A stretch of DNA of 64,000 bases from Comamonadaceae bacterium (GTDB lineage: Bacteria; Pseudomonadota; Gammaproteobacteria; Burkholderiales; Burkholderiaceae_C). The stretch covers positions 62,001 to 126,000 of the forward strand of contig CANFCG010000001.1 in assembly GCA_947445115.1 (NCBI GenBank), read 5' to 3'. The stretch's first letter is position 1. Each line of letters opens with the position of its first letter. Shown here piece after piece: positions 1 through 64,000 of the stretch. The position numbers were made by a program, and so were the translations under genes. Below the pieces are notes generated by a model. That model saw only the letters and a list, made by a program, of their open reading frames with translations, was not told the DNA's origin and made no database searches.

Positions 1-1
1 A

Positions 2-535
2 GCGGGTGCGCCTGTCATGCCTACGCCCATGCAAGCGCCGTGGTTAGAAGCCGCTGGCGCGTGCTTTGTCACGCTATCCAAAAATGGACAACTGCGCGGC
101 TGTATCGGTAGTTTGATGGCGCATCGCTCTATCAAAGACGATGTGATTCACAACGCACAGGCCGCGGCGCTGCATGACCACCGCTTTGCGCCCGTCACGG
201 CAAATGAAGCACCCGAGCTGATGATTGAAGTCTCTGTTCTCACAAGCCCCGTCCCTCTTGGCTTTGCGAATGAGGCGCATGCGCTGTGGCAGCTCCAACC
301 GCTCAAGGACGGTGTGATTTTTTCTGCCGAAGTGAACGGGCAACCCTACCGCAGCACCTTCTTGCCGCAGGTGTGGGGACAGATGGCGGACGCGCAGCAG
401 TTCATGGCGCAGCTCAAAATGAAGGCGGGACTACCCGCTGATTTTTGGTCGGATGCAGTGCAGTTGCAAACCTACCGTGTGCAAGAATTTCATGAGCAAT
501 CTGTCATTCCCGCGGAGGCGGGAATCCATGGATAG
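2..535 (+). CDS. amrA: AMMECR1-domain protein (AmmeMemoRadiSam system protein A), 5' end outside window
   Basis: The reading frame is open to the left edge, so the true start lies upstream and the ATG at 17 is probably internal. The visible part has the AMMECR1 core: FVTLSKNGQLRGCIGSL near the N-terminus, then HDHRFAPV and the ISVLTSP-type segment (here IEVSVLTSP). The family has no established biochemical role; it is conserved beside a Memo-like protein and a radical SAM enzyme (the AmmeMemoRadiSam set), and the radical SAM gene follows directly. The normal domain end (TYRVQEF) is followed by about a dozen residues, EQSVIPAEAGIHG, encoded by a palindromic repeat at 503-527, so the C-terminus has been rebuilt by the repeat. 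The stop at 533-535 overlaps the start of the next gene. Confidence 0.88.
   Translation, partial: AGAPVMPTPMQAPWLEAAGACFVTLSKNGQLRGCIGSLMAHRSIKDDVIHNAQAAALHDHRFAPVTANEAPELMIEVSVLTSPVPLGFANEAHALWQLQPLKDGVIFSAEVNGQPYRSTFLPQVWGQMADAQQFMAQLKMKAGLPADFWSDAVQLQTYRVQEFHEQSVIPAEAGIHG
503..527. repeat. Palindromic repeat, copy 1
   Basis: One copy of the dispersed palindrome whose core is ATTCCCGCCTTCGCGGGAAT, here in the inverse orientation and with one arm changed so that it reads GGAGG at 514-518. It encodes the last residues of the AMMECR1 protein and lies immediately before the ATG at 528 of the radical SAM gene, to which the altered GGAGG gives a Shine-Dalgarno sequence at 9-nt spacing. Confidence 0.85.
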
Positions 536-1607
536 TTATCTCGCAAACTGGTGGCACGCCTTACCAGATGGGCGTTTGCAATGCGACTTGTGCCCGCGCG
601 AATGCAAACTCTACGAGGGACAACGCGGCCTGTGCTTTGTGCGCGAGCGGCGTGGCAATCAAGTCGTTTTGGATACATGGGGGCGCTCATCGGGGTTTTG
701 TTTAGACCCGATTGAAAAGAAGCCGCTCAACCATTTCTACCCAGGCTCTAGCATTTTGAGTTTTGGTACGGCGGGTTGCAATCTGGCTTGCAAGTTTTGC
801 CAAAACTGGGATATCTCTAAAAGCCGTGACACCGACAAAATTGGGCAACGGGTGTTGCCAGAGCAAATTGCAGCAGGATGCTTGGAGCTCAAAACCCCAG
901 CAATTGCCTTTACCTATAACGACCCCATCATATTTGCCGAGTACGCCATGGACGTGGCGGACGCCTGCCACGCAAGTGGTATCCGCACGGTGGCTGTGAC
1001 AGCAGGCTACATCCACCCTGCGCCGCGCAAAGCCTTGTTTGCCAAGATGGACGCTGCGAACGTGGACTTGAAAGCTTTTTCGCAAAGTTTTTATGCAAGC
1101 ACCTGTTCGGGCGATTTACAAACGGTTTTGGATACGCTGGTTTACATCAAACATCGCACGAATTGCTGGTTAGAAATCACCACGCTACTCATTCCAGATG
1201 CCAACGATTCCGATGCTGAGATCGCTGCGCTTAGCCAGTGGGTCATGCGCGAGCTGGGGCCCGACGTGCCGCTCCACTTCTCGGCCTTCCACCCTGACTA
1301 CAAGATGCTGGACAAGCCGGCGACGCCACCCGAGACGTTGATACGAGCTCGCCGCATTGCCATAGACCAAGGGCTGCGCTATGTGTACACGGGCAACATC
1401 CATGATGCAGCAGGTGGAACGACGGATTGCCCTAGCTGCCAGCATCCTGTCATTCAGCGCGACTGGTATCACATCGAAGCTTATGCGCTCACGCATGGCA
1501 ACCAATGCCCGAATTGCAGTCACCCGATCGCAGGACATTTCGAATCACTAAGCGGTGAGTTCGTACAATTCGGTAGGCAACGTATTCCTGTTCAATTTAA
1601 TTCGTGA
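528..1607 (+). CDS. amrS: AmmeMemoRadiSam system radical SAM enzyme
   Basis: The 359-residue protein has a radical SAM cluster motif CNLACKFC (Cys84, Cys88, Cys91) after an N-terminal Cys-rich segment (Cys19, 22, 26, 36) and a C-terminal CPSC...CPNC pair that probably binds metal. This layout matches the AmrS/PflA-like radical SAM proteins found with AMMECR1. The reaction is not established. The frame is open further upstream (to 453), but the ATG at 528 is preferred: it has GGAGG at 514-518 and overlaps the AMMECR1 stop, suggesting translational coupling. The upstream in-frame codons run through a repeat (NLSFPRRRES), an unlikely true N-terminus. Confidence 0.9.
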   Translation: MDSYLANWWHALPDGRLQCDLCPRECKLYEGQRGLCFVRERRGNQVVLDTWGRSSGFCLDPIEKKPLNHFYPGSSILSFGTAGCNLACKFCQNWDISKSRDTDKIGQRVLPEQIAAGCLELKTPAIAFTYNDPIIFAEYAMDVADACHASGIRTVAVTAGYIHPAPRKALFAKMDAANVDLKAFSQSFYASTCSGDLQTVLDTLVYIKHRTNCWLEITTLLIPDANDSDAEIAALSQWVMRELGPDVPLHFSAFHPDYKMLDKPATPPETLIRARRIAIDQGLRYVYTGNIHDAAGGTTDCPSCQHPVIQRDWYHIEAYALTHGNQCPNCSHPIAGHFESLSGEFVQFGRQRIPVQFNS

Positions 1608-1616
1608 GCACAAAGC

Positions 1617-2042
1617 ATGAACCGCAAAACTTTTCTCTCCTCTACTCTTTCTTTTTTATCTCTTGGAGCCTTTATGACAACTGAAGCCAACGCCGCTGCA
1701 CCTATCACCGAAACCCTACCATCAGGTGTCAAGATCACTCACACCGTTGTTGGCACGGGTGCAAACCCTAAAGCAACGGACACCGTCAAAGTGCATTACA
1801 GCGGGACGCTAGAAAACGGCAAAGAGTTTGATAGCTCGTACAAGCGCAACGCACCCATCTCATTCCCGCTGCAAGGCGTGATTAAGGCCTGGACCGAAGG
1901 CGTACAAAAAATGAAGGTGGGCGGAAAAGCCATACTGGTGTGCCCTCCGGAGACGGCCTACGGTGCGCGTGGCGCGGGCGGCGTGATTCCGCCGAATGCA
2001 ACGCTGACATTTGTAATCGAACTCTTGGCGATTGAAAAGTAA
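1617..2042 (+). CDS. Secreted FKBP-type peptidyl-prolyl cis-trans isomerase
   Basis: The 141-residue protein has an N-terminal signal peptide (Lys/Arg then a hydrophobic SLSFLSLGAF stretch, cleavage likely after EANA-A) followed by one complete FKBP domain. Recognisable family features are VKVHYSGTLENGKEFDSS, the FPLQGVIKAWTEGVQKMKVGGKA loop and the terminal YGARGAGGVIPPNATLTFVIELL. It should catalyse proline isomerisation in the periplasm. It begins 9 nt after the radical SAM gene and may be cotranscribed. A palindromic repeat follows its stop. Confidence 0.92.
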   Translation: MNRKTFLSSTLSFLSLGAFMTTEANAAAPITETLPSGVKITHTVVGTGANPKATDTVKVHYSGTLENGKEFDSSYKRNAPISFPLQGVIKAWTEGVQKMKVGGKAILVCPPETAYGARGAGGVIPPNATLTFVIELLAIEK

Positions 2043-2050
2043 TGGACTAT

Positions 2051-2075
2051 GGATTCCCGCCTTCGCGGGAATGAC
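2051..2075. repeat. Palindromic repeat, copy 2
   Basis: Perfect-looking copy of the ATTCCCGCCTTCGCGGGAAT palindrome with flanking GG and GAC. It lies in the 41-bp gap between the FKBP gene and the PaiB-like gene, where its hairpin could act on mRNA stability or termination. There is no U-run after it, so a rho-independent terminator is not indicated. Confidence 0.88.
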
Positions 2076-2083
2076 GGGGACCT

Positions 2084-2701
2084 ATGTATCAACCACCGCA
2101 GTTTGTTGCTAAAGATTCAGCTCATGCTCTAGAGTTGATGCGGAAGTATCCCTTCGCGTCACTCATTAGCAACGACGATGAGGGCTTCCCATCTGTGACG
2201 CATCTGCCTCTGCACCTTGAAGAAAGGGGTGCGCAGTTGGTGCTACTTGGGCATGTTGCCAAGCCGAATCCGCATTGGAAATATTTAGCGTCGCGTCCAA
2301 AAGCGCTGGTCACATTTATGGGGCCGTATGCGTATATGTCGCCGCAAATTTATCCTGACTTGGTGCGCGTTCCGTCGTGGAATTATTTGACCGTTCACGC
2401 AAGAGGCACAGCCACTTTGATTGATGATCCGCTTGCCAAAGATCGGTTACTCAAAAAACTGATTGGCGACCATGAACCAGCCTATGCCAAGCAATGGATG
2501 AGTTTGGGCACTGAGTACCAACACAAGATGCTGGCTGGCATTGTGGGGTTTGAGCTCACGATTCATCAGTTAGATTGCAAACTAAAAATCAACCAACACC
2601 GACCAGAATCTCACGCGAAGATGCACGGCATGTACACGATGGGAACCGACAACGAACGCGCCCTCGCCCATTGGATGCAAAAATTAGGATTAGTCGCATG
2701 A
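2084..2701 (+). CDS. PaiB-like FMN-binding negative transcriptional regulator family protein
   Basis: The 205-residue protein matches the PaiB/FMN_bind_2 family: start MYQPPQF, the SNDDEGFPSVTHLPL strand-loop, HVAKPNPHWKYL, the VPSWNYLTVHARGTATLIDD segment and the late IVGFELTIHQLDCKLKINQH. The split-barrel fold binds flavin. Bacillus PaiB was described as a negative regulator of protease and sporulation genes, but most proteobacterial members are uncharacterised flavoproteins and no regulatory role can be read here. Its stop overlaps the azlC start (ATGA at 2698-2701), so the two are probably coupled. Confidence 0.88.
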   Translation: MYQPPQFVAKDSAHALELMRKYPFASLISNDDEGFPSVTHLPLHLEERGAQLVLLGHVAKPNPHWKYLASRPKALVTFMGPYAYMSPQIYPDLVRVPSWNYLTVHARGTATLIDDPLAKDRLLKKLIGDHEPAYAKQWMSLGTEYQHKMLAGIVGFELTIHQLDCKLKINQHRPESHAKMHGMYTMGTDNERALAHWMQKLGLVA

Positions 2702-3432
2702 CCCAAGTTTTTGTGGATAAACGCCAAGCGTTTTGGAGTGGTTTTAAGCACGCGTTAGGCGCACCCATGATGGTATTATTTGCCGGCATGATTGGCTTTG
2801 GCGCTATGGGGCACACCCATGGCATCAATGCTTGGTTCACGGGGCTTACGAGCCTGCTAATGTTTGCATTGCCTGGGCAAGTGGTGCTGCTTGAGATGGT
2901 GATCTCAGGCTCGTCATTCTTGGCCATTGCGCTTGCGGTGACTCTAACCTCGGCGCGTTTCATCACGATGACGATTACGCTGTTTCCGCAACTTGCAAAA
3001 GAGGATTACAACAACAAACTCTATGCTTATGTGCACCTGCTCGCCATGACCGCGTGGGCGGTGTCGATGCGCGAGTTCCCCAAGATCGAGCCTAAATATC
3101 GACTTAGCTATTTTTTAGGGCTTGGTTTGCCTTGCTGGCTCATCGCAATGCCAGGGACGGTGCTGGGTTATTTTTTGGCAGGCATGGTTCCTAATGCTGT
3201 CACGCTAGCGTTGGTGTTTATCAACCCGCTGTTTTTTTTGCTCACGTTTACCGAGGTGAAGCCTTGGGGCAATCGCTTGGCGATTGGGCTTGGCTGCGTT
3301 TTGGGGCCACTTTTCTTTTTGCTGGATAAAGATAGCAGCCTCTTGGCGACTGGGCTTTTTGCAGGAACCTTGGCTTATGTGATTGAACGCCAGTTTTTAC
3401 GCCATCGCACGATTGAGGGGGTAAAGTCATGA
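2698..3432 (+). CDS. azlC: AzlC family branched-chain amino acid permease, large subunit
   Basis: The protein is 244 residues from the ATG at 2698 and hydrophobic throughout, with several membrane segments (for example MMVLFAGMIGFGAMG and LLMFALPGQVVLLEMVISGSSFLAIALAVTLTSARFITMT). The GLTSLLMFALPGQ and TSARFITMT signatures fit AzlC, the larger partner of a two-component exporter for branched-chain amino acids and analogues in the inner membrane. The frame extends upstream to 2575, but the 2698 ATG gives the usual family length and a 4-bp overlap with paiB. It overlaps azlD by 4 bp (3429-3432). Confidence 0.92.
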   Translation: MTQVFVDKRQAFWSGFKHALGAPMMVLFAGMIGFGAMGHTHGINAWFTGLTSLLMFALPGQVVLLEMVISGSSFLAIALAVTLTSARFITMTITLFPQLAKEDYNNKLYAYVHLLAMTAWAVSMREFPKIEPKYRLSYFLGLGLPCWLIAMPGTVLGYFLAGMVPNAVTLALVFINPLFFLLTFTEVKPWGNRLAIGLGCVLGPLFFLLDKDSSLLATGLFAGTLAYVIERQFLRHRTIEGVKS

Positions 3433-3770
3433 CAAGCACCAATCTGGAAATGGGACTGTGGATCGCACTCATTGCTGCCTGCGTGGGCACCTATATTTGC
3501 CGCGCCCTTGGCGTTAAATTGGCGGGTCATATCGACCAAGAGAGTGAAATTTTTAGATGGCTTTCTGCTGTGACCTACGCCATGGTTGCAGCGCTCACGA
3601 TTCGTTTAATTGCGATGCCAACAGGATTACTGGCAACCGTGCCGTTGCTAGTTCGCTTATTTGTTTGCGTTTTGAGTGTTGCGGTGATGGTGTCCAGCCC
3701 TACCAAGCGGCTAGTGCCTGCTTTACTAACAGGTACGGCGCTGCTGCTGGCTTACGGCGTGTTTACCTAA
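3429..3770 (+). CDS. azlD: AzlD family branched-chain amino acid transporter, small subunit
   Basis: The 113-residue inner-membrane protein has about three to four hydrophobic segments (LWIALIAACVGTYICRALGV, VTYAMVAALTIRLIAM, LLVRLFVCVLSVAVMV, ALLTGTALLLAYGVF). Size, the Arg after the first segment and the ATGA overlap with azlC identify it as AzlD. AzlC and AzlD together export branched-chain amino acids; the window also holds much of the pathway that makes them (ilvBNC and leuA), though far away. Confidence 0.9.
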   Translation: MTSTNLEMGLWIALIAACVGTYICRALGVKLAGHIDQESEIFRWLSAVTYAMVAALTIRLIAMPTGLLATVPLLVRLFVCVLSVAVMVSSPTKRLVPALLTGTALLLAYGVFT

Positions 3771-3778
3771 TTGACATG

Positions 3779-3802
3779 AACTCCCGCCTGCGCGGGAATG
3801 AT
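3779..3802. repeat. Palindromic repeat, copy 3 (variant)
   Basis: A slightly shortened copy (CTCCCGCCTGCGCGGGAAT) in the 37-bp gap between the convergent azlD and Bug-receptor genes. Its position between two 3' ends would suit a bidirectional hairpin for transcript ends, but no U-run is seen. Confidence 0.75.
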
Positions 3803-3807
3803 GGACT

Positions 3808-4782
3808 CTAGCTGTCCGCTCTCACATTCGCGGCCTTCGCCACCACCGCCCATTTTTGTTGCTCAGACTTGATGAAGTTTGCAAACTTCTCAATGCTGCC
3901 ACCACCGTCTTCAGCGCCATAAAAATCCATACGCTCTTGCACATCTGGCATGGCGAGCACTTTGTTCACGTCATCATTCATACGCTGCTGGATGGCACTT
4001 GGCATCTTGCTGGGGCCCATGAGTCCATACCAAACGGTGGCCTCAAAGCCTTTGTAGCCCGACTCATCCATGGTGGGTACATGCGCTTGGCTCTTGGCTC
4101 GCTTGAGGCGGGTCTGCGCAATCGCAATCGCCTTGCCACTCTTGACGTGGGGCGCAGCCGAAGTCATGGTCTCAAAGCAATAGTTGACCTGCCCACCAAT
4201 CAAATCGACCAAAGCGGGGGCTGAACCTCGGTACGGCACATGAAGCGCAAAAATATTGGCTTGCAGCTTAAACATTTCCAGCGCAAAGTGCTGCGCCGAC
4301 CCGCCCCCTGCTGATGCAAAACTGAGTTGGCCGGGTTTGGCTTTTGCCAACGCCACAATATCTTTCACTGTTTTGGCCGGTTGATCAACGTTGCAAATCA
4401 AAAGATTCGGCGTAATACCTACCATGCTGATGGGTGCGAAATCTTTGACTGCGTCGTAATTCAATTTTTGCCCCATCGCGGGTGCAAGTGCATGGCTGTT
4501 GATGTGCCCCATCAGGAGCGTATTACCGTCCCCGGCCTGCTTGCTTACGTAATCCGCAGCAATCACGCCCGCAGCACCTGCTTTGTTTTCGACTACAACC
4601 GACGTGCCCCACAAAACTTGCAGCTTTTGCCCCACCACACGGGCCAGCGCATCGGTACCTCCGCCAGGCGGAAAGCCCACAATGATGCGCACAGGGCCAG
4701 CCGGCAAGGTCTGCGCTGGCACCCAAATATGCGGAAAAGCTAAACCCGTAGCTGCGGTTTGAATGAGTGTTCGGCGTTGCAT
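3808..4782 (-). CDS. Bug/TctC family tripartite tricarboxylate transporter substrate-binding protein
   Basis: The 324-residue protein starts MQRRTLIQ, has a short signal peptide (cleavage near VPAQ), and then the Bug family opening PVRIIVGFPPGGGTDALARVVGQKL. Other family marks are VVENKAGAAGVIAADYV, ISMVGITPNLLICN and the LRFASAGGGSAQH-like loop. These periplasmic receptors bind small carboxylates or related solutes; the ligand cannot be read from sequence. The ATG at 4782 has AGGAG six bases upstream on its strand. No TctA/TctB membrane genes lie nearby, so it is an orphan receptor, as is common in Burkholderiales. Confidence 0.92.
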   Translation of the reverse strand: MQRRTLIQTAATGLAFPHIWVPAQTLPAGPVRIIVGFPPGGGTDALARVVGQKLQVLWGTSVVVENKAGAAGVIAADYVSKQAGDGNTLLMGHINSHALAPAMGQKLNYDAVKDFAPISMVGITPNLLICNVDQPAKTVKDIVALAKAKPGQLSFASAGGGSAQHFALEMFKLQANIFALHVPYRGSAPALVDLIGGQVNYCFETMTSAAPHVKSGKAIAIAQTRLKRAKSQAHVPTMDESGYKGFEATVWYGLMGPSKMPSAIQQRMNDDVNKVLAMPDVQERMDFYGAEDGGGSIEKFANFIKSEQQKWAVVAKAANVRADS

Positions 4783-4818
4783 CAAGACTCCTAAAAGATA
4801 CTTGATGCTAGCCGAAGA

Positions 4819-7800
4819 TTAAGCTACCCAGCGCCTTGCGTTACGCCAAAGTTCCATCCACGGGCTGTAGGCATCCAAGCCGCCTGTGCTGCTTAAATCC
4901 GTCCAGCTCATTTGTACATTTCTAAACACGCGCTCAGGGTGCGGCATCATGGCGGTGAAGCGTCCGTCCGCCGTGGTGACAGCCGTCAAGCCGCCTGCGC
5001 TACCGTTGGGATTAGCTGGGTATTGCTCGGTCGGTTGTCCGTTGCTATCCACAAATCGCATGGACGGAATCACGAGCCCAGCATCGCCACGATGCGCAAA
5101 GTTAGCATAGCCCTCGCCGTGTGCAACAGCAATAGGCATATGGCTTCCCGCCATTCCGTTCAAAAACAAACTGGGGGATTCCAAGATTTCGACTTGCGAA
5201 AGGCGCGCTTCAAAGCGCCCGCTTTGGTTGTGCGTAAAGCGCGGCCAAGCATTAGCGCCTGGGATGATGTCGGCCAGCTCGGCAAACATTTGGCAACCAT
5301 TGCACACGCCAAGGCCAAAGGTGTTGCCGCGTGCAAAGAACGCTTCAAACTGATCACGCAGCTTGGCGTTAAAGGTGATGCTACGCGCCCAGCCCACGCC
5401 AGCGCCCAGAGTGTCGCCGTAGCTAAATCCGCCGCAAGCGACCATGCCGATGAAGTCATCCAGCTTGTAGCGACCTGTTTGCAGGTCGGTCATGTGGACA
5501 TCGACGGCGTCAAAACCTGCCACGCGAAAGGCTTCCGCCATCTCGATGTGCGAATTCACGCCTTGCTCGCGCAGCACGGCTACGCGAGGTTTCGTCAAAC
5601 TAAAAGCCACGTCACTCCCGCGAAGGCGGGAATCCACATGAGCGCTCGTGGATTCCTGCCTTCGCGGGAATGACGACTCTGGTAGATAGACGTGCAAGCC
5701 TTTATCAGCAAGGCTTCCAGCCAAGGCATGCTCAGAATCTGCACAAACTGGGTTATCACGTACTTTGGCAATCTTCCAACTTACGGCATCCCAAACTTGG
5801 AAAAGATCCGCCACATTGGCGCTAAAAATTTTCTTGGTATCACGCCAGATTTGCAGCTCTCCTTTGCCCTCAGCAAGCGCCGCCGACTCAGGGCGAGTCT
5901 TGCCGATATAGTGACTCATACTGGACAAACCATGCGCACGTAGGGCTTGCATCACCGCAGCACGATCTGCCGTTTTAACTTGAAGTATGACTCCTAACTC
6001 TTCGTTAAATAATGATTTAATAGTTAACTCTTCACGCCTTCCATTAACTTGACTTGACCAGTTTTTAGCATCGCCTACGTCCGCACGGCTATCCGTAATG
6101 CCATCACCCTCGGTCACCAGCATGTCGATATTGAGGGCCACGCCCACGTGTCCAGCAAATGTCATCTCGGCTACAGCGGCGAGTAAACCGCCATCGCTGC
6201 GGTCGTGGTAGGCGAGGATTTTCCCCTCGCTTCGCAATTGATTGACCGCTTTGACCAGATTCACTAAATCTTCAGGGTTGTCTAAATCAGGCACTTGGTC
6301 GCCTACGGCATTCAGGGTCTGCGCTAAAACAGACGCTGCCATTCGCGCTTTGCCTCGGCCTAAGTCGATGAGGAGCAGCGATGTATCCGATTCCGTGGCA
6401 TCCAATTGCGGCGTCAGCGTGCAGCGCACGTCGGCAAGTGTGGCAAAAGCAGTCACGATCAGCGAGACAGGCGACACAACTTGTGAGCCGTCAGCAGCCT
6501 TGGAGCGCATCGAGAGCGAATCTTTGCCCACAGGAATGGAAATGCCCAGTGCGGGGCACAGATCCATGCCCACGGCTTTGACCGTTGCGTATAGCGCTGC
6601 GTCTTCGCCCTCATCCTTGTCACCCGTGCCGCAAGCCGCCATCCAATTGGCGGACAGCTTGACGCGAGACAGCTCAATCGGTGCTGCCAGCAAATTGGTA
6701 ATCGCTTCGCCCACTGCCATGCGGCCTGACGCAGGCGCGTCCATTATCGCCAACGGCGTGCGTTCGCCCATCGCCATGGCTTCGCCTGCAAAGCCTGTGT
6801 AATCTGCCAGCGTGACAGCGCAGTCCGCCACGGGGACTTGCCAAGGCCCAACCATTTGGTCGCGATGAGTCAGCCCGCCCACCGTGCGGTCGCCAATGGT
6901 GATGAGGAATCGCTTGCTTGCCACCGTGGGATGCGACAGCACATTGATGACGGCATCTTGCAGTTTCACGTCGGTCAGGTTGAGCGGCGCAAATTCACGC
7001 TTCACGGCTTTCACATCACGCGTCATTTTGGGCGGTTTGCCCAGTAACACGTTCATAGGCATATCAACGGCGGTAGTCTTGTCGTTCTTCAAAGACAAAT
7101 TTCGCGCTTCTGTCGTTACGCCCACCACAGCAAACGGGCAACGCTCGCGCTCGCAAATCGCTTTAAATTGTTCGAGCGACTCAGGTGCAATTGCTAGAAC
7201 ATAGCGCTCTTGGCTCTCGTTGCACCACATCTCTTTGGGCGACAGACCCGATTCCTCTAACGGGATAGCAGATAAATCAAACCGCGCACCACGAGCCGCA
7301 TCATTAACCAGCTCGGGAAACGCGTTGGAAAGTCCACCTGCGCCCACATCGTGAATCGCCAAAATTGGATTCAGCGCGGCATCTTTCGATCCAAGAGCCG
7401 CACAAGCCGTAATCACCTCTTGCGCACGACGCTCGATCTCGGGGTTGGCACGCTGCACAGAATCAAAATCCAGCTCAGCCGAATTGGCACCGCCCGCCAT
7501 CGAACTCGCCGCGCTACCACCCATGCCGATGCGCATACCTGGCCCGCCCAATTGAATGAGCAGCGAGCCCGCAGGAAACAAAATCTTGTGCGTTAGCTTG
7601 GCATCAATCGATCCCAGACCGCCCGCAATCATGATCGGTTTGTGATAACCGTAGTGGCGTGTTTCACCCGCCGTGTCGGTCACCGTTTGCTCAAAAGCGC
7701 GGAAATAGCCTGCAAGGTTTGGACGACCAAATTCGTTGTTAAAAGCTGCACCGCCAAGCGGGCCTTGCGTCATGATCTCCAAAGCCGTAGCAAACAATTG

Positions 7801-8892
7801 GGGGCTGACCCCCTTATTTAAAGAATCAGCAAGCGAAGCGACTTTGGGGCCTGTCCCCAATTGGCTTGCGGGCAGCCCCAATGACGACACCGTAAATCCC
7901 GTCACGCCAGCCTTAGGCTTAGACCCCCTGCCCGTTGCGCCCTCATCCCGAATCTCACCGCCCGCGCCCGTGGCCGCGCCCTGCCAAGGCGCAATGGCCG
8001 TCGGATGGTTGTGCGTTTCCACTTTCATGATGACGTGGCGACGGATAACGCCGTCCGCGTCAGGAGCGCCTTCCATGATGGAAGAGTTGTCCGAATAAGC
8101 TACGACGGTGTGCTGCGGCGACAACGCCTCGGTATTACGAATCATGGCGAAGAGCGATTTGTCTTGCTCTGCGCCATCAATGATGAACTTAGCGTTAAAA
8201 ATCTTGTGGCGGCAGTGCTCAGAGTTGGCCTGCGCAAACATCATCAGCTCCACATCGGTGGGGTTACGTTCTAGCTTGGTAAAGGCTTCCAGCAGATAGT
8301 CCATCTCGTCGCTAGACAGCGCCAAACCCATGCGGGTATTCACCTCTAGCAAGGATGCTAAGCCAGCGCCCAGTATGTCGATGCGCTCCATCGCAACAGA
8401 TGGCAGTACATCGAACAAGCTGCTCACGCCAGCGCGATCAAAGAAAACCGACTCCGTCATGCGGTCATGCAAAAGCGCCGAAACTTCTTGCAAAGCCTTA
8501 TCAGTTAAGGGCTTGGAAGCGCTGATGTGAAATTCGGTGACGCGCTCCACGCGCTGCAAGTTGCTGGAGGCAATCCCGCAATTGCGAGCAATATCCGTGG
8601 CTTTAGACGACCAAGAAGATATCGTACCCCGGCGAGGAGCAATCAGTATGGCTTGCGAAGCAGGCTGCCCGCTAGTCCTTACACCATATGGTTCGCCATA
8701 GGTCAAAAGTGCTTTTAGCTGTGATTCGGTCTCAGCATCGGGCAAGGCAGACAAAGCAACCCAATGCACAAAACCAGCGGTTATGCTTTGGATAGAGGGC
8801 TGAATAGCTTGAAGTTTGGAAAGCAGTGCGAACTGCTGCGCGGTGGTGAGTGCTTGGATCTGGGTGTCCAAGCAGAGGATGTGAGATGCCAC
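4819..8892 (-). CDS. purL: Phosphoribosylformylglycinamidine synthase PurL, with two in-frame repeat-derived insertions
   Basis: The 1357-residue single-chain PurL converts FGAR, glutamine and ATP to FGAM in purine synthesis. The synthetase half shows [51 protein letters not shown] and [11 protein letters not shown]. The C-terminal glutaminase half has [12 protein letters not shown], catalytic Cys in VCNGCQMF (near residue 1197) and [10 protein letters not shown] (near 1318). Start is a GTG with AAAGGG upstream. Two stretches are foreign to the family: residues about 344-366, from QLGTGPK to GVSPQL, encoded by paired GGGG/CCCC palindromes, and residues about 1073-1095, encoded by two inverted copies of the ATTCCC palindrome just before the glutaminase domain. 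Neither breaks the frame and all catalytic motifs remain, so the enzyme is probably active. Confidence 0.97.
5611..5674. repeat. Paired inverted palindromic repeats (copies 4 and 5) inside purL
   Basis: Two copies of the ATTCCC palindrome face each other: 5611-5637 and 5648-5674 are reverse complements over 27 bp with two mismatches, separated by 10 bp. The whole unit could fold into one long hairpin or two small ones. It is translated as part of PurL (SSFPRRQES...DSRLRGSDV). It resembles a small mobile inverted-repeat unit made of two single copies. Confidence 0.88.
7797..7863. repeat. Second palindrome family: paired GGGG-N-CCCC repeats inside purL
   Basis: Two short palindromes bracket about 30 bp: GGGGG-CTGA-CCCCC at 7800-7813 and TTGGGG-CCTGT-CCCCAA at 7844-7860. 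Their outer ends are inverted with respect to each other (CAATTGGGG at one end, CCCCAATTG at the other). The unit is translated in frame and occupies the loop where other PurL proteins carry an unrelated segment before the [17 protein letters not shown] motif. Confidence 0.7.
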
Positions 8893-8965
8893 GAATTTCG
8901 CCCTTTGTAGAGGGACTCATTTTACTGGCGAGCGAGTTGTTGAATGTATACGAGCAAGCTAAATT

Positions 8966-8971
8966 TATAAT
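8966..8971 (+). promoter_or_regulatory. Candidate -10 element for map
   Basis: A perfect TATAAT lies 9 nt before the map ATG at 8981. No well-spaced -35 hexamer is obvious (TTGAAT at 8940 would need a 20-bp spacer). If used, transcription would start within about 3 nt of the ATG. Confidence 0.4.
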
Positions 8972-8980
8972 CACCCCCTT

Positions 8981-9793
8981 ATGACCATCACAATTAAAAA
9001 TAAAGACGAAATCGAAGGCATGCGCGTTGCAGGACGCTTGGCCTCACTGGTTTTGGATTACCTCACCCCTTTTGTCAAAGAGGGCAAGACGACCAACCAG
9101 CTAGACCGCTTGGCATATGACTTCATCACCAAAGACATCCGCTCGATTCCTGCCCCGCTCAACTACAACCCGAGTGGGGACAATCCTTACCCGAAATCCA
9201 TTTGCACTTCAGTCAACAACATGGTGTGCCACGGCATTCCCAATGACAAACCGCTGCGCAAGGGCGACATCATCAACATTGATGTGACCATTATTCAAGA
9301 CGGCTGGCATGGCGATACGAGCCGCATGTTTCAAATTGGCGAGACCTCCATTGCCGCTAAACGCCTTTGCGCTTTGACTTACGACGCCATGTGGCACGGC
9401 ATTTGCGTGATGGGACCCAATATCCCAATTTTGGAGATTGGCCGTGCCATTCAAAAATTTACCGAAGCTCAAGGCTGCTCCGTGGTACGTGACTACTGCG
9501 GGCACGGGATTGGGCGCAACTTTCATGAAGAGCCGCAGATTTTGCATTTCGCCAGCCCTGAAGCGAGAACGATTTTGGTGCCTGGAATGACCATTACCGT
9601 TGAGCCCATGATTAATGCAGGCCGCAAGGAAACCAAAGGTTTGCCTGATGGCTGGGGTGTGGTGACCAAAGACCGCTCGCTCTCGGCGCAGTGGGAGCAT
9701 ACGGTTTTAGTGACGGAGACTGGCTTTGAAGTGCTGACGTTGTCAGAGGGTTACCCACCGCTGCCGCCATTCGTCACATCGACTAAAACTTAA
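8981..9793 (+). CDS. map: Methionine aminopeptidase, type I
   Basis: The 270-residue enzyme removes the initiator methionine in the cytoplasm. Family features in order: EIEGMRVAGRLAS, the N-terminal NMVCHGIPNDKPLRKGDIINIDVT (metal Asp), DGWHGDTSRMF (metal Asp), YCGHGIGRNFHEEPQI (metal His) and MTITVEPMINAG (metal Glu). Length is typical for bacterial type I enzymes. No Shine-Dalgarno sequence precedes the ATG, and a TATAAT lies only 9 nt upstream. glnD starts on the base after its stop codon, so the two are one transcript. Confidence 0.96.
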   Translation: MTITIKNKDEIEGMRVAGRLASLVLDYLTPFVKEGKTTNQLDRLAYDFITKDIRSIPAPLNYNPSGDNPYPKSICTSVNNMVCHGIPNDKPLRKGDIINIDVTIIQDGWHGDTSRMFQIGETSIAAKRLCALTYDAMWHGICVMGPNIPILEIGRAIQKFTEAQGCSVVRDYCGHGIGRNFHEEPQILHFASPEARTILVPGMTITVEPMINAGRKETKGLPDGWGVVTKDRSLSAQWEHTVLVTETGFEVLTLSEGYPPLPPFVTSTKT

Positions 9794-12355
9794 ATGAATT
9801 ACCGTCAAGATAAGCAAACACTGCTCGCTCAAAACGAGTCCATGACGACTCGTAAATTGCTGAGGGAGTTATCCAAGCTGACGGATCAAACGTTGATGCA
9901 CATTTGGGCCAAGTCAGGCTTGGCGGCATCGGCTCGGTTTTGCTTGGTGGCGGTGGGGGGCTATGGGCGCGCTGAACTATTTCCCTATTCAGATGTCGAT
10001 GTACTGGTGCTATTGCCCAACGACGCTGACCCACAAACAGATGGTGTGCTGCAAGCTAGTATTGAGTCGTTTGTTGGCATGTGCTGGGATGCAGGACTAG
10101 AGATTGGCTCGTCAGTTCGCCGTTTGGATGAGTGCATTGCGGAAGCTGCAAACGACATCACGATTCAAACCGCATTGCTAGAGGCTCGCTGTATAACGGC
10201 TTGCAAGGTAGGTAGCCCACAAGCCTTGCTGTACATGACGTTCAAGGATGCCTTCTTTGCAGCCCTTGACCCACATGCCTTTGCGACAGCCAAGCGACTG
10301 GAGATGGATCAGCGCTATAACAAGTTTGAAAACACGCCCTACTCGCTAGAGCCTAACATCAAAGAATCTCCCGGTGGTTTGCGTGATTTACACATCGTTT
10401 TGTGGCTTGCCAAGGCGGCGGGGCTGGGCACCACGTGGAGCGAGTTGGCGGTCAATGGGCTTGCCACACCTTTTGAGGCCAAGCAACTGCGGCGTAATGA
10501 AGCTATTCTTTCGGATATTCGGACTCGGCTACACCTGATTGCCAGGCGCCGCGAAGATCGGCTCGTCTTCGACTTGCAAACGCAGGTCGCACTATCTATG
10601 GGTTTTGAGTTGGAGTCGTCACGCAAAAACAGCGAAGCGCTGATGCAGCGCTATTACTGGGCGGCCAAGGCCGTCGTGCAACTCAATCAAATTTTGCTAT
10701 TAAATATCAATGAACGACTCAACCCCAACCGTGTGGCACCAATTGAACTAACGTCAGATTTTTTAGACAAAAATGGCCTCCTTGATATTGCAAGTGACGA
10801 CCTGTATCAGCGCAAGCCACAGGCGATTTTGCAAACCTTTCATGTCTTCCAAAAAACAGCGGGCGTAAGCGGACTGTCGGCTCGCACACTGCGGGCACTG
10901 TATAACGCACGCCTCCAGATGGATGCCGCTTTTAGGCGTGACCCTGTGAATCGAGCGACGTTTTTGGCCATCATGCAAACTGGAGAAGGACTGACGCACA
11001 CCATGCGGCTGCTCAACCAAACCTCGGTGCTAGGCCGCTATCTGTGGGTGTTTCGCCGCATCGTGGGACAGATGCAGCACGACTTGTTTCATGTCTATAC
11101 CGTTGATCAGCATATCTTGATGGTGCTGCGAAACGTGCGCCGCTTTTTTATTGCTGACCACGCGCATGAGTACCCTTTTTGCTCTAGCCTTGCAGGAGGC
11201 TGGGACAAGCCTTGGATTTTGTATATAGCAGCCCTCTTTCACGATATCGCCAAAGGACGCGGGGGAGATCACTCGGAGCTTGGCATTGCCGAAGCACATT
11301 TGTTCTGCAAACAACATGGCGTGGCGTTAGATGACGCGAATCTGATCGCGTTCTTGGTCAAAGAGCATCTCACGATGAGCCAAATCGCGCAAAAGCAAGA
11401 CCTCTCAGATCCTGACGTGATTGCTGCTTTCGCCAAACGCGTGGGTAGCCAGCGTTACCTGACGGCGCTTTATTTAATTACTGTTGCCGATATTCGCGGC
11501 ACTTCGCCCAAAGTGTGGAATGCTTGGAAAGCCACACTATTAGAAGATTTGTACCGCTATACCACCCGCGCCCTTGGTGGACGTGCCCCCGATGCAGCAT
11601 CCCTCGTAGAGGGCACGCAGCGTAAGGCCTGCGAAGCATTGGCACTCTACGATTTGCGAGCCACGTCAGCAGAACCCCTTTGGAAAACGCTAGATGTCAG
11701 CTACTTTATGCGCCAAACCGCTGGCGATGTCGCTTGGCACACCAGGCTGCTCATACCGCATGTTGGCAGCCTAGCACCCATTGTTCGTGCTCGGCTATCC
11801 CCCATTGGCGAGGGCTTGCAGGTGCTGATTTATACGCCCGACATTCCCGATTTGTTTGCTCGGATTTGTGGCTATTTTGAACGTCACAATTTCAGTATTT
11901 GGGATGCCAAAATTCACACGACGAACGACGGACATGCGCTGGATGGCTTTCAAGTGACGGCTGTCGGATTAGATGCCGATCAGAATCCACGACTTATTAA
12001 GCAAATTGAAGCTGGGCTAGCGCACGATCTAACCGCCTTAGTGCCGCTTAAAGATGCACCGCATGCACGGCAGTCAAGGCGTGTTCGAAGTTTCCCCATT
12101 CAGCCGCGTGTAGAACTGCACCCCGATGAGAAAGGTCAACGTTGGATTTTGAATGTCTCTGCAGCCGACCGCGTGGGGTTGCTGTATGCAGTTGCCAGAG
12201 CACTCGCGCAGCACGAAGTGAATTTGCAGCTCGCCAAAATCACGACTCTGGGCGAGCGCATTGAAGATAGTTTTGTGGTGAACGGCGCCGTTTTTCAAAG
12301 TCCCAAAGGCATCTTGTCACTTGAGACGGATTTACTAGCTGCTTTAACGATTTAA
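9794..12355 (+). CDS. glnD: [Protein-PII] uridylyltransferase / uridylyl-removing enzyme
   Basis: The 853-residue bifunctional nitrogen sensor adds UMP to PII when glutamine is low and removes it when glutamine is high. The N-terminal nucleotidyltransferase motif is VAVGGYGRAELFPYSDVDVLVL (Gly55-Gly56, Asp67, Asp69). A central HD domain (LFHDIAKGRGGDHSELG, near residues 478-495) carries the uridylyl-removing activity, and two ACT domains lie at the C-terminus (VLIYTPDIPDLFARICGYF and LNVSAADRVGLLYAVARAL). It abuts map with no gap. Its 3' end meets the convergent DUF1501 gene after 2 bp. Confidence 0.96.
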   Translation: MNYRQDKQTLLAQNESMTTRKLLRELSKLTDQTLMHIWAKSGLAASARFCLVAVGGYGRAELFPYSDVDVLVLLPNDADPQTDGVLQASIESFVGMCWDAGLEIGSSVRRLDECIAEAANDITIQTALLEARCITACKVGSPQALLYMTFKDAFFAALDPHAFATAKRLEMDQRYNKFENTPYSLEPNIKESPGGLRDLHIVLWLAKAAGLGTTWSELAVNGLATPFEAKQLRRNEAILSDIRTRLHLIARRREDRLVFDLQTQVALSMGFELESSRKNSEALMQRYYWAAKAVVQLNQILLLNINERLNPNRVAPIELTSDFLDKNGLLDIASDDLYQRKPQAILQTFHVFQKTAGVSGLSARTLRALYNARLQMDAAFRRDPVNRATFLAIMQTGEGLTHTMRLLNQTSVLGRYLWVFRRIVGQMQHDLFHVYTVDQHILMVLRNVRRFFIADHAHEYPFCSSLAGGWDKPWILYIAALFHDIAKGRGGDHSELGIAEAHLFCKQHGVALDDANLIAFLVKEHLTMSQIAQKQDLSDPDVIAAFAKRVGSQRYLTALYLITVADIRGTSPKVWNAWKATLLEDLYRYTTRALGGRAPDAASLVEGTQRKACEALALYDLRATSAEPLWKTLDVSYFMRQTAGDVAWHTRLLIPHVGSLAPIVRARLSPIGEGLQVLIYTPDIPDLFARICGYFERHNFSIWDAKIHTTNDGHALDGFQVTAVGLDADQNPRLIKQIEAGLAHDLTALVPLKDAPHARQSRRVRSFPIQPRVELHPDEKGQRWILNVSAADRVGLLYAVARALAQHEVNLQLAKITTLGERIEDSFVVNGAVFQSPKGILSLETDLLAALTI

Positions 12356-12357
12356 AT

Positions 12358-13740
12358 TTAGACAAAACCCATATTTTTTGTTGTGTAGTTCACGATATTA
12401 GGCACAACTAGTGATAACTCTGAGTTGCTCACACCAAACCAACTGGCAAGCGTTGCCGCGTACTGATCCACCGCGGTGCTAGGCAACAAACGTCCTTGTC
12501 CCACTTGGTCGTTGCTCGTCACCGATATTTGCGGCGCTGTGCCATAAAACTGCTTGCCATTGACCGCACCGCCCAGTACAAAGTGATGGCTACCCCAGCC
12601 GTGGTCCGAGCCATCACCGTTGGAGGCATAGGTCCGTCCAAAGTCCGACGCCGTAAACGCTGTGACGCTTTGATCGACACCCATTTGCTGCGTCGCGGTA
12701 TAAAACTGACTAAGCGCTTCGCCTAAATTGCTCATGAGCGTGGGGTGCTGGGTCGCTAAAAAATCGTGGTTATCAAAACCACCCATGGACACCATAAACA
12801 CTTGCCGCTTCGCGCCAAAAGTGCTGCGTGCGCCAATCATTTTGGCAACCGCTTGCAGCTGCATCGCCAGCGGATTGGCCGTGTTAAAGACTTGCGTATA
12901 CGGCGGTGTACCTGTGAAAGCCAGGCTGGACGTGGCCTGTGCCGCCATAGACCGTGCTGTGATTTTGTTGTATTCGCTCTCCAGCATGTGCGTGCGCGAC
13001 TGCGAAATCAGACTTTGCAGTGCCGTACCGCAAGCGGTAGAGCCATACACGCCTGACTTCACCCCACTCACAGCCACAGGACCTGCGGTACTAATTTGAT
13101 ACGGGATTGCACTTTGTCCCGCTAAAAAAACCGAATTACCCGTGACCGAAATGCAAGTAAATGTGGCGCTGCCATTGTTGGTAAGTCCTAAATCGCCCAA
13201 CCGCCCGCCCCAGCCCTGCACTGAACCTTCGGGCTTAGAGGATTGCCACACCGATTGCTGGTCGTTATGTGAAAAAAGCTTAGGCGGCAGTGGTACCGAC
13301 TTTGCGTTGTACTGCGCAAGCGTGGTCGGCTGAATCAGCGTTCCCACGTTCAGTTGAATCGCCAGCTTGCCCGCATCAAATATGGGTTTCAGCGCCGAGA
13401 GATTAGGCGCCAGCGCCAGCTGCATGGCGTTTGGCAATGCAGCCGTCGGAGAGAGTGCCGTAGAAGCCAAATTAGCCTGCGGAATTTGTAAGCCCGTTCG
13501 GATGGTGTTATAGGCTGCGTAATTGGTGTTGTCAAACGGAATGATCGTGTTGCCAAAATCGTTGCCGCCGTACAAAAACACGCATACCAAGGCTTTGTAG
13601 TCGCTGGCCGTGAAAGCGGCAGCCTCGCCCATTGAGGCCAGATTAATCGCCCACGGTGCGGCAACACCTGCCAGTCCTACATGCGCAGCACGCTTCAAAA
13701 AGGCTCGCCGTGCCAACGCTTCGGTTTGATTAAGGTACAT
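12358..13740 (-). CDS. DUF1501 domain protein, copy A
   Basis: The 460-residue protein has a twin-arginine-like signal (RRAFLKR near residue 12, then GLAGVAAPWAINLASM), so export folded through Tat is likely. The body has the DUF1501 features: VCVFLYGGNDFGNTIIPF, LFSHNDQQSVWQSSKPEG, VFMVSMGGFDNHD, TASDFGRTYASNGDGSDHGWGSHHFVLGGAV. This family is distantly related to alkaline phosphatase/sulfatase folds and is almost always paired with a DUF1800 protein; the function is unknown. It follows the DUF1800 gene by 11 bp. Copy B at 15525-16907 has the same length and long identical blocks. Confidence 0.93.
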   Translation of the reverse strand: MYLNQTEALARRAFLKRAAHVGLAGVAAPWAINLASMGEAAAFTASDYKALVCVFLYGGNDFGNTIIPFDNTNYAAYNTIRTGLQIPQANLASTALSPTAALPNAMQLALAPNLSALKPIFDAGKLAIQLNVGTLIQPTTLAQYNAKSVPLPPKLFSHNDQQSVWQSSKPEGSVQGWGGRLGDLGLTNNGSATFTCISVTGNSVFLAGQSAIPYQISTAGPVAVSGVKSGVYGSTACGTALQSLISQSRTHMLESEYNKITARSMAAQATSSLAFTGTPPYTQVFNTANPLAMQLQAVAKMIGARSTFGAKRQVFMVSMGGFDNHDFLATQHPTLMSNLGEALSQFYTATQQMGVDQSVTAFTASDFGRTYASNGDGSDHGWGSHHFVLGGAVNGKQFYGTAPQISVTSNDQVGQGRLLPSTAVDQYAATLASWFGVSNSELSLVVPNIVNYTTKNMGFV

Positions 13741-13751
13741 CGAGTTGGCCT

Positions 13752-15458
13752 TTATTTTTGAATCACGTACTCTGGCGACGCCATGACCAAAAAGATAGCA
13801 GCGCTCACAACACTTTGTTGATTGGCCGCTGTGCTAATACTCATAGTGGCCAGCGCCGTTTGAATCGTTGCCAGTGTCGCACTGCTCAGTTGCCCTGCGC
13901 AAAGCAATAAATTAAGCCTCGCCAGCAGCGTCGGGAGATTGCCCACCAGCGCGAGCTCCGTGGCATAGCTTGGCGGATTCAGTCCACCATTAGCCACATT
14001 AAAGCCACTCTTGACCGTACCGAGCATGAAGTTCAAATAACCAGCCGCCGTGGATTCGTTGGTCAACTGGAACTCAGGGCTGACCAGGCTTTGCGCTGCC
14101 AACGCCGAATTGGGCAGCACATAGCCGGGTCTAAAAAAATTAAACACTGAGCCTGAGCGCAGCGGACTTTGCCCTAGCCGCGTTCCCATATCCGAGAGAT
14201 CACCCACAATCCATTGCCCCGCGGCCGAGGTCGCGCCAAAAGTCCTTGCCCACTGGACAAGACGCAACATGGGTTCGCGCTGCTTGCCCCACGTGCCGCT
14301 AGTGATGTTGGCGTCATCACGTGCTTCGGTATCCAGCAGCACCGCGCCTAACACCGCTTTTAAGTCGCCCCGAACGCCGCTGCCGTTGTTATTAAAAATA
14401 GCTGCAACCCTTGCCACGTATGCCGTGCTGGGATTACTCGTCACCAAGCGCTGAATCAGCTGCTTGCTAATAAACGGCGCTACATTGGCGTGATTAAAAA
14501 TGGCATCTAAAGCCAAGCCCAATGCAGCTGCGCCAAAGGTGTTGGCAGCAATCGTTGTTCCCAAAAACGTAGTCGCTGTTGTCTCGTGCAGCGATGCGGT
14601 TAGCACCATGCGATTCCTCACGCTGGTCGGGTTGACAGCCGTGCTGCCCGCTGTGTCGTAATCCCAACCTGTGAAGACTTTTGCAAGGCTAGTGATGTCA
14701 CTTTGCGAATAGGTCTCTATCGGCGCGCCACTGGCTAGCTTGTTAGTGCCATCTAGATTGAGCTCGTACAGTCCGATGGAAAAAAGCTGCAAGACCTCTC
14801 GCGCATAGTTTTCATCTGGCGCACGGCCTGCGGCCACATTCGTTTTTTGATTGCCTTTGGTGTTGAGATAAACACCCATCGCCGGGTTGAGCGTGATCTC
14901 CTCTAGCAAACTACGGTAATTTCCAAACGCCCCTGCCACCAAAACATCCCAATACTGCGCCATGGCAAACGAACGCGAAGAAACAGACACACCACTACTG
15001 GAGACAACAAAAATTTCGGATAGCGCGAGCGCCATGCGTTTGCGCACGCTGTCGCTGCTGCTGATGAGTTGCTGCCACATCATGTAGTCGGCTGGCGCAA
15101 TGTTATTAACGCTGGCGACTGTGTTGTAGCCCTGTGCAATTTGCCAATCCCAACCTGTTGTAGAAGCTGGCGCGCTGACTTGTTCAGCTAGCCAAGAGGA
15201 GTAACCCTTGGCCACCACATCGGCAATATCGGCATCGTTAGCGCTGAACTGCGCTTGATGCAAAAACCGTGCGGCTTGCGCGGATGCTGGCGCAATACTG
15301 GCTCCACCAGAGACATTGCTGCCACCTGCGCCGCCGCCGCAAGCCGTCAAAAAAGCAGATACGGCTACCGCAGTAGTCGTATGCGAATGCGAATGCCGAA
15401 AAACCACATCTTCAGATAGTACAGAGTCATGTGATGGCGTGTCGGAAGTTTGCATCAT
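13752..15458 (-). CDS. DUF1800 domain lipoprotein, copy A
   Basis: The 568-residue protein has a likely lipobox (AFLTAC followed by GGG near residue 40), so it is probably lipid-anchored and exported. DUF1800 marks are AARFLHQAQFSANDADI, the RKRMALALSEIFVVSSSGVS block, NPAMGVYLNTKGNQK, APDENYAREVLQLFSIGLYELN and FNFFRPGYV. The family is of unknown function and travels with DUF1501. The ATG at 15458 is used here; a TTG one codon earlier is possible. It is the first gene of module A, and module B lies directly upstream on the same strand. Confidence 0.92.
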   Translation of the reverse strand: MMQTSDTPSHDSVLSEDVVFRHSHSHTTTAVAVSAFLTACGGGAGGSNVSGGASIAPASAQAARFLHQAQFSANDADIADVVAKGYSSWLAEQVSAPASTTGWDWQIAQGYNTVASVNNIAPADYMMWQQLISSSDSVRKRMALALSEIFVVSSSGVSVSSRSFAMAQYWDVLVAGAFGNYRSLLEEITLNPAMGVYLNTKGNQKTNVAAGRAPDENYAREVLQLFSIGLYELNLDGTNKLASGAPIETYSQSDITSLAKVFTGWDYDTAGSTAVNPTSVRNRMVLTASLHETTATTFLGTTIAANTFGAAALGLALDAIFNHANVAPFISKQLIQRLVTSNPSTAYVARVAAIFNNNGSGVRGDLKAVLGAVLLDTEARDDANITSGTWGKQREPMLRLVQWARTFGATSAAGQWIVGDLSDMGTRLGQSPLRSGSVFNFFRPGYVLPNSALAAQSLVSPEFQLTNESTAAGYLNFMLGTVKSGFNVANGGLNPPSYATELALVGNLPTLLARLNLLLCAGQLSSATLATIQTALATMSISTAANQQSVVSAAIFLVMASPEYVIQK

Positions 15459-15524
15459 CAATTAACGGAGAAAGCAGGAGCATAGATGACACGAACCTGA
15501 TCGCGCTACTATCCATAACTAAAT

Positions 15525-16907
15525 TTAAACAAACCCCATATTTTTAACGCTGTAATTGTTGATGTTGGGCACCACTAAACTTAAATCGCTGGCAGCAACG
15601 CCAAACCAAGACGCAAGCGTTGCAGCGAATTGATCCACCGAGGTTGTTGGCAATAACCGTCCCTGCCCCACTTGATCGCTACCGGTCACGGAGATTTCGG
15701 GCGCAGTCCCGTAAAAATTTTTGCCATTGACGGCGCCGCCCATCACCAAATGATGACTCCCCCATCCATGATCAGAACCATCACCGTTTGAGGCATAGGT
15801 TCTGCCAAATTCTGATGCCGTAAAGGTGGTGACTTTGTCGCTAATCCCCAGCTGTTGCGTCGCCGTATAAAAAGAACTCATAGCATCAGCCACCTTGCTG
15901 AGTAAGGGGACGTGCTGGGACATCAAAAAATCATGTGTATCAAACCCCGTCAAAGAAACCATAAAGACTTGGCGTTTGGCGCCAAAATTAGCCCGCGCCG
16001 CAATGATTTTGGCAACCGCCTGCAATTGTGCTGCTAACGAGTTTGTGCTCGTAAAAGTTTGTGCAAACGGAGATGCTCCAATAAAAGCCGAGCTAACCGT
16101 TGATTGAGAACTAATGGATCGACTCGTTACTTTGTTGTATTCGTTCTCTAACATCTGACTTCGGGATTGCGTCATCAAACTCTTCATGGCCGCACCACAA
16201 GCGGTTGATCCATAGACATCACTAATCACGCCATTGATAGCGACCGGCCCCAAGGTTCCCACGTCATAAGGAATCGCTGTTTGCCCTGCGAGATAAACCG
16301 CATTGCCCGCGACCGACATGCAAGTAAAAGACGCATTCGTATTGTTTGAAAGTGCAAGGTCACCCAATCGGCCACCCCAGCCAACCGTTGATCCCTCGGG
16401 GCTCGATGACTGCCACACTGATTGCTGATCGTTATGCGAAAAGAGCTTGGGCGGTAACGGCACCGCGTTGGCTGTGTATTGCGCCAGCGTGGTGGGTTGA
16501 ATCAGCGGCCCTACATTTAATTGAACGGCAAGTTTTCCCGCATCAAATAAGGATTTGAGGGGCGAAAGCGCTGGCGCTAGCGCCAATTGCATTCCTCCTG
16601 GCAATGGTGTGTTTGGTGTTAATGCAGTGGCGGCAAGGCTCGCTTGTGGTATTTGCAAGCCGGTTCTGATAGCGTTGTATTTTGCATAGTTAACGCTGTC
16701 AAACGGAATAATCGTATTGGCAAAATCATTGCCGCCATAGAGAAATACACACACCAACGCTTTGTAGTCTGTCGCCGAAAATGCAGCCGCATCGCTTATG
16801 GATGCCAGATTCATTGCCCACGGAGCTGCAACTCCAGCCAGCCCCAAAGTGCCCGCGCGCTTTAGAAATGCACGCCGCGCTAACTTATCAATTTGATTCA
16901 AATACAT
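15525..16907 (-). CDS. DUF1501 domain protein, copy B
   Basis: The 460 residues match copy A almost end to end: the same MYLNQ start, RRAFLKRAG Tat-like signal, VCVFLYGGNDFANTIIPF, LFSHNDQQSVWQSSSPEG, VFMVSLTGFDTHD, SEFGRTYASNGDGSDHGWGSHHLVMGGAV, and an identical NMGFV end. It follows its DUF1800 partner by 24 bp. Function is unknown. The equal length with scattered substitutions shows an old tandem duplication kept under selection, not a recent copy. Confidence 0.93.
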   Translation of the reverse strand: MYLNQIDKLARRAFLKRAGTLGLAGVAAPWAMNLASISDAAAFSATDYKALVCVFLYGGNDFANTIIPFDSVNYAKYNAIRTGLQIPQASLAATALTPNTPLPGGMQLALAPALSPLKSLFDAGKLAVQLNVGPLIQPTTLAQYTANAVPLPPKLFSHNDQQSVWQSSSPEGSTVGWGGRLGDLALSNNTNASFTCMSVAGNAVYLAGQTAIPYDVGTLGPVAINGVISDVYGSTACGAAMKSLMTQSRSQMLENEYNKVTSRSISSQSTVSSAFIGASPFAQTFTSTNSLAAQLQAVAKIIAARANFGAKRQVFMVSLTGFDTHDFLMSQHVPLLSKVADAMSSFYTATQQLGISDKVTTFTASEFGRTYASNGDGSDHGWGSHHLVMGGAVNGKNFYGTAPEISVTGSDQVGQGRLLPTTSVDQFAATLASWFGVAASDLSLVVPNINNYSVKNMGFV

Positions 16908-16931
16908 GGAGTCTTTCTTGGCTTGCTTGTT

Positions 16932-18677
16932 TCATTTTTGAATCAAATAATCTGGCGATACCATGACCAATAAAATGGCCGAATACACACGATTTTTCTG
17001 CCCTGCTATGGTACTTGCGTCAATCGTGCTGATGGCCGTTTGAATTAAGTTTTGACTAGTCACACTGAGCTGGCCAGCGCACAGTAGTAAATTGAGTCGA
17101 TTGACCAAATTGACAGGCGTAGAGGCAAGAGCCAACTCGGCGACATACGCCGGTGCAGCTAGACCACCTGTGCTGCTGTTGTGACCATTAACGATGTCAG
17201 ACATCATGCTGTTCGCATAGCCTGCAACCGACGACTCGTTCATTAGCTGAAACTCTGGCGCCGTTAAGCCTTGTAAGGCTAGCGCCGTATTGGGCGGTAC
17301 ATAGCCAGGGCGAAAAAAATTAAAAACAGAAACGGAACGTAGTGGGCTTTGTCCTAATCGATATCCAGCGCTCGACATATCCTCTATATTCCATTTTCCT
17401 GTTGGCGATGTGGCTCCAAAAGTACGAGCCCACTGCACATAGCGCAGCATGGGCTCACGCAGCTTGCCCCACGTTAGCGCAACAAGCTGCACATCAGAGC
17501 GAGCCTCAGCATCTAAAAGAATAGCAACTAATACGGCCTTTAAATCACCGCGAATACCACTGCCGTTGTTGTTAAAAACGATCGCAACCCTCGCCACATA
17601 AGCGGCGCTAGGATTGCTTGTGATGAAGCGTTGAATCAACTGTTTACAAAAGAAAGGCGCCACATTGGGATGATTAAACAGAGCATCTAAAGCCATGCCT
17701 AATGCGACCGCTCCGCTGGTGTTCGCGGGAATGGTGACGCCTAAAAAAGTGACCGCTGCGGTTTCATGCAGCGCGGCATTCAGAACCATGCGCGAACGCA
17801 CGCTAAGCGGATTGGTCACAGCGACATTCCCCACAGGGTCCAAGCCCCAGCCGGTAAACACTTGCGCAAGCTGCGTCACATCGGTCTGTGTATAGGTCTC
17901 AATCGGTAGGCCACCCAAGAGTGTATTGGTGCCATCCAGATTGAGCTGATACAAGCCGATCGTAAATAATTGCATCACTTCGCGCGCAAAATTTTCATCT
18001 GGCGCACGTCCTGTGACCGCATTACCTTTTTGATTCCCTTGCGTATTTAAATATTGCCCCATCGCTGGATTGAGTGTGACTTCTTCAAGCAGCTGCCTAA
18101 AATTACCAAAAGCGCCCGCCACCAACACATCCCAATACTGGGCCATCGCAAATGAACAAGATGGCGTAGACACACCGCTGCTTGAGACGACAAAAAACTC
18201 GCTCAATGCTAACGCCATACGTTTGCGTAGGCCATCACTACTGGCAATTAGCTGCTGCCACATCATGAAGTCGGTGGGCGTCACATCCGTTATAAAAGCG
18301 CTGGTATTAAAGCCCTGCGCCATCTGCCAATCCCAACCCGTCGTACCCGCAGCTGCATTAAATTGATTAGCTAAAAATAAAGAAAAACCTTGCGTCTGCA
18401 CAGTAGCGATTTCCGCGTCGCTGGCACTGAACTGCAATTGAAGTAAAAAACGGGCCGCCTGATCAGCCGTGGGGGTTGGGGCTAAAACACTAGCCACATT
18501 ACTCGTGCTAATAGGTGCCGGCGCCATTGCCGTGGTGGCACTAGCACTAGAGCTACCACCTCCCCCGCAAGCGCTTAATACGCTGGGCACCAAAGACAGG
18601 GTTAAACTCAAATCAGGCTTATTGACTGATAAATTTAAAAGTGTTTTGATCTTGAACTCACTAAAAATTGATTTCAC
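16932..18677 (-). CDS. DUF1800 domain lipoprotein, copy B
   Basis: The 581-residue paralogue of 13752-15458 starts at a GTG. A signal segment (LTLSLVPSVLSAC then GGGGSSS) ends in a lipobox, so a lipoprotein is likely. It shares RKRMALALSEFFVVSSSGVS, APDENFAREVMQLFTIGLYQLNLDGTN, FNNNGSGIRGDLKAVL and FNFFRPGYV with copy A. It heads the four-gene array DUF1800B-DUF1501B-DUF1800A-DUF1501A and is divergent from the GST gene, whose ATG is about 40 bp away. Confidence 0.92.
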   Translation of the reverse strand: MKSIFSEFKIKTLLNLSVNKPDLSLTLSLVPSVLSACGGGGSSSASATTAMAPAPISTSNVASVLAPTPTADQAARFLLQLQFSASDAEIATVQTQGFSLFLANQFNAAAGTTGWDWQMAQGFNTSAFITDVTPTDFMMWQQLIASSDGLRKRMALALSEFFVVSSSGVSTPSCSFAMAQYWDVLVAGAFGNFRQLLEEVTLNPAMGQYLNTQGNQKGNAVTGRAPDENFAREVMQLFTIGLYQLNLDGTNTLLGGLPIETYTQTDVTQLAQVFTGWGLDPVGNVAVTNPLSVRSRMVLNAALHETAAVTFLGVTIPANTSGAVALGMALDALFNHPNVAPFFCKQLIQRFITSNPSAAYVARVAIVFNNNGSGIRGDLKAVLVAILLDAEARSDVQLVALTWGKLREPMLRYVQWARTFGATSPTGKWNIEDMSSAGYRLGQSPLRSVSVFNFFRPGYVPPNTALALQGLTAPEFQLMNESSVAGYANSMMSDIVNGHNSSTGGLAAPAYVAELALASTPVNLVNRLNLLLCAGQLSVTSQNLIQTAISTIDASTIAGQKNRVYSAILLVMVSPDYLIQK

Positions 18678-18718
18678 TGAGCATCATTATGCAGACATAT
18701 TATGACAAAGGAAACTCC

Positions 18719-19357
18719 ATGATCGACGTTTACTCTTGGCCTACGCCCAACGGACACAAAATTCACATCATGCTGGAGGAATGCGGCTTCAAACTGGGGC
18801 GCGACTGGCGAGCACATCCAATCAACATTGGCAAGGGGGAGCAATTCTCGCCTGAATTTTTGGCGATTAGTCCGAACAACAAAATCCCCGCATTAGTTGA
18901 TCCCAATGGTCCAGACGGCAAGTCAATTCACCTCATGGAATCGGGTGCGATCTTGCTTTACCTCGCAGCCAAAACAGGCAAATTTTTACCTAAAAGTGAT
19001 CGCGCAAAATTCGAAGTGTTGGAGTGGTTGATGTTCCAAATGGGCGGCTTGGGCCCAATGCTAGGGCAAGCGCACCACTTTCGTGTCTTTGCGCCAGAGC
19101 AAGTTCCTTACGCGATCAACCGCTATACGCTTGAGGCCAAGCGCCTGTATGGTGTGATGGACAAGCGCTTGCAAAGCTCGCCCTTCATGGCTGGAAAAAC
19201 ATATTCGATTGCTGATATTGCTATTTTTCCGTGGGTGAACTCATGGCAAAAACAAGGTGTTGATTGGGCGGACTACCCTACACTCAAAGTGTGGTTTGAC
19301 AAGATTGCTGTACGCCCTGCCGTGCAACGTGGCTGTGCGGTTTTAGCGAAAGCCTAA
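18719..19357 (+). CDS. yfcG: Glutathione S-transferase, YfcG-like (nu class)
   Basis: The 212-residue protein follows Escherichia coli YfcG closely by eye: MIDVYSWPTPNGHKI, LGKGEQF-type loop (here IGKGEQFSPEFLAISPNNKIPALVD), ESGAILLYLAAKTGKFLP, MGGLGPMLGQAHHF and SIADIAIFPWVNSW. YfcG-type enzymes act mainly as glutathione-dependent disulfide reductases in the cytoplasm. The ATG at 18719 has AAAGGAAA just upstream; the frame extends to 18668 but that region is the promoter. Its 3' end overlaps the convergent MAPEG gene by 15 bp. Confidence 0.9.
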   Translation: MIDVYSWPTPNGHKIHIMLEECGFKLGRDWRAHPINIGKGEQFSPEFLAISPNNKIPALVDPNGPDGKSIHLMESGAILLYLAAKTGKFLPKSDRAKFEVLEWLMFQMGGLGPMLGQAHHFRVFAPEQVPYAINRYTLEAKRLYGVMDKRLQSSPFMAGKTYSIADIAIFPWVNSWQKQGVDWADYPTLKVWFDKIAVRPAVQRGCAVLAKA

Positions 19358-19750
19358 AAACAATATCGCAATGTTGACGGAAAAAGCTGCCGTCCAAATG
19401 CCGCTACGTAGGGTTGCCATACCTGCCAAGTACATCATGACGTACAAGATACGCAGCACGACAAACACGATTGCCAAGACATCCAAGCGCACTTGATAAG
19501 CGTTCAATTGGTGCGCAATGATGACCGCAGCAAAGAAAAATGGAAGCGCCTCAAATGTATTGGCTTGCGCCGCGTGTGCTCTGGCCGAAAAGCCTGACTG
19601 CGCCGCTTGCCACGCGCGTGGATCAGCGTTGTCGTAGCCACCATCACTGCGGCGTTTGCCATAGCCAGATTTCTTGGACAATCCCGCACAAACGATAGGC
19701 AAAATCGCCATCACTAAAACACACCAATAAGCAATCGTAAATTGAGCCAT
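19343..19750 (-). CDS. MAPEG family membrane protein
   Basis: The 135-residue protein has four hydrophobic segments and the MAPEG pattern: an N-terminal membrane helix, then DPRAWQAAQSGFSARAHAAQANTFEALPFFFAAVIIA, which carries the conserved Ala-Asn-x-x-Glu site. Eukaryotic members handle eicosanoids and glutathione; bacterial members are mostly uncharacterised. It lies tail to tail with the GST gene, overlapping it by 15 bp. recR lies just upstream in the same direction. Confidence 0.88.
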   Translation of the reverse strand: MAQFTIAYWCVLVMAILPIVCAGLSKKSGYGKRRSDGGYDNADPRAWQAAQSGFSARAHAAQANTFEALPFFFAAVIIAHQLNAYQVRLDVLAIVFVVLRILYVMMYLAGMATLRSGIWTAAFSVNIAILFLGFR

Positions 19751-19778
19751 ATTGTTCTCCCAGTAAAAGAGTTAATGT

Positions 19779-20360
19779 TTAGCGCCGATCGCTAAGCGCG
19801 TACGCAATAGTACCCAAATCCACATACTCGAGTTCACTACCTGCTGGAATTCCTCTAGCCAAGCGCGTGACTGCAATGCCTTTGGCTTTGAGTGTTTGCC
19901 CAATCAAATGCGAAGTTGCTTCGCCTTCAGCTGTGAAATTGGTCGCCAAAATCACTTCAGTCACGACGCCATCCGTTGCGCGTTTGAGCAATGCTTGAAC
20001 ATTTAATTGCGCTGCACCCATGCCGTCTAGTGGACTGAGGTGTCCCATCAGCACAAAATAGTAGCCCTTGTACGCTGCACTGCGCTCTAGGGCGGATTGA
20101 TCAGCGGGTGTTTCAATAATGCAGAGTTTTGTGCGGTCACGCGACTCATCCGCACAAGTCACGCACACGGGCGCATCACTAAAGGTGTTGCAGCACGTGC
20201 AGTGCATTGCATGCGAGACCGCGCCAGATAAGGCCTGCGATAGACGCATGGCACCGCCGCGGTCACGTTGGAGCAAGTGAAACGCCATGCGAGAAGCAGA
20301 CTTTTCGCCTACGCCAGGCAGAACGCGAAGAGCCTCGATGAGCGCTGTGAGGCTTTGCAT
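19779..20360 (-). CDS. recR: Recombination mediator protein RecR
   Basis: The 193-residue RecR helps load RecA at gaps in the RecFOR pathway. Family features: [20 protein letters not shown] (helix-hairpin-helix), a four-cysteine zinc finger [16 protein letters not shown], and the Toprim segment [16 protein letters not shown]...[12 protein letters not shown], ending [19 protein letters not shown]. It lies 12 bp after ybaB in the classic dnaX-ybaB-recR order. Confidence 0.96.
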
Positions 20361-20372
20361 CAGTGCCTGAGC

Positions 20373-20705
20373 TTAAAACGGCAACTTCATGCCGCCGGGA
20401 AGGCTAGGCATACCAGCGGTGATCTTGCCCATCTTTTCTGAGCTTGTGTCTTCGGCTTTTTTTAGTGCCGCATTAAACGCCGCTGCGACCAAATCTTCCA
20501 GCATGTCTTTGTCGTCAGCCAAAAGCGTGGGATCAATCTGCACGCGTTTCACATCGTGTTTGCAAGTCATGGTGACTTTGACAAGGCCCGCACCCGACTC
20601 GCCTGTGACTTCAATATTGCCCAGCTCCTCTTGCGCTTTTTTCATGTTGTCTTGCATGTTTTGCGCTTGCTTCATCAGGCCTGCGAGTTGTCCTTTATTA
20701 AACAT
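20373..20705 (-). CDS. ybaB: YbaB/EbfC family nucleoid-associated protein
   Basis: The 110-residue DNA-binding protein has the family opening [24 protein letters not shown], the [27 protein letters not shown] core and a Met/Gly/Pro-rich tail. It sits 1 bp after dnaX and has AAGGAA before its ATG. YbaB proteins bind DNA as dimers and are usually encoded between dnaX and recR, as here. Confidence 0.95.
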
Positions 20706-20706
20706 G

Positions 20707-22467
20707 TTATTCCTTTTCAGTTGTATTTATTGGGATTAATTTGATTGGCTTGATCGAGTTTGGCACAATTTTGGCATCGAATTCTCGCATGAGTTGCTGC
20801 ACGGTTCCGTCATTCATGATGAGCGCCTCGGCAGCCGCTTGGAGTTCGTTCGCCGCTTTAGCCAAGCGTTTGGATGGCGTATCAACGACACTGCCCGCTT
20901 TCACTTGCAATTGCGCGTGGGGCACCAGTGTTTGCAATGCGGTTTGCAATTTCTCTGCATGCGCAGGATTTGCCAAGAGCGCGTTATCGACTTGCAAAAC
21001 CCAAGCGTCCGCCTCTTTAGAAATCAACTGCGATTGCAGCGCCAGCTCGCGCACCAAAGCGCCAATCGATTCGTTTGCGATTAACGCCGCCGTTGTCTCA
21101 AACCAAACATTGCCAAGCGGGGTGATCTCTAGCACAGGCATGGCAGGAGTTGGCGTTTTTGGCGGCGTAGGAATCTCGGTTTTTGAACCTTCCAACGGTT
21201 CAGTCTGAATACGCACGGGAACGGAAACCATGGCGGGCTGAGCTTCAAATGGCACTAGCGCAGGCCTTACTGGCTGTGGTCTAGCGACCACCTGCGGCGG
21301 CGGCCTCTCCTCTCGCATTTCAGGCTTTTTTGACGGCTCGGCGGCACTCCCATCAGCGGATTTCTTTGGTTTAAAGGCAAGCAGGCGCAACAAAATCATG
21401 GTGAGCGCTGCATAGCCATCGCTCGCTAAGCCCAAGTCCGCTTTGCCGTGCAGACAGATGCTGTACAAAAGTTGGATTTCATCCGCTGGCATTTGCGTGG
21501 CCAGCGAGGCAATCGTCGTGTCTTCGTCCTCAGAGGCATCAGTAGCAGTATTTTTGCCGCCGATTTGCGAGACCATCATGCGGTGCAGCACATCCGTCAT
21601 TTGCTCCAATGTCGATGCAGCATTCAAACCGGCATCTTGCAAATGGCGCACGGTGGCGATCACAGCAGCGCCCTCGCCACGTGCCAAGCAGCCAATCAAA
21701 TCAAGAATGTAGCGATCGTCTACCGCACCCAGCATTTGCCGCACTTGCGCTTCGCGCAGTGCACCATCACCAAAGGCAATTGCTTGGTCAGTCAAGCTCA
21801 GGCCGTCACGCATGGAGCCATGGGCATTCTTGGCAAGCAAACGCAGAGCAGCGGGTTCACGCTCGATGTTTTCTGCAGACAAAATCGTCTCAAGATGCGC
21901 CCGCACCGTCTCGGGTGCCATCGGGCGTAGATTGAACTGCAAGCAGCGCGACAGCACCGTCACAGGCACTTTTTGCGGATCAGTGGTGGCCAGCACAAAC
22001 TTGAGGTACTCGGGTGGCTCTTCCAGAGTCTTCAGCATGGCGTTAAACGCCGTGTTGGTGAGCATGTGCACCTCATCAATCATGAAGACCTTAAAACGGC
22101 CTTGCACGGGCTTGTAGACGGCTTGTTCTAGCAATTGCTGCACCTCGTCCACACCGCGGTTAGAAGCGGCATCTAGCTCGGTGTAATCGACAAAACGACC
22201 TGCATCAATGGCGGTGCAGGCTTCGCAAACGCCGCAAGGGCTGGCCGTAATGCCGCCCTGCCCGTCCGCGCCCAAGCAATTGAGTGACTTTGCCAAGATG
22301 CGAGAAACGGTGGTTTTGCCAACGCCGCGAGTGCCCGTAAAAAGATAGGCGTGATGTAGGCGCTGCGAGGTCAAAGCATTGGTTAAAGCCTGCACCACGT
22401 GCTCTTGGCCGACCATTTCGGTAAAGGTTTTCGGGCGGTATTTGCGAGCAAGGACAAGATAAGACAT
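20707..22467 (-). CDS. dnaX: DNA polymerase III subunits gamma and tau
   Basis: The 586-residue clamp-loader ATPase has Walker [10 protein letters not shown] (Lys51), a zinc-binding cysteine group after SLNC (SPCGVCEAC), the DEVH box (MIDEVHML) and the sensor [20 protein letters not shown]. Residues after about 370 form a Pro-rich linker and the tau-specific region. No attempt was made to prove a programmed frameshift. The start ATG at 22465-22467 lies a few bases from the divergent SRP RNA promoter, so the two promoters overlap. Confidence 0.96.
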
Positions 22468-22477
22468 ACAACGATTC

Positions 22478-22483
22478 TATAAT
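22478..22483 (+). promoter_or_regulatory. -10 element of the SRP RNA gene
   Basis: A perfect TATAAT ends 7 nt before the first paired base of the SRP RNA at 22491. The -35 would fall inside the first codons of dnaX on the other strand; the match there is weak. Confidence 0.6.
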
Positions 22484-22490
22484 CAGCGTT

Positions 22491-22584
22491 GATGAGCCCC
22501 CTCGCATGGGAAAGCGGCCAACCGAGTCAGATGGGGAACCAAGCAGCTCTAACTGTGGATACAGTGCCGAGGATCAGGCTCATC
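22491..22584 (+). ncRNA. ffs: Signal recognition particle RNA (4.5S RNA)
   Basis: The 94-nt segment has complementary ends (GATGAGCC at 22491-22498, GGCTCATC at 22577-22584) and, in the middle, the SRP domain IV signature: GTCAG, then GGGGAA tetraloop region, then AAGCAGC. This is the hairpin that binds Ffh M domain. A TATAAT lies just upstream. The size fits the short bacterial form, and a place beside dnaX is usual in Burkholderiales. The exact 3' end may be a few bases further. Confidence 0.9.
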
Positions 22585-22599
22585 ACCTTCTCTAGCGAC

Positions 22600-23112
22600 T
22601 CAATGCCGCCTATAGCCGACGTGGCCAATAAATCCACGATGACCCACATACCCCCCACGATACGCCGCATACCCTAGTCCAAAGCCAATGGCAGGGTAAA
22701 TATACGGATTCACGTAATACGGTTGCTGATACACCACGGGCTGCGGCGCATAGACCACTTGGGGCGCTGATTGCACGTACACCGTTTGCGGTTGAATCAC
22801 TGGTGCTGGAATGTTGACCTGCTGCTCATACTGCTGCGCTTGCTGAGTCCCAACTGGCGTGACCTGCAACTGCACATACGCCCCTGGATCACGCGGTAGT
22901 TGCACGTTGTAGCGCTTACCCGCGTACTCGTACACCACGTTGTAGCCCATTGGCTGATTCTGATTGGGCTGCACCAGCGGCGTGCTAGAGATCACTCGCC
23001 CCATGACCGCGCCTTGTTCTGGCTGAGGCTGCGCATGGACGCTAGTCGTCAAAGCCGCGAAGGTCAGCGCAACAGAACCGCCGATGGCAATAAATTTGTT
23101 AAGTGAACGCAT
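22600..23112 (-). CDS. Secreted Q/P/Y-rich protein of unknown function
   Basis: The 170-residue protein has a clear signal peptide (MRSLNKF, hydrophobic IGGSVALTFAALTTSVHA, cleavage near AQP) and a strong AAGGAGG ribosome-binding site. The middle (GRVISSTPLVQPNQ... YNVVYEYAGKRYNVQLPRDPGAYVQLQVTPVG) resembles periplasmic proteins of Burkholderiales that often carry a glycine zipper, but no glycine zipper is present here. The C-terminal third is rich in Val-Gln-Pro-Tyr and ends in GGYVGHRGFIGHVGYRRH. No function can be assigned. It lies between SRP RNA and an aminotransferase gene. Confidence 0.75.
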   Translation of the reverse strand: MRSLNKFIAIGGSVALTFAALTTSVHAQPQPEQGAVMGRVISSTPLVQPNQNQPMGYNVVYEYAGKRYNVQLPRDPGAYVQLQVTPVGTQQAQQYEQQVNIPAPVIQPQTVYVQSAPQVVYAPQPVVYQQPYYVNPYIYPAIGFGLGYAAYRGGYVGHRGFIGHVGYRRH

Positions 23113-23216
23113 CTTGTCCTCCTTGAAGTGATGTATTCAGTCTAACGAAAACGTACCGCTAAAGTTGACGCGTCAGAAATCTTTACTCACTGACTGGAAG
23201 CTGAGCTCAGCCCCCC

Positions 23217-24449
23217 CTAAAGACTTCTAAACGCTTGCCCAAACCTCGCCAAGCCGTCGCGGATCAAGTCTTCGTTCGCTGTAGCAAACGAGAGGCGCAG
23301 TGCAGTCATATCCGCGTCATGCGCAAAGAACGGCGCACCCGGCACAAAGGCTACGTTGTTTGCAATGGCGGCTTTGGCAAGTGCCGCCACGTCAGTGGAT
23401 TGCCCCCGCGCACCCGTGAGATTGGCCCAAAAGAACATGCCGCCTTGCGGAGCGGTAAAACTAATGGCATCACCAAACTCAGCCTTCAAGCACTCCGCCA
23501 TCGTTTTGGCTCGGGCCGCATAGACCTTGCGCACCTTGGCTAGCGCTGTAGGCATGGCACCTGAATCCAAATAATTAGCTGCAATCGCTTGACTGAGGTT
23601 AGAGGTATGCGCATCGCTAAACTGCTTACACATGGTCGCCTTAGCCAATAAGTCGGGAGGGGCAATGAGCCAGCCCACGCGCAGACCTGGTGACATGACT
23701 TTAGAGAAGCTGCCCGCAAAGGCAAGCCAGTCAAGGCTTCCAGGTACTTCGCTTGCCAGCGAGAGCATGGAGCGCGGTGCACAAGCGTCTTGCGACTCAT
23801 CAAAATATAGCTCGCCATACGGGTCGTCTTCGACGATTAAAGTTTTGTATTTCACCGCCAGCGCCAAAATCCGCTTGCGCCGCTCTTGGCTCAATAACGC
23901 TCCGCTTGGGTTGCCAAAGCTAGGGATCAAATACACGAGCTTGGGTTTGTGCTTGACGATTAACTCCTCCAGCTTGTCCACCTGCACGCCGTCGCTATCA
24001 ATCGGCGCCCCAATGATGTTGGCACCGTAGAGCCTAAAACACTGAATCGTCGCCAAGAACGTAGGGGCTTCCACAATGACGTTATCGCCCGCGTCAATCA
24101 TGGTCTTACCAATCAAATCAAGCGCCTGCTGGCTGCCTGTCGTCACGATCAAGCCTTCTGGCGACACGGTCACGCCCTTAGTTGCCATGTGTTTGGATAA
24201 GCCACTCCGCAACGGGTTGTAGCCCTCGGTTGCGCCATATTGCAGCACGGCACCCGCCGTATCGCCCAAAGCCTTATCGGTTGCCGCTTTGATGCCCTCT
24301 ACGTCGAACATGGATGCGTCGGGAAAGCCACCCGCAAACGAAATAATGCCAGGTTTGGACAAGAGCTTAAATAGCTCACGAATAGCAGAGGTTTCAACGT
24401 TCCCAAGGCGTTTAGCGAAGGTGGAAGGCAGGTCAGAGGAGAGGTTCAT
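23217..24449 (-). CDS. PLP-dependent aminotransferase, 2-aminoadipate transaminase-like
   Basis: The 410-residue fold-type I aminotransferase has GIISFAGGFPDASMFD, LQYGATEGYNPLR, TTGSQQALDLIGK, the IVEDDPYGELYFD Asp and the Schiff-base lysine in AGSFSKVMSPGLRVGW. These features are typical of the LysN/ARO8-like group acting on 2-aminoadipate, leucine or aromatic amino acids; the substrate is not decided by sequence. The frame is open to 24503, but the ATG at 24449 gives a normal N-terminus and avoids the divergent nth gene, whose ATG is 17 bp away. Confidence 0.88.
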   Translation of the reverse strand: MNLSSDLPSTFAKRLGNVETSAIRELFKLLSKPGIISFAGGFPDASMFDVEGIKAATDKALGDTAGAVLQYGATEGYNPLRSGLSKHMATKGVTVSPEGLIVTTGSQQALDLIGKTMIDAGDNVIVEAPTFLATIQCFRLYGANIIGAPIDSDGVQVDKLEELIVKHKPKLVYLIPSFGNPSGALLSQERRKRILALAVKYKTLIVEDDPYGELYFDESQDACAPRSMLSLASEVPGSLDWLAFAGSFSKVMSPGLRVGWLIAPPDLLAKATMCKQFSDAHTSNLSQAIAANYLDSGAMPTALAKVRKVYAARAKTMAECLKAEFGDAISFTAPQGGMFFWANLTGARGQSTDVAALAKAAIANNVAFVPGAPFFAHDADMTALRLSFATANEDLIRDGLARFGQAFRSL

Positions 24450-24466
24450 AAAAGGATAATCGAGCA

Positions 24467-25144
24467 ATGACAAATCTAAAAATTGAAGCCGCGGATGGGG
24501 CATCTAAACCGATGACCGCCGCGCAAATTGAATCGTTTTTTACGATACTTCGCGCCGCCAATCCGCAGCCTGTGACTGAGCTTGAATATACCAGCGTGTT
24601 TGAACTACTCGCCGCTGTGCTGCTCTCAGCGCAAGCGACCGATGTGGCTGTCAACAAAGCCACAAGGCGCTTGTTTCCTGTCGCCAACACCCCGCAAAAG
24701 ATCGTTGACCTTGGATTTGAAAAACTAGAGTCTTACATTCAAACCATTGGTCTTTATCACGCCAAAGCCAAGCACTTAATGCAGACGTGCCGCATTCTGA
24801 TTGAGCAGCACCAGAGCATCGTCCCACGCAACCGAGATGCCTTGGAGGCCTTACCCGGCGTCGGCCGCAAGACGGCGAATGTCATTTTGAACTCCGCTTT
24901 TGGTGAGCCCACCATCGCCGTTGATACGCACTTATTTCGCCTCGGCAATCGCACAGGGTTGGCAGCTGGCAAGACGCCGCTCGCTGTAGAGCTAGCGCTA
25001 CTCAAACGCATTCCCAAAGAGTTTTTAGTCGACAGTCATCATTGGCTCATCTTGCATGGCAGATACGTCTGCACTGCGCGAAGTCCCAACTGCAAGGCTT
25101 GCGCGGTATCAAGTGCTTGCCAATTTAGGGGCCAATTTGCTTAG
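24467..25144 (+). CDS. nth: Endonuclease III
   Basis: The 225-residue DNA glycosylase/AP lyase removes oxidised pyrimidines. The helix-hairpin-helix LEALPGVGRKTANVILNSAF holds the catalytic Lys, IAVDTHLFRLGNRTG holds the catalytic Asp, and the C-terminal 4Fe-4S site is Cys202, Cys209, Cys212, Cys218. The N-terminus has about 20 extra residues compared with the shortest family members. Its 3' end overlaps the convergent cobQ by 36 bp, so the last residues of both proteins are encoded on the same DNA. Confidence 0.96.
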   Translation: MTNLKIEAADGASKPMTAAQIESFFTILRAANPQPVTELEYTSVFELLAAVLLSAQATDVAVNKATRRLFPVANTPQKIVDLGFEKLESYIQTIGLYHAKAKHLMQTCRILIEQHQSIVPRNRDALEALPGVGRKTANVILNSAFGEPTIAVDTHLFRLGNRTGLAAGKTPLAVELALLKRIPKEFLVDSHHWLILHGRYVCTARSPNCKACAVSSACQFRGQFA

Positions 25145-26638
25145 GAAGCCAGCGTCGGTGTTTGCCTCTAAAAAGTGAGCCAAACCATCAAATACGCTAT
25201 CCAAGCTGGGCGCATCCGCACCCCACAGCGCTTGTAGCACAGCAGAATCTTCGAACATGCCATGCAAATAAATGCCAAGCACGTTGCCCTGCTGGCTTTG
25301 CCATGCCAAACCAGCAATCGGCTCGCAGGCCACATTCTGTTTGACCTCCCGCTGTGCCGTTTGAGTTATGGATTGAGTCACACCATGATGAATTTCGTAT
25401 CCTGTGACAGTCACATTCGATAAGGCTTGCCACGCACCGTGCAATTCGCCAAAACTTACCGTGGTGCGCCGCACGGTTTTGTCTTTGGCAAAAACGGTCT
25501 CTAGCGGTAGCAGCCCAAGCCCTGTTGTTTCAAGTGCTGCAGCATCGTCGCTGCGTTCCACTCCGGCAAGATCCACAATTGACTCGCCCAACATTTGCAG
25601 GCCACCGCAGATACCCAGCACTCGCCCGCCCCTCCTGGCATGCATGGCAATCGGTGCATCCAGTCCACGCTCTTTTAGCCACGCCACATCGGATCGTGTG
25701 TTTTTCGAACCCGGCAAGACGATCCAATCGTCCGCGCCTAGCGCCGTAAGCTCTGCCGCACTGCGTACCCAGACCAAGCGCACGCCGCGCACATTTTTGA
25801 GCGGTTGGAACTCATCTAAATTGCTAATGCGTGGGTATGCCACCACAGCAATCGTCGTGCGATTCACATCATCGCCATGCCATGAACCAGCAAAGCCGCC
25901 GCCGTACATACCGTCTTCTTCGGGCAGTCCATGCTCGCGCCACATGGGCAACGTCGCCACAACCCTAATGCCCGTCAGCCCTTGTAGCATATGGGGTGCA
26001 GGAGCAAGCAAACTTGCATCACCTCTAAATTTATTGAGTACAAAGCCGTGAATCAAAGCCCGATCCACCTCAGGCATCAGCGCCCACGTGCCATACAAAT
26101 GCGCAAACGCGCCGCCTCGGTCAATGTCGGTAACCAGCAGACAGCGGGCGTTGGCGTAACGCGCCACGCGTAGATTCACGATATCGCTATCCATTAAATT
26201 GATTTCGGCGGGCGATCCTGCACCTTCAATCACCACGATGTCGTGCTCAGCCATCAGCTCATCTAGCGCATGCGTGATATGCGGCCAGACATGCTCGCTA
26301 CGCTCGCGCCAAGGCAAATCGGTAAGCGTTTGATTGACTTGCCCCATCAGCACCACTTGGCTGTGCGTATCCGCTTCGGGTTTAAGCAAGAGCGGATTCA
26401 TACGTACGTCAGGCACAGCACGCGCCGCCAAGGCTTGAAAGTACTGAGCGCTGCCAATCTCGCCACCAAAGCCATCCACACCGCCACCAACCACTCGCGC
26501 GTTGTTGCTCATGTTCTGCGCTTTAAACGGCGCAACTTTAAAGCCCAGATTTGAGTAGTAGCGGCACAGGGCAGTAGCCAGCCAGCTTTTGCCAGCGTTG
26601 CTGGTGGTGCCCAGCACCATGATGCAAGTTGCGGTCAT
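25109..26638 (-). CDS. cobQ: Cobyric acid synthase
   Basis: The 509-residue glutamine-dependent amidase amidates adenosylcobyrinic diamide in B12 synthesis. The N-terminal synthetase has CIMVLGTTSNAGKSWLATALCRYY and APFKAQNMSNNA; the glutaminase part has VLPGSKNTRSD, catalytic Cys in VLGICGGLQMLG and the late ILGIYLHGMFED-type His (here VLGIYLHGMFED). It starts 16 bp after the TonB receptor gene, so it should be under the same cobalamin riboswitch. No other B12 synthesis gene is seen here. Confidence 0.94.
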   Translation of the reverse strand: MTATCIMVLGTTSNAGKSWLATALCRYYSNLGFKVAPFKAQNMSNNARVVGGGVDGFGGEIGSAQYFQALAARAVPDVRMNPLLLKPEADTHSQVVLMGQVNQTLTDLPWRERSEHVWPHITHALDELMAEHDIVVIEGAGSPAEINLMDSDIVNLRVARYANARCLLVTDIDRGGAFAHLYGTWALMPEVDRALIHGFVLNKFRGDASLLAPAPHMLQGLTGIRVVATLPMWREHGLPEEDGMYGGGFAGSWHGDDVNRTTIAVVAYPRISNLDEFQPLKNVRGVRLVWVRSAAELTALGADDWIVLPGSKNTRSDVAWLKERGLDAPIAMHARRGGRVLGICGGLQMLGESIVDLAGVERSDDAAALETTGLGLLPLETVFAKDKTVRRTTVSFGELHGAWQALSNVTVTGYEIHHGVTQSITQTAQREVKQNVACEPIAGLAWQSQQGNVLGIYLHGMFEDSAVLQALWGADAPSLDSVFDGLAHFLEANTDAGFLSKLAPKLAST

Positions 26639-26654
26639 GGTGCTGGGCTCGTGC

Positions 26655-28616
26655 TTAGAAGTTGTATTTCAACGTGGCACGAAGCGTGCGGCCTGGCTCT
26701 GGATAGAGCGAACCACTCGCGCAGCTATACGCAAAGTTATATGTGCTCTTGTTCATCAAGTTCACAATGCCAAAAGATACATCGAAAGCGCTATCTTTCC
26801 AACGATAAAGTGCATCAAACATTTGGCTAGATGGAATTTGCTTGCCGCATGAATTGCTGTTATCGCCTGAAAAATAAGACGCGCCAAGCATGCGCCAAGC
26901 CGTTTCGACGCTTTGATGCGCGTCGACGCGATAGGCCATACGTGCAGTTGCCGTTCTTTCGCTAACCAATGGAATGTGCTTTCCTGCGTTAGCGCCGCCA
27001 TCAAAAACTGCGCTCATCGATTGCAAAGCACCTGACAAAGTTATCGCCGAAGAAAGCTCAGACGAGCCTTGCAGCTCAAGGCCGCTACGTTTAGTAGGCG
27101 CTAAATTGGTATTGATGAATAACGTTGGATCGTAAGCAATCTCGTCCACAGTGTTTTGTAAAAAGTAACGCGCTGTGTAGTTGCTTTTACCTTGCCGCAA
27201 TTTAATGCCTAGCTCTTTGTCATTCGATATTTGCGGACGCAAAGCAATGAAGGGGCTATTGGTCGCGAAATCATCAATGTTGGCCATCCGATAGGACTTG
27301 GCTGCACGCACGTACACATCTAGATCTTTTTTAACTGATTGATTGATAGACAGCTCTGTTGCCGTCAATCGATTACTTAAACTTGACAGCGCTGGCGCAG
27401 TCGATGCATCTTGCGATGTCTTCACAATGCCTTCGGTACGGTATCCAGCCACGATTCTGGTTTGGCTAGGGAGCAGCCAATCGGTCATTGCAAAAGCAGC
27501 ACGGTTGCTTTGCGTGCCTGTTCTCGTGGTGAGCGCGAAACTCGAATCATAAGCACCGTTATTGGTGTAATTCCATTGGCTCGCATCAAAACCAACGTTC
27601 GCCGTTAAAGCAGCGCTTGCGACGTTGCCTTTGTACACGGCACGCGGAGAGAGCTGCGCGACGTTGGTCAATGTTGTTGATGCTGGACCTGGATTAAAGA
27701 AGGATTGCGAGCTTTTATTTTTGATACCCATGTCCACAATGGCCGTCCAATCTCCAAAGCGGTAATCAGCGCCTGTTGTGAAACGAGTTTGTGAGAGTGA
27801 GCCCCAATTCTTAACCTGGCTTGCGCTGGCTTGACGCGGATCGGCGGCAAATTGCGTAAAACTCAGCGGGCCTGGCCAGCGATTGTTAGCCGTCTCATGC
27901 TCTAGCCTAGCACGAGCACTGAGCGAACCTTCTGATCCTGATACGCCTAGCGAGACAACATCTTGGTTAGATTGGCTATTGGTGCGGTAACCTGTGGAAG
28001 AATTGCTGCGAGCATTGATATCAAACACAGCCTTGCCCGAGGCAGAGCCAACGCGAAGCACAGCTGAGCCATCGCGGCCGCCGTACGCTTCCGCGCCAAC
28101 ACCGACTTGGCCAGAAATACCAGCTTTGCCATCTTTACGCGTAATGATGTTGATAACACCCGACGTTGCGCCTTCGCCCCACATAACGCTTGCACCACCA
28201 CGGATGATTTCAATGCGCTCAATATTACTGGCTGAAATGCCGCTTAGTCGTGCTGACGCTTGCTCATTTTCAGATATGCGAATGCCATCAACCAACACCA
28301 CCACATTGTTGTTCGCGGTAGCGCCAAAGCCACGCAAATCAAGCGTGTACTCACGCCCACCATTCAAATCGGTTTTGCCAGCAACGCCGCCAATCTTACG
28401 AATAGCTTCATTAGCATCCACCACACCAGCAGACTCAATCTGAGCGCGCGTGATGATGGTTGCGCCTACGGGCGCAGTTTGCAAATTTTGCTCAGACCTG
28501 CTAGCGGTGATGATGATTTCAGGGATGTCCTGCGCGCCGCTCTGGGCTTGAGCTGTGGACAGGGATGCGCCGCACGCGAGTAGGCACGCGGCTTGCACGA
28601 GGGTGAGTTTTTTCAT
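26655..28616 (-). CDS. btuB: TonB-dependent receptor, BtuB-like (cobalamin uptake)
   Basis: The 653-residue outer-membrane receptor has a signal peptide (cleavage near AQAQ), a TonB box-like DIPEIIITASR, the plug domain (ATIITRAQIESAGVVDANEAIRKIGGV, LDLRGFGATANNNVVVLVDGIRISE, IERIEIIRGGASVMWGEGATSGVINIITRK) and a barrel ending in LRATLKYNF with terminal Phe. Assignment to cobalamin or related corrinoids rests on the B12 riboswitch upstream and cobQ downstream, not on the barrel sequence itself. Confidence 0.88.
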   Translation of the reverse strand: MKKLTLVQAACLLACGASLSTAQAQSGAQDIPEIIITASRSEQNLQTAPVGATIITRAQIESAGVVDANEAIRKIGGVAGKTDLNGGREYTLDLRGFGATANNNVVVLVDGIRISENEQASARLSGISASNIERIEIIRGGASVMWGEGATSGVINIITRKDGKAGISGQVGVGAEAYGGRDGSAVLRVGSASGKAVFDINARSNSSTGYRTNSQSNQDVVSLGVSGSEGSLSARARLEHETANNRWPGPLSFTQFAADPRQASASQVKNWGSLSQTRFTTGADYRFGDWTAIVDMGIKNKSSQSFFNPGPASTTLTNVAQLSPRAVYKGNVASAALTANVGFDASQWNYTNNGAYDSSFALTTRTGTQSNRAAFAMTDWLLPSQTRIVAGYRTEGIVKTSQDASTAPALSSLSNRLTATELSINQSVKKDLDVYVRAAKSYRMANIDDFATNSPFIALRPQISNDKELGIKLRQGKSNYTARYFLQNTVDEIAYDPTLFINTNLAPTKRSGLELQGSSELSSAITLSGALQSMSAVFDGGANAGKHIPLVSERTATARMAYRVDAHQSVETAWRMLGASYFSGDNSNSCGKQIPSSQMFDALYRWKDSAFDVSFGIVNLMNKSTYNFAYSCASGSLYPEPGRTLRATLKYNF

Positions 28617-28665
28617 GGAATAACCTAACAGAGTATTCGCCCTGACCAGCGTCCCCGCAAGTCTT

Positions 28666-28863
28666 GGGCTTGGTGATTGTCATGGGTTATGAGTCCACGG
28701 CGATCTCGCTGTTGGCCGATATCCGGGCTGAACCTTAAAGAGCTGTGAGGCTTTTTGAGGTCTTACCGTTGCGGGGGCAGCACAGGTTGGGTGAGTTTTA
28801 AGTTCTCCCTCCTGCTTCCCGTTTAACTGCGCGATTGTGAGATCTGCGCGAGCACCAACCTTT
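28666..28863 (-). promoter_or_regulatory. Cobalamin riboswitch
   Basis: Read on the minus strand, the leader has the expected order: an outer-stem arm (AGGTTGGTGC), TTAAACGGGAAGCAGG, CTGCCCCCGCAACGGTAAG, then the B12 box (CAGCCCGGATATCGGCC) and a closing arm CACCAAGCC that pairs with the first arm. It lies 50 bp before the receptor ATG. Adenosylcobalamin binding would normally shut off expression of the receptor and of cobQ behind it. Boundaries are estimated from the outer stem. Confidence 0.9.
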
Positions 28864-28901
28864 CAATTTTAACGGCTAGTGTTTACACAAGCTGACGAAT
28901 C

Positions 28902-30248
28902 TTATTTTTTCTTTTCTTTATCCGCAAACGGATTTTCAGAATTCTTAATCTGTACGCGCAGTGGCGTGCCTATCAAGTCGAACTTTTGACGGAAGCGACC
29001 TTCTAAATAGCGCTTGTACGAATCGGTCACGTGATCGAGCGAATTGCCGTGGACCACGATGATCGGTGGGTTCATGCCGCCTTGATGCGCGTAACGCAAC
29101 TTTGGACGGAACATACCTGCACGTTGCGGCGGCTGGAACTGCACGGCTTCCAGCAAAATCTTGGTGAGCTGCGGCGTTGGCATTTTGCGATTGGCCGCTT
29201 TGTGTGCGCCCGTAATCGAACCCCAGAGCGGCCCAAGGCCTTGGCGTTTTTGCGCTGAAATTAGATGCAAGTTGGCGAACTTTAAAAATCCGAGGCGGGT
29301 CTCGATGGCGCGCTGAAGCATATCGCGCTCATACTTATCAATGGCATCCCACTTGTTGACGGCGACCACCAAGGCGCGGCCGCTCTCTAAAATGAAACCT
29401 GCGATGTGTGCATCTTGATCTGATATGCCTTGCGATGCATCTAACAATAGCAAAACCACATTTGCCGACTCAACGGCTTGCAGCGTTTTGACGACGGAGA
29501 ATTTCTCAATCGCTTCAAACACTTTGCCTTTACGGCGCAGACCTGCTGTGTCGATGAGTGAAAACATTTGTCCTTCGCGCTCAAAAGGCACGGAGATGGC
29601 GTCGCGAGTCGTGCCAGGCATATCAAAGGCAATGAGGCGCTCTTCGCCTAGCCAGGTGTTAATTAGCGTGGATTTGCCGACGTTGGGGCGTCCGCACACA
29701 GCCAGTTTGATTACGCCGTCGTCCTCGGCCTCTTCGCTCTCGGGTAAGGCTGGCGGTAGCAGGGCTTCAGCCAAATCAATCAAATTGCGAATGCCTTGTC
29801 CGTGTGCGGCGGAAATGGGCAGCACCTCTCCCAGTCCAAGCTCAAAGAACTCAATCAGCTTTTGATCGCCCTCTTTCATACCTTCCGATTTATTGGCGGT
29901 GAGCACGACTTTTTTACCTAAGCGGCGCAAATATTTAGCAATGTCATGGTCGTGCGCATTTAAGCCCGCACGTGTATCAACCATGAAGATGACGACATCA
30001 GCTTCGGCAATGGCTTGCTGCGTTTGTTTGGCCATCTCTTTGTACATATCGTCGACGGCATCCGGCTCAAAGCCGCCCGTATCAATGACGATGTACTCAA
30101 AACCATTTTGCGAACCCGTGCCATAGTGACGATCACGTGTGAGGCCCGCAAAGTCGGCAACGATCGCATCACGCGATTTGGTCATGCGGTTAAAGAGGGT
30201 CGATTTACCGACGTTGGCGCGCCCGACTAGGGCTAGGACTGGTTTCAT
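28902..30248 (-). CDS. der: Ribosome biogenesis GTPase Der
   Basis: The 448-residue protein has two tandem GTPase domains: GRANVGKST (about residue 9), DTGGF and NKSE in the first; [14 protein letters not shown] and NKWD in the second; then the KH-like C-terminal domain ([24 protein letters not shown]). Der acts in 50S subunit assembly. The frame is open 11 codons further upstream, but the ATG at 30248 begins the canonical [14 protein letters not shown] with GGAAA upstream and avoids overlap with bamB. It is the last gene of the cluster that starts at scpB. Confidence 0.95.
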
Positions 30249-30261
30249 TAATTTCCGTTTG

Positions 30262-31383
30262 TTATTGAGGGCTAAAGGCAAAGATCCCGCCCTTGACTGT
30301 GGTGACGATCACAACATTGCCAGCTGCCACAGGCGCAGCAACGATATCACCACCGTCCGTTTTGAATCGTGCCGTAAAGGCACCGTCGGCTTTATTCATC
30401 ACATGAACATAGCCCTCAGAATCACCAATGACCACTGAGTTACCAATCAAAAACGGTGCAGATAAACCACGGTGCAGCAGTTTGTCGCTGCTCCATAGTT
30501 GCTCACCTGTGGCTCGGTTCCAGGCCTTCACACGGCCATCGGTTTCCGTGCTCACGAGCTGATCGGCATTGCCCGAGACTCCCGTTGAACCTTGCGTTGT
30601 TTTTGTCCAAACAGTGGTGCCTTTTTGGGCATCGACGCAGGCTACAGCTGCTTGATAAGCACGTACGCAAACACTATCCCCTACACGGCTTGGGACGCCC
30701 ACTAAATCGATTAACCGTTCAATGTCGTTTGTGGCGCGTGTCGTTGCAACCGACGTCTCCCAAAGTACTTGCCCGTTATCTGGATTGAGTGCCAGCATGC
30801 GTCCGGAGTTACCAACCAGCAGTGTGTTGCGGTAAACACCCAACGTTCCCGCTTGGCTCAAAATTAAAGGATCAGACGTGCGCTGAAAATTCCAAAGCTT
30901 GGCGCCCGATTCGGCATCAAAAGCTTGCACGCTTCTGTCTCCAGCTAAAACGAAAATGCGACCACCTGCCACCAAAGGGGCTGTGTAAACACGCGCTTGC
31001 AACAGTCTGCGCCATGCCATAACACCGCCATTGCTAGTCGATTTAATCGCGACGAGTTCGTTGTCAAGCGTTGCCACGGCAGCCGTTTTTCCATCAAAAC
31101 CGACACCACCCGAGATCTCCGCGCTCAGCTTGGTTCGCCAAACATCCTGACCATTCACCGTATTAATGACCGCGATAACGCCCTTCTGACTTGCCACCGC
31201 TAGATTTTTCCCCGATGTCGTCATTTGTAGCGGGAACCATACGTCACCATTCACCGTGTTATTCCAAGCCTGCCCAATACTGGCGGTATTCGTCAATGGG
31301 ATTAAAGGGGTTGGCGTGAACTTAGTGACGCTTCCGCATCCAGCGAGCAATAACAAAGGTAGCAGCGCAGTCGTTAATTTCAT
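30262..31383 (-). CDS. bamB: Outer membrane protein assembly factor BamB
   Basis: The 373-residue lipoprotein has a signal peptide ending in the lipobox LLAGC (Cys16). The body is a PQQ-like eight-bladed beta-propeller with repeated Gly-x-x-x-W/V blade motifs ([57 protein letters not shown]). It is the BamA-associated scaffold in outer-membrane protein insertion. It sits in the usual hisS-yfgM-bamB-der order and overlaps yfgM by 4 bp. Confidence 0.94.
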
Positions 31384-32042
31384 GGCGTAGCCTCTACGAT
31401 AGGCGCGGCACCCATTCGAGCCAATTTCACTTCAACCATTTTGCGATAATCATCGCGCTCATCCAGTCCCGCGTAGGCTTTTAAGTACTGAACTTTTGCT
31501 TCTGGCAATTTGTTTTGCAAGGCGTAGGCATCTCCCATCCTGTCAGCCGCCAAAGACGTAAATGGCTTGCTGATGTTTCCTGTCAGCAATTTGATGGCCT
31601 CGTCGTATTTTTTAGCTTCAATCTGTACACCTGCTAAGCGCAGCCGTGCCACATCTTTGTATGCCGCCTCGGCGTGACTGTCCACCAGCCACTGCAGTGC
31701 AGATGTCGTAGCATCTAGCTTACCTGCACCGTAATTCATCCGTGCATCCAACAGTGCCGCTTGTGCGGTATAGCTAGTCGCACCAAATTTGTCTTTCATG
31801 TCAGCAAAGACGCGATCGGTTTTGACGATATCACCAGCCGTCACAGCTTTTGACAGCTCGTCAAATATCACGGCAGATTTTTGCGCTTGGCTGTCTTGCC
31901 AATGGTTCCAGCCCGTCCAACCTGCATAAGCTAACGCAGCCACTGTCACTGTAGCCGTGATCCATTTGCCATACAGATTCCAAAAGTGTTTGATGTCGGC
32001 CAATTGCTCTTGTTCGTCAAGATCGAGATGTTGTGTTGCCAT
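31380..32042 (-). CDS. yfgM: YfgM-like tetratricopeptide membrane protein
   Basis: The 220-residue protein starts with a cytoplasmic acidic segment (DLDEQEQLADIKHFWNLYGKW), then one membrane helix (ITATVTVAALAYAGWTGW) and a periplasmic tetratricopeptide-like domain. This is the YfgM/TPR_21 layout. In E. coli YfgM works with PpiD at the Sec translocon. It lies between hisS and bamB as expected. Confidence 0.92.
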   Translation of the reverse strand: MATQHLDLDEQEQLADIKHFWNLYGKWITATVTVAALAYAGWTGWNHWQDSQAQKSAVIFDELSKAVTAGDIVKTDRVFADMKDKFGATSYTAQAALLDARMNYGAGKLDATTSALQWLVDSHAEAAYKDVARLRLAGVQIEAKKYDEAIKLLTGNISKPFTSLAADRMGDAYALQNKLPEAKVQYLKAYAGLDERDDYRKMVEVKLARMGAAPIVEATP

Positions 32043-32067
32043 GATATCTATCTGTAAATGTATGAAA

Positions 32068-33381
32068 TTAATTTTTGAGCGCTTGCGCCAGTAGCGTCAA
32101 ATCAGTCAACGGATAAGTTTGTTGATCGCCCCCGCGCAGGGGTTTCACTGCGACGCTATTGTCCGCGAGTTCATCGGTACCAAACACAAGCGCAAATCGT
32201 GCACCGCTGGCATCTGCGCGTTTAAATTGCGTTTTAAAACTTGCCATAGACGCCGCGCCATCTGCGCCAGTCGTTGAGGCCTGCATTTGCACCGACACAC
32301 CTGCACGCCGCAGCTGCTGCAAAATAATCATCACGCGTGACACATTGACAAGATCAGGAATAACGGCGTACGCGTCTGGCGCTAATTCTGGTGCTTGCAA
32401 CTTGAGCTCTTTTAAAAGCTCCAACACACGCTCGATACCTAGCCCCCAGCCCACAGCTGGCGACGCCTTGCCGCCCATTTGCGCCATTAAATCATCGTAG
32501 CGACCACCACCACAAATAGTGCCCTGCGAGCCCAAATGCGGCGTCACAAATTCAAACACGGTTAGGTTGTAATAGTCCATGCCGCGCACCAAACGCGGAT
32601 TAATAACGTACTCAATATCATTCGCTTCTAGGATGCTTGTCACTGTTTTAAAGTGCTGCATCGATGCTTCGCCCAAGTAATCCATCAATTTAGGCGCAGC
32701 GTCAACTAATGCCTGCATGGCAGGATTTTTAGTATCCAAAATGCGTAGCGGATTAGTGTGCAGGCGGCGCACAGCCTCAGCATCCAACTGGTCTTGATGC
32801 GCTTCAAAATGAGCAATGAGCGCTGCACGGTGTTCTTTGCGTTCGGCACTTTGTCCCAAGCTGCCGATTTCTAATCGGTAGTCCGCGCCTTGCTTAAGTC
32901 CGATCTCGCGCCACAGGCTATCGGCCAGTAAAATCATTTCGGCATCCACTTCTGCGCCGCCAAAGCCAAGAGCTTCTGCGCCCACTTGATGGAACTGCCG
33001 ATAGCGACCGCGCTGGGGGCGCTCATGCCGAAACATTGGCCCCATGTAATACAAACGACGCGGCGCATCGTAGAGCAAATTGTGCTCAATCGCAGCGCGA
33101 ACCACGCCAGCCGTGTTCTCTGGACGCAGCGTGAGCGCGTCGCCGTTCATTTTGTCTTCAAAGGAGTACATCTCCTTCTCGACGATATCGGTCACATCGC
33201 CTAGGCCACGTACAAACAAATGCGTTGACTCGACAATCGGCGTGCGGATGTTGCGATAGGCAAAACGCGCCATCACTGAGCGGACCTTGTCCTCCAACCA
33301 CTCCCATTGCCCCGATGTGTCTGGCAGGATGTCGTTCATCCCCTTGATTGCCAAAATTTTGATGCTACTTTTGCTGCTCAT
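32068..33381 (-). CDS. hisS: Histidyl-tRNA synthetase
   Basis: The 437-residue class II synthetase has motif 1 to 3 features: [64 protein letters not shown], the histidine-specific [29 protein letters not shown] and [13 protein letters not shown], then the anticodon domain. It overlaps ispG by 4 bp (ATGA), indicating one transcript. Confidence 0.97.
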
Positions 33382-34616
33382 GCAGTCACCTCTGTTTGGT
33401 TATTTGTCCCGTAGCGCTTAGCAATGTAGTTCTCGACGACGACTTGAAACTCTTCAGCAATATGCTCACCGCGCAGTGTCATTGCCTTTGCACCATCAAT
33501 AAACACGGGGGCTGCAGGCGCTTCACCTGTACCTGGCAAGCTAATACCGATATCGGCGTGCTTGCTCTCGCCAGGACCATTGACGATACAGCCCATGACA
33601 GCCACTTTCATGCTTTCAACGCCAGCGTATTTGGTTTTCCAAACAGGCATTTGCGCGCGCAAGAAGTTATCAATTTGTTGTGTCAATTCTTGAAACGTCG
33701 TGCTGGTCGTGCGTCCGCAACCTGGGCACGCCGTCACGCTTGGCGAAAAATGTCTAAACCCAAGGCTTTGCAAAATTTCGGAGGCTACCACGACTTCCTG
33801 CGTGCGCGCCTCGCCCGGTGCGGGTGTGAGCGAGACTCGAATCGTGTCGCCAATGCCTTGCTGGAGCAATACCGCTAGCGCAGCGCTTGACGCAACCGTG
33901 CCTTTTGTACCCATGCCCGCTTCGGTCAATCCAAGATGCAGTGGATAGTCGCAGCGCTTGGACAGCTCTTGATACACGCTCACCAAGTCTTGCAAACCCG
34001 AGACTTTTGTTGATAGCAAAATTTGCGCGGGATTCATGCCAAGCCGAACAGCTTCAGTGGCCGAACCTAGCGCAGAGGCAATCAGCGCTTCGATCATGAC
34101 TTTTTTGCCATCCCAGGGCTCGGTGCGTCCTGCGTTTGCGTCCATCATGCTGGCCAGCAACTCTTGATCGAGCGAGCCCCAATTCACGCCAATACGAACG
34201 GGTTTATCCCAGCGCATCGCCGCTTCAATCATTTGCCCAAATTGTTTGTCACGTTTTTCACCCTTGCCTACATTGCCCGGGTTGATGCGATATTTGGAGA
34301 GCGCTTTGGCGCAGTCAGGGTACTGTGTCAGCAGCGTATGCCCGTTGTAATGAAAGTCACCAATCAGTGGAACATCAATGCCCATACGGTCGAGCTGCTC
34401 GCGGATGTACGGAACAGCGGCAGCGGCTTCAGGGGTGTTGACCGTGATACGCACCATCTCGGAGCCTGCCAACGCCAACTCTTTAACTTGAATGGCTGTG
34501 CCAATCGCGTCCACGGTATCAGTATTCGTCATGGATTGGATGCGCACAGGCGCATTGCCGCCCACAGTCACGACTCGCGAGCCCCAGACCACCTTGGCTT
34601 GCAACTTACTGGTCAT
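33378..34616 (-). CDS. ispG: 4-hydroxy-3-methylbut-2-enyl diphosphate synthase
   Basis: The 412-residue iron-sulfur enzyme catalyses the penultimate step of the MEP isoprenoid pathway. Features: [92 protein letters not shown], and the cluster cysteines in CPGCGRTT and [10 protein letters not shown]. It starts 3 bp after rodZ. Its 3' end overlaps hisS. Confidence 0.96.
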
Positions 34617-34619
34617 GAA

Positions 34620-35519
34620 TTATTTGACCTCGAATCGCGCGACGTTATCAGGCGACATGCCGTCCAAGCTAAAAGGCTTGCCGCGCACATTGACAGAGGC
34701 GATTTCGTTAATGCGTCCAACGACAACCGCTAACGGAGGTTGACCCGAGACGCTAGCAACCTCTTTAGGTTGCAAAGTACGCTGAATCAGTAGCATACCT
34801 TTGCTATCTTTGACTTCGATCCAGACAACGCCTTTTGCTTCTAAACGCAAAATGGGATTTGTCACGGGTAACACTTGCGGGACAGACGATAGCAACACAG
34901 GCGCCGATACAGTCGTAGCCACGGCAGGCACATGAACAGGCAGTGGCACTACCGCAGCAACAGGTGGTGGAAAAATAGGCGCCAACACAGACGCCGTCGG
35001 CACGGGGACTTGTAGTTGGGAATTTTCCGATTGCTTACTCATGCTGGGAAAAAAAATAATCACAATCGCGGCTAAAAGCAACACTAAAGCGCCCACCATC
35101 ATCGACATGGATAGAGGAATTTTCACCCAGGAAAATGTTGTGTTGCCAGCCGTACGCAGCGGTTGATTCAACGCCATTCTTTCGCTGCCGTTCACCGGTG
35201 GACGATGCGTCGTCTTCGGTAATGCGGCCAAAATGGGGGTACTGTCCGTTTTGATTTGACGACAAACACTGGTAGCCAAAGCGCGTACAAAAACAACATC
35301 GGATAACTGAGTCCAGTCGTCTGCCTCAAGCGCCTCTAACTTTTTAACGGGCACTTTCAACGCCATTGACAGCGTGCCAATGTGCAGACCTGACGCGGTT
35401 CTTGCCGCTTTGATCATTTGCCCAGCCGTTGGCGCTTGCTCGACTGCAGGCGGCTCGCTAGCGGCCATCGCTGGCTCGGGCAAAGCCTCCGGAACAGTCG
35501 ACTCTGGCTCATCACTCAT
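34620..35519 (-). CDS. rodZ: RodZ-like cytoskeleton/helix-turn-helix membrane protein
   Basis: The 299-residue protein has an N-terminal helix-turn-helix ([40 protein letters not shown]), a basic linker, one membrane helix ([22 protein letters not shown]), a Pro/Val-rich periplasmic linker and a C-terminal beta domain ([37 protein letters not shown]). This is the RodZ plan: it links MreB filaments to the envelope. The domain order and the rlmN-rodZ-ispG context support this. It overlaps rlmN by 8 bp. Confidence 0.9.
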
Positions 35520-36639
35520 TAGCTTCTTTCATCATGATGGTTCTACGATCCTGCATCCGCGTTGCTGCGTCAGTACGGTCTTGCACCTCACCAGCCAATT
35601 GCCCGCAAGCCGCGTCAATATCATCGCCGCGTGTTTTGCGGATAGTTGTAATGTAGCCAGAGCCTGTAAGCAACTGAGCGAACTTCTTCACCACATCAGG
35701 TGCTGAACGCTTGAGTCCAGAAGCAGGAAACGGGTTAAATGGGATCAAATTAATTTTGCACGGCAGAGCGTTCAGCATCGTGGCTAGTGCCCTTGCATGC
35801 TCGGGCTGATCGTTCACGCCGTCCAGCATGCAGTACTCAATCGTTAAAAAGTCACGCGGTGCGTACGGCAAATACGCTTGGCACGCCGCAATTAACTCTT
35901 TAAGCGGATACTTTTGATTGATCGGCACCAGACTCGTACGTAGCTTGTCATTGGCGGCATGAATTGAGACAGCCAACGACACGGGACAATCTTGCGCGAG
36001 GCGTTCAATCATGGGCACAACACCCGATGTGGACACCGTGACACGACGACGCGAGAGGCCATAGGCATGGTCACTTAGCATCGTCTTCAAGGCGGGAATC
36101 AAATTGTTGTAATTTTGCAGCGGCTCGCCCATCCCCATCATCACCACATTGGAGATCACACGCTCATCGGCCTTGCGGTCATCGCTTTGCAATTCAGCAC
36201 GGAGTAAATGCTCGACAAACCAAAGCTGCCCGATGATCTCGCCCGTCGTCAAATTACGACTAAAACCTTGGTGGCCCGTGGAGCAAAAACGGCAGCCTAC
36301 GGCACAGCCCGCTTGGCTTGAAATACACAGCGTCGCGCGATCATCTTCTGGTATGTACACCGCTTCAATCGCATCGCCAGCACCCATGTCGAACAGCCAC
36401 TTAATCGTGCCATCCGCCGAGGTGTGACGACTTAATACTTTGAGACCCTGAATATGGGCGCTTGTTTTTAGTTTTTCACGGAACGATTTTGCGATGTCAG
36501 TCATCGAATCAAAATCAGTCGCACCGCGCTGGTGAATCCAGCGGTACAGTTGTGTGGCTCGGAAACGCTTTTCGCCTAATTTTTCACAAAAATCGGCCAA
36601 GCCATCGAGATCAAAATCCAGCAGATTGGCCGAAGTCAT
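35512..36639 (-). CDS. rlmN: Dual-specificity 23S rRNA/tRNA adenine-C2 methyltransferase RlmN
   Basis: The 375-residue radical SAM enzyme has cluster cysteines Cys112, Cys116, Cys119 in CAVGCRFC, the SSQAGC lead-in, GMGEPLQNY and the C-terminal Cys used in the methylation mechanism ([12 protein letters not shown]). It methylates A2503 of 23S rRNA and A37 of some tRNAs. A TTG two codons earlier is possible; the ATG at 36639 begins [14 protein letters not shown]. The tail after the catalytic Cys is short and runs into rodZ. Confidence 0.95.
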
Positions 36640-36668
36640 AGTCAATTACAAAGTTAAGTTATCAGCAA

Positions 36669-37094
36669 TTAACGCGCGAACACGTTCATGCCAGGGAAGA
36701 AGAAAGCGATTTCATTGGCGGCTGTGTCAGCTGCGTCAGAGCCGTGCACGGCATTGGCATCAATACTGTCAGCGAAGTCAGCGCGGATCGTGCCGGCGTC
36801 AGCCTTTTTAGGATCGGTAGCGCCCATCAGGTCACGGTTTTTCAAAATCGCGCCTTCGCCTTCTAAGGCTTGGATCATCACAGGACCAGAAATCATGAAC
36901 GACACGAGGTCATTGAAGAAAGGGCGTGCTTTGTGAACGCCGTAGAAAGCTTCTGCTTCCAAGCGGGAGAGGTGCGCCATGCGAGCCGCGATCACCTTAA
37001 GGCCAGCGCCTTCAAAACGGGCGTAAATTTGACCGATGACGTTTTTTGCAACTGCGTCTGGTTTGATGATAGAGAGAGTACGTTCGATAGCCAT
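36669..37094 (-). CDS. ndk: Nucleoside diphosphate kinase
   Basis: The 141-residue protein has the full family pattern: [17 protein letters not shown], the ARM-type core, [14 protein letters not shown] and the phosphohistidine His117 in NAVHGSDA. It transfers gamma phosphates between nucleotides. A 53-bp AT-rich gap separates it from rluB and carries AGGAC just before its ATG; it may have its own promoter there. Confidence 0.97.
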
Positions 37095-37147
37095 GAAAAA
37101 GTCCTAGATAAATAAAAAATATTGCCTAAAAAAACAACCTGTTGATT

Positions 37148-38791
37148 TTAACGTGTACGGCCTCTGCCGCCGCCATTACCGCCGCCGCCCTGGCTAGGTG
37201 CAGCACGCTGGCGCTGCAAACTATCGCCGCCGATATAACCAAATGAAGTGCGCATTGGATCGGGTTGTCCGCCATTGCCGCCGCCATCTCGAGCGCCACC
37301 GCCCGCACCGCCAAAATTACCACCGACTCCAGCGCGACCACGTCCCTGTCCAGCACCGCCGCCAAAACCGCCGCCCCCGCTGCGTCCACGGCCTTGGCCG
37401 CCGCCAAAAGTCTTGCGCGTAAAGTCCATCGATGTACGCTCAGGATTTATTCCGCTTGGCAAACGATCATTGTTGATACCGTCGCCGTCAAAAGAGTGCC
37501 CTCCCGAATTTCCGCCCCCATAACTGCCGCGACCACCGCCCTCACCTGGGGCGGTTGGGCGTGGGGTGTTGCGGTTATCTGGACGTGGCGTATTGCCTTT
37601 GTAGCCGCCGCGATCTGGGCTGCCGCGCCCACGACCAGCACCGCCCGCATTGCCTTCACCTGGGCCGCGCAATCCACCGCGCTCGCGCTGTGCGCCGCGC
37701 TGGTCATTGCGTCCATTACCGGTGCGAGCACGCGGGGCAGCACTTTCGCCATCCGCACGCTTGGGCGCGCCGCCCGAGGCGTTTTGCAGCGCCCGAACAT
37801 CAGCTTCATCAAGTTCCATCCAGAAGCCGCGCTTGAGGCCTTTTGGCAAGAGCATCGTGCCATAGCGAATACGGATTAAGCGACTCACGGCATGACCGAG
37901 TGACTCGACCATGCGGCGAACTTCGCGATTACGGCCTTCAGAAATCGTCACGCGGTACCAGCAGTTCGCGCCCTCACCGCCGCCGTCTTCAATCGAGCCG
38001 AATTGCGCAAGGCCGTCGTCCAGCATCACGCCGTCTAGTAATTTTTGTTTTTCTTCGTTAGACAAAGCGCCCAAAACGCGCACTGCGTATTCACGCTCTA
38101 AGCCAAAACGTGGGTGCGTCAATCGATTAGCAAGTTCACCCGAGCTCGTGAACAAAAGCAAGCCTTCGGTGTTCAAGTCAAGACGTCCAACTGACTGCCA
38201 TTTACCTTGGTACAACTTAGGCAAGCGACGGAAAACCGTTGGGCGATTTTGCGGATCATCATGTGTGACGACTTCACCCGCAGGTTTGTGGTACGCCAAA
38301 ATGCGCGCAGGTGGCGGATCGATTCGCACCTTGATGGGCTTGCCGTTGACCGTGATTTGATCGCCATACTGAATCCGCATGCCAATGTGCGCAGGCTCTT
38401 TGTTGACCGTGATGCGGCCTTCGACAATCATTTGCTCCATCTCAAGGCGCGAACCGAGACCTGCTTGCGCGAGGATTTTGTGCAGTTTTGGCGACTCGAC
38501 TTCAGGCGCTAAAACGCGCTTGCCAGGAGTCACTTCTTCTTCAATGGCTTGCTCTTCGTCAAAGCGTCCGCTGATGATGTCGGCTAGCTCAAAAACAGGC
38601 GCAGCAGACTCGGAGACTGCAATAGGTTCAATTGCTTGGATAAGCTCGATTGGCATGACAGTCTCGGCTAAGACCTCCTCTACTTGGGCTGGTGAAGCTT
38701 TGGGCTTGCGAGGCTTAATGGGCTTGGCTTTTACAGCATCAGCTTCAGGAAGCGCCATTGGTATTGGCTCGTGGGCTTGTTCGTTGTTCAT
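37148..38791 (-). CDS. rluB: 23S rRNA pseudouridine synthase RluB with long Gly/Arg-rich tail
   Basis: The 547-residue protein has an acidic/Pro-rich N-terminal extension of about 100 residues, an S4 domain ([28 protein letters not shown]) and the pseudouridine synthase domain with the catalytic Asp in [14 protein letters not shown]. The catalytic part ends near residue 340 and is followed by about 200 residues of Gly-Gly/Arg-Gly repeats. The end has a non-repetitive element, [18 protein letters not shown], suggesting a conserved short motif within the tail. It overlaps scpB by 4 bp. Confidence 0.93.
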
Positions 38792-39402
38792 AAGGTCTCA
38801 GGGTTCTCAGGTAATTCTGTTAATTCGGCTTGCGGTGTCAGCTCGGGTTGAGATGGCAAGTGTTCAAGTAAATCTAAATTCGGCATTCCATCTTCGTCTT
38901 CATTAATCGGTAGCTGAGCGAGCGAGGCCAAGCCCAAATCGTCCAAAAATTGCTTCGTCGTGGCAAACAGCGCGGGGCGACCCACTGTTTCACGGTGACC
39001 AATCACCTCGATCCAACCGCGATCCTCAAGCTGCTTGATGGTGAGCGAGTTCACCGTCACGCCGCGAATGTCTTCGATATCGCCGCGTGTCACAGGCTGG
39101 CGGTAAGCAATGATGGCCAGCGTCTCAAGACTTGCGCGCGAATAACGCGGCGGCTTTTCTGGGTTTAAGCGATCCAAATAGTGCTTGAGCTCTGGCTTGC
39201 TTTGAAAGCGCCAGCCGTTAGCCACACAGACCAAATCAAGCCCGCCTTGCGCCCAGTCCAATTGCAACTCAGCAAGAATCAGTTTGATCGATTCGGCGGC
39301 CAGGTTGTCGTCAAACAAGGGCAGCAAGTGCGGCACCGTCATCGGTGCTTGCGCGCACAGCAGCGCAGCTTCCAAAATTCGTTTCGCTTCAACGGTGTTC
39401 AT
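38788..39402 (-). CDS. scpB: Segregation and condensation protein B
   Basis: The 204-residue protein has two winged-helix domains: [23 protein letters not shown] and the conserved [28 protein letters not shown] followed by [34 protein letters not shown]. ScpB with ScpA bridges SMC in chromosome condensation. scpA is not adjacent in this window. It heads the minus-strand cluster running to der. Confidence 0.95.
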
Positions 39403-39446
39403 AAATCAGTCAAAAGTCATCTTTTAAAAGTCAGCCCCGAAAGCTG

Positions 39447-40511
39447 CTAGCTTAGGGCTTCTAATTTTGCGGCCTCTAAATCAGGCGGCAATGCGGATAA
39501 AAATTCCATCTCAGCACCCGTCATCGGATGCGTAAAAGCCAATCGCTTGGCATGCAGTGCTTGGCGTGTCAGGCCTAGCGCGGGTTTCCCACCGTAAGTA
39601 CCATCCGCCACCAGCGGATGCCCGATATGGGCCATGTGTACGCGGATTTGATGCGTACGCCCTGTATGGAGTTTGCACTCCACCCATGTGTAATCATCGT
39701 TTTGCTGCAGGACATAAATGTCAGTGCGAGCGGGTTTTGCGTGACCACTTAAGGGATCATACGCGGCCATTTTGAGTCGATTTTTTTGATCGCGCCCAAT
39801 GGACTGCGTCACTATTCTATCAGGTGCGTCCTCATCCAGCTCGTAACCGAACTCATGCAGGTCGGAGTTACGCCATGCGCCGTGGGCAATGGCAAAGTAT
39901 TCACGGGCGACTTCGCGGCTTGAAATGAGCTTTACCAACGCATCCATACAGAGGCGCGTTTTTGCCACCACCATCAGTCCGCTAGTATCTTTATCTAAAC
40001 GATGCACGATGCCTGCGCGTGGTAAATGCTTGGCTTCTGGGTACTTATTTAGCAAACCATTCAAGAGCGTACCGCGCCAATTGCCAGGCGCTGGATGCAC
40101 CACCAGCCCCGCAGGTTTATTGACGACCAGCAGGTACATATCTTCATAGACAACTTCGACAGGAACGTCTTCGGGTACATAGGCTTGGCTTTGCTCGGTC
40201 GGACGAAGCTGTATGACTAACTCGTCGCCTTCGCGCAAGTGTTTAGACGATTTGGTCGCAATGACGCCATTTAAAGTCACAAACGATTGCTCAATGAGTT
40301 GCTGCAAATAGCTGCGCGAAAACTCGGGCACAGCCAGCGCCACGATGCGGTCAAACCGCATGTCGCTTTGATCGTATTCGACCGTATGCAGCCGCGTCTC
40401 AATGGACTCGCTCGGATCGCCGGATTCATTGGCTTCTTCGTGCTCGTTGTCTATAATCAAATCGACATTTTTGTTTAGCATATTTTTACTTGGGACGGCC
40501 TGTGCGCTCAT
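39447..40511 (-). CDS. rluD: 23S rRNA pseudouridine synthase RluD
   Basis: The 354-residue protein has an S4 domain (RFDRIVALAVPEFSRSYLQQLIEQSFVTLN) and the RluA-family catalytic motif PRAGIVHRLDKDTSGLMVVAKT with the Asp nucleophile, then ECKLHTGRTHQIRVHMAHIGHPL. It makes pseudouridines in helix 69 of 23S rRNA. Two starts are possible: the ATG at 40511 has GAAAG upstream, while the ATG at 40481 is 10 codons shorter. The 5' end overlaps the divergent bamD start region and its promoter. Confidence 0.94.
   Translation of the reverse strand: MSAQAVPSKNMLNKNVDLIIDNEHEEANESGDPSESIETRLHTVEYDQSDMRFDRIVALAVPEFSRSYLQQLIEQSFVTLNGVIATKSSKHLREGDELVIQLRPTEQSQAYVPEDVPVEVVYEDMYLLVVNKPAGLVVHPAPGNWRGTLLNGLLNKYPEAKHLPRAGIVHRLDKDTSGLMVVAKTRLCMDALVKLISSREVAREYFAIAHGAWRNSDLHEFGYELDEDAPDRIVTQSIGRDQKNRLKMAAYDPLSGHAKPARTDIYVLQQNDDYTWVECKLHTGRTHQIRVHMAHIGHPLVADGTYGGKPALGLTRQALHAKRLAFTHPMTGAEMEFLSALPPDLEAAKLEALS
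40429..40457 (+). promoter_or_regulatory. Candidate sigma-70 promoter for bamD
   Basis: TTGGCT (40429-40434), a 17-bp spacer and TATAAT (40452-40457) form a good promoter about 45 bp before the bamD start. It lies inside the first codons of rluD on the opposite strand. Confidence 0.55.
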
Positions 40512-41299
40512 CTTTACTTTCTATATTCACGCTGATGCGTTTTTGCCTAGTTGGCTTATTGGTGATTTTGCAGGGTTGCGGAAACTTGGCGGATGTCACA
40601 AAAGACTGGTCGGTAGACAAAATTTATCAAGAAGCCAAAGACGAACTGAACAACGGCGGCTATGACAAAGCGATTGGTTTATTTGAAAAATTAGAGACTC
40701 GCGCCATTGGTACACCACTGGGGCAGCAAGCTCAAATAGAAAAAGCGTTTGCGCAGTATAAGACGGGCGCACCTGCCGAGGCTATAGCCACACTTGACCG
40801 ATTTATGCGCCTGCATCCCGCCAGCCCGCTAGTTGACTACGCACTCTACCTTCGCGGTTTGGTCAATTTTAATGGAGATCTGGGGTTTTTAAGCGGATTC
40901 ACGGGTCAAAACTTGGATGATCGCGATCAAAAAGCGTCCAAAGAGTCTTATGCTACTTTTGCCGAACTAACGCGGCGCTTTCCAAACTCCAAATACACAC
41001 CTGATGCTAAGCTGCGTATGGCTTACATCCTCAACACGTTAGCGGCTTACGAAGTCCACGTGGCTCGTTACTATGCGAGCCGAGGAGCGCATCTTGCTGC
41101 TGTCAATCGCGCGCAACTCGCACTCTCAGACTATCCCAATTCGCCAATGTCGGAAGAAGCCTTGGCTATTTTGATTACCGCCTACAACGCACTGGGTTCC
41201 ACGCAATTGCGTGACGATACCAAACGCGTGATGAATCTTAACTTTCCTAAAAACAACCTCGGTTTAATGTCCAGCGGAAATCCCACGCAAAAGCCCTAG
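40502..41299 (+). CDS. bamD: Outer membrane protein assembly factor BamD
   Basis: The 265-residue lipoprotein has a signal peptide with lipobox LVILQGC (Cys26 from the GTG start). The rest is tetratricopeptide repeats: DKIYQEAKDELNNGGYDKAIGLFEKLETRAIGTPLGQQAQIEKAFAQY-type first repeat, PASPLVDYALYLRGLVNF and FPNSKYTPDAKLRMAYI. It is the essential Bam complex lipoprotein. The GTG at 40502 is preferred for its GGACGG and signal peptide; TTG 40490 or ATG 40535 are alternatives. Its 3' end overlaps the convergent helicase by 36 bp. Confidence 0.92.
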   Translation: MRSSLLSIFTLMRFCLVGLLVILQGCGNLADVTKDWSVDKIYQEAKDELNNGGYDKAIGLFEKLETRAIGTPLGQQAQIEKAFAQYKTGAPAEAIATLDRFMRLHPASPLVDYALYLRGLVNFNGDLGFLSGFTGQNLDDRDQKASKESYATFAELTRRFPNSKYTPDAKLRMAYILNTLAAYEVHVARYYASRGAHLAAVNRAQLALSDYPNSPMSEEALAILITAYNALGSTQLRDDTKRVMNLNFPKNNLGLMSSGNPTQKP

Positions 41300-43306
41300 C
41301 CATTCACGCCACGATTCTGCCGTACGCAAAATTGGCATCGTGGGCAAGCTGGCAATCAAGCGCCTTCCATAGCCCATTTGTACCAAGCGTGGATCGCACA
41401 CCACCAACACCCCCACATCGCCTTCGCTGCGAATTAATCGCCCCGTGCCTTGCTTGAGTGCGATGGCTGCCTCGGGGATGGAATAATCATTAAAGCTGCT
41501 ACGTCCTTGCGCCTCAAGCCTTTTCGAGCGCGCCTCCACGAGCGGATCACCAGGTGGCGGAAAGGGCAACTTGTCAATGATGACGCACTGCAGCGCATCG
41601 CCTGCAATGTCCACGCCCTCCCAAAACGAAGCTGACGCCACTAAAACGCTGCTGGCGTCTTTGGCACGAAAGCGTTCAATCAACTCACGCTTCGACTGCT
41701 GCCCTTGCACAAGAACGGCTATGCCTGAGTCGACCAATTGCTCCGTCAATGTCTCGCCAATTTGCCGTAAAGCACGGAGCGTTGTCGTCAGTACCAAGGT
41801 GCGACCACCCAGTGTTTGCGTGGCTTCCATTGCAATTTGAGACACACGATCCGTGTGGTCTGGTTCATTGGGTTTTGGGAAATTAGAGGGAACATAAAGC
41901 GCAGATTGCACTTCGTAATTGAAGGGACTGCTCACGCGGTGGACACCCAGCTGACGTTCGTTCAACCCCTGCAAACCACAGCCCTCTAAAAACCACGAAA
42001 GCCGATCGTCGCTACCCAGAGTGGCTGAGGTAAAAATCCAACTGCGCTGTGAGACGGTTGCCGCTGGCTCATCGCCATTGCTTGCGATTGCGCTCTCGGG
42101 AAACCACTGTTTTTTGACCACGTCAGCAATGTCAAGCGGCGACTCGACGAGTTTGAGTTGCGCACTAACCTCTAGCCAACGAACCGAATCAACGGAAGCC
42201 TTATCTACAAAGGCCTGCACGAGATCACCCAGCTCTAGGCCACGCTCAGCAAGGCGTGTGAACTCGGGGTTGGACTCCATCACAATGCCAAGCGCTGCGT
42301 CCACTTGCGTCAGTGCCTCTTGTAGCCCTTGCAAACCGCGTAGCCAAACGTCCCCATCCACGCCCTCTGGCGCAGCTGCCGTCCACGCAAGCCGCGAGGC
42401 GTAGCCTTGCTTACCAATCGCAAGGCGCAGATCACGCGTAGCATATTCCAGCGCCTGCACCACCGTCGACCAATCCGCTAACCCGCGTGCATGCTGCAAG
42501 CCCGCAGCCAGTATGTCTTTGCCAAAATCCAGTAATTGCGGCGTACTGAGTTGCTTGGCCAAAAATCCAACACCAATTTCGTTAATCTGATGGGCTTCGT
42601 CAAAAATGACCACTTCGGCAGTGGGCAAAATTTGCGCCACGCCCGACTCACGCACCGCCATATCAGCAAAAAATAGATGATGATTGACCACCACGATGTC
42701 TGCACCTAGCGCTTCTTTACGCGCCAAATTGACATGACATTCTTTGGCCTTTGAGCATTCCGACCCGAGGCAGTTTTCACGCGTAGACGTCACGAGCGGC
42801 AGCACAGGCGAGCGCTCATCCAGCCCCGTCATTTCGGCTAAATCACCTGTCAGAGACGTTTTGGACCAGCGAGCGATAGCTGCTAAAGCTTTACCCAGTA
42901 GACGCTCAGAGGATGCACTGCCGTGCAGAGCGCTATCCATACGGCTTAGGCACAAGTAACTACTGCGTCCTTTAAGCAGTGCGGTTCGTACAGGAATGCC
43001 GAGTGCCTTTGTGACCGCCGGCAAGTCACGCGAAAAGAGTTGGTCTTGTAGAGTTTTGGTGGCGGTTGAAACCACCACCCTCGCCCCGCTGAGCACGGCA
43101 GGAACAAGATAGGCAAACGTTTTGCCGACACCTGTACCTGCCTCCACCACCACACTAGAACGTACGGCAATGGCATTGGCGATAGCGGCAGCCATTTGCT
43201 GCTGACCTTCGCGGGGTTGGAAACTTTGTTTTGAAAGAGTCGCGGCAATCGCCAATGCGCCGTCGGGCGCAAAAGCCCGCGCCGTTTGCTGGGCAAGTTG
43301 AGTCAT
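41264..43306 (-). CDS. yoaA: ATP-dependent DNA helicase, YoaA/DinG family
   Basis: The 680-residue superfamily 2 helicase has Walker A VEAGTGVGKT (Lys62), four cysteines for an iron-sulfur cluster (SSYLC and NCLGSECSKAKEC), DEAH box VVIFDEAHQINEIG and the late ATGRLIRS-type motif (KQGTGRLIRSEGDVG). It follows E. coli YoaA more closely than DinG (FAPDG, REGQQQMA, SRDLPAVTKALG, VNHHLFFADM). YoaA-type helicases act in DNA damage repair. It starts 1 bp after rnhA. Confidence 0.92.
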   Translation of the reverse strand: MTQLAQQTARAFAPDGALAIAATLSKQSFQPREGQQQMAAAIANAIAVRSSVVVEAGTGVGKTFAYLVPAVLSGARVVVSTATKTLQDQLFSRDLPAVTKALGIPVRTALLKGRSSYLCLSRMDSALHGSASSERLLGKALAAIARWSKTSLTGDLAEMTGLDERSPVLPLVTSTRENCLGSECSKAKECHVNLARKEALGADIVVVNHHLFFADMAVRESGVAQILPTAEVVIFDEAHQINEIGVGFLAKQLSTPQLLDFGKDILAAGLQHARGLADWSTVVQALEYATRDLRLAIGKQGYASRLAWTAAAPEGVDGDVWLRGLQGLQEALTQVDAALGIVMESNPEFTRLAERGLELGDLVQAFVDKASVDSVRWLEVSAQLKLVESPLDIADVVKKQWFPESAIASNGDEPAATVSQRSWIFTSATLGSDDRLSWFLEGCGLQGLNERQLGVHRVSSPFNYEVQSALYVPSNFPKPNEPDHTDRVSQIAMEATQTLGGRTLVLTTTLRALRQIGETLTEQLVDSGIAVLVQGQQSKRELIERFRAKDASSVLVASASFWEGVDIAGDALQCVIIDKLPFPPPGDPLVEARSKRLEAQGRSSFNDYSIPEAAIALKQGTGRLIRSEGDVGVLVVCDPRLVQMGYGRRLIASLPTMPILRTAESWREWLGLLRGISAGH

Positions 43307-43750
43307 CTAATTTGGAATTCCACGATTTGCTAAGCTATCCGCCCGCTCATTGCCCGCGTTGCCGGCATGACCTTTGACCCATTGCCAATTGATTGTGTGA
43401 CCTGCTGTTGACACCACCGCATCTAAGCGCTGCCATAAGTCCACATTTTTGACAGGCTGCTTGGCCGCAGTCTTCCAACCACGCGCCTTCCAACCCACAA
43501 TCCACTCGGTGATGCCTTGCATCACGTACTTGCTATCCAAATAAATCGTCACTGCGCAAGGCCGAGTAAGGGCGGAGAGTCCTTCAATGACGGCCATCAT
43601 TTCCATGCGATTGTTGGTGGTCTCACGCTCGCCACCGCACAGCTCGCGCTCCGTCAAACCCTTTTCAGTTGTGACTTGCAAGAGCGCACCCCAGCCGCCA
43701 GGGCCTGGGTTACCTTTGCAGGCGCCATCGGTGTACATCACCACGTTCAT
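43307..43750 (-). CDS. rnhA: Ribonuclease HI
   Basis: The 147-residue enzyme cuts RNA in RNA-DNA hybrids. The four acidic residues are present: Asp8 in [14 protein letters not shown], Glu50 in [11 protein letters not shown], Asp72 in YLDSKYV and the C-terminal Asp in [10 protein letters not shown], with the catalytic-loop His in VKGHAGN. It overlaps the radical SAM gene upstream by 4 bp and abuts the helicase gene. Confidence 0.97.
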
Positions 43751-45207
43751 ACTTCATGCCTTTGTTGTCTTTGTAATTTTGCGCTACGAGTTTTGATCTG
43801 CGCGCGCTCTTTGTCAATCGCAATGGCTGCGTCCACGATCTCTTCGTTTTCAATCTGAAACAAGTAATTTCGCACAAACTCAAACAAGCGTTCCAGCGCA
43901 AACTGGTGTGTCTTGCCTGTAGTGGCATAGAGCCAATCGGCAAACATCATGAAGTTGTCGAATGGCGAATCCTTAAGCAACAGCGGCAGCGTATTGGCAA
44001 AGCGCCCCGAGTTCGCCACTAAATCCCAGTAACGAGCAAAGCGGCTCATGCGCTGCATATCGTTGAATGTGAGGTCTTGATTCGCCACGATTTCGTAAGG
44101 CGCATCAGGGCTAAACGTCATCTGGTACGGCGCGGTGTGCCGAATGATAGGCGTTCCGCGCAGTCGCTTCAAGATGCCAAATTGAATTTCGTGCGGTCCA
44201 AGCCCGACCAAACGATCAAAACCCACGCCAAAGCTTTGCATGGTCTCGCCTGGCAGCCCAGCGATCAAATCAACGTGCATGTGCGCCCTACTTTGCGTAT
44301 GCAGCCAACGCAAATTCTCCGCCGCCTTATCGTTGTTTTGCTTACGGCTGACCAAGGCCTGCACATCCGTGTTGAAAGTTTGGATCCCAATTTCAAACTG
44401 CAAAGCACCAGCTGGGAACTTAGCAATCGTCTCTTTCAACACATCTGGCAAATGATCGGGGACAAGCTCAAAGTGCGCGTAAATGGGGTCTGCTTGCGTA
44501 TAGCGATCTAAGAAGAATTGCAATATCTTCAGGCTCACTTTTGCATTTAAATTGAACGTGCGATCAACAAACTTAAACTGCCGCGCCCCTCGCTGATAGA
44601 GCACATCCATCTGCGCCAAAAACGCTTCCGTCTCAAACGGCCACGCCGTTTTATCAAGAGCAGAGAGACAAAACTCGCACTTAAACGGACAGCCACGGCT
44701 CGCCTCCACGTAGAGCGTGCGGTGCGCGATATCTTCGTCGGTGTACTCACCGTACGGCATAGCAAGCTCAGAGAGCGGTGGCTGTTCGCCCACATGAACT
44801 TTCATCAGCGGCTTGGGGCCGTGCAGCACAGCCTGAGCCACTTTGCGGAACGTCACATCGCCCCAACCCGTGATGACGTAATCGGCGAGCTGGCAAATTC
44901 GCTGCTCGTCAATTTCAAAACTAACCTCGGGGCCGCCAAGGATGATGACGACCTCGGGTGCCACGCGTTTGAGCAGCGCAACGATCTTGGTGGTCTCGTC
45001 CACATTCCAGATATACACGCCAAAGCCAATGATGGTGGGCTGATACGCCAAGAGCTTCTCAACGATCTCGTTCGTTTGCTGTCCGATGATGAATTCGTCA
45101 ATGACTGAGTTCTCTCGCAACTCACCTAAATTTGCGCGAATACAGCGCAAACCCATGCTGGCATGCGTATAGCGGGCGTTGAGAGTGGTGAGAACAATAG
45201 TCGTCAT
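43747..45207 (-). CDS. B12-binding domain radical SAM protein (DUF4080 type)
   Basis: The 486-residue protein has an N-terminal cobalamin-binding-like domain ([17 protein letters not shown]... [40 protein letters not shown]) and the radical SAM motif CPFKCEFC ([17 protein letters not shown]). The C-terminal half ([25 protein letters not shown]) fits DUF4080. These enzymes are usually annotated as uncharacterised methyltransferase-like radical SAM proteins. A GTG two codons earlier, directly after the upstream stop, is also possible. It overlaps rnhA by 4 bp. Confidence 0.88.
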
Positions 45208-45213
45208 AGCCAC

Positions 45214-45975
45214 TTAGAAACGTGTGCCAACCGACACCCGCAGCATGTCTTGCGTACTGAAATTCACATTCGGGTCGTAAGCAAAACGCACAAAATGTTG
45301 ATGCCAGTCGTAAGTCACGGCAAGCCCTAATTTATGGATGTACTGTGTTTCGCCTGAGTTAAACGTAATAGTCCCTGCTTTAGAAAGCAAATCCAAGGTG
45401 AGCCGCTCATGCTCACTCAAACCTCTTCGATAAACAAGATGCAAATGCCGCTGATCGGGGTTCTCTCGGTTATCGCGCACCCACTGCACACCAAGCGACT
45501 CGTGGGCGTTCCAGCGGTAGCCGCCCGACGCCATCAGCGCATCGTTGGGGTCGAAATTCAAATTGACATAGGGGCTCAGATTCGTTCGCCCGATGCCAGC
45601 CCCCGCATACCATGCTTCGCCGCGTTCGACATTCAAACTGCCTCCCCAAAAGCCGCCCCATGCGGCTTGCAAAGAAGGCGTCACGCGCCAGGTGCCAACC
45701 GCATAGGTGTTATCCCATCCCACACGAACTTGCGTGGTGTCAACCACAGGATCAGGATCGGCTTGCCTAAAATACCCCACCCACACATTGCCATAGCTCG
45801 ATGTGTGCCGTAAATTCACATCCCAAGCGCGTGCAGATGGGTCTTCTGCCGCTTTGAGCATCAGCAGCCCCGTGGTCAGTTTGAAACTGGGCTCCTCTGC
45901 TTGCGCCATCGACATGACACTTGTGCAAACCACAGCTAATAAGGCTTGCAGCGCCAACAATCTCGTTACTTTCAA
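45214..45975 (-). CDS. Predicted outer-membrane beta-barrel protein
   Basis: The 253-residue protein has a signal peptide (cleavage near SMAQA-EE) followed by alternating polar/hydrophobic beta strands (WDVNLRHTSSYGNVWVGYF, TQVRVGWDNTYAVGTWRVTPSLQAAWGGFWG, VNLNFDPNDALMASGGYRW, RLTLDLLSKAGTITF) and ends in VSVGTRF with terminal Phe, as in outer-membrane barrels. I do not recognise a named family. The start is a TTG with AGGTGG six bases upstream; it overlaps the DUF1345 stop. Confidence 0.75.
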   Translation of the reverse strand: MKVTRLLALQALLAVVCTSVMSMAQAEEPSFKLTTGLLMLKAAEDPSARAWDVNLRHTSSYGNVWVGYFRQADPDPVVDTTQVRVGWDNTYAVGTWRVTPSLQAAWGGFWGGSLNVERGEAWYAGAGIGRTNLSPYVNLNFDPNDALMASGGYRWNAHESLGVQWVRDNRENPDQRHLHLVYRRGLSEHERLTLDLLSKAGTITFNSGETQYIHKLGLAVTYDWHQHFVRFAYDPNVNFSTQDMLRVSVGTRF

Positions 45976-46631
45976 AGTACACCACCTAAAACATTGATGG
46001 TGATCGAAATGATCCCCACATTAAAAAAGAACGCCATCACGCTGTGCAAGAGTGCCAGCCTGCGCATCCGTCCATCGGTGATCTGCACGTCTGCCGTTTG
46101 GCATGCCATGCTCAGAATGAGCGAAAAATACATGAAATCCCAGTAGTCTGGCTCTGGCGTACCTGGAAACAACAAGCCGCCATCGTTGATATGTCGATTC
46201 AGAGCATATTGATGCGCATACTCCTGCGCAAAATTGGTCGCCAGCAGCAACCACGAGAGCACGATAGAGAGTCCCGCAAACACAACGCCAAACGTACTTC
46301 CCGCTGCTTGCGCCTTACCTGCACGCAGTTCATCATGCAGTGCCAAGAACACCATGCCAATCGTCACCACCGATAAAATCACCACCGTCCATTTGCCATA
46401 TAGTTGCCGCTCCGCACGGCGCCGCATCACAGCTGGCGTGGCTTTAGACATCAATCGCACGATGCTGGCCAAGAAAAATATCGCACTAATGTCGAACGCC
46501 AAGAGTACCGCTTGCGGCGCTCGCATGTAAGTCGTAAGCACCGTATAACTGACCAGCGCCATGGCAATTGCCATCAACAGACGGGGCCGTGCAATCAGTG
46601 AGCGCACATAGTGGGGTAAATTTTGTGTCAT
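45972..46631 (-). CDS. DUF1345 membrane protein
   Basis: The 219-residue inner-membrane protein has about five hydrophobic segments and the DUF1345 signature PDYWDFMYFSLILSMACQTADVQITDGRMRRLALLHSVMAFFFN near the end. Function is unknown. The frame is open to 46694, but the ATG at 46631 starts MTQNLPHYV after the moaE stop at 46648. It overlaps the beta-barrel gene by 4 bp, so the two may be coexpressed. Confidence 0.88.
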   Translation of the reverse strand: MTQNLPHYVRSLIARPRLLMAIAMALVSYTVLTTYMRAPQAVLLAFDISAIFFLASIVRLMSKATPAVMRRRAERQLYGKWTVVILSVVTIGMVFLALHDELRAGKAQAAGSTFGVVFAGLSIVLSWLLLATNFAQEYAHQYALNRHINDGGLLFPGTPEPDYWDFMYFSLILSMACQTADVQITDGRMRRLALLHSVMAFFFNVGIISITINVLGGVL

Positions 46632-46647
46632 AGTCAAAGGCCCTAGC

Positions 46648-47112
46648 TCAAACATGCCAACGTCTAAGAGCCGCGTCATCACTAGAGCGTGCATCCACCC
46701 AGCGCGAGGTTTCTTTAGCGTTTGGCGTTTGTTCTTTTTTCCAAAATGGCGCCTCTGTCTTGAGGTAGTCCATCAAAAATTCGCATGCTTGAAACGACTC
46801 ATGCCTGTGCGCGGACGTGACCGCGACAAACACGATTTGATCCAGCGGCAAGAGTTTGCCCACGCGGTGAATTATCCGAGCTAAGTAAATATCAAACCGC
46901 TCGCAAGCCTTATCAATCATGGCTTCCAGCGATTTTTCCGTCATGCCCGCGTAATGCTCCAACTCCAACTCAGCCACCGCGTCGCCGTCGTTGATATCGC
47001 GCACCGTGCCTACAAAACTGCACACCGCGCCCACGCGTTTGTCGCCCGCGCGCAACGCGGCCAGCTCGGCGCTGACGTCGAAGTCGTGTGTTTGAATGGA
47101 GACGCGTGGCAT
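46648..47112 (-). CDS. moaE: Molybdopterin synthase catalytic subunit
   Basis: The 154-residue MoaE has GAVCSFVGTVRDINDGDAV, LELEHYAGMTEK, IHRVGKLLPLDQIVFVAVTSAHRHESFQACEFLMDYLKTEAPFWKKE, including the active-site Lys region. It makes molybdopterin from precursor Z with MoaD. Two starts are plausible: ATG 47112 (MPRVSIQ) or ATG 47124, which overlaps the moaD stop; AGGGGG lies just before the latter and 12 nt before the former. The frame upstream of 47124 runs inside moaD. Confidence 0.95.
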   Translation of the reverse strand: MPRVSIQTHDFDVSAELAALRAGDKRVGAVCSFVGTVRDINDGDAVAELELEHYAGMTEKSLEAMIDKACERFDIYLARIIHRVGKLLPLDQIVFVAVTSAHRHESFQACEFLMDYLKTEAPFWKKEQTPNAKETSRWVDARSSDDAALRRWHV

Positions 47113-47120
47113 GAGCAAGA

Positions 47121-47393
47121 TCATCCCCCTGTCACCGGCGGAAAGAAAGCGACTTCGCAGCCATCGGCCAGGCCGGCTGACTCCTCGCACATGACTTGAT
47201 CGAGCGCCGTGCGAACGGACTTGCCACGAGCTAGCGCATCAGCATACGGCGCGCCTTTAGCAATGAGGGCATCTCGCAAAGCCATAACCGACGTGGCTTG
47301 CAGGCCACTCAGCGAAATCGATTCAAAACTCACACCGATTGCTTCGCGAATCGAAGCAAAATATTTGACCGTAATCTTGATCGCTTGGCTCAT
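47121..47393 (-). CDS. moaD: Molybdopterin synthase sulfur carrier subunit
   Basis: The 90-residue ubiquitin-like protein ends in the required Gly-Gly (FFPPVTGG), the site of thiocarboxylation. The beta-grasp core is KITVKYFASIREAIGVS. It overlaps moeA by 4 bp and leads into moaE. Together with MoaE it inserts the dithiolene sulfurs of molybdopterin. Confidence 0.95.
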   Translation of the reverse strand: MSQAIKITVKYFASIREAIGVSFESISLSGLQATSVMALRDALIAKGAPYADALARGKSVRTALDQVMCEESAGLADGCEVAFFPPVTGG

Positions 47394-48637
47394 TTCAAAA
47401 ACTCCGCAAACGAGAGGTATGAAACCATATCGCCACGCTGAATCGTTTGACCCGCCGCGTTGTCTACCAAGCCATCACCCCACACAGCAGACGTTAAAAC
47501 CCCCGAGCTTTGGTTGGGGAATAAATCGAGTCCACCATCAACATTTCGACGCACACGCAAAAACTCGCGGCGCTTGTCAGCGCGTGGTACATCAAAGTCA
47601 GCACGAAGTAGGGTTGCAGGCGGCATTGCCTGCAAAGCCATATTCGACGTGTCTTGCATCTGAAGTAAGAGTGGGCGAACGAGCAATAAAAAAGTGACAA
47701 GACTTGAGACAGGATTGCCGGGCAGACCGACGAAGTGAGTTTTATCTACCCGTCCAAAGGCAAACGGCTTGCCAGGCTTCATGGCAATTTGCCAAAGATG
47801 GAGTTCACCCAGCGCCTGCACCGCCGGCTTGATGTGATCTTCTTCACCAACCGACACGCCGCCACTGGTCAAAATCAAATCATGCTCAGCCGCCGCGTTG
47901 GATAAGGCTTGCTTTGTTGCTGCCAAATCATCGGGCACGATACCTAGATCGGTTACTTCGCAGCCCATGCGCACCAGCAGCGCCCGCAAAAAGTATCGGT
48001 TGGAGTTGTAAATGCTGCCAGCCTTCATATCCGCTGGCGCAACCGATCCTGGCATCACCAGTTCGTCACCCGTTGAAAACAAAGCCACGCGGGGCTTGGC
48101 GGCGACTTTTAAATTCGCCATGCCGACGCTGGCAGCTAGTCCTAATTCGGCTGGTGAGAGCCGCGTTCCTCGTGCGAGCACAACTGCCCCACACTCAACA
48201 TCCTCCCCCGCACGCCTTATCCACTGTGCCTTTGCGGGCACTACGTTGATACGAATCGTCGGCACGCCGTCAACTAAGCCTAAGTCCGTGCAATCCTCCT
48301 GCATCACCACAGCATCCGCACCAAACGGAATAGGTGCACCTGTAAAAATTCGCGCAGCCTCCCCCTCTGGTAAGGCAGATGGGGAGTGACCTGCGGGCAC
48401 GCGTAGCCTGCAAGGGAGAGTCCATGAGGCTTGCGACGAACGCACCGCATAACCATCCATACTGGAGTTATCAAAAGCAGGGACTTGCAACTCAGACACG
48501 ACGTCTTCGGCCAGCATACGGCCATCAGCATCAAAGGTGGAAACCGACTCCGTGCAACCTAGCGATGAGGCGCTTGCCAGCAATTGCGCCAGCGCGTCAT
48601 CCAGTGAAAGAAGCGAAGGACGAGTAGCCACGCGCAT
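47390..48637 (-). CDS. moeA: Molybdopterin molybdenumtransferase MoeA
   Basis: The 415-residue protein inserts molybdate into adenylylated molybdopterin. Features: SLDDALAQLL, the FDNSSMDGYAVR motif, VPAGHSPSALPEGEAARIFTGAPIPFGADAVVMQEDC, VALFSTGDELV, NSNRYFLRALL, LILTSGGVSVGEEDH, FVGLPGNPVSSLVTF. A GTG one codon earlier is possible. It starts a few bases after the thrC stop, and moaD follows with overlap. Confidence 0.95.
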   Translation of the reverse strand: MRVATRPSLLSLDDALAQLLASASSLGCTESVSTFDADGRMLAEDVVSELQVPAFDNSSMDGYAVRSSQASWTLPCRLRVPAGHSPSALPEGEAARIFTGAPIPFGADAVVMQEDCTDLGLVDGVPTIRINVVPAKAQWIRRAGEDVECGAVVLARGTRLSPAELGLAASVGMANLKVAAKPRVALFSTGDELVMPGSVAPADMKAGSIYNSNRYFLRALLVRMGCEVTDLGIVPDDLAATKQALSNAAAEHDLILTSGGVSVGEEDHIKPAVQALGELHLWQIAMKPGKPFAFGRVDKTHFVGLPGNPVSSLVTFLLLVRPLLLQMQDTSNMALQAMPPATLLRADFDVPRADKRREFLRVRRNVDGGLDLFPNQSSGVLTSAVWGDGLVDNAAGQTIQRGDMVSYLSFAEFLK

Positions 48638-48644
48638 CACGGTT

Positions 48645-50078
48645 TCAATCGCACACTTTGGCGATATAGGCTTTGATGGTGGCTACATCGGCGGGCATAT
48701 TCAGCACACGCTTGGGCAACGCTTCGATGCCTTCAAACTGCACAGGGCGCGTAGGTTCAACACCCAGCGCTTCCACAATCGTGCTGGCAAATTTAATAGG
48801 CAATGCAGTTTCTAAAACAATCATCGGAACGTTTGGCTGCGGATACTTAGCCAAAAATTCATGCGCCACTTTCACGCCATCGGCTGTGTGGGTGTCGATC
48901 ATCACGCCATGCGTTTCATAAGTTGATTTGATTGTGGCAAGGCGATCAGCGTGGGTGCTGCGACCCGATGCAAAGCCATACTGGGTGAGGGCTGCAGCGA
49001 TGCCATTACTTAGATCGAATTGCCCTGTTTTGCTGAGTTGCTCGCCAAAAAGAGACTTCACTTTAGCCCCATCTCGGTTCAACATATCGAACACAAAACG
49101 CTCAAAATTACTGGCCTTGCTGATGTCCATTGATGGACTTGATGTCTCATGTGTATCCACAGTGCCGCGCACGTGGTACACACCTGTTTTAAAGAACTCA
49201 TCCAGCACGTCGTTCTCATTCGTTGCAACCACCAGCGTCTGAATAGGCAAGCCCATCATGCGTGCCACATGGCCCGCGCAGACATTGCCGAAGTTGCCCG
49301 ATGGCACGGTGAAGGAAACTTTCTGCTCATCTTTGTTTGTCGCTTGGAAATATCCCGCAAAGTAATACACCACCTGCGCCAAAAGTCGTGCCCAGTTGAT
49401 CGAGTTCACCGTGCCGATTTTGTATTTCGCTTTGAAAGCCGCGTCATTGCTCACGGCCTTAACCAAATCTTGGCAGTCGTCAAACACGCCCTCAATCGCA
49501 ATGTTGTGGATGTTCTCATCCATCAAGCTAAACATTTGCGCTTGCTGGAATGGGCTCATGCGCCCTGCTGGCGATGTCATAAACACGCGCACGCCGCGCT
49601 TGCCGCGCATGGCATATTCAGCGGCAGAGCCCGTGTCGCCGCTGGTCGCGCCAAAGATGTTAAGTGTCTCGCCACGCCGCGCCAGCTCATATTCGAACAG
49701 ATTGCCGAGCAACTGCATCGCCATGTCTTTAAACGCCAGCGTCGGGCCATTGGATAGCGCTTGCAAATAAAAGCCATCATCCAATTGTTTGAGCGGCACG
49801 ATGTCCTTCGTCCCGTACACAGCTTCAGTGTAGGTCTTGCGGCACAGTGCCAAGAGGTCAGCGCTTGGGATGTCATTGATATACAGCGACAAGATTTCGA
49901 ACGCCAAATCGGCATAGCCCTTGGTCTGCCACACTGCGCGAAGCCTTGCCAGCTCTGGCTTGCCGAGCATTGGATAGTTTTCAGGCAGATAGAGTCCACC
50001 ATCAGGCGCAAGACCTTCCAGCAAGATTTCACAAAACTGTTTGCGGTCATGGTGGCCGCGTGTTGATAGGTATTTCAT
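48645..50078 (-). CDS. thrC: Threonine synthase
   Basis: The 477-residue PLP enzyme converts O-phosphohomoserine to threonine. It has MKYLSTRG, APDGGLYLPE, the PLP lysine in GPTLAFKDMAMQLLGNLFEY, ATSGDTGSAAEYAMRGK and FTVPSGNFGNVCAGHVARMMGLPI. The frame is open to 50099 but the ATG at 50078 gives the family start. The gene is separated from hom by a MORN-repeat gene and a hydrolase gene, which is unusual; its relatives normally follow hom directly. moeA follows closely. Confidence 0.96.
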   Translation of the reverse strand: MKYLSTRGHHDRKQFCEILLEGLAPDGGLYLPENYPMLGKPELARLRAVWQTKGYADLAFEILSLYINDIPSADLLALCRKTYTEAVYGTKDIVPLKQLDDGFYLQALSNGPTLAFKDMAMQLLGNLFEYELARRGETLNIFGATSGDTGSAAEYAMRGKRGVRVFMTSPAGRMSPFQQAQMFSLMDENIHNIAIEGVFDDCQDLVKAVSNDAAFKAKYKIGTVNSINWARLLAQVVYYFAGYFQATNKDEQKVSFTVPSGNFGNVCAGHVARMMGLPIQTLVVATNENDVLDEFFKTGVYHVRGTVDTHETSSPSMDISKASNFERFVFDMLNRDGAKVKSLFGEQLSKTGQFDLSNGIAAALTQYGFASGRSTHADRLATIKSTYETHGVMIDTHTADGVKVAHEFLAKYPQPNVPMIVLETALPIKFASTIVEALGVEPTRPVQFEGIEALPKRVLNMPADVATIKAYIAKVCD

Positions 50079-50089
50079 TCTTTTTCTCG

Positions 50090-51373
50090 TCAATGACAAA
50101 GACTTCCCGCAGTACGGGCATTACATTTTTGCAACCATTCCATGCATTGAGATTTCGTCACATAAGACGCAAGCAAATCCCAAGGCACATTATCTTGGCG
50201 TATACGCAAAGGATCAATTTTTGCTAATGGTCCATGCGTATCTGTCGGCCCCTCGGTACTGCAATAAGGTTCGCTGTGTTCCTTTTGTGCCACGTAAGCA
50301 AAATAAATTTTGTCACTAGCAGAAGGTACATAGGGACGTGGTTGCGCTGTGCTAGCGCTCGAGTCTGCGTTTGAATTCGAACCGCTAGGCCTTGCCTGCG
50401 TGGCCGAAGCCTGTTGCGCGCGAAGTTGATTCAAAGCCTGCGCCTGCCCGTCGGTAGCCATATCATTTCCAAACGCCGTTAATACTTTAACTTTGGACTG
50501 CGCATCGATCTTTGAGCCGCCAACTACGCCAACCACTGCAATGCTAACTATGGCTTTACCCAACCAATTAGACGGGCTACTCTTAGACGCTTGCGCACCT
50601 GCACTCCCTGTTCTTGCCTCTTCCATGGCTTCATCGTACATACCAAATTGGCCCTTTTTCACCGCGCCATTTTTTGCTGTGTATTGACCCATGCCCTGGA
50701 AATACCCCCCAAAAAACTCCCCAACATAAGTACCCTGCGTATAGTTCAGCGTGCCATGACCAGAAAATAAATCATTGACATAATTCCCCTGATATCGATC
50801 ACCGTTTGCAAAAATTTGCACACCCGATCCATTGCGCTTGCCTTTAAGCCAACTGCCTATATATTTTTCACCCGTGTTAAGTAACAGGGTTCCAGCACCC
50901 TGATATTCTCCCGCTACCCAGTCGCCTTCGTAACGACCTTCTGGATAAGTGCGGACCCCTTTGCCTGCTCTTTGATTTTCAACAAAATCCCCTACGTAGC
51001 CATATCCATTTGCAGCCATAAATGCGCCCTTACCCTGAAACATCCCTTTAGACAACTCTCCTTTGTACGTGACATTGCCGCCGCTCAAAAAAATAGTCAA
51101 CATGCCCCGCCCCTCATACTGAGCATTTAAAAGTGACCCTTCATATTGCATGTAAAGCGTGCCGTTTTTAAAGTATTTGAGAATACCTGCTCCGCTGCCT
51201 TTTCCGCTTCGGCATTCACCTGACCATTTCGCCGTCATCAATGCAGAATCGTCATCAAACCAAACTTGGCATCCTGTTGATTTATCGGATAACCAGTCAG
51301 CGGCTTGCGCTGGCAGCAAAAAAAATAAAAGCGAAACCGAAAAAATGATCGCGTGCGTCGATAGATATTTCAT
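50090..51373 (-). CDS. Secreted MORN-repeat protein
   Basis: The 427-residue protein has a signal peptide (MKYLSTHAIIFSVSLLFFLLPAQA-A) and about eight MORN-type repeats between residues 45 and 240, of the kind YEGRGMLTIF, YVGDFVENQRAGKGV, YEGDWVAGEYQGAG, YIGSWLKGKRNGSGV, YQGNYVNDLFSGHGTL, YVGEFFGGYFQGMGQY. A short hydrophobic segment (AIVSIAVVGVVGG) and a Ser/Ala/Gln linker follow, then a C-terminal domain with four cysteines. No function is recognised; MORN repeats bind lipids or proteins. It lies between thrC and a hydrolase and seems inserted into the hom-thrC operon. Confidence 0.82.
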   Translation of the reverse strand: MKYLSTHAIIFSVSLLFFLLPAQAADWLSDKSTGCQVWFDDDSALMTAKWSGECRSGKGSGAGILKYFKNGTLYMQYEGSLLNAQYEGRGMLTIFLSGGNVTYKGELSKGMFQGKGAFMAANGYGYVGDFVENQRAGKGVRTYPEGRYEGDWVAGEYQGAGTLLLNTGEKYIGSWLKGKRNGSGVQIFANGDRYQGNYVNDLFSGHGTLNYTQGTYVGEFFGGYFQGMGQYTAKNGAVKKGQFGMYDEAMEEARTGSAGAQASKSSPSNWLGKAIVSIAVVGVVGGSKIDAQSKVKVLTAFGNDMATDGQAQALNQLRAQQASATQARPSGSNSNADSSASTAQPRPYVPSASDKIYFAYVAQKEHSEPYCSTEGPTDTHGPLAKIDPLRIRQDNVPWDLLASYVTKSQCMEWLQKCNARTAGSLCH

Positions 51374-51383
51374 GCTTCAGTCT

Positions 51384-52169
51384 TCAATTTGGATTCCCGC
51401 CTTCGCGGGAATGACGGCGGGTTATCGGCTCGCTTAGTAATATATTTACTAATGCTTGCGGGTGGCTCACCATCGCATCGTGACCACAAGCCAGCTCCAC
51501 AAACTGCCACGATTTGTCGGCCCGTACACGTTCGCGCGAGACTTCAATTGTCGCAAGCGCTGGGCTATTGCAATTGATAAATGTTCTGGGAAACCTTGCT
51601 AGACGTGGCTCGTCAAAGGACTGCCCATCCAAATACACACCCAGCGGCTGCGGCGTTTGGCGGCGATTGACCCAAGCTGCGTCATCGCCCGAGAGGCCAA
51701 ACACGCTCGCATCGGGCGGCGGAAAAGCATCCACGCCGTGCAACTTGCCGAAGTCTTTGGCCGCTTGGGTTCTCGCCGTGATAACCTCCGGCGCATGTGT
51801 GCTCGACCAGCTCTCACCGCTTTTGGGAACGACCGCATCAAGGTACACGAGGTGCTGTAAGGTCACTTTGCCAGCATTCAGTAATGCTTCTGCAACGCCT
51901 GTAATCACGCGGCCGCCATAACTGTGTCCGACTAAAACGATGTTTGTCAGCTCCTCGGATTCAATCAGTCCGAGTACGTCATTGATGTGGGTCGTCAGAT
52001 TGATGTCGTTTGATAACAAATGCGCCCGCTCGCCCACGCCCGTGAGTGTGACGGCATGCGCGTCATAGCCTGCGCGGCGCAAGATCGGCAACACGCGCGA
52101 CCAGCACCAAGCGCCGTGCCATGAGCCGTGCACCAATACGAATGTTGGGACAACCGTGAGTTTCGTCAT
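51384..52169 (-). CDS. Alpha/beta hydrolase with repeat-derived C-terminus
   Basis: The 261-residue alpha/beta hydrolase has an oxyanion region VLVHGSWHGAWCW, the nucleophile elbow GHSYGG (Ser) and a C-terminal His in CGHDAMVSHP. It resembles plant-type esterase/methylketone-synthase-like bacterial hydrolases; substrate unknown. The last residues, [11 protein letters not shown], are encoded by a palindromic repeat that also supplies the stop codon, so the original end was replaced. The ATG at 52169 is preferred to a TTG three codons earlier. Confidence 0.85.
   Translation of the reverse strand: MTKLTVVPTFVLVHGSWHGAWCWSRVLPILRRAGYDAHAVTLTGVGERAHLLSNDINLTTHINDVLGLIESEELTNIVLVGHSYGGRVITGVAEALLNAGKVTLQHLVYLDAVVPKSGESWSSTHAPEVITARTQAAKDFGKLHGVDAFPPPDASVFGLSGDDAAWVNRRQTPQPLGVYLDGQSFDEPRLARFPRTFINCNSPALATIEVSRERVRADKSWQFVELACGHDAMVSHPQALVNILLSEPITRRHSREGGNPN
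51391..51415. repeat. Palindromic repeat, copy 6
   Basis: Complete copy of the ATTCCCGCCTTCGCGGGAAT palindrome with GG and GAC flanks. It forms the last codons of the alpha/beta hydrolase gene and lies 18 bp upstream of the MORN-repeat gene start. Confidence 0.88.
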
Positions 52170-52186
52170 GTTAGCCAAACCCGCAC

Positions 52187-53506
52187 TTAAGCGAGCTCTT
52201 CCTTACGGATTTTGACCACACTACCCAGCACACTGGAAAGCGCCTCAACTTGGCGCAAAGCCATACCCACTTTTCCTTCTACGCAGTCGTGAGTCAAAAT
52301 AATGAGATCAGTTTGGTTTTCTCCGTCTTTGGCTTCTTTTTGAATCACCGCGTCAATGCTGATGCCCTGCTCGGCCAAAATGCCCGTGACTTTTGCCAGC
52401 ACACCCGCTTCGTCCGCCACGCGCATACGCAGGTAAAAGCTTGTCACCACTTGTTCGATTGGCAGAATTGGCAAAGCAGAAACGCTCGATGGCTGGAAGG
52501 CCAATGCGGGCGTGGCTTGCGAGGCATTACCCGTCATGCGGGCAATATCCACAAGGTCTGCGACGACGGCGCTAGCGGTGGGCTCAGAGCCCGCGCCCTT
52601 GCCGTAGTACAGCGTCGTACCGACGGCATCGCCCTGCACCATCACGGCGTTCATTGCGCCTTCGACGTTGGCGATTAAGCGCTTGGTTGGAATCAACGTC
52701 GGATGGACGCGTAGCTCGATGCCGCTCTCCACACGCTTAGCAATGCCAAGTAACTTGATGCGATAGCCGAGCTGCTCGGCATATTTGATGTCTTCAGCCC
52801 CCAGCTTGGTGATGCCTTCAACGTAGGCTTTATCAAATTGGACAGGAATGCCAAACGCCATCGCGGACATCAGCGTGACCTTGTGCGCGGCGTCCACGCC
52901 TTCAATGTCAAAGGTCGGGTCGGTTTCGGCGTAGCCCAAGCCTTGAGCGGCTTTCAAGGCAGTAGCAAAATCTTGTCCCTTGTCGCGCATCTCAGACAAG
53001 ATGAAGTTGGTCGTGCCATTGATGATGCCCGCCACCCATTGAATGCGATTTGCAGTCAAGCCTTCGCGCAATGTTTTGATAATGGGAATGCCGCCAGCAA
53101 CAGCGGCTTCAAACAGAACCATCACGCCAGCACCATTGCGCGCCTTAGCCGCAGCCGAAAAAATTTCATCACCATGAACGGCCAACAAAGCTTTATTAGC
53201 CGTGACCACGTGCTTGCCCGCCGCGATGGCTTCCAGCACTAGCGCTTTGGCAATACCGTAGCCACCAATAAGCTCGATGACGACATCAATCTCAGGATTC
53301 GCAATCACGGCGCGAGCGTCGCTCACCACCGCTGCTGCATTGCCCACCACGGCGCTGGCCCTTGCTGTATCGAGGTCGGCGACCATACTGATCTCGATGC
53401 CACGTCCTGTGCGGCGCACAATTTCTTCCTGATTACGCGTCAAAACCGTAAACACACCGCTGCCGACTGTGCCGATGCCGAGTAGTCCAACCTTCAATGC
53501 TTTCAT
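52187..53506 (-). CDS. hom: Homoserine dehydrogenase
   Basis: The 439-residue enzyme makes homoserine from aspartate semialdehyde. It has the NAD-binding start VGLLGIGTVGSGVF, VVTANKALLAVHG, FEAAVAGGIPIIKTLREGL, IINGTTNFILSEM, the catalytic YAETDPTFDIEGVDAAHKVTLMS and a C-terminal ACT domain (RMRVADEAGVLAKVTGILAEQGISIDAVIQ). It follows alaA by 24 bp. In this organism thrC is not the next gene. Confidence 0.96.
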   Translation of the reverse strand: MKALKVGLLGIGTVGSGVFTVLTRNQEEIVRRTGRGIEISMVADLDTARASAVVGNAAAVVSDARAVIANPEIDVVIELIGGYGIAKALVLEAIAAGKHVVTANKALLAVHGDEIFSAAAKARNGAGVMVLFEAAVAGGIPIIKTLREGLTANRIQWVAGIINGTTNFILSEMRDKGQDFATALKAAQGLGYAETDPTFDIEGVDAAHKVTLMSAMAFGIPVQFDKAYVEGITKLGAEDIKYAEQLGYRIKLLGIAKRVESGIELRVHPTLIPTKRLIANVEGAMNAVMVQGDAVGTTLYYGKGAGSEPTASAVVADLVDIARMTGNASQATPALAFQPSSVSALPILPIEQVVTSFYLRMRVADEAGVLAKVTGILAEQGISIDAVIQKEAKDGENQTDLIILTHDCVEGKVGMALRQVEALSSVLGSVVKIRKEELA

Positions 53507-53530
53507 TTTTCTTTTCTTTCTTTTATTTTG

Positions 53531-54757
53531 TTATTTGGCATGCCGCTTGCGGTACGTTTCTAAAAATTTTGCAATGCGCGTAATCGCTTCACGTAAGTCG
53601 TCTTCGTGTGGCAAAAACACAATCCGGAAATGGTTGTTGTCAATCCAGTTAAAGCCCGTCCCTTGCACAAGTAACACCTTGGTCTCTTGCAACAGCTCGT
53701 GAATAAATTCTTGATCGTCCTTAATCGGATACATCACAGGATCGAGCTTGGGAAACATGTACATCGCCGCGCTGGGCTTATTGCAAGTCACGCCAGGAAT
53801 CGCGGTGATGAGCTCATAAGCCAAGTCGCGCTGACGGCGCAAACGCCCCCCCTCACCGACCAAATCTTTGATCGTTTGATAACCACCGAGCGCCGTTTGA
53901 ATCCCCATTTGGCCGGGCACGTTGGCGCATAGCCGCATCGAGGTCAGCATGTTCAGCCCCTCAATGTAGTCCTTTGCGCCGCGCTTATCGCCCGACACCA
54001 CCAACCAACCCGCGCGGTAGCCGCAGGCACGGTAGCTTTTGCTCATGGAGTTAAACGTCAGCGTCAGAACATCGTCCGAGAGCGAACCAATGGCGGTGTG
54101 CTTGGCGTCGTCGTACAGCACCTTATCGTACACCTCATCGGCAAAAATGATGAGGTCGTGCTCACGTGCAATCGCAATCAAAGAGCGCAGCATGTCGTCG
54201 GAGTAAAGTGCGCCTGTCGGGTTGTTGGGGTTGATAACGACCAGCCCCTTGGTGCGCGGTGTGATCTTGGCGCGGATGTCATCCAAATTAGGCATCCAGC
54301 CGTTCGACTCATCGCAAATGTAGTGCACAGGATGACCGCCCGACAGGCTAACGGCGGCCGTCCACAGCGGATAGTCTGGCGTAGGCACCAGCATTTCGTC
54401 GCCATCGTTCATCAGCGCATTCACGGCCATCACGATCAGCTCGGATGCGCCATTACCAATGTAAACATCCTCAAGCGTCACGCCTTTGACGTGTTGCTCT
54501 TGCGAGTACTGCATCACCGCTTTGCGGGCGCTAAAAATACCCTTGCTGTCTGAGTACGCCGCTGCACTGGGTAGATTACGGATCATGTCCTGCCTGATTT
54601 CGTCTGGTGCGTCAAAGCCAAACGCACCCACGTTGCCGATGTTGAGTTTGATGATCGCGTGACCTTCGTCTTCCATCTTTTTGGCCGCGTCCATGACAGG
54701 GCCGCGAATGTCGTAACAGACGTTTTGAAGTTTGGTCGATTTTTGAATGGTTTTCAT
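53531..54757 (-). CDS. alaA: Glutamate-pyruvate aminotransferase AlaA-like
   Basis: The 408-residue class I aminotransferase has YDIRGPVMDAAKKMEDEGHAIIKLNIGN, VYIGNGASELIVMAVNALM, NPNNPTGALYS, FADEVYDKVLYD and the PLP lysine in FNSMSKSYRACGYRAGW. It fits the AlaA/valine-pyruvate type, supplying alanine from pyruvate and glutamate. It is first in the alaA-hom group. The divergent MTH938-like gene starts 23 bp away. Confidence 0.93.
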   Translation of the reverse strand: MKTIQKSTKLQNVCYDIRGPVMDAAKKMEDEGHAIIKLNIGNVGAFGFDAPDEIRQDMIRNLPSAAAYSDSKGIFSARKAVMQYSQEQHVKGVTLEDVYIGNGASELIVMAVNALMNDGDEMLVPTPDYPLWTAAVSLSGGHPVHYICDESNGWMPNLDDIRAKITPRTKGLVVINPNNPTGALYSDDMLRSLIAIAREHDLIIFADEVYDKVLYDDAKHTAIGSLSDDVLTLTFNSMSKSYRACGYRAGWLVVSGDKRGAKDYIEGLNMLTSMRLCANVPGQMGIQTALGGYQTIKDLVGEGGRLRRQRDLAYELITAIPGVTCNKPSAAMYMFPKLDPVMYPIKDDQEFIHELLQETKVLLVQGTGFNWIDNNHFRIVFLPHEDDLREAITRIAKFLETYRKRHAK

Positions 54758-54780
54758 AGGAGTGATTGTAAGATAGCCCC

Positions 54781-55155
54781 ATGAAATTCCAACCCGAAAA
54801 AACAGACGCCACCTTGATTACCGCCTATGACGCAAGCGGCATCCACGTGGGGCTAGAACGAATCGAGCAAAGCCTAGTCCTAGGCTCGCACGGCGAGCGC
54901 TTCGATTGGCAAGCCGCCAGCTTAGAAGATTTAACGGCTGAGCACTTTGAGCGGCTAGGCGCAAGCCAGCCAGAACTCATTATTTTTGGCAGCGGCGCAA
55001 AGCTACGGTTTGTTCATCCCAAGCTGCTAGCTGGCTTAATGCAAGCCCGTATTGGCGTAGAAACCATGGACACACCAGCAGCCTGCCGCACCTACAACAT
55101 CCTTGCCGGCGAAGGACGGCATGTGGTGGGGGCGTTTTTGATTGAAAAGACCTAA
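54781..55155 (+). CDS. MTH938/NDUFAF3-like domain protein
   Basis: The 124-residue protein has the DUF498/MTH938 features: ITAYDASGIHVGLERIEQSLVLGSHGE, ELIIFGSGAKLRFVHPKLLAGLMQARIGVETMDTPAACRTYNILAGEGRHVVGAFLIE. Mitochondrial NDUFAF3 helps complex I assembly; bacterial members are uncharacterised. It is the only plus-strand gene between bamD and the sigma factor. It ends 1 bp before the convergent hypothetical gene. Confidence 0.88.
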   Translation: MKFQPEKTDATLITAYDASGIHVGLERIEQSLVLGSHGERFDWQAASLEDLTAEHFERLGASQPELIIFGSGAKLRFVHPKLLAGLMQARIGVETMDTPAACRTYNILAGEGRHVVGAFLIEKT

Positions 55156-55653
55156 TTACGGCCTAACTTCGTGAACGATGCGATTTACTTCTTCCAAGGT
55201 AGGTGCTGGTACATCACCATTGACTGTAGGTCTTACATCTAGGGCGTTTGCAAAATGTGCGGCATTCTGAAGTCGTAGAGCCTCACCCCGCGTCGCCCGA
55301 AACGCCAACAAGAAAAACAACGCAAACACAAGGTCAATCACCGCCGCACCAGCAGCCAACGCCACCACCCGCCCCTGCGCATACAGCACCAGCACGGCAA
55401 CGCCAAAAGACAGCTTCTCAAAAGCCGCAGGCAGCATAAAGAGGCGGTAACGCACCACGTCCTTGGCAATCAACAAAAACGCAAATTGCCACGCCAGCGC
55501 AATGCCAAGGAAACCATAAAAATGCTCAGGATGATTAAGTGGCGGCGGGAAATCGATGCCGAGCTTCGCCTCCATAAAGTACTGCGGAAACACCGCGACG
55601 ATGCCGTAGATGGCGGCGACTAGAAAGACTCTTTTTGCGAAGCGTGTGTTCAT
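55156..55653 (-). CDS. Four-helix membrane protein of unknown function
   Basis: The 165-residue protein has four predicted membrane helices (FLVAAIYGIVAVFPQYFM, YGFLGIALAWQFAFLLIA, LSFGVAVLVLYAQG, ALAAGAAVIDLVFALFFLLAF) and a soluble tail (EVNRIVHEVRP). I do not recognise a family. The ATG at 55653 is used; a TTG four codons earlier has no better support. It is followed on the plus strand, tail to tail, by the MTH938-like gene. Confidence 0.7.
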   Translation of the reverse strand: MNTRFAKRVFLVAAIYGIVAVFPQYFMEAKLGIDFPPPLNHPEHFYGFLGIALAWQFAFLLIAKDVVRYRLFMLPAAFEKLSFGVAVLVLYAQGRVVALAAGAAVIDLVFALFFLLAFRATRGEALRLQNAAHFANALDVRPTVNGDVPAPTLEEVNRIVHEVRP

Positions 55654-55674
55654 GGTGAACTTCAAATAGCTACG

Positions 55675-56142
55675 TTATCCATGATGGAAAATCGGATCGG
55701 CACGATTCTCCTTGGATGGCTCCCACCAAGTTACATCACCGAGACTTAACGATGCATCGCCGATTAGTAAACGACGAGCAATCAAAATAATTTCAAACTG
55801 AGATTTTGCATCGGATTTGTTTTGCAAACGTTTACCTAGCTCAATTGCTAATTCGCTCGGCAGCCAAAGCGAGGCTTGAAATGAAAGTTTGTTTAATAAC
55901 GTTCGCTGCTCACGAGGTACAGTTTCTCCATGCGGAGTTCTCGCCCACTCTGCAAGTAATTCAGCAACAAGCTCCACCTTTTGTTTCTGATTCAGTTCAC
56001 GTTGAAAAAGTTCAAACTGCTTTTTATATTCATGCTCTATAGATGCTTTGAGGCGGGCTTTTATCCAATTTCGACTCAAAAATCCAACAATGGAAATTCC
56101 AGCAATCGAAAGAAGGGCTAATGAAATACCGCTTTCAAACAT
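55675..56142 (-). CDS. Small membrane-anchored protein of unknown function
   Basis: The 155-residue protein has one N-terminal membrane helix (ISLALLSIAGISIVGFLS), then a Lys/Glu/Gln-rich likely coiled coil (ARLKASIEHEYKKQFELFQRELNQKQKVELV split over residues 26-60) and a compact domain ending in WWEPSKENRADPIFHHG. The ATG at 56142 has a perfect AGGAG at good spacing; the frame upstream to 56166 lacks one. No family recognised. It lies between leuA and the four-helix protein gene. Confidence 0.72.
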   Translation of the reverse strand: MFESGISLALLSIAGISIVGFLSRNWIKARLKASIEHEYKKQFELFQRELNQKQKVELVAELLAEWARTPHGETVPREQRTLLNKLSFQASLWLPSELAIELGKRLQNKSDAKSQFEIILIARRLLIGDASLSLGDVTWWEPSKENRADPIFHHG

Positions 56143-56204
56143 AGTCACTCCTTTGACTCTCAACATAATGTGCGCCGCAATTTTTGCGGCAACATCATCT
56201 TATC

Positions 56205-57743
56205 TCACCCCTGCGCCGCAACCCTATCCGCTTTGCTGTGCAGCTTGTTGAGTGCGCTCAAGTAGGCTTTGGCGCTGGCGACAATGATGTCGGGGTCTGC
56301 GCCTACGCCGTTGACGACGCGGCCTGAGTTTTGCAAGCGCACCGTGACTTCTCCTTGGCTCTCTGTTGAACCGCTTATGGCGTTCACCGAGTAGAGCACC
56401 ATCTCTGCGCCGCTTTTGGCATGCGTTTCGATGGCTTTTAAGGATGCGTCTACGGGCCCGTTGCCCTGTGATTCACCACTGACCTCTTTGCCGCCAATGG
56501 TGAAAATGACTTTTGCGTTGGGCTTTTCGCCCGTTTCGCTGGTTTGTTTGAGCGACACGAAGGCGTAGTGCTCGTTATCGGATGCGACGTTTTCTTCGCT
56601 GACCAAGGCGAGGATGTCTTCGTCAAAAATCTCGGATTTTTTATCGGCGAGTTCTTTGAACTTGAGGAACGCCGCATTGGTCTCAGCCTCAGACTCCATG
56701 CTCACGCCAAGCTCTTGCAAGCGTTGTTTGAAGGCGTTTCGTCCCGACAATTTACCGAGCACGATTTTGTTGGCTGTCCAGCCCACGTCTTCAGCCTTCA
56801 TCACTTCGTAGGTCTCACGCGATTTGAGCACGCCATCTTGGTGGATGCCGCTGGCGTGCGCGAATGCATTGGCACCCACAATCGCCTTGTTCGGTTGCAC
56901 CACAAACCCCGTGGTTTGGCTCACCATACGGCTTGCAGGCAAGATTTGCCTTGTGTCGATGCGTGTCGTCAAGTTGAAGTAGTCTTGCCTCGTTTTAAGC
57001 GCCATGACGATCTCTTCCAAGCTGCAATTGCCTGCGCGCTCGCCAAGGCCGTTAATCGTGCACTCAATTTGGCGTGCGCCGCCAATCTTCACACCTGCCA
57101 AGCTGTTGGCAACTGCCAAGCCAAGGTCGTTATGGCAATGGACGCTCCACACGGCTTTGTCGGAGTTGGGAATGCGGGTGCGAAGGTCTTTGATGAAGTT
57201 GCCATAAAGCTCTGGAATGGCATAGCCCACGGTGTCTGGCACGTTGATGGTGGTGGCACCCTCTTTAATAACGGCCTCTAACACGCGGCACAAAAAGTCG
57301 GGATCGCTGCGGTAGCCGTCTTCGGGCGAAAACTCGATGTCTTCCATTAAGTTGCGAGCAAAGCGTGTGGATTGCTTGGCCTGCTCGAACACTTGGTCAG
57401 GCGTCATGCGGAGCTTCATCTCCATGTGCAAGGCGCTGGTGGCAAGGAACAGGTGCAAACGCCCACGGTTAGCAGGTTTCAATGCCTCCGCAGCGCGAGA
57501 GATGTCACGGTCGTTGGCACGTGCAAGCGAACAGATGATGGAGTCTTTGATGACCTCAGAGATGGCTTTCACGCATTCGAAATCGCCATTGCTGGAAGCC
57601 GCGAAGCCTGCCTCGATCACATCGACCTTGAGGCGCTCGAGTTGACGGGCGATGCGAAGTTTTTCGTCACGCGTCATGGACGCGCCAGGGCTTTGCTCGC
57701 CATCGCGCAAGGTGGTGTCAAAAATGATGAGTTGGTCTGACAT
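56205..57743 (-). CDS. leuA: 2-isopropylmalate synthase
   Basis: The 512-residue enzyme commits 2-oxoisovalerate and acetyl-CoA to leucine. Features: [58 protein letters not shown], and a C-terminal regulatory domain ([21 protein letters not shown]). Leucine feedback normally acts at the C-terminal domain. A leader peptide with five Leu codons in a row and a terminator lie upstream, so transcription is also attenuated. A 7-bp GC hairpin lies at 56174-56190 about 15 bp after the stop, without a U-run. Confidence 0.96.
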
Positions 57744-57769
57744 AAAAGGCTCCTAGAAAATTTAGATAT

Positions 57770-57798
57770 AAAAAAACCCGTTGGGTTTAGCAACGGGT
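57770..57798 (-). terminator. leuA attenuator terminator
   Basis: On the minus strand CCCGTTG (57791-57797) pairs with CAACGGG (57777-57783) across a 7-nt loop and is followed by seven U residues. The hairpin lies between the leader peptide and leuA. The leader-peptide region contains a second CAACGGG-like sequence that could pair with the first arm instead, as an antiterminator. Confidence 0.9.
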
Positions 57799-57818
57799 CA
57801 GTGTGTGTTTGGCTTCTT

Positions 57819-57893
57819 TTATAGATGCGCAAAAACGGCTGCCCGTTGTTGGGGTAGCAGTAGCAGCAGCGAAGAAGTCAAACTGATATTCAT
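57819..57893 (-). CDS. leuL: leu operon leader peptide
   Basis: A 24-codon open frame begins with MNISLTSSLLLLLPQQ. Five Leu codons in a row (CTG CTG CTA CTG CTA) are preceded by another Leu, and Leu ends the peptide. Slow translation of these codons when charged leucyl-tRNA is short would stall the ribosome over them and free the downstream RNA to form the antiterminator. It lies about 75 bp upstream of leuA. This is the classic leader-peptide attenuation design; I infer the regulation from sequence only. Confidence 0.88.
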   Translation of the reverse strand: MNISLTSSLLLLLPQQRAAVFAHL

Positions 57894-57900
57894 GTGTTGG

Positions 57901-57906
57901 AATATA
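57901..57906 (-). promoter_or_regulatory. Candidate -10 element for leuL-leuA
   Basis: TATATT on the minus strand lies 7 nt before the leader-peptide ATG. A -35 with normal spacing is not clear: the best TTGCAC has only a 13-bp spacer. It overlaps the space after the pssA stop. Confidence 0.35.
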
Positions 57907-57913
57907 GCACAAA

Positions 57914-58702
57914 TCACTGGTGCAAGCCTTTTTCTTCGGGCTCATCAATCGATGTGCTAATCACGCTAATGGGCTGACCCTTGATGCGTTTGTAGATCAC
58001 GATGACGTAGCCACTAATACCGTAGAGCATAAAAATAAGGAACAAAACCGATGGTGGATGAATGCCGATCACAGCAATCGCCAAGGCAATCGCAACCAGC
58101 ACCACAAAAGGCACGGTCTTTTTGAAGTGCATGTCTTTGAAGCTATAAAACGGCACGTTGGTCACCATGGTGAGACCCGCATAAAGCGCCATCACAAACA
58201 TGAGCCACGAGACATCTTTGCCTGCAAAGCCAAGCTCTTGCATGATCCACATAAAGCCCATGACCAAGGCCGCCGCAGCAGGCGACGGTAAACCTTGGAA
58301 GAAACGCTTATCGACCACTTCGGTATTGACATTGAAGCGCGCCAACCGCAGCGCTGCACACGCGCAGTACACAAAGGCCGCCACCCAACCCCAGCGCCCA
58401 AGACCTTTGAGCGCCCACTCGTAAGCAATCAAAGCTGGTGCAGCGCCAAACGAGACCATATCCGCAAGTGAATCCATTTGCGCGCCGAACTCGCTTTGGG
58501 TGTTGGTCATCCGTGCCACGCGGCCATCCAAGCTATCCAAAATCATGGCGCAAAACACACCAATCGCCGCCAAATCAAAGCGATCGTTCATCGCCATAAC
58601 AATGGCATAAAAGCCACCGAATAGCGCTGCTAGCGTGAAGAGATTCGGCAGGACATAAATACCCTTGTGGCGTGGTGGTGTTTGTAGTGGTGTGTTTTCC
58701 AT
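57914..58702 (-). CDS. pssA: CDP-diacylglycerol-serine O-phosphatidyltransferase
   Basis: The 262-residue inner-membrane enzyme makes phosphatidylserine. It has the CDP-alcohol phosphotransferase motif with Asp56, Asp59-Gly60, Ala63-Arg64, Gly73, Asp77 and Asp81, and six to eight membrane helices. The N-terminal RHKGIYVLPNLFTLAALFGGF and the helical layout fit the PssA type II found in most bacteria. It lies between the ilvC terminator and the leuA leader. Confidence 0.95.
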   Translation of the reverse strand: MENTPLQTPPRHKGIYVLPNLFTLAALFGGFYAIVMAMNDRFDLAAIGVFCAMILDSLDGRVARMTNTQSEFGAQMDSLADMVSFGAAPALIAYEWALKGLGRWGWVAAFVYCACAALRLARFNVNTEVVDKRFFQGLPSPAAAALVMGFMWIMQELGFAGKDVSWLMFVMALYAGLTMVTNVPFYSFKDMHFKKTVPFVVLVAIALAIAVIGIHPPSVLFLIFMLYGISGYVIVIYKRIKGQPISVISTSIDEPEEKGLHQ

Positions 58703-58719
58703 AGCATGCCAGTTTAATT

Positions 58720-58754
58720 GAAAAAAGCCACGCTATCTTGCGACCGCGTGGCTC
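58720..58754 (-). terminator. Rho-independent terminator after ilvC
   Basis: On the minus strand AGCCACGC (58746-58753) pairs with GCGTGGCT (58726-58733) across a 12-nt loop and is followed by a run of U residues. It lies about 40 bp after the ilvC stop and before pssA, ending the ilvB-ilvN-ilvC transcript. Confidence 0.88.
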
Positions 58755-58761
58755 TTAACTT

Positions 58762-58786
58762 GGATTCCCGCCTTCGCGGGAATGAC
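58762..58786. repeat. Palindromic repeat, copy 7
   Basis: Complete copy of the ATTCCCGCCTTCGCGGGAAT palindrome between the ilvC stop (58795-58797) and the ilvC terminator. It adds a second hairpin at the 3' end of the ilv transcript. Confidence 0.88.
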
Positions 58787-58794
58787 CTCGTTGC

Positions 58795-59847
<1,053 letters not shown>

Positions 59848-59859
59848 TTAGAGGCCTAT

Positions 59860-60354
59860 TTAGAGTCTAAGAATCCGCTCGCCCCGTCCAATACCTGATG
59901 CGCCCGAGCGCACCGTTTCCAAAATCGCACTCTTGTCGATCGCTTGCAAAAACGCATCGTTCTTTGCCAGATCACCCGTGAGCTCAATCGTATAGCTCTT
60001 GTCCGTCACGTCAATAATGCGACCACGGAAAATTTCCGCCATACGCATCATCTCTTCGCGCTCTTTGCCCACCGCACGAACCTTGACCATCATGAGTTCG
60101 CGCTCTGTGTAGGCACCTTCGGTGAGGTTAATCACTTTGACGACTTCAATCAAACGGTTCAAGTGCTTGGTGATTTGTTCAATCACTTCGTCTGAGCCCG
60201 AAGTTTGAATCGTCATGCGCGAGAGCGTAGCGTCTTCAGTGGGTGCAACTGTCAGGCTTTCGATGTTGTACGCCCGAGCTGAGAACAGCCCAACCACGCG
60301 AGACAGTGCGCCAGCTTCGTTTTCTAATAAAACGGCGATGATATGTTTTCTCAT
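59860..60354 (-). CDS. ilvN: Acetolactate synthase, small regulatory subunit
   Basis: The 164-residue subunit has the N-terminal ACT domain (HIIAVLLENEAGALSRVVGLFSARAYNIESLTVAPTED) and a C-terminal domain that activates the large subunit and carries valine feedback. Its start and the ilvB stop share one base (TAATG). The length fits the IlvH/IlvN group. Confidence 0.96.
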   Translation of the reverse strand: MRKHIIAVLLENEAGALSRVVGLFSARAYNIESLTVAPTEDATLSRMTIQTSGSDEVIEQITKHLNRLIEVVKVINLTEGAYTERELMMVKVRAVGKEREEMMRMAEIFRGRIIDVTDKSYTIELTGDLAKNDAFLQAIDKSAILETVRSGASGIGRGERILRL

Positions 60355-62135
60355 TACAAATCCTCCGAGCCAAGGTTTGCACTTAGCAGCATCTCGGTGA
60401 TGCCCTTACCGGCTTGCACCATCGGGAACACGTTTTCGGTTTGATCGGTTTGGATGTCTAAAAACACCGTCCTATCCTTGAGTCTGCGAGCTTCGCGTAG
60501 TGCAGGCTCGACATCCTCTGGGCGCTCAACGCGAATGCCAACATGCCCGTAAGCCTCGGCCAGCTTGACGAAGTCAGGCAGTGCATCCATGTAGCTGCTG
60601 GAGTAGCGACCTGAGTATTCAATCTCTTGCCACTGACGCACCATACCGAGATAGCGGTTGTTCAGCGCCACAATCTTGATGGGCGTTTTGTATTGCAGGC
60701 AAGTCGATAACTCTTGGCTACACATTTGCACCGAGCCCTCACCCGTCACGCAAAACACTTCACTATCAGGCTTGGCAAGCTTGATGCCCATGGCGTAGGG
60801 AATGCCCACGCCCATGGTGCCAAGGCCGCCCGAGTTAATCCAGCGACGTGGATCTTTAAACTTGTAGTACTGCGCCGCCCACATTTGGTGTTGACCCACA
60901 TCGGATGTGATGTACACATCGTCGTCTTTGGTCATGTTCCACAGTGTTTCAATCACTTTTTGCGGCTTGATCACGAGCGTATTTTCGCTATCGTATTTCA
61001 TGCAGTTACGGCTACGCCAGCCTTCGATGGTTTTCCACCAATCAGCGAGTGCTGCAGCGTCAGGCTTGAGACCTGACTCTTTAATCATGCCCATGAGCTC
61101 GATCAGCACGTCTTTGACGTCGCCAACGATAGGCACATCGACCTTCACACGCTTAGAAATGCTGGATGGGTCAATGTCAATGTGAATGATCTTGCGCTCA
61201 TTTTGCGCAAAGTGCTTCGGGTTACCAATGACGCGGTCATCAAAACGTGCGCCAATGGCAATCAACACATCGCAATGTTGCATGGCGTTGTTGGCTTCCA
61301 CCGTGCCGTGCATACCGAGCATGCCCAAAAATTTAGGGTTGTTGGCATCAATGGCGCCTAGTCCCATCAAGGTATTGGTGCAGGGGTAACCGAGCGTCTC
61401 GACCAAATGGCGCAGTTCGGCTGTCGCATTGCTTAAAATTGCGCCGCCGCCCGAATAGATGTACGGACGTTTGGCACCCAGTAGCAATTGCATGGCTTTT
61501 TTGATCTGCCCCGTATGACCCTTCATCACAGGCTGGTACGAACGCATATCAACCGCTTCCGTATACCCGTGATAGGTCGCTTTTTTGAACGACACATCCT
61601 TTGGGATGTCAATCACCACGGGGCCTGGACGACCAGTGCGGGCGATGTGGAACGCTTTTTTAATCGTTAGCTCTAAATCGCGCGGATCTTTGACCAAGAA
61701 ATTGTGTTTCACGATCGGGCGTGTGATGCCGACCGTGTCGCATTCTTGGAAAGCGTCTAAACCAATGGCGTGCGTGGGTACATTGCCAGTGATGATGACC
61801 ATCGGGATGCTGTCCATATACGCGGTGGCAATGCCGGTAATGGCATTCGTCACGCCAGGGCCTGACGTGACGAGCGCAACACCGACTTCGCCAGTCGCGC
61901 GTGCATATCCGTCTGCGGCATGAACTGCCGCTTGCTCGTGGCGCACTAAAACGTGCTGGATTTTGTCTTGGCGATACAGTGCATCGTAGAGATATAAAAC
62001 CGCGCCGCCTGGGTAACCCCAGATGTGCTTGACGTTTTCTTCGATGAGGGCTTTGACTAAGATGTCAGAGCCCATGAGCTCTTCGCCAGCGTGGCTTGCG
62101 AGGGCTAAATTTAGTGGTGGTGAGTTTGTTGCCAT
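60354..62135 (-). CDS. ilvB: Acetolactate synthase, large catalytic subunit
   Basis: The 593-residue ThDP enzyme has IWGYPGGAVLYLYDALY, the catalytic Glu region HVLVRHEQAAVHAADGYARATGEVG, TSGPGVTNAITGIATAYMDSIPMV, and the ThDP/Mg motif GEGSVQMCSQELSTCLQYKTPIKIVALNN. The ATG at 62135 has GAAAGG six bases upstream; the TTG two codons earlier is less likely. The first residues (ATNSPPLNLALASHAGEELMGSD) are a short extension before the family core. It heads ilvBNC. Confidence 0.96.
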   Translation of the reverse strand: MATNSPPLNLALASHAGEELMGSDILVKALIEENVKHIWGYPGGAVLYLYDALYRQDKIQHVLVRHEQAAVHAADGYARATGEVGVALVTSGPGVTNAITGIATAYMDSIPMVIITGNVPTHAIGLDAFQECDTVGITRPIVKHNFLVKDPRDLELTIKKAFHIARTGRPGPVVIDIPKDVSFKKATYHGYTEAVDMRSYQPVMKGHTGQIKKAMQLLLGAKRPYIYSGGGAILSNATAELRHLVETLGYPCTNTLMGLGAIDANNPKFLGMLGMHGTVEANNAMQHCDVLIAIGARFDDRVIGNPKHFAQNERKIIHIDIDPSSISKRVKVDVPIVGDVKDVLIELMGMIKESGLKPDAAALADWWKTIEGWRSRNCMKYDSENTLVIKPQKVIETLWNMTKDDDVYITSDVGQHQMWAAQYYKFKDPRRWINSGGLGTMGVGIPYAMGIKLAKPDSEVFCVTGEGSVQMCSQELSTCLQYKTPIKIVALNNRYLGMVRQWQEIEYSGRYSSSYMDALPDFVKLAEAYGHVGIRVERPEDVEPALREARRLKDRTVFLDIQTDQTENVFPMVQAGKGITEMLLSANLGSEDL

Positions 62136-62316
62136 GAACAACCTTTCGTGAATTTCAGTTGAAAAACCTTGGGTGCCGCGTCGAATGCTCTTGTGGAACT
62201 CCTAGGCGACTTAGAATCCAAAACATGGATCATCAAGATAAGATGATCGGATCAGAATTCGTTTGATAAGCTTTCAATTATCGCATATCCCCTTTTTCAC
62301 ACTGCAGACTTTACTT

Positions 62317-62883
62317 TTGGCAACACCTTTAGAACTCTCCAACTTCCTCAAAGAGGCCGAAAGACGCGCTTTTAAGCGAAGCGTCTATCACGTCCGTAAT
62401 GAAGAGTCAGCGCTAGATATCGTGCAAGACAGCATGATGAAGCTATCCATCCACTATGGTGACAAGCCGATTGCAGAGTTACCACTTTTGTTTGCTCGAA
62501 TTTTGTCAAATACCACTTTAGATTGGTTTCGAGCGCAAAAGAAAGATCGTGCCGTTTTTAGTAGTTTCAGTGATTTTGGTTCTGGCGACGACGATGACGG
62601 CTCGGATATTTTGGAGACCTTGGAGGTTTTGGACACATCGGAACAAAACGAAAGCGCCGAAACGACGCTCGACCGCAAAGAAACATTGAAATTACTAGAA
62701 AAAGAAATTGAAAAGCTTCCCGCACGTCAACGAGAGGCCTTTCTTTTACGTTATTGGGAAGATATGGACGTGGCAGAGACTGCTGCGGCCATGGGATGTA
62801 CCGAGGGTAGTGTCAAAACACACTGCTCCCGAGCATGTCACGCTTTAGGTAAGTCGCTTAAAGAAATCGGGATCAAGCTATGA
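62317..62883 (+). CDS. RNA polymerase sigma-70 family factor (ECF type)
   Basis: The protein has a sigma region 2 (NFLKEAERRAFKRSVYHVRNEESALDIVQDSMMKLSIHY... DWFRAQKK), an acidic linker (DFGSGDDDDGSDILETLEV) and region 4 with helix-turn-helix (KLPARQREAFLLRYWEDMDVAETAAAMGCTEGSVKTHCSRACHAL). The frame runs from 62263 (206 residues), but a TTG at 62317 gives 188 residues and starts ATPLELSNF, where relatives begin; no strong ribosome-binding site decides it. It overlaps the DUF3619 gene by 4 bp. What it controls is not known. Confidence 0.9.
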   Translation: MATPLELSNFLKEAERRAFKRSVYHVRNEESALDIVQDSMMKLSIHYGDKPIAELPLLFARILSNTTLDWFRAQKKDRAVFSSFSDFGSGDDDDGSDILETLEVLDTSEQNESAETTLDRKETLKLLEKEIEKLPARQREAFLLRYWEDMDVAETAAAMGCTEGSVKTHCSRACHALGKSLKEIGIKL

Positions 62884-63299
62884 CACATAAAACTATTTTC
62901 ATCACACAAGACCAATTTGCTCAAAGCTTGATTCAGCGCTTAGACTCAGGCGCACAGACCACCTCACAGGACATCTCTGAGCGACTTCGCTTTGCACGCG
63001 AACGCGCGCTAGGCGCTCAAAAAACAATGCTACTCAACACGGCTTGGAGCTTAGCGCCGCAGGCCAATGGCACTGCGGCATTAGGCGGCGGGCGTTTTGA
63101 CCTCTTCTCTAAATGGGGAGCCCTCTTGCCTTTGATTGCATTGGTTGTTGGATTGATCGCTATTAATCATCTCCAAAACGATTACCGCGCCAGAGAAGTG
63201 GCGGATATTGATGCGGCTCTTTTAACAGACGATCTACCGCCAGCGGCCTATACGGACTCAGGTTTTGGTCAATACTTAAAATCGCAAACAGGACGCTAA
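62880..63299 (+). CDS. DUF3619 membrane protein
   Basis: The 139-residue protein has a cytoplasmic N-terminal half (AQSLIQRLDSGAQTTSQDISERLRFARERALGAQK) and one central membrane helix (WGALLPLIALVVGLIAINHL), then a short periplasmic tail. It begins inside the sigma factor stop codon. A single-pass membrane protein coupled to an ECF sigma gene could be an anti-sigma factor, though no zinc-binding anti-sigma motif is seen. Family function unknown. Confidence 0.85.
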   Translation: MTHKTIFITQDQFAQSLIQRLDSGAQTTSQDISERLRFARERALGAQKTMLLNTAWSLAPQANGTAALGGGRFDLFSKWGALLPLIALVVGLIAINHLQNDYRAREVADIDAALLTDDLPPAAYTDSGFGQYLKSQTGR

Positions 63300-63302
63300 T
63301 TG

Positions 63303-63860
63303 ATGGCGTTTTTGTTACATTTATCCCTTCAAGCATGGCTGATTGCCGTGATCGGCTTCATCGGGATGACTTCATCATTCGCACAGCCGCAACAGCCAGC
63401 TCAAGCGTCTGCACATCCAAAAGCAATTAAGGTCATCGCAGCGACCAAACCTGCGTGGACAGATCTCAAACTTGAGCAGCAAACGGCACTTGCACCATTG
63501 CAACCTGAGTGGCTCAAAATGAGCGAGGCACAAAAACGTAAGTGGCTTGAAATTTCTAAAAATTACGGAAAACTAAGTGCTGACGATAAGGCAAAGCTCC
63601 AAGAGCGGATGCGTGATTGGGTCAAGCTATCGCCAGAGCAACGCGCTCAAGCCAGACTCAATTTTTCGAGCGTAAAAACTTTGACGACCGAAGAAAAACA
63701 AAAACAGTGGCAAGCCTACCAAGCACTCAGCCCTGAAGAAAAACAAAAGCTTCAGGTAAAAGCCAAAGCCAATACACCGAATAGCGCGGCGCTTGCCGCC
63801 AAACCACAAAATAAGATTGTGCCTGTCAAAAAACCTGAATCTAAACCTCTTGCGGAATGA
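63303..63860 (+). CDS. DUF3106 protein
   Basis: The 185-residue protein starts with a signal peptide or membrane anchor (FLLHLSLQAWLIAVIGFIGMTSSFA) and carries DUF3106 repeats of the kind WLKMSEAQKRKWLEISKNY, KLSADDKAKLQERMRDWVKLSPEQRAQARLNF and WQAYQALSPEEKQKLQ, rich in Leu-Ser-Pro-Glu-Glu. The repeats resemble periplasmic metal- or protein-binding helical proteins, but the function is unknown. The ATG at 63303 is 3 bp after the DUF3619 stop; the TTG at 63300 is an alternative. Confidence 0.88.
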   Translation: MAFLLHLSLQAWLIAVIGFIGMTSSFAQPQQPAQASAHPKAIKVIAATKPAWTDLKLEQQTALAPLQPEWLKMSEAQKRKWLEISKNYGKLSADDKAKLQERMRDWVKLSPEQRAQARLNFSSVKTLTTEEKQKQWQAYQALSPEEKQKLQVKAKANTPNSAALAAKPQNKIVPVKKPESKPLAE

Positions 63861-64000
63861 GAGTTCCAAGTCTCTATCGCAGGTTGGCAGCTTGGGTTTA
63901 TGAAGGCCTACTTCTTTTTGCCGTTTGTGCCATCACAGGCCTACTCTTTAGCCTTGCCACCCACAGCACCAACGCACTGACTCATCACACAGCATTGGGA
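63857..64000 (+). CDS. RDD family membrane protein, 3' end outside window
   Basis: The ATG at 63857 overlaps the DUF3106 stop (ATGA). The 48 visible residues, starting MRVPSLYRRLAAWVYEGLLLFAV, fit the first part of an RDD family protein: a basic start, then a membrane helix. The Arg-x-x-Ala-x-x-x-(Asp/Glu) arrangement is typical. The rest lies beyond the right edge. It completes the sigma-DUF3619-DUF3106-RDD operon. Confidence 0.8.
   Translation, partial: MRVPSLYRRLAAWVYEGLLLFAVCAITGLLFSLATHSTNALTHHTALG

Follow-up and report, generated by a model that had tools for sequence, protein, structure and literature searches.

Palindromic repeats translated in frame within bacterial genes have already been described, both for REPs (Di Nocera, De Gregorio and Rocco 2013, PMC3733652) and for the Rickettsia palindromic elements (RPEs). 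The REP family that concerns us here, CGTC-1, is defined in PMC3733652 by a CGTC or TGTC tag, an 8-bp stem, a 4-base loop and a CCA tail; head-head arrangements are said there to prevail among its dimers, and the family is presented as having no dedicated transposase. As portrayed in that source, REPs in general sit mostly outside genes, CGTC-1 is mainly intergenic and in part intragenic, its intragenic dimers or groups encode 20-30 aa, and the alpha-Proteobacteria house most CGTC repeats. The same paper places both Neisseria dRS3 and Rickettsia RPE-6 in CGTC-1. RPEs are palindromic repeats translated in frame within conserved genes, are Rickettsia-specific and are given as 105-146 bp or about 150 bp in length (PMC2229807, PMC10969869); a Rickettsia guanylate kinase with such an insert is reported to be translated and active, with a changed substrate affinity (PMC2229807).

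The window analysed here, a stretch of 64,000 nucleotides from a Comamonadaceae bacterium, contains purL (phosphoribosylformylglycinamidine synthase; 4819-8892, minus strand), which the ORF listing gives as a single open frame of 1357 aa. Profile searches match its product with both full-length models, NF003672 and TIGR01735, and place the glutaminase domain, GATase_5, at 4825-5592 (minus strand; residues 1101-1356). Five residues ahead of residue 1101 ends a 66-bp head-head dimer of CGTC-1 REPs (5610-5675, minus strand) that touches codons 1073-1095. The first unit (5610-5636, plus strand) consists of a CGTC tag, an 8-bp stem with one mismatch, a GAAG loop and a CCA tail; the second (5649-5675, minus strand) is inverted and also has one mismatch; and the 12 nt between the two CCA tails (5637-5648, no strand) leave the palindrome cores 18 nt apart. 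The CGTC tags thus form both outer ends of the dimer and the unpaired CCA tail is present in both units, whereas the GTAG tag of the RAYT-associated GTAG REPs is absent from it. The stem-loop consensus is ATTCCCGC-GAAG-GCGGGAAT. By its tag, stem, loop, tail and dispersed copies we assign the PurL dimer to the published CGTC-1 family, with whose description in PMC3733652 it also shares the head-head arrangement; the differences from that account are the host (Comamonadaceae), the gene (purL) and the unrelated REP families found in the linker of relatives. It resembles the RPEs as an in-frame translated palindrome, and RPE-6 as a fellow CGTC-1 member in the scheme of PMC3733652, but it is only 66 bp long and its nearest named records come from Comamonadaceae, not Rickettsia; with Neisseria dRS3 it shares the CGTC-1 assignment made in PMC3733652, where dRS3 is said to differ in lying mostly in large clusters.

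A sequence-only reading of this DNA had proposed two inverted copies of a palindrome forming an in-frame insertion of about 22 residues with both flanking domains kept. The two inverted copies are there (arms 5593-5637 and 5648-5692; units 5611-5636 and 5649-5674), the frame is open, and the full-length models and GATase_5 are matched; the length had been put at 64 bp, one base short at each end of the 66 bp that the full CGTC tags span. Because 66 is a multiple of three, the dimer contributes 22 codons' worth of sequence, or about 22 residues. On the gene strand two of its three frames are open, and purL reads one of these two. As far as its sequence tells, the window PurL is complete apart from the insert, with its frame open and its domains present.

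The palindrome had also been taken to be genome-wide, and this is borne out. Within the window the core, allowing up to three mismatches, has 7 matches against 0.32 expected, a number reached in 0 of 100 shuffles, and in the whole genome (G000) there are 76 exact copies (reversed control, 0) and 135 with up to two mismatches (control, 2). An own-genome sample of 1,250,527 of 2,336,798 bases yielded 96 cores with up to three mismatches, of which 69 have no more than one. The consensus of these 69 near-exact copies is YYGTC-ATTCCCGCGAAGGCGGGAAT-CCA: tag positions -3, -2 and -1 are G in 65, T in 67 and C in 66 of them, position -4 is C or T in 59, and the tail bases C, C and A occur in 62, 56 and 66. 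The sample cores fall into 80 single ones and 8 pairs, and among the pairs, whose orientation was read by eye, five have their tags outside (head-head) and three have them inside with wider spacing; the 18-nt core spacing, and with it the total of 66 bp, recurs in three of the five head-head pairs (PurL, PriA and one further). Fourteen of the 69 near-exact units are enclosed by an ORF of 110 aa or more that leaves 20 codons to each side of them, but only eight are, in our judgement, clearly internal to real genes as recognised by Pfam (PurL and PriA with two each; CorC/CNNM, GT41-TPR, TsaD and EamA with one each), so that near-exact copies are mainly extragenic. The other six comprise four in ORFs that had no Pfam match or were unscanned (the scan covered all but the 120-aa ORF at C13:13310-13672) and two close to an ORF start; six in-gene matches with three mismatches were counted as chance. 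Single CGTC-1 REPs in the window include one between ORFs 1617-2042 and 2084-2701 (2050-2076, minus strand), one between the convergent ORFs 3429-3770 and 3808-4785 (3777-3803, minus strand) and one at the 3' end of ORF 17-535 (503-528, plus strand), where it encodes the last residues of that ORF (..SVIPAEAGIHG) and lies in its overlap with ORF 453-1607, which is read in another frame.

The unit is absent from the PurL linker of all four same-genus relatives examined (G001-G004), which have other sequence there; the possibility, raised with the original observation, that all relatives carry it therefore does not hold. The G003 linker contains, with one mismatch, a repeat of the GTTCGGGC..GTCGAAG family, which has 64 forward and 57 reverse matches in G003 as against 3 and 2 in G000, and the G002 linker contains a different palindrome. 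To the eye, the G001 and G004 linkers (L008 and L007) had suggested worn GTTCGGGC units, an identification dropped on finding more than five mismatches to every pattern tested. It could be argued that the dimer is ancestral PurL sequence with a mere look of a repeat, given that the linker varies widely in length anyway (52-96 residues over the compared stretch), but its absence from G001-G004 contradicts this and each unit lies one mismatch from the core of dozens of dispersed copies, which leaves the idea with next to no chance of being right. It is also extremely unlikely that we are looking at an assembly artefact or a decaying pseudogene: the assembly is in 59 contigs and repeats may be misjoined, but the two arms are identical neither to each other nor to the family consensus (28 of 33 positions agree), the frame is open with its domains present, and the sister genomes carry other sequence at this place, in part other repeats.

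The reading that we favour, with a probability of roughly 0.87, is that a resident CGTC-1 dimer inserted in frame and has been tolerated in a permissive linker. The 66-bp head-head dimer would have entered purL in this lineage after its split from the same-genus relatives, probably as one unit, although at a linker so variable between species a simple insertion is indistinguishable from replacement or gene conversion. Its survival would be owed to its length of 22 codons with two of three gene-strand frames open, and to its placement in a variable-length linker ahead of the glutaminase domain. REPs would spread often, with selection leaving in-gene copies only at permissive places, and the insert is, in all likelihood, neutral or close to neutral. 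The linker is presumably exposed; an AlphaFold2 model of residues 930-1357, built from 24 aligned sequences, is poor, and at a mean pLDDT of 53 it proves nothing on this point. Tolerance at a domain linker, as had been suggested, fits these data.

What makes the linker appear permissive is that resident REPs of unrelated families have landed there in other Comamonadaceae. From 153 PurL loci (L005-L137 and L168-L187) we obtained 152 linkers, L183 giving none, of which 143 are distinct, and 16 of these 143, from related genomes, carry a REP of one of three families: CGTC-1 in three (L005, L011, L043), GTTCGGGC in five (L006, L048, L070, L134, L168) and CCCTCTCCC in eight (L088, L093, L112, L117, L128, L174, L175, L184). 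Fifteen of the 16 match the full unit with at most two mismatches and L175 matches a half motif with none; among 715 codon shuffles none was positive at these thresholds, the closest differing from the three units at 7, 5 and 6 positions and from the half motif at 4. The loci are a biased sample, being the closest matches to the query, with 20 fetched for a longer-than-usual match; positives make up 12 of 125 distinct linkers in the first set and 4 of the 18 that the picked set added. Palindromes are also present in the linkers of L009, L021 and L127, which stand outside the copy-number searches. Three linkers (L112, L128, L175) have more than one CCCTCTCCC-type unit, which brings such linkers to as much as about 40 residues above the common length. 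Two of the insert-bearing genomes come from named isolates, Polaromonas sp. AER18D-145 and Caenimonas koreensis DSM 17982.

The families concerned are resident in the hosts searched. When the family found in the linker was searched for in 11 of the 16 host genomes (all but those of L043, L168, L174, L175 and L184), all 11 held further copies and nine held at least 15. CGTC-1 has 48 exact copies in G034, beside the 76 in G000. At up to two mismatches, GTTCGGGC has (forward/reverse) 64/57 matches in G003, 55/48 in G331, 102/93 in the L070 genome and 6/3 in the L134 genome, and CCCTCTCCC has 20, 66, 15, 30 and 5 in the genomes of L112, L128, L117, L088 and L093, with 0 in G000, G003, G034, G264 and G331; two of these 11 hosts have few copies of their own family (6 and 3 in G424, 5 in G429). 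Abundance alone does not decide which family lands, since G264 (L043) has 24/28 GTTCGGGC matches yet a CGTC-1 insert in PurL, and G003 has 39 exact copies of CGTC-1 yet a GTTCGGGC insert.

How many independent events this represents can be gauged from a quick tree of the 143 rows, made with the linker excluded. Family labels require 14 changes over all, or, counted singly, 3 for CGTC-1, 5 for GTTCGGGC and 7 for CCCTCTCCC. The strongly supported inner branches (24 of 138) alone force 2, 3 and 1 changes, respectively, and about 6 in total, the forced changes of each family being counted relative to rows from the remaining two groups. The CCCTCTCCC rows are somewhat clustered on the tree (12 of 500 shuffles are as low), and a single origin with losses may account for the CCCTCTCCC linkers, being compatible with the data. 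L005 (CGTC-1) and L006 (GTTCGGGC) fall together in a strongly supported clade with five rows, as do L011 and L043 (CGTC-1) with L048 (GTTCGGGC) in one with three, which places different families in the same linker within two genera; this is the firmest part of the recurrence.

The same families were located along the rest of the enzyme by scanning 81 PurL loci, 70 of them full-length, for four patterns with up to two mismatches. The three counted families occur at the linker in nine loci, at residue ~604-607 in two of these (L070 and L128) and at ~346 in L134, and a match to the fourth pattern, with two mismatches, lies near the start of the window PurL. Nine of 12 groups within about 25 of 1290 codons would have p = 8e-14 under random placement, a figure that presupposes independent groups, for which the tree gives only partial support, and that speaks against random survival without separating tolerance from targeting. 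The 70 aligned PurLs contain 25 extra segments of at least nine residues, seven at ~1079, 13 at ~604-607, two at ~346-349 and three elsewhere (125, 499 and 504), most of which have no recognised REP; the window's linker insert is missing from this list because columns present in at least 35% of rows were not counted. That the joint is a DNA target picked by transposition machinery, beyond any tolerance, would explain at least three repeat families at one place, but the families are unrelated and differ in sequence, position and flanking DNA, and the near-exact REPs of the own-genome sample lie mainly outside genes (8 of 69 clearly inside); we regard such targeting as very unlikely. For unrelated families at one place, tolerance is the simpler reading. 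PMC3733652 offers one case of near-same-site insertion, in recB of two Xanthomonas species.

A selected role for the insert deserves more attention, since the dimer is the strongest 66-nt hairpin window of purL (-51.2 kcal/mol, against -30.7 for the best window outside it and a mean of -17.8), so that an effect on expression is possible. The mRNA hairpin might slow ribosomes or, as an RNase III site, tune PurL; alternatively, the glutaminase domain might profit from a longer linker. In 16 of 143 linkers hairpin-forming repeats do occupy this joint; but 127 of the 143 distinct linkers have none of the three families, the same families also occur at two other PurL sites, and the inserted peptides vary in sequence and in the repeat frame that is read. 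We consider selection of the insert improbable. There is likewise only a slim chance that the joint serves as a landing pad where hairpins of unrelated families form a convergent device, for ribosome pausing during folding or for RNA processing, favoured by selection beyond tolerance.

A second palindrome pair lies in the window PurL (sequence CCAATTGGGGACAGGCCCC..; 7795-7863, minus strand; here site A) and belongs to a TTGGGG..CCCCAA family. It is present in G000, worn in G003 and missing from G001, and, from this comparison with relatives, is most likely the other PurL insertion mentioned in the sequence-only reading; the stretch at 5985-6060, another candidate for the second inserted repeat, is ancestral in relatives and was ruled out. 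The assertion of two independent repeat families in PurL holds, for the 7795-7863 family is that of the flanks of a RAYT-like gene and no likeness to CGTC-1 is seen in its sequence. There are 14 TTRGGG..CCCCAA palindromes with at most one mismatch in G000, and the palindrome flanks the genome's one Y1_Tnp match; in G003 and G004 it also adjoins that gene. In G000 (contig C14; L167 10183-10970) this lone RAYT-like gene lies between CCATTTAATTRGGG..CCCYAATTAAATGG palindromes, which are of the family of the 7795-7863 insert, and looks like a TIRYT element. The family accordingly resembles the TIRYT/TIRtron arrangement of PMC3733652, described there as carrying a GGGGWSAS motif, in flanking the sole detected RAYT-like gene. 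The CGTC-1 core was not found in the 1.5 kb read around the Y1_Tnp gene, whose flanks carry the TTAGGG/TTGGGG palindrome, and genus mates with only 1-3 exact CGTC-1 copies also have one Y1_Tnp match; tied to another repeat family and present in CGTC-1-poor genus mates, it does not readily suggest itself as the mover of CGTC-1.

What is new beyond the known in-frame REPs is the recurrence of unrelated families at one PurL linker. No paper on REPs in PurL was among the matches listed, which is weak evidence of novelty with subscription papers mostly outside the search, and the full name of the PurL enzyme has 0 occurrences in PMC3733652, its supplementary lists lying outside that search. The observations would add a conserved purine enzyme of Comamonadaceae to the known cases of translated REP inserts, and they amount to a clear natural experiment, with one enzyme marked at the same small set of permissive segments by mobile palindromes of unrelated families. 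Marks of this kind map the places at which extra residues (up to about 40 here) are tolerated in a conserved protein, and the differences between species make two questions testable: by what means CGTC REPs move, and whether the copies that are translated are of any consequence.

In PriA (L223 10880-13159) a CGTC-1 dimer lies between the 3'-DNA-binding and DEAD domains, and G003 has a worn, partial version of it, so that the PriA insert looks older than that of PurL. The units in CorC and TsaD are absent from the relatives compared, whose flanks have diverged so far that no target duplication can be read from them. Among the records used, L060 and L069 are titled Cytophagales and Pantoea, yet their PurLs are 82% and 66% identical to the Comamonadaceae query, and L060 and G003:C26, from the window's genus, are one and the same contig. 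Either mistaken titles or misbinning of the contigs seems to lie behind this. A loop in TsaD contains CGTC-1 in G000 and GTTCGGGC in G003 (L232 and L233, at the same place), but it was rejected as a family-wide landing site like that of PurL, as these are the only two genomes with an insert among 34 loci. After the GTTCGGGC REP in the G003 TsaD comes a segment that codes for AVLAQTEE-like residues and is repeated, nearly in tandem, about five times.
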